Positions 1-34,412 of a stretch of DNA of 34,412 nucleotides are shown piece by piece (position 1 is the stretch's first letter; the number at the start of each line of letters is the position of its first letter). The position numbers and the translations under genes are program-made. The stretch lies in the NCBI RefSeq assembly GCF_003003845.1, contig NZ_PVWO01000012.1, positions 1 to 34,412 of the forward strand. Direction: 5' to 3'. The notes beneath the pieces were generated by a model. It ran no database searches, was not told where the DNA came from, and worked only from the letters and a program-made list of their open reading frames with translations. The DNA comes from Chamaesiphon polymorphus CCALA 037. GTDB taxonomy: Bacteria > Cyanobacteriota > Cyanobacteriia > Cyanobacteriales > Chamaesiphonaceae.

Positions 1-2981
1 AGTGAAATCGGATTGCCCGCATTGTTCCAGTTTTCTAGCAGACGGATATAGTTATTGACGCCACCACTATATCTGTTATTTAATGTGCTGCTAGCGTTGT
101 AACCTCTCCCAGTACCAAGATTTCCATTACTAACATCAGTATTTGACAGGAAAGCAGCATTAATTACCATTGGTATATTCACGATATTGGCTCCACCTTC
201 AGCTTCACCAATGCCACAGTTTAGCTGACCACCAGGTACTCCCTCAAGAGGTAGTGGATTGATAATTGTCGGATTGATACAGTTATTTGATAAGACAGTA
301 ATTGTATCAGCAACGATCGATGCAGACTGTCGATTGGGACTGTTGTCTTTAGCTCCAGTTATTGGATCTGTATAACTATTATTGTTGAAATCACCCTGAA
401 CATAGATAGCTTGATCGCTACTCAAAAGCAAGTTATTTGGCAAATAATCTCCACCATTAAAAGCAAACGCAAATGGACTTTTGGGAGAACCTGTAACGCC
501 AGGATATTTTCGGTAATAATCTATAGTTACCTCTCTATCCTCTCCATCAATACGCCTCATTTCTTTGATGGGTTTGTCGATATCTTCAGTAATATCGGTA
601 GCTGAATCGATCGAGCCATCCCCATTTAAGTCGTCGTTAACAGATGCATGAACGATTAAACCGCCCTCTGTTGAATCGATCGAACCTAAACCTATAGTCT
701 GTAAACCTTTAGCTGTTGCTGGAATTGGAATGGTAGTGTCTCGATCGAATGCTCGTCCACTAGTACCGTTGGCAGTATCAAACACAGCTAGAGGATTGAG
801 AACACGTGCCGCATCAAAAGCATTTGCATTATCAAAAGCAGTGGTTCGATCGCCAACATTTGTAGCATAAGCAGTTCTCATATTTGGATCGTCAGCATCA
901 ACATACAACCCATCTCGATTCCAGACAGCTAGACTAGCGATATTAGTCTGGAGTACCGAGATCCATCGCCGCTCGCGACCATCATAAAATCCACTTTGCC
1001 GTTGATTCGTAGTAGTTGCAGCAGTAGTTGTGATTACCTGTTGAATTGGTGCAGGTAAGAACCATGCACCCTGGAGTGCAGCAATTTCATTTGGTGAGAT
1101 GTTTAAAAGAGTCCGTTTATCTTCCCGATTGGCTGTCACTTGTTCGGGAGTCAAAGACGCATCTTCAGGAAACATCCTTTCAAGCTGACGCCTAAATTCA
1201 TTTTCAAAAGCAAATAAGGCGCGTGACTCAACTGCACTGTTAGATAGATCTGTTGCGACCCTAGGACTAGAATAAATTGGATTGTTAAAAGCAGTAGCCA
1301 GTCGATCTACCGGAATTGGTGCTGATGTAGAAACTAGTGCAACTTGGAGAGCGCGAAGAATTTTACTTTTCTTGGTTTCATCATTATTGATATTATTCAA
1401 AGCCGATAAAGCTGGTGGGGGTGCGAACTCCACTGGTCTACCTAAAATTGTGCTCTCAGTACCACGAGCAGGATTGCGAACTGAGGCGGTTGGAAGTGTT
1501 GTGTCTCGAAGAGCAATATTAGGCTGATTGGTATTAGTCAGCACCAGTACGGGTTGTCGGAGGCTTTGAAGTTGGCCTTTGGTGAGCTGGTTACACTTGA
1601 GTGCGCTCAGTCCTTCTCGATCTGGAGCAACATAATTAGCCCCAGGATCGGTACCTTCGGCTGGCGCAGCAGTCGAGCAAGCACCCGTTCCAGTAGTTTT
1701 AATTGCCGTAAAATTGAACGGAATGAATGCTATTGAATTGCCACGATTAGGTACAAAGTCCAGCCGCATGTCGGCTTTGGCATAATATTCCCCGATGTCG
1801 TTTGTTTCATAATTACGCTTTCTGACGTAACTAACTGGTGGAGTCTTCAGCCTGCTGATACCAGACTGTAATTTCTTCTCAAACGTATCAATTTGAGCAC
1901 TAGTCAGAGGATTTGTATTACTAGCACTGTAACCCGGAATGTCTTTACAGTTGCTGTCTGAGGGGAGTGTCACTACACTACTATCCGGACAAATACCAGT
2001 GCCTGTCAGTAACAACCTGGTAATTCCAGTTCGACCGATGCCTGGCGTCCAGGCATCGACTCTGTTATAAATATCTCCTACTGCCGATACTTTAGATAAA
2101 AATCTCGTCAAAGATGGGGTTGTTACGGTGGGTTCTCCGGCTGGTTGGACGTAGATATTGGCATTGGAGTGTACCCAACCTTCAACGTCCATTGGTGATG
2201 TTGAGTTAAACTCCAGATCGCCATTATAAAAAATTGCAAATTGAAACAAAGATATGACTCTATTGGTAAAAGTCATGGACAGGTCTATGTTTGCGCTACT
2301 TCTAGCTGCATTTTCTGCTGGTGTTGCTCCCGATTCTACTGGTTTTTTGGCAGTAGAGCGCAATACATACTGATATTCCAACGCATTCAATCCTTCATAA
2401 TCATCTCCTGTTGGAATTGGTATAGTTCGGGGATCTTTTCTGGTAACCAATGTATAAGCAACATAGCTATTCTGAACTGCATCTTCATCTGTTAGATCTC
2501 CTGTAATGGGATCTCTTTTTTTTCCAGAACTCAATGCAATATTTCCGCCCTCAACAGCACTAGAGATATTATTACTAGACTTAAAACTATAATTTCGACA
2601 CCCCAGAGCATCAGGTCCAGGAGTATCTGATGAAATACCAGCACTAAAACAATCAGTTAAACTTTCACTCTCCGTTTCAGCACTTACCTCTGCAACCCCC
2701 GAATAAGTATCAAGTCTTTTTCTAAACTCAACTGCTCTTCTATTTAGTCCTGACTCAGCCACATAAAAAATACTATTACCATCCACAAACGCATCTGTCC
2801 GGGATTTGGCTAGATTAGTAAAGGTCGTAGCAGCAGCTAAGAGCGATAACATGATAATGGTCAAAATCGAGACCACGACCATCGCATAGCCTTTGTCTGA
2901 TCGACCCTCTTGCTGGGCAATCTGCTGTGCTCGGAGCATGAAGTGGAGAAGGGATCGCTCGGGGTTAATTTGCTTATTCAT
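1..2981 (-). CDS. hpsA: HpsA-like hormogonium polysaccharide/pseudopilin-type secreted protein, 3' end outside window
   Basis: The minus strand is open from an ATG at 2981 to the window edge (993 codons); I checked the frame near 2580, 2040, 1140, 600 and 5. The protein starts with a short basic leader (MNKQINPERS) and then KGYAMVVVSIL at about residues 30-40. This is a prepilin-like cleavage site (G31-Y32) followed by one hydrophobic helix to about residue 54. The rest is a long Thr/Asn/Ser-rich exported domain, with an acidic DLNGDGSID stretch that could bind calcium. This plan matches cyanobacterial HpsA, a pseudopilin-like protein of the hormogonium polysaccharide secretion locus, which would be processed by prepilin peptidase and exported through the type IV pilus-like machinery. 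The family call is from memory. No strong ribosome binding site is visible. The C-terminus and any hps partners lie beyond position 1. Confidence 0.75.
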   Translation of the reverse strand, partial: MNKQINPERSLLHFMLRAQQIAQQEGRSDKGYAMVVVSILTIIMLSLLAAATTFTNLAKSRTDAFVDGNSIFYVAESGLNRRAVEFRKRLDTYSGVAEVSAETESESLTDCFSAGISSDTPGPDALGCRNYSFKSSNNISSAVEGGNIALSSGKKRDPITGDLTDEDAVQNSYVAYTLVTRKDPRTIPIPTGDDYEGLNALEYQYVLRSTAKKPVESGATPAENAARSSANIDLSMTFTNRVISLFQFAIFYNGDLEFNSTSPMDVEGWVHSNANIYVQPAGEPTVTTPSLTRFLSKVSAVGDIYNRVDAWTPGIGRTGITRLLLTGTGICPDSSVVTLPSDSNCKDIPGYSASNTNPLTSAQIDTFEKKLQSGISRLKTPPVSYVRKRNYETNDIGEYYAKADMRLDFVPNRGNSIAFIPFNFTAIKTTGTGACSTAAPAEGTDPGANYVAPDREGLSALKCNQLTKGQLQSLRQPVLVLTNTNQPNIALRDTTLPTASVRNPARGTESTILGRPVEFAPPPALSALNNINNDETKKSKILRALQVALVSTSAPIPVDRLATAFNNPIYSSPRVATDLSNSAVESRALFAFENEFRRQLERMFPEDASLTPEQVTANREDKRTLLNISPNEIAALQGAWFLPAPIQQVITTTAATTTNQRQSGFYDGRERRWISVLQTNIASLAVWNRDGLYVDADDPNMRTAYATNVGDRTTAFDNANAFDAARVLNPLAVFDTANGTSGRAFDRDTTIPIPATAKGLQTIGLGSIDSTEGGLIVHASVNDDLNGDGSIDSATDITEDIDKPIKEMRRIDGEDREVTIDYYRKYPGVTGSPKSPFAFAFNGGDYLPNNLLLSSDQAIYVQGDFNNNSYTDPITGAKDNSPNRQSASIVADTITVLSNNCINPTIINPLPLEGVPGGQLNCGIGEAEGGANIVNIPMVINAAFLSNTDVSNGNLGTGRGYNASSTLNNRYSGGVNNYIRLLENWNNAGNPIS

Positions 2982-3646
2982 TGTCTGTTTATAGCGTTTC
3001 AGGGATGGGATACCCGACCATTTGAGAGAATGAGTCGAGTTTAGAAATTTATATATAGTTGACAAATATTATGGAAGTGACCTAAAAGACCAGATTGCAG
3101 TTCTGGCCTCATCTGAGCATAATTACTGAAGATCGATCGGTCGATCCCCTGTATCGCCAGCGTGAAACACAATCGGTCAGCTTGTCTCTATATTGCCCAA
3201 AATCCAGATCGAATCTGTCACCGATCGACATTAAATTACTTCCAGTCAAGATTTTGGAGATGCAGTGTGGCAATATTAGTTCATATCTTAATTACGAAAC
3301 CGCCTAGAAAGTGCGATCGCGATCGCATTTGCCTATGTATTTAAACGGGCGCATCTAGCGATTTGCATCATCAGCACAGCACTGATGTAGACCCGCCAGA
3401 AACCGCGACCGCGATCGTTAAGCCAAACCACTTGAGGAGCAGATTGGTTTGACGTGATACCTAAGACTTCATCTAACGGCACACTCAAACTGACTTGACA
3501 GTTTTTAGTAGTGCATTTTCCTACTCTTCGCTTTCATTTGATGCGCCCCAGGAGTACCCGTCCTCCCACTCCATTCCCAACTAACTAGATCTCAACCTTA
3601 TATTCAATTCAAATTGGAGATCGATCGATTGACAAATTCAGATGCA
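2982..3646. other. Intergenic region between divergent genes, no confident gene
   Basis: About 660 bases upstream of both the HpsA-like gene (minus) and the ligase gene (plus), so promoters of both should lie here. It is rich in GATCGATC and GCGATCGC palindromes around 3132-3150 and 3313-3330. The plus-strand ORFs here are short, overlap each other and look non-coding. On the minus strand 3533-3333 is open for 66 codons and reads VPLDEVLGITSN followed by WLNDRGRGFWRVYI, which looks protein-like. It lacks a good ATG start, so it could be a gene remnant; I do not call it as a gene. Confidence 0.5.
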
Positions 3647-4369
3647 ATGTGGAGGTTAATTCCCACTATCGATGCTACCGGAACGATACAAATGGCGATC
3701 GATCGGTGGTTATTACACCAACATATTCTAGGCAAAATTCCACCGACATTACGCTTTTATACTTGGTCGCAACCGACGATTTCATTAGGATATCACCAAC
3801 GACACTATCCCGAGCATTGGGCATCTCTAGTCTGGCACGAACGACCGATCGATATCGTCAAACGTCCCACAGGTGGACGCGCCGTATTACATCAAGGCGA
3901 TCTGACTTATGCTTTCATCGGTTCGGGATTTACAGGTAAAAGAGTCGAAATATATCAGCAAATTTGTCAGTTTCTCATCGACGGCTGGCGATCGATCGAT
4001 ATCGATCTACAATATGGTACGGCAGGAACGGGTTATATTCACAATCCTAATTGTTTCGGTACTGCTACCAGTGCGGATCTAGTTTGTGCTGACGGTTATA
4101 AACTTATCGGTAGTGCCCAACTGATAAAATCTGGGGCAATTCTCCAACATGGTTCGATGCGACTCAATCCTGATATAGAGTTATTTGAAAAAGTCTTTGG
4201 CGAATCGATATCTCATCCACCTGCATCGATTTTACAGTTAAGTACTCAAACGATTATTGATGCTCTGACTGATGCGGCACGAAGCAATTTTAAGATAGAT
4301 TTCGATCTTCGAGAATTATCCGATCGAGAATGGTCTGAAATTAAGAGTCAAGAGCTAGCTTTAGATTGA
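3647..4369 (+). CDS. Lipoate/octanoate protein ligase family protein (LplA/LipM-like)
   Basis: This is a 240-residue protein of the BPL/LplA/LipB fold, which attaches lipoyl or octanoyl groups to E2 and H-protein lysines. Seen in the sequence: RPTGGRAVLH near residues 73-82 (the family's RRxTGG ligand loop), a Cys in NPNCFG near 136 at the position of the LipM acyl-thioester cysteine, and GYKLIGSAQ near 150-158. The cysteine favours a LipM-type octanoyltransferase over an ATP-dependent ligase, but this is inference. I prefer the ATG at 3647 (MWRLIP). The frame is open upstream to a TTG at 3614 that has no ribosome binding site, and the 11 extra residues do not look conserved. It stands alone, with nth downstream on the same strand. 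Confidence 0.85.
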   Translation: MWRLIPTIDATGTIQMAIDRWLLHQHILGKIPPTLRFYTWSQPTISLGYHQRHYPEHWASLVWHERPIDIVKRPTGGRAVLHQGDLTYAFIGSGFTGKRVEIYQQICQFLIDGWRSIDIDLQYGTAGTGYIHNPNCFGTATSADLVCADGYKLIGSAQLIKSGAILQHGSMRLNPDIELFEKVFGESISHPPASILQLSTQTIIDALTDAARSNFKIDFDLRELSDREWSEIKSQELALD

Positions 4370-4404
4370 CTGCGTTTGCACGCGATCGCTCTAACCCGAA
4401 AATC

Positions 4405-4536
4405 CTATTTGACTATAGTTTTTGGAGTAGATTTATTGATATCTTTAACTGGTGTGGGTATGAAAAATCCAATTCCACCAAATAAGAAACCAAGTAACAC
4501 GATCGTCAGACCAGCGAAGATTAAAATTTTAGTCAT
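4405..4536 (-). CDS. Small single-helix membrane protein (43 aa), unknown
   Basis: A minus-strand ORF begins at an ATG at 4536 and encodes 43 residues. The N-terminal half (MTKILIFAGLTIVLLG and onward) is one continuous hydrophobic helix with glycines. It is followed by FFIPTPV and a short polar tail containing four lysines. The composition is that of a small inner or thylakoid membrane protein, not random DNA. It is divergent from nth, whose start is 84 bases away. No clear ribosome binding site is seen. I cannot assign it to a family, and chance cannot be excluded at this length. Confidence 0.4.
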   Translation of the reverse strand: MTKILIFAGLTIVLLGFLFGGIGFFIPTPVKDINKSTPKTIVK

Positions 4537-4620
4537 TGTCCGATAATTTTAGATCCATAATAATTAAGATTGCTATTTTAGCAATCCGCCACCTCCCCAG
4601 TCAAACCGAAAAATTCAGAA

Positions 4621-5283
4621 ATGAGCATCGATCGCAAGTGGACATCCAAGAAAAAACGAGCATTAGAAGTATTGCTCAGACTGAAACGACTATATCCAAA
4701 TGCCACTTGTAGTTTAGATTATACAACTCCGGTGCAGCTTTTGGTCGCGACGATTCTCTCGGCGCAGTGTACCGACGAGCGGGTGAATAAAGTTACTCCG
4801 GCATTATTTGCCAAATTTCCTGATGCTCGATCGATGGCGTATGCAGATATTCTAGAGCTTGAAGAATTAGTCCGATCGACTGGATTTTATCATAATAAAG
4901 CTAAAAATATTCAGGGTGCTTGCCGCAAGATCGTTGAAGAGTTCGATGGAGAAGTACCGCAATTAATGGAACAGTTATTGACATTACCAGGCGTAGCTCG
5001 CAAGACTGCTAATGTGGTTTCTGCTCATGCTTTTGGCAATATTCAAGGTGTAACTGTCGATACCCATGTCAAACGATTGACTAATTTACTGGGATTGACT
5101 AGCCATCAAGATCCGATTAAAATCGAGCAAGATTTAATGAAGCTAATTCCTAAAGTTGACTGGGAAAATTTTTCAATCATGACTATTTTTCACGGTCGGG
5201 CTATTTGTAATGCTAGAAAGCCCAATTGTCCTGAATGCGAGCTAGCCGAACTTTGTCCATCGGCAAATCGAGTAGTTAAGTAG
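4621..5283 (+). CDS. nth: Endonuclease III
   Basis: This base-excision-repair DNA glycosylase/AP lyase removes oxidised pyrimidines. The 220-residue protein is the usual length. It has the helix-hairpin-helix LPGVARKTANVV (about 122-133) with catalytic Lys128, and VDTHV with catalytic Asp147. Four cysteines at 196, 203, 206 and 212 are spaced C-x6-C-x2-C-x5-C and form the [4Fe-4S] site. The ATG at 4621 gives MSIDRKWTSKKK, a typical basic N-terminus. The gene stands alone, without a close same-strand partner. By my count 13 of its 25 leucine codons are TTA or CTA, a useful baseline for judging codon bias elsewhere in the window. Confidence 0.95.
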   Translation: MSIDRKWTSKKKRALEVLLRLKRLYPNATCSLDYTTPVQLLVATILSAQCTDERVNKVTPALFAKFPDARSMAYADILELEELVRSTGFYHNKAKNIQGACRKIVEEFDGEVPQLMEQLLTLPGVARKTANVVSAHAFGNIQGVTVDTHVKRLTNLLGLTSHQDPIKIEQDLMKLIPKVDWENFSIMTIFHGRAICNARKPNCPECELAELCPSANRVVK

Positions 5284-5322
5284 GTAGGTATAATTATCGA
5301 TCGAGTAGATTGCTGAAATCTA

Positions 5323-5358
5323 AATTGAAAGGGCTGATATTGCCCAGCACTTCCAATT
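5323..5358 (+). terminator. Imperfect hairpin after nth
   Basis: AATTGAAAGGGCTG at 5323 and CAGCACTTCCAATT at 5345-5358 pair over 14 positions with two mismatches and an 8-base loop. It lies 40 bases after the nth stop. There is no U-run, so a role as intrinsic terminator is weakly supported. Confidence 0.3.
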
Positions 5359-5394
5359 TATGTCGATCGACAAATCAAACCTATTTTATGTTAT

Positions 5395-5456
5395 CTTTCG
5401 ATCTAACCAATCGATCGGGGCTTGCCGAACGCGCTTTCTAGTAAGTAGATCGAAAG
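5395..5456. repeat. 11-bp perfect inverted repeat with 40-bp spacer
   Basis: CTTTCGATCTA (5395-5405) is repeated as its exact reverse complement at 5446-5456. It lies between the convergent ends of nth and the GH57 gene. The spacer holds CGATCGGGG and GAACGCGC. The function is unknown; a bidirectional terminator or a remnant element are both possible. Confidence 0.4.
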
Positions 5457-5483
5457 GCAATTTAATTCAAAAAAAGATATAAA

Positions 5484-6965
5484 TTAACTGACTAGTGCTA
5501 ATCCACGTCGATATAATTCTCGCGCATACTCAGTCCAAGTGCCTTGTCCCCAGTATCGAAAACAACTAGTTTGCACTAACAAATTATAGAGCAAAGCTGC
5601 TTGATAATCCGATCGAGTGGTAACTGCCGGATCGGCAACAACCAGCGCGTCAAACTTTTGATGAAATAGGACGCTAAGCTGCTGCATCGGTTCGAGCACA
5701 TTTTCATATCCTTGTACCCAACTCAGATTATCTGTCCAAGAGGCACCATCCATGTGAAACTTATGGTCGGTTGCTTTTAGTGCCACAATCGCGTTTTCTA
5801 CCGATTTAATATCTGCCTGTTCTGGATTGACTAATTGCCAAATCTTATGCTGTTGGACGCCCTGACAAACTGGATAATCTGCTTCCGTTATACCGATACT
5901 TTCTAAGAGTTCTAAATATTCGGTACCGTTACAGCCAAACACGCCACTATTTTGACCTTTCATTTCATGCCAAGGACGAGGAAAATCGCGGGGGAATTCA
6001 TTCATCATGACACCGCCATTTTCACCATCGGCAATTTGGGTAACGAGACAAGGAATCGATTTGCCTGCTAATTGCTGTTTGCCGCGACTTTTAGCTTCGT
6101 AATAAGGCTGCATTTGGGCGACTAATTTGGTGTCCGAACCTTGGGTTTTAATTAAGGCGGTAATGCTAATTGTCTCACCCTGAGAATTGCGGGCGACTAA
6201 GCGATTGGGCAAGTATTTATTATCTTGAGTTAAACTCGCACCATCGAGCTGTTCGACAGAATGCTCCTGCACCATCAACCAGCGATAACCGCACTCTTTG
6301 AGAGCTTTAATGTACGCATACAGAACGTCGGGATGATTGGGTAGGTGCATCTCTGGTGGTGAGAAACCTTTAACGCGTTTGAGTGCATCCATCCCAAACA
6401 GCTTGGCAAAATGATGTTGCCATGCTTGGATCTGTAATTTAATATCGGGAGTAGGCGTCGAAGGTACCACTGCATGGCTCCACATCGTCCCCAGCCACTC
6501 GACATACGGCTGATACTGTCGATCGCATGTAATCTTTTTCAGGTGGTCTATGACGTCATTTCGCCCCATCTGCTGCAATCCCCACAACAGGTTGCCCGAA
6601 TAATCTAACATGATGCGCGGGTTGCAACCTTGAGCGACTAAATCGGGGATAAATTCACCCATCCGTGCATAGCACCAAGCAAATACGCCAGCGTTATGAT
6701 TGTCGCCTTCGCCTTGATGCTCGAACATAAATTGCAGATGTCCGATAAGTTCGCCTTGCGCGCCAGCCGGAATGGTGGGTTGGTGCATGTGTAGCGCGCA
6801 CGCAAATCCCGCACTCATGTCTTGTAAATGCAGATTGCTAGTCGGGAGAAAGACTAATTCGGTATGGTTGACGGCGGCGTTAATTTCAGCTTCGCGCCCG
6901 CAGATACTAGGAATTTCGGCTCCGATTTGGGCTAACTCGGATGTGGAGGATGAAGTAGAAATCAC
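5484..6965 (-). CDS. Glycoside hydrolase family 57 protein
   Basis: A 493-residue enzyme of GH57, the family of alpha-amylases, 4-alpha-glucanotransferases and branching enzymes acting on alpha-glucans such as glycogen. Motifs seen: CALHMHQPTIP near residues 56-66 (GH57 motif 1, HxHQP), GFSPPEMHLPN near 203-213 with the likely nucleophile Glu, and ADGENGG near 322-328, the likely acid/base Asp region. The exact activity cannot be read from sequence. Translation starts at a GTG (6965) with a good ribosome binding site, AGGAGCCGATCGTG on the coding strand. No neighbouring glycogen gene is in the window, so pathway context is missing. Confidence 0.85.
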   Translation of the reverse strand: MISTSSSTSELAQIGAEIPSICGREAEINAAVNHTELVFLPTSNLHLQDMSAGFACALHMHQPTIPAGAQGELIGHLQFMFEHQGEGDNHNAGVFAWCYARMGEFIPDLVAQGCNPRIMLDYSGNLLWGLQQMGRNDVIDHLKKITCDRQYQPYVEWLGTMWSHAVVPSTPTPDIKLQIQAWQHHFAKLFGMDALKRVKGFSPPEMHLPNHPDVLYAYIKALKECGYRWLMVQEHSVEQLDGASLTQDNKYLPNRLVARNSQGETISITALIKTQGSDTKLVAQMQPYYEAKSRGKQQLAGKSIPCLVTQIADGENGGVMMNEFPRDFPRPWHEMKGQNSGVFGCNGTEYLELLESIGITEADYPVCQGVQQHKIWQLVNPEQADIKSVENAIVALKATDHKFHMDGASWTDNLSWVQGYENVLEPMQQLSVLFHQKFDALVVADPAVTTRSDYQAALLYNLLVQTSCFRYWGQGTWTEYARELYRRGLALVS

Positions 6966-7177
6966 GATCGGCTCCTAATCTGACAATTTCTCTAGAATAC
7001 CAAGCTATATCTAGTTAGACTCGATCGACGGTCTGAAACTTAACTTTGCCTTTAGTGGTGATGAGACGCAAGATCGATTTCCTAAAGCACCGCTAACTCT
7101 AGGCTTGTGTGTCGTCTAACGAAGATCGAACTTTTCAAGCTAAAATAAAAAGAGCAAATTGCAACAAGATAGAACCG

Positions 7178-7294
7178 ATGACAGCTCGTCAAATCCGCTA
7201 CAGTAAAGAAGAATTTGCCCAACGTGGCGATGAGATATATGAATTTCAGGTTCGATTACTTCCGGTCGGCTATGCCAAAATAGATTGGGAGTAA
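7178..7294 (+). pseudogene. Truncated small cyanobacterial protein (N-terminal part only)
   Basis: From the ATG at 7178 the product is 38 residues, MTARQIRYSKEEFAQRGDEI and onward; a GTG at 7109 would add 23 residues. The first 25 residues resemble a small cyanobacterial family I remember that starts (M)TxRxxRYSKEEFARRGDxIYE and normally continues to about 85-90 residues with an AIDxETGxYE motif. Here the match stops after EFQV and the frame ends in LLPVGYAKIDWE, so the C-terminal two thirds are missing. An intact-looking relative lies at 9277-9549. The stop overlaps the start region of the next ORF, so it may still be translated and coupled to it. The family link is from memory. Confidence 0.45.
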
Positions 7295-7602
7295 CTAACT
7301 TGATTTACGGGCCGTTTTATCGAATTGAGGCTAATGAAGAAGTCGTCAAGTCACAAGTTCAAAACAAAGAACTTTGGGGAAAGGTCAGTAGAAACTTTTA
7401 TCAAAGTCCCTATCCCAAAGTCAAAGCATACACAAAATGGATTGGTGGAGAATTAGCAAAAGGGATTGTATTTACAACAGATGTGGCTCCAGACGCCAAT
7501 GCGCCGCCTGGTTGGGCACTTTGGAGTGGAGATCGTGAAGGCATCATCATCGATGGCGATTACGCTAAAATTAAAGTAGTGGAGATAGATTATTACCCAT
7601 GA
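7285..7602 (+). CDS. Unknown small protein, possible stand-alone toxin-like domain
   Basis: An ORF of 105 residues opens with TTG at 7285; a second TTG at 7300 is equally possible and neither has a clear ribosome binding site. The C-terminal half contains KAYTKWIGGELAKGIVFTTD, PDANAPPGWALWSG and DGDYAKIKVVEIDYYP. This Pro/Gly/Trp-rich pattern reminds me of C-terminal toxin domains of polymorphic toxins (FTTD...PP...ALWSG...G), but I cannot name a family. Its TGA overlaps the ATG of the next gene (ATGA at 7599-7602), which implies coupled expression. The lack of an ATG and the broken gene upstream suggest it may be the detached end of a longer protein. Function is unknown. Confidence 0.5.
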   Translation: MGVTNLIYGPFYRIEANEEVVKSQVQNKELWGKVSRNFYQSPYPKVKAYTKWIGGELAKGIVFTTDVAPDANAPPGWALWSGDREGIIIDGDYAKIKVVEIDYYP

Positions 7603-8540
7603 CTCCTAATCCTACTCAAAAGTTGACTCAACTTGAGGATCTAATTCCTGAAACTAACGTAGTTGCGACGATCGAACAGGATGTTGCGACCATAATTAAA
7701 CTGAATAATCTGGAGTTTAGATCGAGCTATGATGACTTGGATTTTTTAGTATTTGCTCTCTTACCGTTGCACTCGAACATTCGAGTTGCGTTAGTCTCTC
7801 ATCAAAATGCTCCGGTTCCTGGTATCGAAATTTGCGTGCGCCACGATCTGCAAGATGTTGGGGAAGCAATCGCTCTAACACTCGATCGATTGAATCTTAC
7901 TCCAGAAGACTTAACTTGGATCGATCCACAATACGAACAGGATTTTTTCAATGCTACCAGCACCCCATTGGACATCGCTTTAAATCCGAGTACAGCAGAA
8001 ATTGAAAGTTTTAGGATAAGTCTATTGAAAAACTTGAAATTATTAAGCGATCTCGGTGTTGATGCATACAATACTATCGAAAATTACGATATCTTAATAC
8101 TACCAGAAAATATTGATAAGTATTCAGAACAATCCGAGCTAAATGATTCGGACGGATCTATCATTCTCGGCAAGCTATTAAAAGAAGAAGGTGCTAGATG
8201 TGCAAACTCTTATAATCTTGGTTTAAATGCTAATGTGTTTGAACGCAGAAGTTCAGAATTGTGGTTAGGTTCAGTATGGGTTCTTAACCATACAGTGCTG
8301 CCATTGTTAATAAGTGTAGTAGGTCGCATGTTAGGGGAAACAGTTCAAAAAAGATTAGAAGCCAATCGACAGATAGAAGATTTTCAATATCTCCAAAATA
8401 CAGATGTGACGATAATTCATGCCAAGCTAAATTTTATAGATAGTAAGATTTCTACTGAAATAAAATTTGATGGTGACGCAGATACATTTCTGAAAATTAT
8501 TAAAAGTATAAATGACGATCGATTATCATCTAAACGATAG
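7599..8540 (+). CDS. Unknown 313-aa protein with immunity-like N-terminal part
   Basis: The gene starts at an ATG overlapping the previous stop by 4 bases. Residues 1-115 form a compact acidic domain with YDDLDFLVFALLPLHS, HQNAPVPGIEICV and LNLTPEDLTWIDPQYE. I remember similar segments in uncharacterised cyanobacterial proteins. The rest has a predicted alpha/beta character, with one hydrophobic stretch (WVLNHTVLPLLISVVGRMLG, about residues 227-246) and no recognisable catalytic motif. It is strongly AT-rich and acidic. Position directly after a possible toxin-like ORF would fit an immunity protein, but this is inference from gene order and composition only. No transposase is adjacent. Confidence 0.6.
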   Translation: MTPNPTQKLTQLEDLIPETNVVATIEQDVATIIKLNNLEFRSSYDDLDFLVFALLPLHSNIRVALVSHQNAPVPGIEICVRHDLQDVGEAIALTLDRLNLTPEDLTWIDPQYEQDFFNATSTPLDIALNPSTAEIESFRISLLKNLKLLSDLGVDAYNTIENYDILILPENIDKYSEQSELNDSDGSIILGKLLKEEGARCANSYNLGLNANVFERRSSELWLGSVWVLNHTVLPLLISVVGRMLGETVQKRLEANRQIEDFQYLQNTDVTIIHAKLNFIDSKISTEIKFDGDADTFLKIIKSINDDRLSSKR

Positions 8541-9240
8541 CTCAATAAAGTTCAAAAATTTACTTATAGAGTCTGTCAGCAAATGGTTTGATTTAGTTTT
8601 AGAAAAGCAGCATGAACAAGCGAAAAAAATTTGCAATGACTTTATAGCTCAATATGGATCTCAACTTAAAAATCTTACTTTTAGTGAGGCAGAGGATGAA
8701 TATAATTTACTGTTCATTTCTTTAGTATTTGTAAAAAGCTTGCATGATTACAACCAACTATTGCAAATAACTGAAAATGTTACTTGGCATCAAGATCGAT
8801 TCAAAGTAGAATGTGCATGGATTAAGCTATGTGATTGTCGAGAAAGAATCGAGTATTCATCACAATGCTTCAAAGGTCAGGTTGTAAAAGAAATTATTAA
8901 ACACTTAGATGATTTAGAAGTGTTTTTTCCAAATGTATTTGAAGAGGGTAATTACATTAGCCCTGGAATAATAGTAGATAAATATTTGTGCAATATATGC
9001 AATGAGGATACTAGAAATTGCTGTCATATCAGTGGCAAGTTGTATGATGGTAAAATTTGCAGTTATCAGCAAATCAATCCTCGCATTGACCATGTTGCTC
9101 TTGTTAAAGTACCAAGAGATCCTAGGTGTAGAATTTGGCCCTGGAACATTCGATGTAATAACGATGGTAAGGTTACGGGAATGACTAATATACCTATAAT
9201 AATTTCGGGTGGAATGAGTGATTTTCTTGATGCAACCTAG
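8512..9240 (+). CDS. Unknown 242-aa protein with C-terminal Cys/His zinc-binding-like motif
   Basis: The ATG at 8512 lies inside the previous gene, giving a 29-base overlap in another frame. Residues 1-125 look mainly helical and match nothing I recognise. The C-terminal part has YLCNICNEDTRNCCHISGKL at about 158-177, then a further Cys, then IDHVALVKVPRDPRC. The cluster of CxxC, CCH and single cysteines looks like a zinc site. I recall a similar CxICG...CPH...G...Y...LV..P..P.C arrangement in other bacterial and phage-related proteins without a firm function. It ends the run of tightly packed plus-strand genes. Low GC and overlaps suggest a transferred accessory module. Confidence 0.6.
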   Translation: MTIDYHLNDSSIKFKNLLIESVSKWFDLVLEKQHEQAKKICNDFIAQYGSQLKNLTFSEAEDEYNLLFISLVFVKSLHDYNQLLQITENVTWHQDRFKVECAWIKLCDCRERIEYSSQCFKGQVVKEIIKHLDDLEVFFPNVFEEGNYISPGIIVDKYLCNICNEDTRNCCHISGKLYDGKICSYQQINPRIDHVALVKVPRDPRCRIWPWNIRCNNDGKVTGMTNIPIIISGGMSDFLDAT

Positions 9241-9276
9241 TCATAGTTAAGTCACTATTGACAACTCTACCTTGAA

Positions 9277-9549
9277 TCACTTAGCAACTCGCTCCATTTC
9301 TCCATCAAAAACTACCGCAACATCGTAGCCAATTCGGAGCGTAAATAATCGAGCTACAGGATTTTTATGTTTTAACTTCATTGCTGTCTCCACACCACTC
9401 GGATCGATCCCATATTCACCCGTTTCGGCGTCAATGACAATCATCTGACCGATATTTTCTCCGTGTTCGACTTCTTGCCGAATACCATTTCCATAAAATT
9501 GCTTTGCTCTATCCGCAACTTCTTCCATCGTCCAAAAAATAGCTTGCAT
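9277..9549 (-). CDS. Small cyanobacterial protein, antitoxin-like candidate
   Basis: A 90-residue acidic protein starting at an ATG (9549); Met8 (MEEVADRAKQFYG) is an alternative start. Its central IVIDAETGEYGID and the preceding helical segment (EEVADRAKQFYGNGI) match the plan of the family whose truncated copy lies at 7178-7294: a helix ending in a short linker, then GxxxxIDxETGxYE, then a C-terminal R-x-G-x-x-x-x segment (TLRIGYDVAVVFDG). Such proteins are often next to small partners in cyanobacteria, so an antitoxin role is possible but unproven. An ATG with AAGAGG about 7 bases upstream on the coding strand supports real expression. Confidence 0.6.
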   Translation of the reverse strand: MQAIFWTMEEVADRAKQFYGNGIRQEVEHGENIGQMIVIDAETGEYGIDPSGVETAMKLKHKNPVARLFTLRIGYDVAVVFDGEMERVAK

Positions 9550-9596
9550 AATCGTTCCTCTTGGTTATTTTTGAAACTATATGTGAATCGTAACTT

Positions 9597-9645
9597 ATCT
9601 AACGATTCGATCGCACTATTAAGCACCTTACTCGATCGCATTGCC
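9597..9645 (-). pseudogene. Duplicated fragment of the icd 3' end
   Basis: These 49 bases repeat 9694-9742, the last codons of icd, with 5 mismatches. The fragment reads MRSSKVLNSAIESLD against [15 protein letters not shown] in icd. The icd stop codon is lost (GAT AAG instead of GAT TAA), so the frame runs on into unrelated sequence towards the next gene. It lies 48 bases downstream of icd in the same orientation, so it looks like the remains of a tandem duplication. Confidence 0.75.
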
Positions 9646-9690
9646 TTGACTACTTGACAATGCTGAGGTTGTGCGATCGAGCTTGGAGAA

Positions 9691-11970
<2,280 letters not shown>

Positions 11971-12038
11971 TCATTTTGACATCTCTGGGGAATTTGGTGG
12001 TAGTCTATTTGGCGAAATTCGATCTCTTGAATTATTAC

Positions 12039-12215
12039 ATGCTATTTTCAGAGAACACTCGCAGAAGAATCGAAGAAACTATTCAATACGTCACTACCGA
12101 TGAGACACTATCCAGTAGCGATATCCAGGCAGCCAGAGAAGATTTATTGGAACAACTAGGTCGAATCTTAGAAGCGAAGACAGTTGTAATTAATATTAAA
12201 AACCGTTTGGAGTAA
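12039..12215 (+). CDS. Small unknown protein (58 aa), first of a coupled pair
   Basis: I chose the ATG at 12039; the frame is open upstream to a TTG at 11976, but that would overlap the icd promoter region. The product (MLFSENTRRRIEETIQYVTT and onward) is charged and looks almost wholly helical, possibly a short helical hairpin. The next ORF starts 5 bases after its stop, so the two are probably one transcript. No family is recognised and no enzyme motif is seen. Confidence 0.5.
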   Translation: MLFSENTRRRIEETIQYVTTDETLSSSDIQAAREDLLEQLGRILEAKTVVINIKNRLE

Positions 12216-12220
12216 TAGAG

Positions 12221-12400
12221 ATGAGTGTTAAACCATTAACTGAAACAGAACTAGCCGAAGTTCTGCAAATAGCTCAAGACGGAGAGCAAAAACTTAGAGA
12301 AATGAGCGATAGCGCGACAATAATGGCTGAAAAATGGAGAATCAAAACTCAAACACCCGATCGAGCGATCGCTAACCCAGAGTCAAAAATCACTTCTTAA
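12221..12400 (+). CDS. Small unknown protein (59 aa), second of a coupled pair
   Basis: The ATG at 12221 follows the previous stop by 5 bases. The product (MSVKPLTETELAEVLQIAQD and onward) is a charged helical protein of 59 residues ending in a polar tail with PDRAIANPESKITS. It includes an HIP1-like GCGATCGC (12365-12372). Together with its partner it resembles a small two-gene regulatory or stress module. I cannot place either protein in a family, and function is unknown. The spacing from higB (119 bases, with a strong promoter) argues that it is a separate unit. Confidence 0.45.
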   Translation: MSVKPLTETELAEVLQIAQDGEQKLREMSDSATIMAEKWRIKTQTPDRAIANPESKITS

Positions 12401-12458
12401 ATCTGGCGTTGGGGAGGTTGCAGTCACGATCTACTTTTGTATAGACGATCGATATTTC

Positions 12459-12488
12459 TTGACATGTCCTCTCAAAAAGAGAGATAAT
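12459..12488 (+). promoter_or_regulatory. Promoter with overlapping hairpin/operator before higBA
   Basis: TTGACA at 12459-12464 and GATAAT at 12483-12488 are 18 bases apart, a near-consensus sigma70 promoter. Between and over them lies the inverted repeat CTCTC-AAAAA-GAGAG (12469-12483). Two copies of the palindrome ACATGT flank it (12462-12467 and about 12492-12497). Such symmetry is where a HigA-type antitoxin would bind for autorepression; the binding itself is inferred. Confidence 0.6.
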
Positions 12489-12519
12489 CGATACATGTGA
12501 GTATGACTGTTAAAACTTA

Positions 12520-12819
12520 ATGCACTTAATCTCGATTACCAACCTCCGAGAAGATGCGGCACAGTATCCTGATGCTGACAGAGCGATCGGGAACTGGTTT
12601 AAAACAGTCGAGCAAGCTGAGTGGCAAAATCTCGAACAAGTTCGTCAAGCTTTTAAAGATGCTGAAGCCGTCAGCAACTTCACTGTTTTTAATATCAAGG
12701 GAAATAGCTATAGATTGATAGTCGGAATAGATTACGAGCGTCAGGTTGTTTACTATAAATATTTTTTAACTCACGCTGACTATAGCAAGGATAAGTGGAA
12801 GAATGACCCTTACTTTTAA
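12520..12819 (+). CDS. higB: HigB-family type II toxin (mRNA interferase)
   Basis: A 99-residue RelE/HigB-like ribosome-dependent mRNA interferase. It has the HigB plan: MHLISITNLREDAAQYPDAD (helix start), WFKTVEQAEWQNLEQVRQAF, then VFNIKGNSYRLIVGIDYERQ and VVYYKYFLTHADYSKDKW. The NIKGNxYRLIVxIxYxxxxVYIxFxxTHxEYDK pattern is typical of the HigB_toxin family, including the conserved THADY near the C-terminus. The ATG at 12520 is 31 bases after the promoter's -10 box. Toxin-first order with the antitoxin gene overlapping by 17 bases is the usual hig arrangement. The protein appears intact. Confidence 0.9.
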   Translation: MHLISITNLREDAAQYPDADRAIGNWFKTVEQAEWQNLEQVRQAFKDAEAVSNFTVFNIKGNSYRLIVGIDYERQVVYYKYFLTHADYSKDKWKNDPYF

Positions 12820-13210
12820 CCGCGATCTATATGCTCTGCTCCTAAGCAAGTATCAGCCTAAAGTAATTGAAACAGAGCAGGAGTATCGTCAAGCTTTGAT
12901 GGTATTAGAGCATTTTGTATTTAAAAAAGATCGTACCCCAGAAGAATTAGCATTGTACGATTTAGCAGTAGTACTAGTCAAAGACTACGAATCTAAAATT
13001 TGTCCCATGGATGATTGGAGATCGCAATCTCCAAGCGAAATGTTGCAATATTTAATGGAATCGAGTGGTAGAAAACAGTCCGATCTAGTTGGCATAATTG
13101 GTTCTAGCGGTATTGTTTCAGAAGTCGTGAATGGTAAACGATCGATTAGCAAGTCGCAAGCTAAAAAACTTGGCGAACTGTTTCAGGTTTCGCCGAGCTT
13201 ATTCATCTAG
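12803..13210 (+). CDS. higA: HigA-family antitoxin with helix-turn-helix
   Basis: A 135-residue partner of the HigB-like toxin; it should neutralise the toxin and repress the promoter at 12459. The N-terminal part (to about residue 75) is acidic and helical. The C-terminal part holds an XRE-type helix-turn-helix: SEMLQYLMESSGRKQSDLVG, then IGSSGIVSEVVNGKRSIS with the recognition helix, then KAKKLGELFQVSPSLFI-like packing residues. The ATG at 12803 overlaps the toxin gene by 17 bases, consistent with translational coupling. This longer HigA type with a C-terminal HTH is common in cyanobacteria. Confidence 0.88.
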   Translation: MTLTFNRDLYALLLSKYQPKVIETEQEYRQALMVLEHFVFKKDRTPEELALYDLAVVLVKDYESKICPMDDWRSQSPSEMLQYLMESSGRKQSDLVGIIGSSGIVSEVVNGKRSISKSQAKKLGELFQVSPSLFI

Positions 13211-13754
13211 AGAGGAGATTGACAATCGATTCTCTTGCAAGAGGCTACTCTAACGAATCAGTTAAAACTATTTCATATTGAATTTGAGATCGAGCTTAAT
13301 ATTCGACCTATCATCAGTCGATCGATAGTGACCTCAGAAAACATTTAAGAGTTCTTGTCGATCTTTTTATCATAATCCCGTTCGATATAAATGATAAGAT
13401 CGACCTCAATCGCGATATTTTTCTGGCATTCATCGGTTTATCCGTTAGATTGGGATAGGGCTAATCCGCTCGAACTCGATCGTGCTATCGAGGAATTACA
13501 GTCCAAATTTTTAAATAATTTGTTAGCATAAAGGTAGACGATCGAGATTGAGTAGCTAGAGGTAAATCGAACCTGGCTTACTATTGCCAGTCAAGTTCGA
13601 TCGAATGGCTCGATACCATTACCCAGACTCGCTCACAGCGACGATCGATCTGTGCGATCGATCTCCAAGATTGGTTAGATTCGGGGTTACAAACTAGCGA
13701 TCTTTGTATCGATCGTAGTTATAGGTAGTTATTAATTTTTACTAATATTCGATC
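13211..13754. other. Intergenic region after higA, decayed-looking
   Basis: About 540 bases with many CGATCG motifs. Beyond the weak ORF candidate at 13391-13531 I see no convincing gene, RNA or terminator. Short stretches of protein-like sequence without starts suggest a decayed gene. The promoter for the secreted protein at 13755 must be in its last part. Confidence 0.5.
13391..13531 (+). CDS. Possible small ORF (46 aa) or gene remnant
   Basis: An ATG at 13391 opens 46 codons whose second half (VYPLDWDRANPLELDRAIEE) has the composition of a real helical protein end. No ribosome binding site is clear. A further open stretch without an ATG lies at about 13545-13730 and reads SIEWLDTITQTRSQRRSICA. 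Both could be fragments of a decayed gene behind higA. Function is unknown. Confidence 0.25.
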   Translation: MIRSTSIAIFFWHSSVYPLDWDRANPLELDRAIEELQSKFLNNLLA

Positions 13755-14186
13755 GTGAAAAACTTTATTCGCTTGGCAACGATCGCGACGACATTTATAG
13801 CTCTACTGACACCACAAGCAAGCAGAGCACAAAGCGCGTTCGGAAAGCCTTTTCCTTCGAGTGGTTATTCATCAGCTACGATCTACGTACCATCGATACC
13901 TCAAACCGGAGGCTATCTCAGAGATCGAAACATGATGAGATCCGATCCGTTCTCACCGAATGTCTATCCCAATCGCAATTCTTTTCCTGGTTTGCCAGGT
14001 ACGCCGTATTATGGTAGCAGTTATCCAAATATGCGATTCGTACCATCGCCACCACCAAAAGTTGTGTTGCCAGAGCAAACTTTTTACGGTGGTAAGTTTT
14101 ACAATAATTGCACTACTAGAATAATTGGTAGTTCGATTCCGCGTTCGATCCCGGTCGATCGCTATACGGGTAAGTCATGCTTTTAA
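13755..14186 (+). CDS. Secreted Pro/Tyr/Ser-rich protein of unknown function
   Basis: A GTG at 13755 starts a 143-residue protein. The first 26 residues are a signal peptide: MKNF, a hydrophobic core (TIATTFIALLTPQ) and SRAQSA, cleaved after ASRA or RAQSA. The mature part is low in charge and rich in Pro, Tyr, Ser and Gly (FPGLPGTPYYGSSYPNMRF, PSPPPKVVLPEQ). It ends in two cysteines (NNCTTRIIG and GKSCF) that may form a disulfide. This looks like a small periplasmic or cell-wall protein. No family is recognised. The next gene follows 24 bases later and could be co-transcribed. Confidence 0.7.
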   Translation: MKNFIRLATIATTFIALLTPQASRAQSAFGKPFPSSGYSSATIYVPSIPQTGGYLRDRNMMRSDPFSPNVYPNRNSFPGLPGTPYYGSSYPNMRFVPSPPPKVVLPEQTFYGGKFYNNCTTRIIGSSIPRSIPVDRYTGKSCF

Positions 14187-14210
14187 ACTAGAGATGAGAG
14201 ATTCTAGCCA

Positions 14211-14498
14211 TTGATTTTAGAAGTTGCAATTCTGGATCTCAAAGCTGGTGTAGCTGAAGAATTTGAAGCTGCTTTTCTAGTGGCTTCAAATATTATTACA
14301 ACCATGCCGGGATATATTTCGCACGAACTTCAACGCTGTCTGGAAAACCGCGATCGCTACATTCTGCTCGTGCGTTGGCAAAAGTTAGAAGACCATACAG
14401 TTGGATTTAGGCAATCGCCAGAATATCAACAATGGCGTGCTTTATTGCATCATTTTTACGATCCATTTCCAACGGTAGAGCATTATGAAATAGTTTAG
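14211..14498 (+). CDS. Antibiotic biosynthesis monooxygenase (ABM) domain protein
   Basis: A 95-residue dimeric alpha+beta barrel domain of the ABM family, whose members include quinol monooxygenases, heme-degrading enzymes and many proteins of unknown activity. Seen: MILEVAILDLKAGVAEEFEA (first strand and helix), MPGYISHELQRCLENRDRYI, LLVRWQKLEDHTVGFRQSPE, and HFYDPFPTVEHY at the end. The start must be the TTG at 14211, because an in-frame TAG ends 3 bases before it; GAGATGAGAG upstream serves as ribosome binding site. The substrate cannot be told from sequence. Confidence 0.85.
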   Translation: MILEVAILDLKAGVAEEFEAAFLVASNIITTMPGYISHELQRCLENRDRYILLVRWQKLEDHTVGFRQSPEYQQWRALLHHFYDPFPTVEHYEIV

Positions 14499-14522
14499 GT
14501 TGGATTAAGCGATCGAATTTTG

Positions 14523-14636
14523 GGCGTTGCTGAATGCAAGTATGATAAGCGATCTGTTCGATGGCTGAAAACATAGGTAGGGGCAATTCATGAATTGCCC
14601 CTACCTATGTTTTCATGCCTTAATTCAGCAACGCCA
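14523..14636. mobile_element. MITE-like element with GGCGTTGCTGAAT terminal inverted repeats
   Basis: GGCGTTGCTGAAT at 14523-14535 is matched by its exact reverse complement at 14623-14635. The 7-bp sequence AATTTTG lies directly outside both ends (14516-14522 and 14637-14643), as expected for a target-site duplication. The interior has no ORF and is mainly the large palindrome at 14567-14614. I recall similar GGCGTTGCTGAATTAAGG ends in cyanobacterial insertion elements. This makes it a non-autonomous element needing a transposase in trans. Confidence 0.65.
14567..14614. repeat. 48-bp perfect palindrome, GTAG-type REP
   Basis: The sequence is its own reverse complement, centred between 14590 and 14591. 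The core GTAGGGGCAATTCA and its mirror are the same as at 25639-25692, but the outer arms (GAAAACATAG here) differ. GTAG at the foot of the stem is the hallmark tetranucleotide of REP sequences mobilised by RAYT proteins. Confidence 0.8.
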
Positions 14637-14667
14637 AATTTTGGATGCTAATAGAATTGCTCCACGC

Positions 14668-15126
14668 CTAGTCTTCCCGTGGATTAGCAAGATCGGCACA
14701 CGATCGATTGTGGATATCGCTCTGCGCGATCGCGATTGTCACCGCGCCAGATTTAGGATCGAGACGAAATTTTTGCTTGGGTACTAATAAAATATCTGTC
14801 TGTGCGGCACATAGAGCCGCTGCTTCCGCCACACTAGCAGTCTCGACGAGTGCCGATACCAATTGAGATGGGCGAGCCACCGCGACGGAATTTAGCCGTT
14901 CTGGGCGATAACTTTTTAAAAACCAGCCCGACTCGCGACAATATTCGACTAATCCTGGTTCATTTGCTTTACGATCGAGCGTTGCCAGTCCCGCAATTGT
15001 GGCAAGATCGAGATTGTACTCGGAGCATACTGACTCGATCGCGTGGTGGATGACTAGTTTAGAAACACCTCGCTGACAACCTATTCCCACCCACAGCAAT
15101 TTGGGCGCAATATTAGCAACTAACAT
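14668..15126 (-). CDS. cbiG: Cobalamin biosynthesis CbiG C-terminal domain protein
   Basis: A 152-residue stand-alone version of the CbiG C-terminal domain, part of cobalt-precorrin-5A hydrolase in anaerobic-type corrin ring synthesis. Seen: WVGIGCQRGVSKLVIHHAIE near the N-terminus, LATIAGLATLDRKANEPGL, SWFL-like turn, then ETASVAEAAALCAAQTDILL and a final KSGAVTIAIAQ. In CbiG this domain follows the catalytic N-terminal domain, which is absent here, so the catalytic part must be encoded elsewhere or the domain has a separate role. I chose ATG 15126 (MLVANIAPKLLWVGIGC); a GTG at 15141 is an alternative. The ATG overlaps the rsmI ATG on the other strand within CATG (15124-15127). Confidence 0.8.
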   Translation of the reverse strand: MLVANIAPKLLWVGIGCQRGVSKLVIHHAIESVCSEYNLDLATIAGLATLDRKANEPGLVEYCRESGWFLKSYRPERLNSVAVARPSQLVSALVETASVAEAAALCAAQTDILLVPKQKFRLDPKSGAVTIAIAQSDIHNRSCADLANPRED

Positions 15127-16033
15127 GTCAAACGAAGTCACTGGTAAAACTCTATATCTAGTCGGTACGCCGATCGGTAATTTGGGTGATATGACAATGC
15201 GGGGAATCCAAGTATTGCGGGATGTCGATACGATCGCGGCTGAAGATACCCGCCATACGGGGAAACTCCTCCATCATTTTGAGATTAAGACGCCGCAAAT
15301 TAGCTATCACCAGCATAACGAACAACAACGCATTCCCGAACTAATCGCCCAATTGCAAGCCGGAAAATCGATCGCGTTAGTTACCGATGCGGGGATGCCC
15401 GGAATTTCCGATCCGGGTTATCTCATTGTCGCCGCTTGTGTGGCGGCGGGGATTCGGGTGATTCCAATTCCGGGGGTAACTGCTGTAATTACGGCTGTCA
15501 GTGCGTCGGGATTGCCGAGCGATCGATTTGTATTTGAAGGCTTTTTACCAGCCAAAGGAGAGGAACGTAGGGTGCGATTAGAATCAGTTGCGGGCGATGC
15601 TCGGACGCTGGTATTTTACGAATCTCCCCATCGGTTGCGTCAGACATTGGCAGATTTTGGGACGACATTTGGTACCGAGCGACAGATTGCCATCGGGAGA
15701 GAATTAACCAAATTACATGAAGATTTTTGGCGGGGAGAAATTGGTACGGCGATCGAGCATTATACCCAAACCGAACCGCAAGGGGAATACGCGATCGTGG
15801 TTGCAGGTGCGCCAGTCAGTCATCCAACGCTCTCCGATGAAGCGATCGATCGTGCTTTGATCGAGCTAATGCTGAATGGGACATCGCGTTCTCAAGCTAG
15901 CCGCATTGTCGCCGAGCAAATCTCGCAATCGCGGCGATATGTTTATCAATTGGCACTCGCGATCGATCTCGATGCCGCTCGCAGTCAGTCGGTAAGCGGT
16001 TCGGAGCCACAGTCGATCTCAGGTAGGGACTAA
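15125..16033 (+). CDS. rsmI: 16S rRNA (cytidine(1402)-2'-O)-methyltransferase
   Basis: This SAM-dependent tetrapyrrole-methylase-fold enzyme 2'-O-methylates C1402 of 16S rRNA in the ribosomal decoding centre. The 302-residue length is slightly longer than usual because of a polar C-terminal tail. Motifs: LYLVGTPIGNLGDMTMRGIQ (about 10-29), DTIAAEDTRHTGKLL, TDAGMPGISDPGY, PGVTAVITAVSASGLPSDRF, and FYESPHRLRQTL. I use the ATG at 15125 (MSNEVTGKTLYLVG); the frame is open upstream to a TTG at 15101. Its ATG overlaps the divergent cbiG start codon, and its TAA overlaps the stop of the convergent gene at 16030. Expression of all three is therefore linked by shared bases. Confidence 0.93.
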   Translation: MSNEVTGKTLYLVGTPIGNLGDMTMRGIQVLRDVDTIAAEDTRHTGKLLHHFEIKTPQISYHQHNEQQRIPELIAQLQAGKSIALVTDAGMPGISDPGYLIVAACVAAGIRVIPIPGVTAVITAVSASGLPSDRFVFEGFLPAKGEERRVRLESVAGDARTLVFYESPHRLRQTLADFGTTFGTERQIAIGRELTKLHEDFWRGEIGTAIEHYTQTEPQGEYAIVVAGAPVSHPTLSDEAIDRALIELMLNGTSRSQASRIVAEQISQSRRYVYQLALAIDLDAARSQSVSGSEPQSISGRD

Positions 16034-16314
16034 TCGCTCGCCCATGCTAGTGCATCTTTAAAAGTAAATCCCGACATCTCATCGACAATCCCGACTTCCA
16101 GCACGGCTTGAAATACCAGCGAGCATTGAAGATTGGTAATAGTTTCGCGATCGAGTCCCCAATCTTGAAAGAAGATTGAGAGTATTTTAGTCTTATTTTC
16201 TCCAGATCGATCGCCACCAATGATTAAACAGTGGGCTTCGTTGGCTACAACTGGATACTCAACTAAGGTAAATACATTACTGATTTGTTTTTCCCAAACA
16301 GGTTGGTAAGACAT
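16030..16314 (-). CDS. Hypothetical protein (94 aa)
   Basis: I use the ATG at 16314 (MSYQPVWEKQISNVFTLVEY); the frame is open to a TTG at 16335. The product has VANEAHCLIIGGDRSGENKT near the middle and ends WASD. It looks like a small soluble alpha/beta protein and I recognise no family. Its stop codon shares two bases with the rsmI stop (CTAA at 16030-16033), a tail-to-tail overlap. No partner gene on the same strand is close, and function is unknown. Confidence 0.6.
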   Translation of the reverse strand: MSYQPVWEKQISNVFTLVEYPVVANEAHCLIIGGDRSGENKTKILSIFFQDWGLDRETITNLQCSLVFQAVLEVGIVDEMSGFTFKDALAWASD

Positions 16315-16385
16315 AGAGCCAGATGAATATTTCAAACGAACGGGTCGATTTTATATAATTGGGTGAGTTGTAATTGAGATTTAGG

Positions 16386-16481
16386 ATGGAAACACAAGAT
16401 ACTTGGCTAGACTGGATGTTTGTTGGTGGCTATCTCTCAATACTGGCTTTTGTGATGTGGGGCGTACTCATCCGCAAGTAA
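16386..16481 (+). CDS. Tiny single-helix membrane protein (31 aa)
   Basis: ATG at 16386 encodes METQDTWLDWM followed by a hydrophobic helix (FVGGYLSILAFVMWGVLI) and a basic end (RK). The acidic N-terminus, one membrane span and basic C-terminus are typical of small subunits of photosynthetic or respiratory membrane complexes (in the style of Psb, Pet and Ndh small subunits), though I cannot match it to one. An AGG sits close to the ATG. It starts 71 bases from the divergent gene at 16314. Confidence 0.45.
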   Translation: METQDTWLDWMFVGGYLSILAFVMWGVLIRK

Positions 16482-16657
16482 AACGTAGAGTGGGCAAAGA
16501 TCGCAGCCCATGTACAGCCGAAGCAATCAGAACTTAAACTGTTTGGTTCGATCGATCTGTTCGACAATCGATCGAGCTAAATTCTACCTCTGACAACCAT
16601 CTTCACTGCTAATAGTAACTTGTAATTTAGCGATCGAATACATTTAAATTCGATCGA

Positions 16658-19600
16658 CTATATATTGGCATATAGTAACCAGCCGACAAGATTAAAATAT
16701 TGAAATTTACTATAAGCTAGGGTATCGTCGCTACCTGGATCGATCGCATTAGCGGTAAACGATACCGATTCGCCTTCTTTAATTGTCGCAGGTTTATCGA
16801 TACTGACGATCGTGGGTGCGATGTTATCGACCGTGACATCGACAGTGCGGGTGGTAATTGCACCGTCGGTGTCGATGACATCTAGTTTAACTGGGTAGAT
16901 GCCGTTGTCAGGGAAGGTATAGTCGATGGTTTGGCCGACGACTGGGGTGGTGGCTCCGTTGATGTACCAATTGTAGATGAGGGTGTCGTTACCTGGGTCG
17001 GTGGCGGTGGCGGTGAGTTGGATGGGTTGTCCTTCGTTAATGTTGGTGGGGAGATTGAGGTTGGTAATGGTGGGGGCGATGTTGGTGACGGCGATTTGAA
17101 TCGTTGTGGTGGTGCTGGCTCCGTCGTTGTCGGTAATGGTGACGGTGACGTTACGATTGCCAGCTTTGGTGAAGGTGTGGGGTTGGAGGTTGGGATCTGC
17201 TCCGACACTCGATGGTGTTAATGTGATGGGGGCAGTGCCATCGTCGAAGTTCCAGGTAATGGTGTGGGTGTCGTTGATGCCGGGGTCGCTATAATTTACG
17301 CCGAGGTTGAGGGTTTCTCCTTGGTTGATGGTGGTAGTGGGGGTGGTAATGGTAGCGGTGGGGGCGACGTTATCGACTGTGACGTTGGTGGTTTGACTGG
17401 TGCTACCGCCGTCAATATCGGTGACGGTGAGGGTGAGGTTGTAGTTACCGTTGTCGGTGTAAGTGTGGGTGATGTTGCGTCCGACGATGGGGGTGGTGCC
17501 GTCGCCGAGGTTCCAGATGTAGGTGAGATTGTTGCTGCTGCCGCCGTCTGTGGCGACGGCAGATAGTTGGATGGTTTGTCCTTCGGTGATGGTGGTGGGG
17601 ATGGTTACGGTTTGGATGGTGGGTGGGAGGTTGTTGATGGTGATGTTGACGGTGGCGAGGTTAGAAATTTGGCCGTCGCTGCCGAAACCGATGTATTTGA
17701 AGCTGTCGGTGCCGACGTAGGTGGAAACGGGTTGGTAGGTGAATTTACCGTCGGGGGTTTGGGTTAATGTGCCGTGGATGGGTTGGTTGATGATTTGGAT
17801 CTGGGTGACGTTGGTGTCGTTGGTTGTTAGTTGGGTGGGATCTAGGGTGAGGGGGGTGTTTTGGGTGGTGGTAAGGGTATCGTTGTTGGTGACGGGGATG
17901 GGTTGGGTGTCGGTAAAGAGTTTTACGTCGTCGATGGTGATGGTGCTGGTTCTTGCGCCGAAGCCTATTAGGTTGAAGTAGAGGGTGGCTTGTGTTGCTG
18001 GGGTGACTTGGGTGAGATCGATGGTGACGATGCTACTGTTGTTACCTAGAGCGGTGATGGTGACTTTATCGCTCTTATGAATGGTGCCGTTGGCTTGGAT
18101 GTTGAGGAGGGAGTCGGTGTGGTTTAGACCGATAGATGTTCCGGCGAGGGGGTTGAATGTGTTGGTGTCTATTAGGGCTACTTCAAAGGCATCGTTGGCG
18201 GATTTGGTGGTGTCTCCGGTAACGAGGTGATTGTCAATGATTGTGAATTGGAGGGTTTTGGCTCCGGTGGGGATGATGAAGGCTTGGGTGAGTTCGGAGA
18301 GTTTTTGGGACTGTTCGGTTAATGTGGCGGTGCCGTTGATGATGTTGGTTGCGCCGAGGGTGTTCCAGTCTGCGGTGGTGGCGAAGTCGCCGTTGTTGAT
18401 GCCGATGAGGGCACCTGCGGTGAGGTTGGCTGAGTTAAGCGTATCTACACCCGACACCCAACCCCCGACACCCGCATTAACCGTGTCAATCATTGCTAAG
18501 TTCAACGCCGATGGGAGTTTACGAACGCCAGGTTTGAGGCTAGTGTTCATCAGATCGTAGGGGTGGAAGGTGGTGTCGAGGTGGGAGCCGTCGGGGGTAA
18601 GGGTGGCGGTTAGTCCACCATTGATGAAGGTGGGTACGCCGTTGATGTTTTGAATGTAGGCATCGAAGGCACTATTGCCGCGAATGATGCCGTTGAGGTG
18701 TCCGAGTTCGTGGAGAATGGTGGTGAGGAGGTCGTATTTACCATAGGCGGCACTGTCCGCAGTTGCTTTGTAGGCAGTGTCTGCTAGTTGGGTGGTGAAT
18801 TCGCTGTTGTCGTCTGGGGTGGTGTCGATGAACCAGCCGAGGTTGTTGCCGTTGATGTCTAGGGTGAGGGTGCCGGAGTTGGGACGACCGAGGGTGTCGT
18901 ATCCGGTGATGGTGGCTTCGGCTAGTTGTCCGGTGGGGAGATCTGTGACCTCGATTTTGAGGTTAAATGGTGTTGGGGACTGGAGGAATTCTGTCCAAGT
19001 GGGTACTGTTGTATTTTGGAGGTTGGGGTTATGACTGCTGAGGAGTTGTTGGAGCGTTATGCTGCTGGTGAGAGACTTTTCATTGAAATTGACTTGAGCG
19101 GAATTGATTTGAGTGGAGCTAGTTTGCAACAAATTGACCTGTGCAGATGCAATCTCCGAAATACCAATTTTTCCAGAGCTAATTTGTTGGAAGGAAGCCT
19201 GATGGGATGCGATCTCACTGGAGCTAACCTCAGTGATGCCAATCTTGAAAGAGTTGCTATGCAAGGAACCAACCTGGAAAATGCTACCTTGTTGGGAGCT
19301 GAAACTGTCGAGGCTGAGTTTGCTGGGGCTTTCTTTCACAACACTATTGCCGAGGAAGGGCATATTATTGAAGGACCTGAGTACTTCGATTGATGTTTGT
19401 TGCGATTGGATTGAAGACGATTCAGCTAGCAAGTTTGCTGTTGGATCGGAAACATCGTCATCACTAACACTATCTGGTAAATCAATAATGTCTATAGGCA
19501 AAGTAAGCCTGATTTGATTCTCGATCGCATTTTGTGATGCCTCTGAAAGATTAGATGAAAAGTTTAATTCAGTTAGTTCTTCTAATTGGCGAATTGGAAT

Positions 19601-21856
19601 TGCCCATTTTGTCCAATCTTTCCACTCATCAATTGTATTGATTGTAACCGTTCTTGCTGCAAAGTGAGCTGTCCCAGGAATCGTTGCTGAAAAAGGTACA
19701 AAGAGAATCCTTTTACCTGCTGGATCTGTGGGATCTTTTAACCATTTACCTGGATTATTTGGATCTGGCAATCTGGGTCGCTGAATATTTGGAATTAGAA
19801 CAGCTACAGCATCAGTTAATATATTGGGATTACTTTCAATATCCCCTAAATTGTGCCCTGGTTGAGCGAGTCCAACAATTACTTTCCAAACAAATTCTGG
19901 GACATTTATATTATTAGTTTGTAATGGATTAGTTGTAGTTCCATTTTGTGGCGGCTTTATAAATGGAACTTCGTAAGGGGTTGTAGAGCCATAACCTCCA
20001 GCATAAATATATAGGTCTTTATTTTGATCTCCTACCAAAGTAGCAGTACTATAATTTTCAAGCTGCTGCCAAGGAGAGCGAAAAGCGTCAGTATTATTAT
20101 CAGGAGTTTGAGGCAAAATATTTGACATGAAATAAGTTGCCAACTGATCTTTAGCAGTTCTATTTCTATCGGAGCTTCGAGCCATATGTCCCCGATGATA
20201 ATAGCTTGATTGACCATTCAATCTATAAGATGTTGCATCTAGCCGATTAAACGAACTAGGTAAGGCTTGATCTAGTTGGAATGGAAAATCCGTTTTTGGC
20301 TGCCCTGAGTAACTTGAGTAATTATCAGGTACTGGAATGCCACCGCTAGTCGCGGGACGATTGAGGTTACCTCTCCAAGATTGATTTAACTTCCATGCAA
20401 CCCAATTGGGTCCTTTATTATCATTATTGTAAGAAAGGGAGTATTGTGGTCTTTCGAGCAGATAATTATTCGAGTACGCCGCTAGATTATCTGATGGATT
20501 TCTTGCTTCAGAAGGATTACCTAAAAGTAAGTGTTCACTCTTGAAGAAAACATTATCAAGATAAGCAGTCCCACCATTCATCGTGAACTTGAGCGTAGCT
20601 GCCTTCCCCCGTAAGCTTTGATCTACATTAATATGGAAAGTTTCAAACCCAGTTCGGGCATAACCTAATCTGTAAGTATCTGCATCGTTATAGCCCAGAT
20701 CGTAAGGACCGATAGCATCTTGTAACGTAATTGTCTGAGTCGTTCTATTACTAGAATTACCCACTTCCTCAAGTGATACTTCAATAGTTCCACCAGTATT
20801 AGGCGCATACAGATCGAATCTCAACACACCCCAATCAGGAACGGTGAAACGATTGTGAGTAACACTCTGTAAACTGCCAAAACCGCCACCCAACTTCAGC
20901 GCAAAACTCTGATTTCCGCCTTCTCCATAAACTAAGTTACTCTGAGTCGGCGTATCGAAAGAAGTTGTATTAGAAGCACTACCATTATAAGTAGACCAAC
21001 CAGGAATCCACTGGCTGTCAAACTTATTCGTAATTGCATCAAAATTACCATTAAACACAGTAGAAACAGCATAATCACCTCGTCGCAATAACCCGCTCAT
21101 TTGGACATTGGTATTATCGAAAGAAACATCAGTGCGTCGTAATTTTAAATAGCTATTAAAAGACGCACCAATTTGTGCTCGACTCACCTTATTGCCGATT
21201 ATTTTATAAGGACGAGTACTATAACCTCCACCCAATACCGAGTGGAACCAACCAGTACCAATTCCTTCCCACACAGCATTACTATCTCCACGAGCTACAT
21301 TAGAAAGAGTATTGTCAGGAGTGTACCAAGTCTGAGCATTACTATATTGCTGTGCCCCATTACTATATAAGTCGCCCAAACGACGATAGATCTTATCAGT
21401 ATCCAAACCAGTAGGTGAAAATAAAGATTCACGCGCTACCTCTCCCTTATTAACATCAGCAGTACCGAGATACCAGGCAAGAGTCTTGAGATGTGGATTC
21501 CAACTACTATTCCCAGGGGTTTCAAACCCAGCCAAACCATTTAGATTGACTTGCCAATCGGCACCAGTCACAGCTTTAGTAGAAACTTGACTACCGGAAA
21601 CAGTATTATCGAAATAATAATTATCGGCATAGGTAACATTATTCCAAACCGTATAAGTTGGATCGAGAATGTTGCTAGTATTACCAGGTAGATCGATACT
21701 CGTCATTTGTAAATCGCGATTATCTACAGTCGTACCCCCAGCCAAAGGATAATCGGTACCGAGCCGTTGGACAACTTCAGAATTGACAATATTACTCCGA
21801 CCAAATCCGATAAAATGTAAAGTCAAACCAAAAGACGTAGGGTGGGCAGTGCCCAC
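16658..21856 (-). CDS. Giant mosaic surface/secreted protein, probably truncated at both ends (nuclease-like, HELGH peptidase-like and PKD domains)
   Basis: A continuous 1732-codon ORF. Residues about 1-480: Asn/Ser/Thr-rich exoprotein sequence. About 500-720: DNA/RNA non-specific endonuclease (NUC1)-like domain with YYHRGHMARSSDRN, catalytic His557, and MSNILPQTP after it. Residues 822-942: antisense of a pentapeptide-repeat gene, giving xxQIS-type repeats. About 970-1180: PTGQLAEATITGYDTLGRPN block with zinc-peptidase-like HELGH at 1049-1053. Then an Ig/cadherin-like domain and three PKD-like repeats (e.g. THTYTDNGNYNLTLTVTDID). The fourth PKD breaks off after DTLAYS (near 16710) and the protein ends in unrelated KFQYFNLVGWLLYANI. 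The GTG start lies inside a REP hairpin and no signal peptide is seen. It may be a decaying fragment of a larger gene. Secretion and activity are inferred. Confidence 0.6.
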   Translation of the reverse strand: MGTAHPTSFGLTLHFIGFGRSNIVNSEVVQRLGTDYPLAGGTTVDNRDLQMTSIDLPGNTSNILDPTYTVWNNVTYADNYYFDNTVSGSQVSTKAVTGADWQVNLNGLAGFETPGNSSWNPHLKTLAWYLGTADVNKGEVARESLFSPTGLDTDKIYRRLGDLYSNGAQQYSNAQTWYTPDNTLSNVARGDSNAVWEGIGTGWFHSVLGGGYSTRPYKIIGNKVSRAQIGASFNSYLKLRRTDVSFDNTNVQMSGLLRRGDYAVSTVFNGNFDAITNKFDSQWIPGWSTYNGSASNTTSFDTPTQSNLVYGEGGNQSFALKLGGGFGSLQSVTHNRFTVPDWGVLRFDLYAPNTGGTIEVSLEEVGNSSNRTTQTITLQDAIGPYDLGYNDADTYRLGYARTGFETFHINVDQSLRGKAATLKFTMNGGTAYLDNVFFKSEHLLLGNPSEARNPSDNLAAYSNNYLLERPQYSLSYNNDNKGPNWVAWKLNQSWRGNLNRPATSGGIPVPDNYSSYSGQPKTDFPFQLDQALPSSFNRLDATSYRLNGQSSYYHRGHMARSSDRNRTAKDQLATYFMSNILPQTPDNNTDAFRSPWQQLENYSTATLVGDQNKDLYIYAGGYGSTTPYEVPFIKPPQNGTTTNPLQTNNINVPEFVWKVIVGLAQPGHNLGDIESNPNILTDAVAVLIPNIQRPRLPDPNNPGKWLKDPTDPAGKRILFVPFSATIPGTAHFAARTVTINTIDEWKDWTKWAIPIRQLEELTELNFSSNLSEASQNAIENQIRLTLPIDIIDLPDSVSDDDVSDPTANLLAESSSIQSQQTSIEVLRSFNNMPFLGNSVVKESPSKLSLDSFSSQQGSIFQVGSLHSNSFKIGITEVSSSEIASHQASFQQISSGKIGISEIASAQVNLLQTSSTQINSAQVNFNEKSLTSSITLQQLLSSHNPNLQNTTVPTWTEFLQSPTPFNLKIEVTDLPTGQLAEATITGYDTLGRPNSGTLTLDINGNNLGWFIDTTPDDNSEFTTQLADTAYKATADSAAYGKYDLLTTILHELGHLNGIIRGNSAFDAYIQNINGVPTFINGGLTATLTPDGSHLDTTFHPYDLMNTSLKPGVRKLPSALNLAMIDTVNAGVGGWVSGVDTLNSANLTAGALIGINNGDFATTADWNTLGATNIINGTATLTEQSQKLSELTQAFIIPTGAKTLQFTIIDNHLVTGDTTKSANDAFEVALIDTNTFNPLAGTSIGLNHTDSLLNIQANGTIHKSDKVTITALGNNSSIVTIDLTQVTPATQATLYFNLIGFGARTSTITIDDVKLFTDTQPIPVTNNDTLTTTQNTPLTLDPTQLTTNDTNVTQIQIINQPIHGTLTQTPDGKFTYQPVSTYVGTDSFKYIGFGSDGQISNLATVNITINNLPPTIQTVTIPTTITEGQTIQLSAVATDGGSSNNLTYIWNLGDGTTPIVGRNITHTYTDNGNYNLTLTVTDIDGGSTSQTTNVTVDNVAPTATITTPTTTINQGETLNLGVNYSDPGINDTHTITWNFDDGTAPITLTPSSVGADPNLQPHTFTKAGNRNVTVTITDNDGASTTTTIQIAVTNIAPTITNLNLPTNINEGQPIQLTATATDPGNDTLIYNWYINGATTPVVGQTIDYTFPDNGIYPVKLDVIDTDGAITTRTVDVTVDNIAPTIVSIDKPATIKEGESVSFTANAIDPGSDDTLAYSKFQYFNLVGWLLYANI
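19031..19393 (+). CDS. Pentapeptide-repeat protein encoded antisense within the giant ORF
   Basis: A 120-residue protein from the ATG at 19031. Its N-terminus (MTAEELLERYAAGERLF) is the standard lead-in of cyanobacterial pentapeptide proteins. About 14 A(N/D)LXX-type repeats follow (SGIDLSGASLQQIDL, NFSRANLLEGSLMGCDLTGA, NLSDANLERVAMQGTNLENA). It ends in FFHNTIAEEGHIIEGPEYFD, also typical. It should fold as a right-handed quadrilateral beta helix; function is unknown. The whole gene lies inside the minus ORF with its codons exactly in register (antisense residues 822-942). None of its 17 Leu codons is TTA or CTA and none of its 6 Ser codons is TCA, the codons that would create stops on the other strand. 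No ribosome binding site is obvious. Confidence 0.7.
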   Translation: MTAEELLERYAAGERLFIEIDLSGIDLSGASLQQIDLCRCNLRNTNFSRANLLEGSLMGCDLTGANLSDANLERVAMQGTNLENATLLGAETVEAEFAGAFFHNTIAEEGHIIEGPEYFD

Positions 21857-22126
21857 AGCACATATAGAGCCGTAGCCAAAAGAACTTAAACTATTTTATC
21901 GATCGCAATCGTTTCACTAATCGATCGATATTAAACACCCGAATATTTATATTGTTAAATTGAAAATAGTATTGGTGGGCAGTGCCCACAGCACATGTAG
22001 AGCCGTAGCCAAAAGAATTTAAACTGATTCTATCGAACAATCTTTTCACCAATCGATCGATATTCAGTGTCCAAATATTTATATTTTTAAATTGAGAATG
22101 GTGTTGGTGGGCAGTGCCCACCCTAC
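21837..22126. repeat. REP block: two about 133-bp tandem units bounded by GTAG/CTAC hairpins
   Basis: Starts with GTAG (21837) and the hairpin GTGGGCA-G-TGCCCAC (21842-21856). The same hairpin recurs at 21975-21989 and 22107-22121, the last followed by CTAC. The two intervening units are diverged copies sharing GAGCCGTAGCCAAAAGAA and an ATCGATCGATATT segment. The layout (GTAG hairpin at one end, inverted hairpin with CTAC at the other) is that of a REP/BIME unit. ORFs crossing it are not real genes, and it supplies the first codons of the giant ORF. Confidence 0.85.
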
Positions 22127-22192
22127 GTAATTTGTATCTGCTTTTTACTTACACGATATCAATCGTTATTATTAATTTACAAATATTTATTG

Positions 22193-22768
22193 CTATTCTC
22201 CTATTTCTAAATTCATTAAGCTCGTTACTACTGGGGTGAAACTATTACCCCTACACTGACAACCCCAATTGCGATCGTATTCACCCCGCCTTACCCCGCG
22301 ATGAAAACTCGAATATGGCCAATCATGAACGCATTGTACTAACCCATGCTTGACTGGGTTGAAATGTAAATAATTTAAATGCTTGCGAAGATCGAACTCA
22401 TCGCGGATCGTATGCTCGTAAAATCTTCTTTGCCAGACATTACTTTCTCGATGCTTTTTACGTGATTCACACACATCATCAGGTAAATTATTTGCGCCGC
22501 GTAACGCACGAGTAAATAACACCTTCATCCGTCCGACACGATAAGAATAATCGGGATCGTCAGGTGGTAAAGTCCACAAAAAATGAATATGTTCGGGGAG
22601 AATGACGGCAGCATCGATATTAAATGGCTTTTCTGCCATCATTACCGTACAAGCTTGTCGCAACATCTCAATATTTTCTGGTACTAAAAATAACTTATGC
22701 CGCTGATAAGTGATGAGAGTTAGAAAAACACTACTTCCAGGAATATGAGCGCGGCGGTATTCTGGCAC
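22193..22768 (-). CDS. REP-associated tyrosine transposase (RAYT, IS200-like Y1 family)
   Basis: A 191-residue single-domain Y1 HUH transposase. It has MPEYRRAHIPGSSVFLTLIT at the start, AVILPEHIHFLWTLPPDDPD with the metal-binding HxH at His60/His62, and LRKHLNYLHFNPVKHGLV with the likely catalytic Tyr133. RAYTs cut single-stranded REP hairpins at the GTAG foot and are held to spread REPs. The start is a GTG at 22768. REP-bearing blocks lie on both sides (21837-22126 and 22820-22999), so gene plus repeats form a REPtron. It lacks the separate IS200 ends needed to move itself. The gene looks intact. Confidence 0.92.
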   Translation of the reverse strand: MPEYRRAHIPGSSVFLTLITYQRHKLFLVPENIEMLRQACTVMMAEKPFNIDAAVILPEHIHFLWTLPPDDPDYSYRVGRMKVLFTRALRGANNLPDDVCESRKKHRESNVWQRRFYEHTIRDEFDLRKHLNYLHFNPVKHGLVQCVHDWPYSSFHRGVRRGEYDRNWGCQCRGNSFTPVVTSLMNLEIGE

Positions 22769-22819
22769 AGCTACAATTGAAAATAACTAACTATAATTAC
22801 TAAATAAAAATGTATAAAT

Positions 22820-22999
22820 GTAGGGTGGGCAATGCCCACAACACACGTTGAGAAGCAGCAAAAAGAATTTAAACTGTTTAATTCAATTATCTATGGTACG
22901 CTATGCGATCTATCTGTTCAATATTTGAGTGGTATTAAATACAATGAATATTTAGCTTGTTCGATCGAGAATGGTGTTGGTGGGCAGTGCCCACCCTAC
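22820..22999. repeat. REP block on the other side of the RAYT gene
   Basis: GTAG at 22820 followed by hairpin GTGGGCA-A-TGCCCAC (22825-22839), and at the far end GTGGGCA-G-TGCCCAC (22980-22994) followed by CTAC (22996-22999). The interior is a diverged copy of the unit at 21841-22106 (shared AAAAGAATTTAAACTG). The block ends 8 bases before the aminotransferase stop codon. Confidence 0.85.
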
Positions 23000-23007
23000 G
23001 CGATCTA

Positions 23008-24195
23008 TTAATTATCATAACGAATACCAGCATCGGCGAGGCGTTGAATTGCTTCGCCCAACCTGTCGAGATCGGCAATTAAACTAATTCTGACATATCC
23101 TTCGCCGCCAATACCAAAGGCATTTCCTGGCGTGAAAACGACGCCTGTTTTTTGCATTACCATCAGCGCAAAGTCGGTCGAATTCCAACCCACCGCACAG
23201 GGAATCCACAGATACATCGTGGCTTTAGTGGGTTTAATTTTCCAACCTAATTTGGCTAAACCTTGAATTACAAAGTCGCGCCGTTCGCGATAGCGATTTT
23301 GAACTTCGGTGACGTATTCGTCGGGCAATTCAAGGGCGGTTTGGGCGGCTGTTTGGAGGGCGGCAAAAATGCCGTAGTCGAGATTGGTTTTGAGGGTGCG
23401 GAGTCCTTGAATGATTTGGCTGTTGCCGACGACAAAACCGACGCGCCAGCCTGCCATATTATAGGTTTTGGAGAGGGTATGGAACTCGACGCCGATTTCC
23501 TTAGCACCGGGGATTTCTAACAGGCTGGTGGGCTTGTAGCCGTCAAAGGCGAGTTCGGCGTAGCAGAGATCGTGAACTAACAGAATTTTGTACTCGCGGG
23601 CAAAGGCGACGACATCTTCAAAGAAGGTGCGCGAGGCGGTGGCTCCCGTGGGATTGCTGGGATAGTTGAAGAAGAGAATTTTGGCTTGGCGGGCAACATC
23701 TTCGGGAATATCGTTGAGATCGATTTCCCAGTCATTTTCGGCTTTGAGGATGATGTTATGAATCTTAGCACCCGCGATCGCTGGCCCCCGAAAGTGGACG
23801 GGATAGGCGGGACTGGGTACCAATACGGTGTCGCCAGGATTGATATAGGCGAGGGCGAGATGTCCTAAGCCTTCTTTAGAGCCGAGTAAGGGCAGAGCTT
23901 CGCTATTAGGATCGAGGGTGACGCCATAGCGGCGATAGTACCATTTGGAGATCGCGCTCCGAAAATTGGCGGTACCTTCAAATGGTGGGTAGCCGTGATT
24001 GGTGGCTTCATCGAGGGCGTCTTTAGCCGCAGCAATTACGGGTGCGGGTGCGGCACCGTCTGGATTGCCCATGCCCAAGTCAATTAAATCGACACCCTGA
24101 GCGCGGGCGTTGGCTTTGAGTTCGTCCAACCGAGCAAATACGTATTGGGGCAAGGATTGGAGGCGTTCGGCAGGGCTAATCCAGTCTAGGGTCAT
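23008..24195 (-). CDS. Class I/II aminotransferase, LL-diaminopimelate/aspartate aminotransferase-like
   Basis: A 395-residue fold-I PLP enzyme. The PLP lysine is Lys243 in EFHTLSKTYNMAGWRVGF. NYPSNPTG (Asn181), VHDLCYAELAF (Asp209, Tyr212) and GEGYVRISL near the C-terminus (substrate-carboxylate Arg) are present. The N-terminal LPQYVFARLDELKANARAQG with DLGMGNPDG resembles the cyanobacterial proteins annotated as LL-diaminopimelate aminotransferase or aspartate aminotransferase, which make lysine/peptidoglycan precursors. The donor and acceptor cannot be decided by reading. The ATG at 24195 is well placed. A REP block ends 8 bases from its stop, so transcription could run into the RAYT gene on the same strand. 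Confidence 0.9.
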   Translation of the reverse strand: MTLDWISPAERLQSLPQYVFARLDELKANARAQGVDLIDLGMGNPDGAAPAPVIAAAKDALDEATNHGYPPFEGTANFRSAISKWYYRRYGVTLDPNSEALPLLGSKEGLGHLALAYINPGDTVLVPSPAYPVHFRGPAIAGAKIHNIILKAENDWEIDLNDIPEDVARQAKILFFNYPSNPTGATASRTFFEDVVAFAREYKILLVHDLCYAELAFDGYKPTSLLEIPGAKEIGVEFHTLSKTYNMAGWRVGFVVGNSQIIQGLRTLKTNLDYGIFAALQTAAQTALELPDEYVTEVQNRYRERRDFVIQGLAKLGWKIKPTKATMYLWIPCAVGWNSTDFALMVMQKTGVVFTPGNAFGIGGEGYVRISLIADLDRLGEAIQRLADAGIRYDN

Positions 24196-24463
24196 TGTCT
24201 ATACTTTAGCGGCAGGTCTCGATGGGCAGCACGAATGGCAAAACAGAATCGTAGCGAAGTGCGTTTATCTAGAATATCAGGTTAGATGCTATTCCTGTGA
24301 TTGGATTCTCTGGGCGAAATCCCATGCGATCGAGCACAAAACTTACCATAACCGATTCTAAGCTTGCTAAGATCGCATCTGGTATGAGTTAAGGCTGCAA
24401 CTTTATGGCCATTGGCTCGTCCTGCATCTATATATTCTACTAACCGCTCGATCGAACATTACT

Positions 24464-24985
24464 ATGTCCAAGTTATCGACCTTTACTCTCAGTATCGTAG
24501 GTACGCTCGCAATTACGTTTTTGACCGCACAATTACCTTTGCAGGCTAGATCGCGAACTCCGAAAGCTTGTGTCGATCGACAACCGATAACTAAGCGGGT
24601 ATCTCTAACTCTGACAGCAGATAAAGAAGTAATTACAGACAATATTATCACTTATCAACCAATTGAGGGTAAAGCATCTGTTAAACCTGGAGATATTATT
24701 AGATACACGGTAGTTGCCAAAAATAACAGTCATTGTCCGCTTAGAAATCTGATCTTAAAACAACCGATTCCTAGGGGAACTAACTATCTTAAAAATTCAG
24801 CTACTGCGACCAAAGGTGCTCAATTATTATTTAGCATCGATGGTGGCAAAACATTTGTTGCCGAACCAAAAATTGACGGTCAAATAGCACCTGCAACTGC
24901 CTATAACTATCTACGCTGGAAGTTTAGGCGACCCGTACCGACTAACGCACAAGTCAAAACTAGCTATAAGCTGCAAGTAAAATAG
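24464..24985 (+). CDS. Exported DUF11-like repeat-domain protein
   Basis: A 173-residue protein from the ATG at 24464. It has a signal peptide (MSKLSTFTLSIVGTLAITF... ending near LQARS, about residue 30) and one Ig-like domain of DUF11 type. Seen in the domain: VKPGDIIRYTVVAKNNSHCP, then ILKQPIPRGTNYLKNSATAT and the final LRWKFRRPVPTNAQVKTSYK. DUF11 domains occur in bacterial surface and periplasmic proteins and probably bind other proteins. One cysteine lies just after the signal peptide (KACVDR), not in a lipobox. It is divergent from the aminotransferase and 64 bases before the GNAT gene. Confidence 0.75.
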   Translation: MSKLSTFTLSIVGTLAITFLTAQLPLQARSRTPKACVDRQPITKRVSLTLTADKEVITDNIITYQPIEGKASVKPGDIIRYTVVAKNNSHCPLRNLILKQPIPRGTNYLKNSATATKGAQLLFSIDGGKTFVAEPKIDGQIAPATAYNYLRWKFRRPVPTNAQVKTSYKLQVK

Positions 24986-25048
24986 ACAGTTATTTATATG
25001 TAATAATTACCTGTATGGCTCGATCGCTCGAATTTCAATCTATAAGTT

Positions 25049-25609
25049 ATGGCAGAATTAATCGAATTTGAAACAGAGCGACTCCGGTTGCGCCAATGGA
25101 TCGAATCAGATCGAGAGCCGTTTGCTCGACTCTGTGCCGATCCGCAAGTGATGGAATTTTTTCCTAATATACTCGATCGAGCCGCTAGCGATGCAATGGT
25201 CGATCGACTTCAGGCATTAATAAGCGATCGCGGCTGGGGCTTTTGGGCGGTAGAATTAAAGGCAGATAATAACTTCATCGGCTTCGTCGGTTTGCACGTT
25301 CCCACGGCCAATTTACCCTGCTCTCCGTGTGTAGAAATTGGGTGGAGATTGGCATCGCCATATTGGGGCAAAGGCTACGCATCAGAGGCGGCTAGCGAGG
25401 TACTTAAAGTAGGATTCGATCGAATCAATTTACCAGAAATCGTTTCTTTTACTGCTACTCTCAATCGTCGATCTTATACTTTAATGGAACGGCTGGGAAT
25501 GACTCGTGAGGCTGAAACATTCGAGCATCCTCTCGTTCCCGAAGGACATCGACTTCGAGAACATTACCTTTATCGATTATCGCGGGACAAATGGCAATCC
25601 GATCGATAA
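25049..25609 (+). CDS. GNAT-family N-acetyltransferase (RimJ/RimL type)
   Basis: A 186-residue acetyl-CoA-dependent N-acetyltransferase. The N-terminus ETERLRLRQWIESDREPFAR is typical of the RimJ/RimL group that acetylates protein N-termini, antibiotics or small amines. The acetyl-CoA pyrophosphate loop is RLASPYWGKGYASEAA (about 110-125), followed by NRRSYTLMERLGM (about 148-160), the family's C-terminal motif. The substrate is unknown. Start: ATG at 25049, though no strong ribosome binding site. Downstream are a short hairpin (25612-25629) and a long REP palindrome before the convergent operon. Confidence 0.9.
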   Translation: MAELIEFETERLRLRQWIESDREPFARLCADPQVMEFFPNILDRAASDAMVDRLQALISDRGWGFWAVELKADNNFIGFVGLHVPTANLPCSPCVEIGWRLASPYWGKGYASEAASEVLKVGFDRINLPEIVSFTATLNRRSYTLMERLGMTREAETFEHPLVPEGHRLREHYLYRLSRDKWQSDR

Positions 25610-25611
25610 AA

Positions 25612-25629
25612 CAACACATGAATGTGTTG
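25612..25629 (+). terminator. 8-bp perfect stem-loop after the GNAT gene
   Basis: CAACACAT and ATGTGTTG pair perfectly around a 2-base loop, 3 bases after the GNAT stop codon. There is no U-tract, so termination is only suggested by position. Confidence 0.35.
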
Positions 25630-25638
25630 CAGGATTGA

Positions 25639-25692
25639 GATATTATTTCAGGTAGGGGCAATTCATGAATTGCCCCTACCTGAAATAATATC
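25639..25692. repeat. 54-bp perfect palindrome, GTAG-type REP
   Basis: Perfect self-complement centred between 25665 and 25666. It shares the 30-bp core (GGTAGGGGCAATTCA and mirror) with 14567-14614, but its arms (GATATTATTTCA) differ. It separates the convergent ends of the GNAT gene and the membrane-protein operon, where it would form a very strong transcriptional hairpin on either strand. Confidence 0.8.
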
Positions 25693-25699
25693 AATTTTG

Positions 25700-26317
25700 C
25701 TACCTATTCAGAGTAGATGCCCAAAACATAAAGCCACCTGAAATTAGCATTCCAGCAGTAATAAAAAATCGATGCTTGCCGAAGGGAGTTGTATCGTGAA
25801 TTATCAGGATTAGACTAATTGCCAGGGGCACGATCGCACCTAACTCGATCGCCAGATTTCGATAGAATAGGTAATTAGTAAGTTGAATCTTACCAGCACT
25901 CGGCAATAGTCCAAACGGGAGCTTAAAAACTTCCAGGTTGGGATAAAGTAATGGTAATGGTAAAACGCCAGTAAGCAGATCTAATAATAGATGAGAGAAA
26001 CCAGCTAGTATTGATTGCCAACTCCGTAGCTTAAGAGTTTTGCCGCGATTGCCTAACAGCCACAATCCTAAAATAGTGCAAGCGGGGACGATTAATACCC
26101 CGAGAAATGAATGAGTAGTCCTGATGCGATAGTTATTATTTTGTAAAATTAGTGAAGGGACGAGGTAGTCGATATCCGGTATAGATGCGATCGTAATTAG
26201 CCACACTAGCCACGGTAAATTATGTCGAATCGATCGATCTTGACGAATCGATCGTAACTCCATCGTTGTCAGATATACCGTCAAACCTGCCAAACCATGA
26301 CCGACAAATGATGACAT
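25700..26317 (-). CDS. YdjM-type membrane-bound metal-dependent hydrolase-like protein
   Basis: A 205-residue membrane protein of the YdjM / LexA-regulated inner-membrane hydrolase family. Conserved polar motifs sit in membrane helices: SSFVGHGLAG near the start, IASIPDIDYLVPS (about 43-55), IRTTHSFLG, and SHLLLDLLTG (about 108-117). The HG...PDxD...THS...SHxxxD set is the family's presumed metal site. About five or six hydrophobic helices are seen. The ATG at 26317 is 8 bases after the previous gene's stop, so it is the last gene of the four-gene operon beginning at 30007. The physiological substrate is unknown. Confidence 0.8.
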   Translation of the reverse strand: MSSFVGHGLAGLTVYLTTMELRSIRQDRSIRHNLPWLVWLITIASIPDIDYLVPSLILQNNNYRIRTTHSFLGVLIVPACTILGLWLLGNRGKTLKLRSWQSILAGFSHLLLDLLTGVLPLPLLYPNLEVFKLPFGLLPSAGKIQLTNYLFYRNLAIELGAIVPLAISLILIIHDTTPFGKHRFFITAGMLISGGFMFWASTLNR

Positions 26318-26325
26318 AATAATCT

Positions 26326-27435
26326 CTAACCGAAACTATCGACTGTGTAAAAATTAAAATTATCTACTACCACCATTCCATCACCTTCAATTACGGCTAA
26401 CTCGCGACTTTCACTAATCGCACGTTGTAAAATCCGAATTAGCTTTTGTGGGGAGAAGAATTCTAATTCTAGATAGCAGCCAGCATCTAGCCATGCTAAT
26501 TCATTGGGATTTAAACTATTGCGGACATCGGGAGGTAATTGTTGCGCTAATTCGGCTGATGCGGTAGATTGCAACGTTAAGATATCGAGATTGTCGATAA
26601 TCTGACGCGGGAGAATACCAACATCGATAATCGGAATGGTAAGATTGGGAAACCAATTTTCGTCTTGACGCAGGCGAGAGGCGAGTTGAACACCTTTGGG
26701 AGAGCAATTGTGGAGCGCATAGACTTTTAAGTCGAGATTGCGGCGCAGCATCTCCATGGTGGTGGTAAAAATATGCTGCGGATAACCATCGATCGTCAGG
26801 ATAGCGCAGTTGTTTTCAAAGTGGAAGTTATTACTAATTAATAGTTGTGCAATTTCTGGAGTATCGCATATAACTACGCGATCGAAACTATATGCCGTAA
26901 CTTCTACATTCGGTGCGGCTGGTAAATTGTTAGTTTCTGGAATAGGTAAAAGCTTTTCTGGTGGGTTATTGATACTATTCCAGCGAGCTAACCAGCGATC
27001 GAATTGCGCTCGATCTATTCCAAGTGGATCGGAAACCTTTCGTTTTTTTCGAGGCTTGCCTACAAAATAAAAAATACCGCCAACTCCTATAAGTGCAATA
27101 ATAATAGTCCCTATAATTCTTGCTTTATCTATATTGGCTATTAAACTAACTATGATGAACAACGCAAAAAGAAAAACTGTAGCTAAGTCATTTTTATTGA
27201 CATAAGCTTGCAGTCGCATATTTAGTAAATAATAAAGCTGGCTAGATGTAAAGAACAATGTCTCATTAGCAGATACTTTAGTAATTAATCTTGCGAAAAA
27301 TACATCTGTTACTGTGACCTTGGACAACATCATTTTCGGCTCAAAGACAAAATAATGTCCGCATTTCTTACACCTGCCGAGATTATCGGTTCGATCTTGA
27401 AGCGTATTGTCTGTGCTGCAATTAATACATCTCAT
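26326..27435 (-). CDS. Zinc-ribbon membrane protein, paralogue A
   Basis: A 369-residue protein. A zinc ribbon at the N-terminus has Cys3, Cys6, Cys22 and Cys25 (MRCINCSTDN...GRCKKCGHYF). It is followed by two adjacent membrane helices at about 85-128 (LATVFLFALFIIVSLIANID and IIGTIIIALIGVGGIFYFVG) and a soluble C-terminal domain of about 200 residues (VTAYSFDRVVICDTPEIAQL, YALHNCSPKGVQLASRLRQD, FPNLTIPIIDVGILPRQIID). The C-terminal domain is nearly the same as in the gene upstream at 27456. Start: ATG at 27435, 20 bases after the upstream stop. The role is unknown. Confidence 0.75.
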   Translation of the reverse strand: MRCINCSTDNTLQDRTDNLGRCKKCGHYFVFEPKMMLSKVTVTDVFFARLITKVSANETLFFTSSQLYYLLNMRLQAYVNKNDLATVFLFALFIIVSLIANIDKARIIGTIIIALIGVGGIFYFVGKPRKKRKVSDPLGIDRAQFDRWLARWNSINNPPEKLLPIPETNNLPAAPNVEVTAYSFDRVVICDTPEIAQLLISNNFHFENNCAILTIDGYPQHIFTTTMEMLRRNLDLKVYALHNCSPKGVQLASRLRQDENWFPNLTIPIIDVGILPRQIIDNLDILTLQSTASAELAQQLPPDVRNSLNPNELAWLDAGCYLELEFFSPQKLIRILQRAISESRELAVIEGDGMVVVDNFNFYTVDSFG

Positions 27436-27455
27436 AATCCTTACTTTCCTAAACC

Positions 27456-28769
27456 CTAACCAAAACTTTCGACAGTATAAAAACCAGGGCTACTATCGAT
27501 AATTACCATATCGCCACCTTCAACTACTGCTAATTCCCGACTTTCATTTATCGCGCGTTGTAAAATCTGGATGAGCTTTTGAGGTGAGAAAGATTCTAAT
27601 TCTAGATAGCAACCAGCATCGAGCCATGCTAATTCATCAGGGTTGAGACTGGCGCGGATCTCTGGCTCTAGTTGTTGAGATGTTCGAGCGGATGCTTCAG
27701 ACTGAGGCGTCATCACGTCGGTATTATCCATAATTTGGCGGGGGAGAATACCGACATCGATAATGGGAATCTCTGGATTGGGAAACCAAGTTTCTTCGCG
27801 CAGGCGACGAATTAATCTGACGCCGTTAGGCGAACAATTATGCAAAGCATAAACTTTGAGATCGGGATTGCGGCGGAGCATTTCCATCGTGGTAGTAAAA
27901 ATACTCTGAGGATAACCATCGATCGTCAGAATCGCACAGTTATTTTCAAAGTGGAAGTTGTTACTAATTAATAATTGCGCGATTTCTGGAGTATCGCAGA
28001 TAACTACGCGATCGAAACTATAGGCAGTAACTTCAGGATTTGATGCAGCGGGTAAACTAGCATTCTGCGGTGGAGGTAATATTTTAGCAGGTGCATTATT
28101 AATACTATTCCAGCGATCGAGCCATTCTTCAAATTGAGTCTGCTCGACTAAAAAAGCATCAAAAATTTGACTCTGTTGGCGTTTGCAATCCCAGCTCAAC
28201 CACGCCGCAGCAACACCCAATCCGATCGAGAAAATAATCCCGATTGGTGTTTTGGCAACAATACTGACAGGTAACCCCACTAAGAGAAGTACCCCAGATA
28301 GAATTTTGAGAGTTTTAATACTATTCAGACGAGTGCGCCGATTGAGGTAGTTAGAGAGCGCGCTTTGAGATACCGCTAACACGATCCAAGTCGCATATAA
28401 ACTGATGACAATCGGAGCGACTAGACTATGCGACAATCGAAAGAAGCCACTCACCCAAACGATCGCAAATACAATAAAGAATAAACCGCACCCTAAATAA
28501 GCAGCCGGATTAGTCGCGATATTAACCTTACTAAACCGCGATCGCAGTCGTTTGTCTAATAAATAATAAAGTTGTCTGGGTGTGAAGAATAAGGTGTTAT
28601 TAGCTGATGTGTCGGCGATTAACTTGGCAAAAAATGGATCGGTTAATCTCGTCTGGGTTGGCATTGCTGTCGGCTCGAAGGCAAAGGGATGATTGCAACT
28701 CTTACACCAACCCAGATTTGCGGTACGATCTTTGAGATTATTGTCAGTATCGCAGTTAATACATTTCAC
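27456..28769 (-). CDS. Zinc-ribbon membrane protein, paralogue B
   Basis: A 437-residue paralogue of the next gene. The N-terminal zinc ribbon has Cys3, Cys6, Cys22 and Cys25 (MKCINCDTDN...GWCKSCNHPF). Four hydrophobic helices follow (about 88-200), against two in paralogue A, then a C-terminal domain with the same VTAYSFDRVVICDTPEIAQL and YALHNCSPNGVRLIRRLREE blocks. Start: GTG at 28769 with a strong ribosome binding site (GAGGAGG) 8 bases upstream on the coding strand. The GTGA overlaps the stop of the decarboxylase-like gene, so the two are coupled. The family is uncharacterised to my knowledge. The membrane part has diverged more than the ends. Confidence 0.78.
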   Translation of the reverse strand: MKCINCDTDNNLKDRTANLGWCKSCNHPFAFEPTAMPTQTRLTDPFFAKLIADTSANNTLFFTPRQLYYLLDKRLRSRFSKVNIATNPAAYLGCGLFFIVFAIVWVSGFFRLSHSLVAPIVISLYATWIVLAVSQSALSNYLNRRTRLNSIKTLKILSGVLLLVGLPVSIVAKTPIGIIFSIGLGVAAAWLSWDCKRQQSQIFDAFLVEQTQFEEWLDRWNSINNAPAKILPPPQNASLPAASNPEVTAYSFDRVVICDTPEIAQLLISNNFHFENNCAILTIDGYPQSIFTTTMEMLRRNPDLKVYALHNCSPNGVRLIRRLREETWFPNPEIPIIDVGILPRQIMDNTDVMTPQSEASARTSQQLEPEIRASLNPDELAWLDAGCYLELESFSPQKLIQILQRAINESRELAVVEGGDMVIIDSSPGFYTVESFG

Positions 28770-30007
28770 GATCGATCCTCCTCAAAGATTTGATTGGTTA
28801 ATAAAACACGATAATCTTCTCGCTGTCTGATAAGTCGATGAAAATCGCCATCTAATAATACTTCTGCTGGGCGCGGACGATGGAGAAAGTGAGAAGACAT
28901 GGCATAACCATATGCGCCGACATCTCGAATGGCAATAATATCGCCGATCTTTAGTCGCGGTAGCTGGCAATTGCGCCCTAAATAATCGCGAGAATAGGTG
29001 GTGTTTCCACAAACATCGGTGGTAAATAATCGATCGCTATTTTGCCAGCTAACAATCTCTCGATAGCCACCATGTACCGATGGTACCGAGAGATTTGCAA
29101 CAGTGGTATCGACACCGACGATCTGTTTTTCTCCCTGCCATTTTGTCGAAACTACCCGCGCTAATAGTACCGCACAACCCGCGATCGCCGCGCGTCCGGG
29201 TTCGATCGTCAGTTGAATCTGTTTATCTAACTTGGCTAGTTTTTCAGTTAATATGCACCCAAATTCCAGCCAATCAAAAGCCGCTTTGTCATGACGATAG
29301 GGATAGCCAAATCCACCGCCGAAATCTAAATAAGCTAGATCTGGTAACTGGATCGCGATCGATAATATCGTCTCAATGGCATCTACAAACGCTTGTGTCG
29401 CATTCGTCCCCGTACCCCGATAGAAATGTAATCCAGCAATCGTTAAACCTGCCTGACGGGCGATCTCATTGGCGCGATCGAATTCATCGGGATGTACGCC
29501 GATCCGACTTTCTCCAGTTAAAGCAGGGAAGTTCAAGCGCAATCCCAGTCGAGGCTGTGGGTAGATAGCAGTATGAGGATTTACAAAAGTTTCCCGCACG
29601 GCTACTAAAGTCTCAAGTTGGCTCAGGCTATCCAAATTAAGTGAGTGAATCTCCCATTCCAAAACATCCCGCAGCTCCTGACGATCGAGATTGCTACCGC
29701 TATAGACGATGCGATCGGGTGCAAAACCCGCAGTCAGAGCCAGATGGATATCTCCTGGGGTATTGGCATGAATTCCCCAACCTTTGTTTTTAAAAACCTG
29801 AAGGAGAGCGACATTCCCATTAGTGACGCTGGCAAACTGAAACTGGGTATCGGGATAGGGAATAGAATTGGTAATGCGATCGATCGTGTCACAGAGTCGA
29901 TCGAGTTGGTAGACATACAACGGCGAACCATAGACAGAGACTAGCTCTTGCGCTGTAGATAGCGAGAAGGGGAGGGAATCGTGATGGGGATATTGGTGTC
30001 GCTCCAT
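28766..30007 (-). CDS. Fold-III PLP decarboxylase-like protein lacking the catalytic Lys and Cys
   Basis: A 413-residue relative of diaminopimelate/ornithine decarboxylases, with alanine-racemase-like barrel. Shared features: LYVYQLDRL at the start, GIHANTPGDIHLAL, LNLDSLSQL, GLHFYRGTGTNATQAF, YLDFGGGFGYPY, EPGR (about 269-272), and GAYGYAMSSHFLHRPRPAEV. The usual PLP lysine in YAxKANxN is replaced: the segment reads FASVTNGNVALL, with Val at about 62. The usual catalytic Cys in GPxCxxxD is also absent; it reads GNTTYSRD. So decarboxylation by the standard mechanism is unlikely. I prefer ATG 30007 (MERHQYPHHD); ATG 30043 and TTG 30079 are upstream. It is the first gene of the operon with two zinc-ribbon proteins. 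Confidence 0.75.
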   Translation of the reverse strand: MERHQYPHHDSLPFSLSTAQELVSVYGSPLYVYQLDRLCDTIDRITNSIPYPDTQFQFASVTNGNVALLQVFKNKGWGIHANTPGDIHLALTAGFAPDRIVYSGSNLDRQELRDVLEWEIHSLNLDSLSQLETLVAVRETFVNPHTAIYPQPRLGLRLNFPALTGESRIGVHPDEFDRANEIARQAGLTIAGLHFYRGTGTNATQAFVDAIETILSIAIQLPDLAYLDFGGGFGYPYRHDKAAFDWLEFGCILTEKLAKLDKQIQLTIEPGRAAIAGCAVLLARVVSTKWQGEKQIVGVDTTVANLSVPSVHGGYREIVSWQNSDRLFTTDVCGNTTYSRDYLGRNCQLPRLKIGDIIAIRDVGAYGYAMSSHFLHRPRPAEVLLDGDFHRLIRQREDYRVLLTNQIFEEDRS

Positions 30008-30385
30008 ATCGATCTGCTTGGAGTATCGATCGCAGCATAGCATTAACTTTCTGTTTTGCTGGAGCGGGTGTCTCTTCAATACGCCTAAATCGGGCGATGA
30101 ATTACCTACAAAAATCGGGATAAGCTATCAGGCATTTAGATCGCATGTTAGATTTCTTGAAAGCGGGGAGCGATTTGCGCACGCCTTTGTTTCCCGACGG
30201 GTTAGCAAATCAGCGACGTGCGTTCTGGAGGTTTCCTCCAGGTCGAGCACGTCAAGACAAGACAGCGGGGAGCGGGGAAGAGGTAAGTAAATTAAATGAC
30301 TAACAGCTTAGGGGCAATGTCTGAGCAATGTTAGGCTGAGATTATCGGTACCAAATACATTTTTAAAATTCAGGAGCGAGCGATC
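30008..30385. other. Intergenic region with a short hairpin, promoters for two divergent units
   Basis: No gene is seen; the open frames here look like non-coding sequence. A perfect 7-bp stem-loop CTGGAGG-TTT-CCTCCAG lies at 30225-30241, within a stretch rich in GGGGAGCG and AGCGATTTGCGCACGCC that looks like repeated intergenic DNA. A ribosome binding site (AGGAG, 30371-30375) precedes the acetyltransferase GTG. Confidence 0.5.
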
Positions 30386-31018
30386 GTGGTAGGAGCCAAT
30401 CCTCAAGATAAGCATCCCATGAAGGGATTTCCTCAAGTCTGCTTCATTAAAAATACCGTATTGAATCCCAATATTATCATTGGCGATTACACATATTATG
30501 ACGATCTAGAAGATTCCGAAAATTTCGAGCGGAACGTTCTTTATCATTTCCCATTTATTGGCGATCGTCTAATCATCGGCAAATTTTGTGCTCTAGCAAC
30601 AGGCGTCAAGTTCATTATGAATGGGGCGAGTCACAAAATGGCTGGGTTTTCGACTTATCCGTTTCAAATCTTCGGTAATGGTTGGGAAAAAGTCATGCCG
30701 CGATCGGAAGAACTACCGTACAAAGGCGATACGATCGTCGGTAATGATGTGTGGATTGGCTATGAAGCGACGATAATGCCAGGAGTCCAAATCGGCGACG
30801 GAGCGATTGTTGCTGCTAAATCGGTTGTCGTGGGTAATGTTGCGCCCTATACGATCGTCGGTGGCAATCCGGCTAAATGTATTCGCCAACGCTTTGATGA
30901 TGAGACGATCGCGGCCTTAATTGAAATCGCTTGGTGGAATTGGGAAATCGAGAAAATTACTCGCAATCTAGAGCAGATTGTCGCGGCAGATCTGGAAGCT
31001 TTAATAAATTGTGATTAG
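30386..31018 (+). CDS. Vat-like xenobiotic O-acetyltransferase (hexapeptide-repeat)
   Basis: A 210-residue left-handed beta-helix acetyltransferase of the XAT/CatB group, closest in appearance to streptogramin A acetyltransferase Vat. MKGFPQVCFIKNTVLNPNII, GDYTYYDDLEDSENFERNVL and FIMNGASHKMAGFSTYPF are strongly conserved features, with the likely catalytic His83 in ASHKM. Hexapeptide repeats follow (IVGNDVWIGYEATIMPGVQI, IVGGNPAKCIRQRF). Family members acetylate streptogramins or chloramphenicol, but many chromosomal copies have other or unknown acceptors, so resistance should not be assumed. Start: GTG at 30386 with AGGAG 10 bases upstream. Confidence 0.88.
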   Translation: MVGANPQDKHPMKGFPQVCFIKNTVLNPNIIIGDYTYYDDLEDSENFERNVLYHFPFIGDRLIIGKFCALATGVKFIMNGASHKMAGFSTYPFQIFGNGWEKVMPRSEELPYKGDTIVGNDVWIGYEATIMPGVQIGDGAIVAAKSVVVGNVAPYTIVGGNPAKCIRQRFDDETIAALIEIAWWNWEIEKITRNLEQIVAADLEALINCD

Positions 31019-31538
31019 GGAAAATAAAAGTTGTGATACTCACATCTTGCATCAAAACATAGTTACTAGTGTTTTAGTGAATAGTGGATAGTTTTAGTAC
31101 TTAGGAGTAACTTTCGATGCTATTTTTATCAGTTTTTATGTACTGGCGCAAGACATGAGAATATCGCTCTCGATTTTTTGTCTGGGATAATTTTTAAGAG
31201 TAGCAACTCAGTCAATTTTATTTGCGATCGAGGGAAAATATCGCGCTCACAATTTCCTCAAAATTGAAAGATAAACTCTAATTAGTTAAAATTAAAATGA
31301 GGCGATCGCCGATAATTATGAATGGTCTGGCTCTCGATCGAAACGTACTCCAGCTTAATACATTGGTCGCAAACACATTTAACAAAAACAGGGGGTTAAA
31401 TCTCCAACTTTTTAGGTGGATTGTTGTTAAGTCGGGGTTGAGACTCTCATCTTAACAACCCCATTATCAATTATCAATTATCAATTATCAATTATCAATT
31501 AATATCAACCCGTTCTAGTAGTCGATTTCAACATAAAT
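31019..31538. other. Intergenic region before the P-type ATPase
   Basis: About 520 AT-rich bases with no gene that I can support. Notable are a GCGATCGCC site near 31303, an inverted repeat GTTGTTAAG/CTTAACAAC (31423-31431 and 31451-31459, 19-base loop) and the heptamer repeat after it. The ATPase promoter should be here. Confidence 0.55.
31463..31497. repeat. Five tandem copies of the heptamer ATTATCA
   Basis: Five perfect 7-bp copies with a partial sixth (31498-31501). It is a short tandemly repeated repetitive (STRR) sequence of the type known from filamentous cyanobacteria. It lies 41 bases before the ATPase start and just after the 9-bp inverted repeat. Confidence 0.9.
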
Positions 31539-34271
31539 ATGGCTAATATCGATTCTGTGCCGCAGACCATGTGGCATCAGTTGCCAGTATCGAAAATTTT
31601 CGAGCGACTAGCTAGCAATCCCGATCGGGGATTAGCTGTCGATGAGATTGCGAAGCGGCAACGCGAATTTGGTCTGAATGAATTAATCGCTAAAAAAGGT
31701 AAACCGGGATGGCTGAAGTTTATCTTGCAGTTCAATCAGCCATTATTGATTATCCTCGTTTGTGCTGGAGCCATTAAAGCCCTCTTGGGTGAATGGGTAA
31801 ATGCGGCGGTGATTTGGGGCGTGACGACCACTAATGCGATCGTCAGTTATTTTCAAGAAGCCCAAGCTGAAGATGCAATTTCGGCTCTGGCTACTAGTAT
31901 TGTCACCGAAGCAACTGTAATTCGCGATGGCAGCAAAACCAAGGTGCAGTCTACTCAACTGGTGCCGGGAGATATCGTGTTACTCGCTTCTGGCGATAAA
32001 GTCCCGGCAGATTTGCGCTTATTTAAAACTCGCGATCTCCAGATCGACGAATCAGCTCTGACTGGCGAATCAGTAGCGGTTGAGAAAAATATTGACAGCG
32101 AACTCGAACCAGAAGCACCGCTAGCCGAACGAACGAATATGGCTTATGCAGGCGGTTTCGTGACCTTCGGGCAAGGGATTGGGATTGCGATCGCCACAGG
32201 CAATCACACCGAAACAGGCAAAATTTCTAGCCTAATCGAACAACGGACAGATCTGACAACGCCATTGACTCGTAAATTCAACCAATTTAGCCAAAATTGG
32301 CTATTTTTTGTGTTGGGGATGGCCACGCTGACTTTTGCAGTGGGCTTGGGGCAACGCAGTTTTAAGGATGCCGTGGAAGCATCGATCGCACTGATTGTTG
32401 GGGCGATTCCCGAGGGTTTACCTGCGGTGATTACGGTGACGCTCGCGATCGGGGTCAGGCGGATGGCGCGCAATCATGCCATCATTCGGAAATTACCAGC
32501 AGTGGAAACTTTGGGTAGTGCGACGGTCATCTGTTCTGATAAAACGGGCACCTTGACCGAAAATCAGATGACCGTGCAAGTAATAGATGCTGGCGGCTTG
32601 ACTTATACGGTGACGGGGCAAGGCTACGAGCCAGAGGGCCAGATCTCCTTGGAAGGCACTGAAGATCCTACCGATCGCCTCGTCCCAAATACGGCATTGT
32701 CAGAGTGTCTACTGACTGGGCTATTGTGTAATGATTCGCAATTGCAACGAGCGGCGGATAAGTGGGAAATAGTCGGCGATCCGACTGAGGGCGCGCTAAT
32801 TGTATCGGCTCTGAAAGCTGGTTTCGATCCAGCCGAAACAACCAGTGAGTATCCTCGGCTCGATAGCATTCCCTTTGAATCGCAGTTTCAGTACATGGCG
32901 ACCCTGCACGCCAGTCGAGAGCGGGGGCAAAAAACTATTTATATCAAAGGTGCGGCTGAGGCGTTGTTACCTCGCTGTGTCGCCCGTTTAAATCCCGCAG
33001 GTAATTTAGATCCACTCGATCGAGAGTCGATCGAGGCGCGGATCGATGCGATCGCCCAACAGGGCTTACGAGTCTTGACCTTCGCTAAAAAGAGCGTATC
33101 TGCGTCGATCCAGTCGATCGACCATGCCGATCTCGAAGCCGATCTGGTGTTCTTGGGGCTTCAGGGATCGATCGATCCGCCCCGACCTGCCGCGATCGCC
33201 GCCGTCCGTGCCTGTCAAGCTGCCGGAATTCAGGTGAAGATGATTACAGGCGACCATCTCAAAACAGCCAGCGCGATCGCCCGCAGAATGGGCATTCGGA
33301 ACCAAGTCAAGCAATCGATCGCCTATAGCGGTGCGGACTTGTCACGGATGAACCCATCCGATCTAGCGAATGCCGTTACTCAAGGGGTCGTCTTTGCCAG
33401 AGTCGCACCAGAACAAAAGCTGCGCTTGGTCGAAGCATTGCAATCTAGAGGCGAAATTGTCGCCATGACTGGCGATGGGGTCAACGATGCCCCCGCCCTC
33501 AAACAGGCCGATATTGGGATTGCGATGGGCAGCGGGACGGAAGTATCGAAAGCCGCTGCCGATATGATTTTGACGGATGACAATTTTGCCTCGATCGGCT
33601 CGGCGGTCGAAGAGGGGCGCGCAGTTTACCAGAACTTAATTAAGGCAATTTGCTTTATTTTGCCCGTTAATGGTGGGGAATCGATGACGATTTTGATTAG
33701 CACCTTGCTAGGTCGCGAATTGCCAATTTTATCACTACAAATTCTCTGGCTGAACATGCTCAATTCGATCGCGATGACAGTACCGCTCGCCTTTGAGCCA
33801 AAATCTACGGGCGTGATGAAACACCCACCCCGTCCCGCCACCGAACAATTCCTCACTGCCAATCGGATTAAGCGGATCTTAGCGGTTTCGCTCTATAACT
33901 GGACGCTGATTTTTGGGATGTTTGAATGGGTGCAGCAAACTCCTTGGGGTACTCTACCACTGGCGCGCACGATGGCAATTCAGGCATTGGTGATGGGGCG
34001 AATGATTTATTTACTCAGTATCAGTCAGCTTTTACCTGCGACGATTGCCAAGTTGAGAGGCTCGACCGATCGAGTGCAGGGTGCGCCAGCGTTAGCGATC
34101 GGATTAGTCGGGGCGATCGTCTTGCAAATTGTTTTTAGCAATGCTCCGATTATTAATAATGTGTTTGAAACCGCACCGATGTCGCTAGAATTATGGGCGA
34201 TCTGTATCGGTGCGAGTTTACCGACGATCGCGATCGCCGCTATTGCCAATCGATTCGATCCGCCTAAATAA
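31539..34271 (+). CDS. P-type cation-transporting ATPase (P2-like, HAD-IC)
   Basis: A 910-residue membrane pump from the ATG at 31539. Cytoplasmic cation-ATPase N-terminal domain, then TM1-2 (about 64-110). Actuator motif LTGES (174-178), TM4 with PEGLP (291-295), phosphorylation site DKTGTLT (Asp334), nucleotide-binding domain with KGAAE, then MTGDGVNDAP (hinge), and C-terminal helices. Overall it resembles the cyanobacterial PacL/Pma1-type pumps (Ca2+, H+/Na+ or K+). The TM6 ion-site region reads ILWLNMLNSIAMTVPLAFEP, lacking the NxxTD motif of SERCA-like Ca2+ pumps, so the ion is uncertain. The gene seems complete and is monocistronic as far as seen. Confidence 0.92.
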   Translation: MANIDSVPQTMWHQLPVSKIFERLASNPDRGLAVDEIAKRQREFGLNELIAKKGKPGWLKFILQFNQPLLIILVCAGAIKALLGEWVNAAVIWGVTTTNAIVSYFQEAQAEDAISALATSIVTEATVIRDGSKTKVQSTQLVPGDIVLLASGDKVPADLRLFKTRDLQIDESALTGESVAVEKNIDSELEPEAPLAERTNMAYAGGFVTFGQGIGIAIATGNHTETGKISSLIEQRTDLTTPLTRKFNQFSQNWLFFVLGMATLTFAVGLGQRSFKDAVEASIALIVGAIPEGLPAVITVTLAIGVRRMARNHAIIRKLPAVETLGSATVICSDKTGTLTENQMTVQVIDAGGLTYTVTGQGYEPEGQISLEGTEDPTDRLVPNTALSECLLTGLLCNDSQLQRAADKWEIVGDPTEGALIVSALKAGFDPAETTSEYPRLDSIPFESQFQYMATLHASRERGQKTIYIKGAAEALLPRCVARLNPAGNLDPLDRESIEARIDAIAQQGLRVLTFAKKSVSASIQSIDHADLEADLVFLGLQGSIDPPRPAAIAAVRACQAAGIQVKMITGDHLKTASAIARRMGIRNQVKQSIAYSGADLSRMNPSDLANAVTQGVVFARVAPEQKLRLVEALQSRGEIVAMTGDGVNDAPALKQADIGIAMGSGTEVSKAAADMILTDDNFASIGSAVEEGRAVYQNLIKAICFILPVNGGESMTILISTLLGRELPILSLQILWLNMLNSIAMTVPLAFEPKSTGVMKHPPRPATEQFLTANRIKRILAVSLYNWTLIFGMFEWVQQTPWGTLPLARTMAIQALVMGRMIYLLSISQLLPATIAKLRGSTDRVQGAPALAIGLVGAIVLQIVFSNAPIINNVFETAPMSLELWAICIGASLPTIAIAAIANRFDPPK

Positions 34272-34317
34272 CTCAAGTTGCTACTTATACCATTTCTCTA
34301 AATTACTGCTACAGATC

Positions 34318-34410
34318 TTTACCCCTCCCAACCTCCCCTTATGAAAGGGGTGTATACACAAGTTCACTAGACTTCGTTTAAGGTTGGTTTACCCCCCAAC
34401 CCCCCCTTAT
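34318..34410. repeat. C-rich direct repeat at window end
   Basis: TTTACCCCTCCCAACC...CCCCTTAT (34318-34342) recurs as TTTACCCCCCAACCCCCCC (34388 onward) ending in TTAT at 34410. The first copy also forms CCCCTT-ATG-AAAGGGG-like pairing (34335-34350), which could act as a terminator for the ATPase gene. It appears to be the edge of a dispersed cyanobacterial repeat cut by the window. Confidence 0.55.
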
Positions 34411-34412
34411 AA

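Follow-up and report, generated by a model that had tools for sequence, protein, structure and literature searches.

A likely nuclease toxin–immunity cassette in cyanobacterial giant exoproteins, with the probable immunity gene overprinted on the antisense strand

A locus in a giant exoprotein of cyanobacteria was found that is likely a nuclease toxin–immunity cassette, in which the probable immunity gene, encoding a pentapeptide-repeat protein, is overprinted in antisense on the toxin gene. The window, meaning the whole stretch of DNA analyzed, comprises 34,412 nucleotides of Chamaesiphon polymorphus CCALA 037 (contig NZ_PVWO01000012.1), and its relevant features are listed in Table 1. Translation of both strands, secretion, toxicity, and inhibition are inferred here, as there are no transcript, ribosome-profiling, or protein data. 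A bolder reading, toward which we lean by a narrow margin, holds that across cyanobacterial orders an immunity gene is overprinted, in antisense and in codon register, on the gene of its own toxin, the two forming a hypervariable and inseparable cassette.

Table 1. Features of the exoprotein locus in the window (positions are those of the window)
Feature	Position	Strand	Remarks
Giant-exoprotein ORF	16658..21856	-	1732 aa here; fragment of a larger gene
Big_9 and PKD repeats of the giant	16658..17900	-	Domain matches
LPTGQLAEA...HELGH module, metallopeptidase-like	18488..18940	-	Conserved; lies immediately 3' of the overlap and flanks the exchanged cassette
GGAGG Shine-Dalgarno-like site	19018..19022	+	8 nt ahead of the pentapeptide ATG; read from the sequence
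Pentapeptide-repeat gene, complete	19031..19393	+	Product of 120 aa with net charge -15, probably an immunity protein
xxQIS segment of the giant	19031..19393	-	Codons 822-942; faces the pentapeptide gene in antisense, codon in register; disorder predicted for homologous segments
NucA-like DNA/RNA non-specific endonuclease domain (PF01223, Endonuclease_NS)	19859..20482	-	Putative toxin; upstream of the overlap in the giant
Putative RAYT-type (REP-associated) transposase gene	22193..22768	-	Truncated giant starts in nearby repeats

The plus-strand gene encodes a protein running from MTAEELLERYAAGER to a terminal EGPEYFD and a stop codon, with an N-cap helix and a closed C end. Its match to PF00805 (8.7e-18, 64 bits against a Pfam gathering score of 20.2) meets the criterion of tandem A(D/N)LXX repeats. 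The AlphaFold2 model (pLDDT 95.4, pTM 0.87) retrieved pentapeptide proteins in Foldseek and meets the criterion of a right-handed quadrilateral beta-helix. The best NCBIfam match was the Alr5209 family (NF052603), aligned from position 1; equivalog membership was not met, at 63.5 bits against a curated cut-off of 125. Throughout this gene the minus strand remains open and codon in register, the QIS repeats of the giants being the antisense image of A(N/D)Lxx. None of the 17 Leu codons is TTA or CTA and none of the 6 Ser codons is TCA; in nth, also in the window, TTA and CTA account for 13 of 25 Leu codons. At the window's own codon use, the probability that the gene contains no antisense stop is 1.6e-5, and none of 18 other genes in the window is antisense-open along its full length. 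A preliminary description, made from the sequence alone, had reported the coordinates and register of this overlap, its place at residues 822-942 of the giant, and the Leu, Ser, and nth counts, all of which held exactly. Its account of the giant as a 1732-codon ORF held in part: the open frame was confirmed, but the giant here is a fragment.

The homologue of this giant in Chamaesiphon 336R lies inside a frame of 10,783 codons. Repeats with GGTGGGCAGTGCCCAC occupy positions 21780-22768 of the window, beside a gene for a putative RAYT-type transposase. The GTG start of the giant ORF sits inside one such repeat, which indicates that the N terminus was lost there. The window carries a truncated copy without a normal N terminus, and this copy may not work.

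Loci were collected by searching the phylum with the antisense protein and by a scan based on the downstream module, and their classes were set by motif scans, with several motif misses settled by eye. The same arrangement was recovered from many cyanobacteria of several orders, including Chamaesiphon, Nostoc, Calothrix, Richelia, Xenococcus, and Leptolyngbya, and also from complete plasmids of Anabaena cylindrica PCC 7122, Calothrix, Gloeothece, Stanieria, Nostoc, and Aulosira, in giant frames of up to 11,600 codons. Behind all 28 embedded exoprotein nuclease domains with enough readable sequence beyond the domain, an antisense pentapeptide gene without an antisense stop was present. Six seeming exceptions (L089, L110, L128, L166, L167, and L052) do carry the gene, its N terminus or start being of a variant form. 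One giant frame (L093, G070:C83) carries two antisense pentapeptide genes, at 2724-3380 and 15216-15647, and each of its two nucleases is followed by its own. The criterion for an antisense overlapping pair that both frames be open and conserved across species is thus met. A related giant (L120, G586:C2) lacks the nuclease and the pentapeptide gene ahead of the metallopeptidase-like module and has at that place another, unidentified toxin-like domain (...GAKAHYGEGVYAWEAG...) without a Pfam match.

Both frames are conserved and under selection. Across 24 embedded genes, no antisense stop occurred in 4,275 codons, against 182 expected at the codon use of stand-alone pentapeptide genes; the stand-alone relatives themselves contain 326 antisense stops in 6,356 codons. 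Codons read as Cys in antisense are likewise scarce in embedded genes (Ala GCA.02 vs.22; Thr ACA.01 vs.25), and Leu TTG, read as Gln, is enriched (.60 vs.24). Across the overlap, Cys makes up 0.2% of the giant frame against 3.7% expected, and 0.0% in the giant's flanks. Synonymous codons of the pentapeptide gene are thus chosen so that neither stops nor cysteine enter the giant, a sign of selection on the giant frame. Plasmid codon usage was considered as a cause of the bias and rejected, since the giants' own flanks use GCA at.35, ACA at.26, and TTA plus CTA at.39. The pattern of substitution points to selection on the pentapeptide frame. In six related pairs, the ratio of changes at third to first positions of the giant's codons was 1.4-2.7 in the flanks and 0.43-0.88 in the overlap (p from 2e-3 to 5e-10), and a flip located exactly at the overlap is the signature of a protein read from the opposite strand; recombination may affect some of the pairs compared. 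Within the overlap, the pentapeptide frame is better conserved than that of the giant, and Shine-Dalgarno-like sites precede 31 of 41 pentapeptide starts, compared with 3 of 41 in a control interval. On this comparative evidence dual coding is very likely and close to certain, translation of both strands being inferred. As to the register, it is likely, by inference, that it is used because Leu and Ser codons, for which synonyms exist, are the only source of antisense stops in it.

The pentapeptide gene accompanies the nuclease, and this association is also visible where the two genes do not overlap. Shorter exoproteins carry this nuclease subfamily at the C terminus, the protein ending 0-18 codons past the domain, and a convergent pentapeptide gene with ordinary antisense stops lies downstream. 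The nearest pentapeptide gene was convergent in 13 of 14 readable cases, at 57-173 nt in ten and at about 1 kb in three, and on the same strand in the fourteenth; two further cases run off their contigs. One such convergent pair (L229) is found in the window's own genome. By contrast, none of 31 free-standing NucA-type nucleases had a pentapeptide gene within about 1.5 kb. As a caveat to the cassette reading, pentapeptide genes are numerous in these genomes.

Between the giants of the window and of Chamaesiphon 336R, the DNA is 83-87% identical on both sides and unrelated across the nuclease and the pentapeptide gene (distances of.11 upstream,.83 for the nuclease,.84 for the pentapeptide, and.16 downstream). 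Over 20 giants, nuclease and pentapeptide distances were correlated after controlling for both flanks (.40, Mantel p.0005); as a caveat, the segment preceding the nuclease likewise correlated with the pentapeptide distance (partial r.40). When 29 units drawn from both architectures were compared, the nearest neighbour by nuclease was also the nearest by pentapeptide in 11, where permutation gave a mean of 1.1 and a maximum of 7. Nuclease and pentapeptide gene are thus exchanged jointly between otherwise alike giants, and the association with an exoprotein nuclease is obligate. A tie to the metallopeptidase-like module was rejected as an explanation, since a pentapeptide gene of L093 follows a nuclease but not that module, and the partial correlation with the downstream module is about 0.

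Seventeen copies keep the pentapeptide gene together with the stretch of giant upstream of its start, most of them without a nuclease and some in arrays, and the nuclease-less copies resemble, by analogy, orphan immunity genes. Four loci (L056, L095, L101, and L102) hold arrays of two or three pentapeptide genes with giant remnants, antisense stops having been gained in L101. Elsewhere, a 521-aa pentapeptide gene (L138, G027) has no in-register antisense stop and no giant around it, and a long, very regular one (L021, G213:C6) is open in antisense over 219 codons as an EVGST repeat frame, outside any giant context.

Several further expectations of the preliminary description were borne out. 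Its proposal that selection keeps both strands open held in codon choice, substitution pattern, and conservation; the homologues of both strands that it asked for across cyanobacteria were looked for and found; and intact antisense pentapeptide genes, whose presence in other xxQIS proteins it had proposed as a check, were present in every examined giant carrying the nuclease and the following linker. It left undecided whether surface repeats arose by capture of pentapeptide genes or the reverse. Capture is favoured because nuclease and pentapeptide genes also occur as a convergent pair without overlap, one instance being in the genome of the window; by inference this arrangement appears to be ancestral and the giant to have read through it afterwards, and the reverse direction is not excluded. 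It missed the link between pentapeptide gene and nuclease domain, which points to toxin–immunity, more than to an origin of surface repeats, as the central theme.

The nuclease domain of the window matches Endonuclease_NS at 118.6 bits, and its closest solved relatives are 2o3b and 1zm8 (NucA). In the family alignment of exoprotein nucleases, the GH containing the catalytic His is invariant; the Asp position of the DRGH motif varies among them, the window having HRGH, which counts against the cassette reading. Type I secretion genes adjoin the giant on two plasmids. A nuclease domain on a large protein counts as one criterion of a polymorphic toxin, and this is met, with secretion inferred. 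Also met is the exchange of a variable toxin with an adjacent small gene between conserved flanks. The criterion of a C-terminal toxin with a same-strand immunity gene downstream is not met in either architecture: in the terminal form the toxin is C-terminal but the gene is convergent, and in the embedded form the toxin is internal and the gene antisense.

In the mechanism that we propose, the giant would be a secreted toxin with its NucA-like nuclease domain placed mid-protein, and a complete pentapeptide gene would lie opposite the stretch that encodes the linker behind the nuclease, with the codons of the two strands aligned. The AlphaFold2 model gives pLDDT 23-35 in this xxQIS segment, which is predicted to be disordered; a structured domain was rejected on that score and a flexible linker is assumed, on the model's prediction and without structural data. 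Being predicted disordered, the linker could accept the antisense image of the antidote gene if it is without stops and cysteines; all that the giant would require of it is to be a flexible spacer free of both. The pentapeptide strand would yield a folded acidic beta-helix that binds the nuclease as a DNA mimic and protects the producer. Overprinting would join toxin and antidote in one segment, and recombination in the conserved flanks would therefore swap both at once. A secreted nuclease toxin and a DNA-mimic antidote are inferred from the relation to NucA, the type I secretion genes, the acidity, and the known roles of the fold. All embedded pentapeptide proteins are acidic, and this acidity is possibly forced in part by the antisense code.

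The rival that survives best, though we consider it unlikely, accepts dual coding and denies that the pentapeptide protein is an antidote; it would be a passenger or regulator settled in a tolerant linker and shielded there from deletion. In its favour, the linker is predicted disordered, so that any stop-free sequence would be tolerated, the pentapeptide frame is the better conserved in the overlap, and pentapeptide families are common in cyanobacteria. Against it, the obligate link to exoprotein nucleases holds in the non-overlapping architecture too, two nucleases in one giant each have their own gene, and nuclease and pentapeptide are swapped jointly. A second rival, that only the pentapeptide gene is real and the giant frame is open through codon bias or recent founding without being translated as one chain, is very unlikely. 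It is supported by free copies without a giant that are still antisense-open (class C0, 11 genes), as expected soon after separation, by the predominance of pentapeptide constraint in the overlap, and by one annotation that calls just the pentapeptide gene; it is opposed by intact frames of 4,000-11,000 codons on both sides, by codon choice that avoids Cys in the giant frame, and by the stops present in several copies that have lost their giant (L029, L060, L101, and L127). That only the giant is real and the pentapeptide ORF is an accidental antisense reading of the xxQIS repeat draws on the mirrored repeat periodicities and on most annotations showing just the giant, and it is all but excluded by antisense-open statistics, stop counts, and substitution excess at pentapeptide third positions, by complete N and C ends, a confident fold, and Shine-Dalgarno-like sites, and by homologous stand-alone genes with normal antisense stops.

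Read as a toxin–immunity cassette, the locus resembles the polymorphic toxins with Tox-NucA (Zhang et al. 2012, PMC3482391) in its NucA-family nuclease on a large exoprotein, in the joint exchange of a variable toxin with a small gene, and in its orphan immunity-like copies. In those systems, the immunity gene lies downstream on the same strand, and only same-strand pairs were counted; here, in contrast, the gene either converges on the toxin gene or lies entirely within it on the antisense strand, and in the embedded form the toxin is internal. The consulted text of PMC3482391 does not mention pentapeptide immunity. By inference, then, the locus works like a polymorphic toxin–immunity cassette while its gene arrangement fails the usual same-strand criterion. 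Like the antisense overlapping genes of bacteria (PMC7457138; examples from EHEC in PMC9927249), it derives two proteins from opposite strands. The known ones are typically young (PMC7457138), whereas the cyanobacterial overlap involves a recognised domain family, is conserved across orders, and is selected on both strands. The microcin B17 immunity protein, Qnr, and MfpA share the fold of the window's protein, which falls below the NCBIfam cut-offs of these families; MfpA has a DNA-mimic surface, and the microcin B17 operon includes a pentapeptide immunity protein (PMC10886550). That immunity protein is known as McbG. These proteins act on gyrase, whereas the cyanobacterial partner is inferred to be a NucA-like nuclease. 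The Alr5209 family protein (PDB 6omx) has the same fold as well. NucA of Nostoc/Anabaena is related to the giant's nuclease, and free NucA-type nucleases have no pentapeptide gene nearby. The inhibitor of NucA in these organisms, NuiA, is not known to be a pentapeptide protein. No report of a nuclease/antisense-pentapeptide pair was found in the open-access literature searched, subscription papers being outside its scope.

Whether long stretches of bacterial DNA encode proteins on both strands is disputed, and most of the known cases are young. Dual coding is directly testable at this locus, since both products can be assigned to known families, copies number in the dozens, and those that do not overlap or have been released provide natural controls. 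If the immunity reading is true, pentapeptide proteins would be added as antidotes of NucA-type toxins, and the locus would show how a toxin inside a giant protein keeps its antidote linked. Annotation would then miss a real gene at every such locus, where two are present; the pentapeptide gene is listed for Nostoc TCL26-01, and for PCC 7122 the record gives only the giant. Should the bolder reading also be true, the linker sequence of the toxin would be a literal antisense translation of its antidote.
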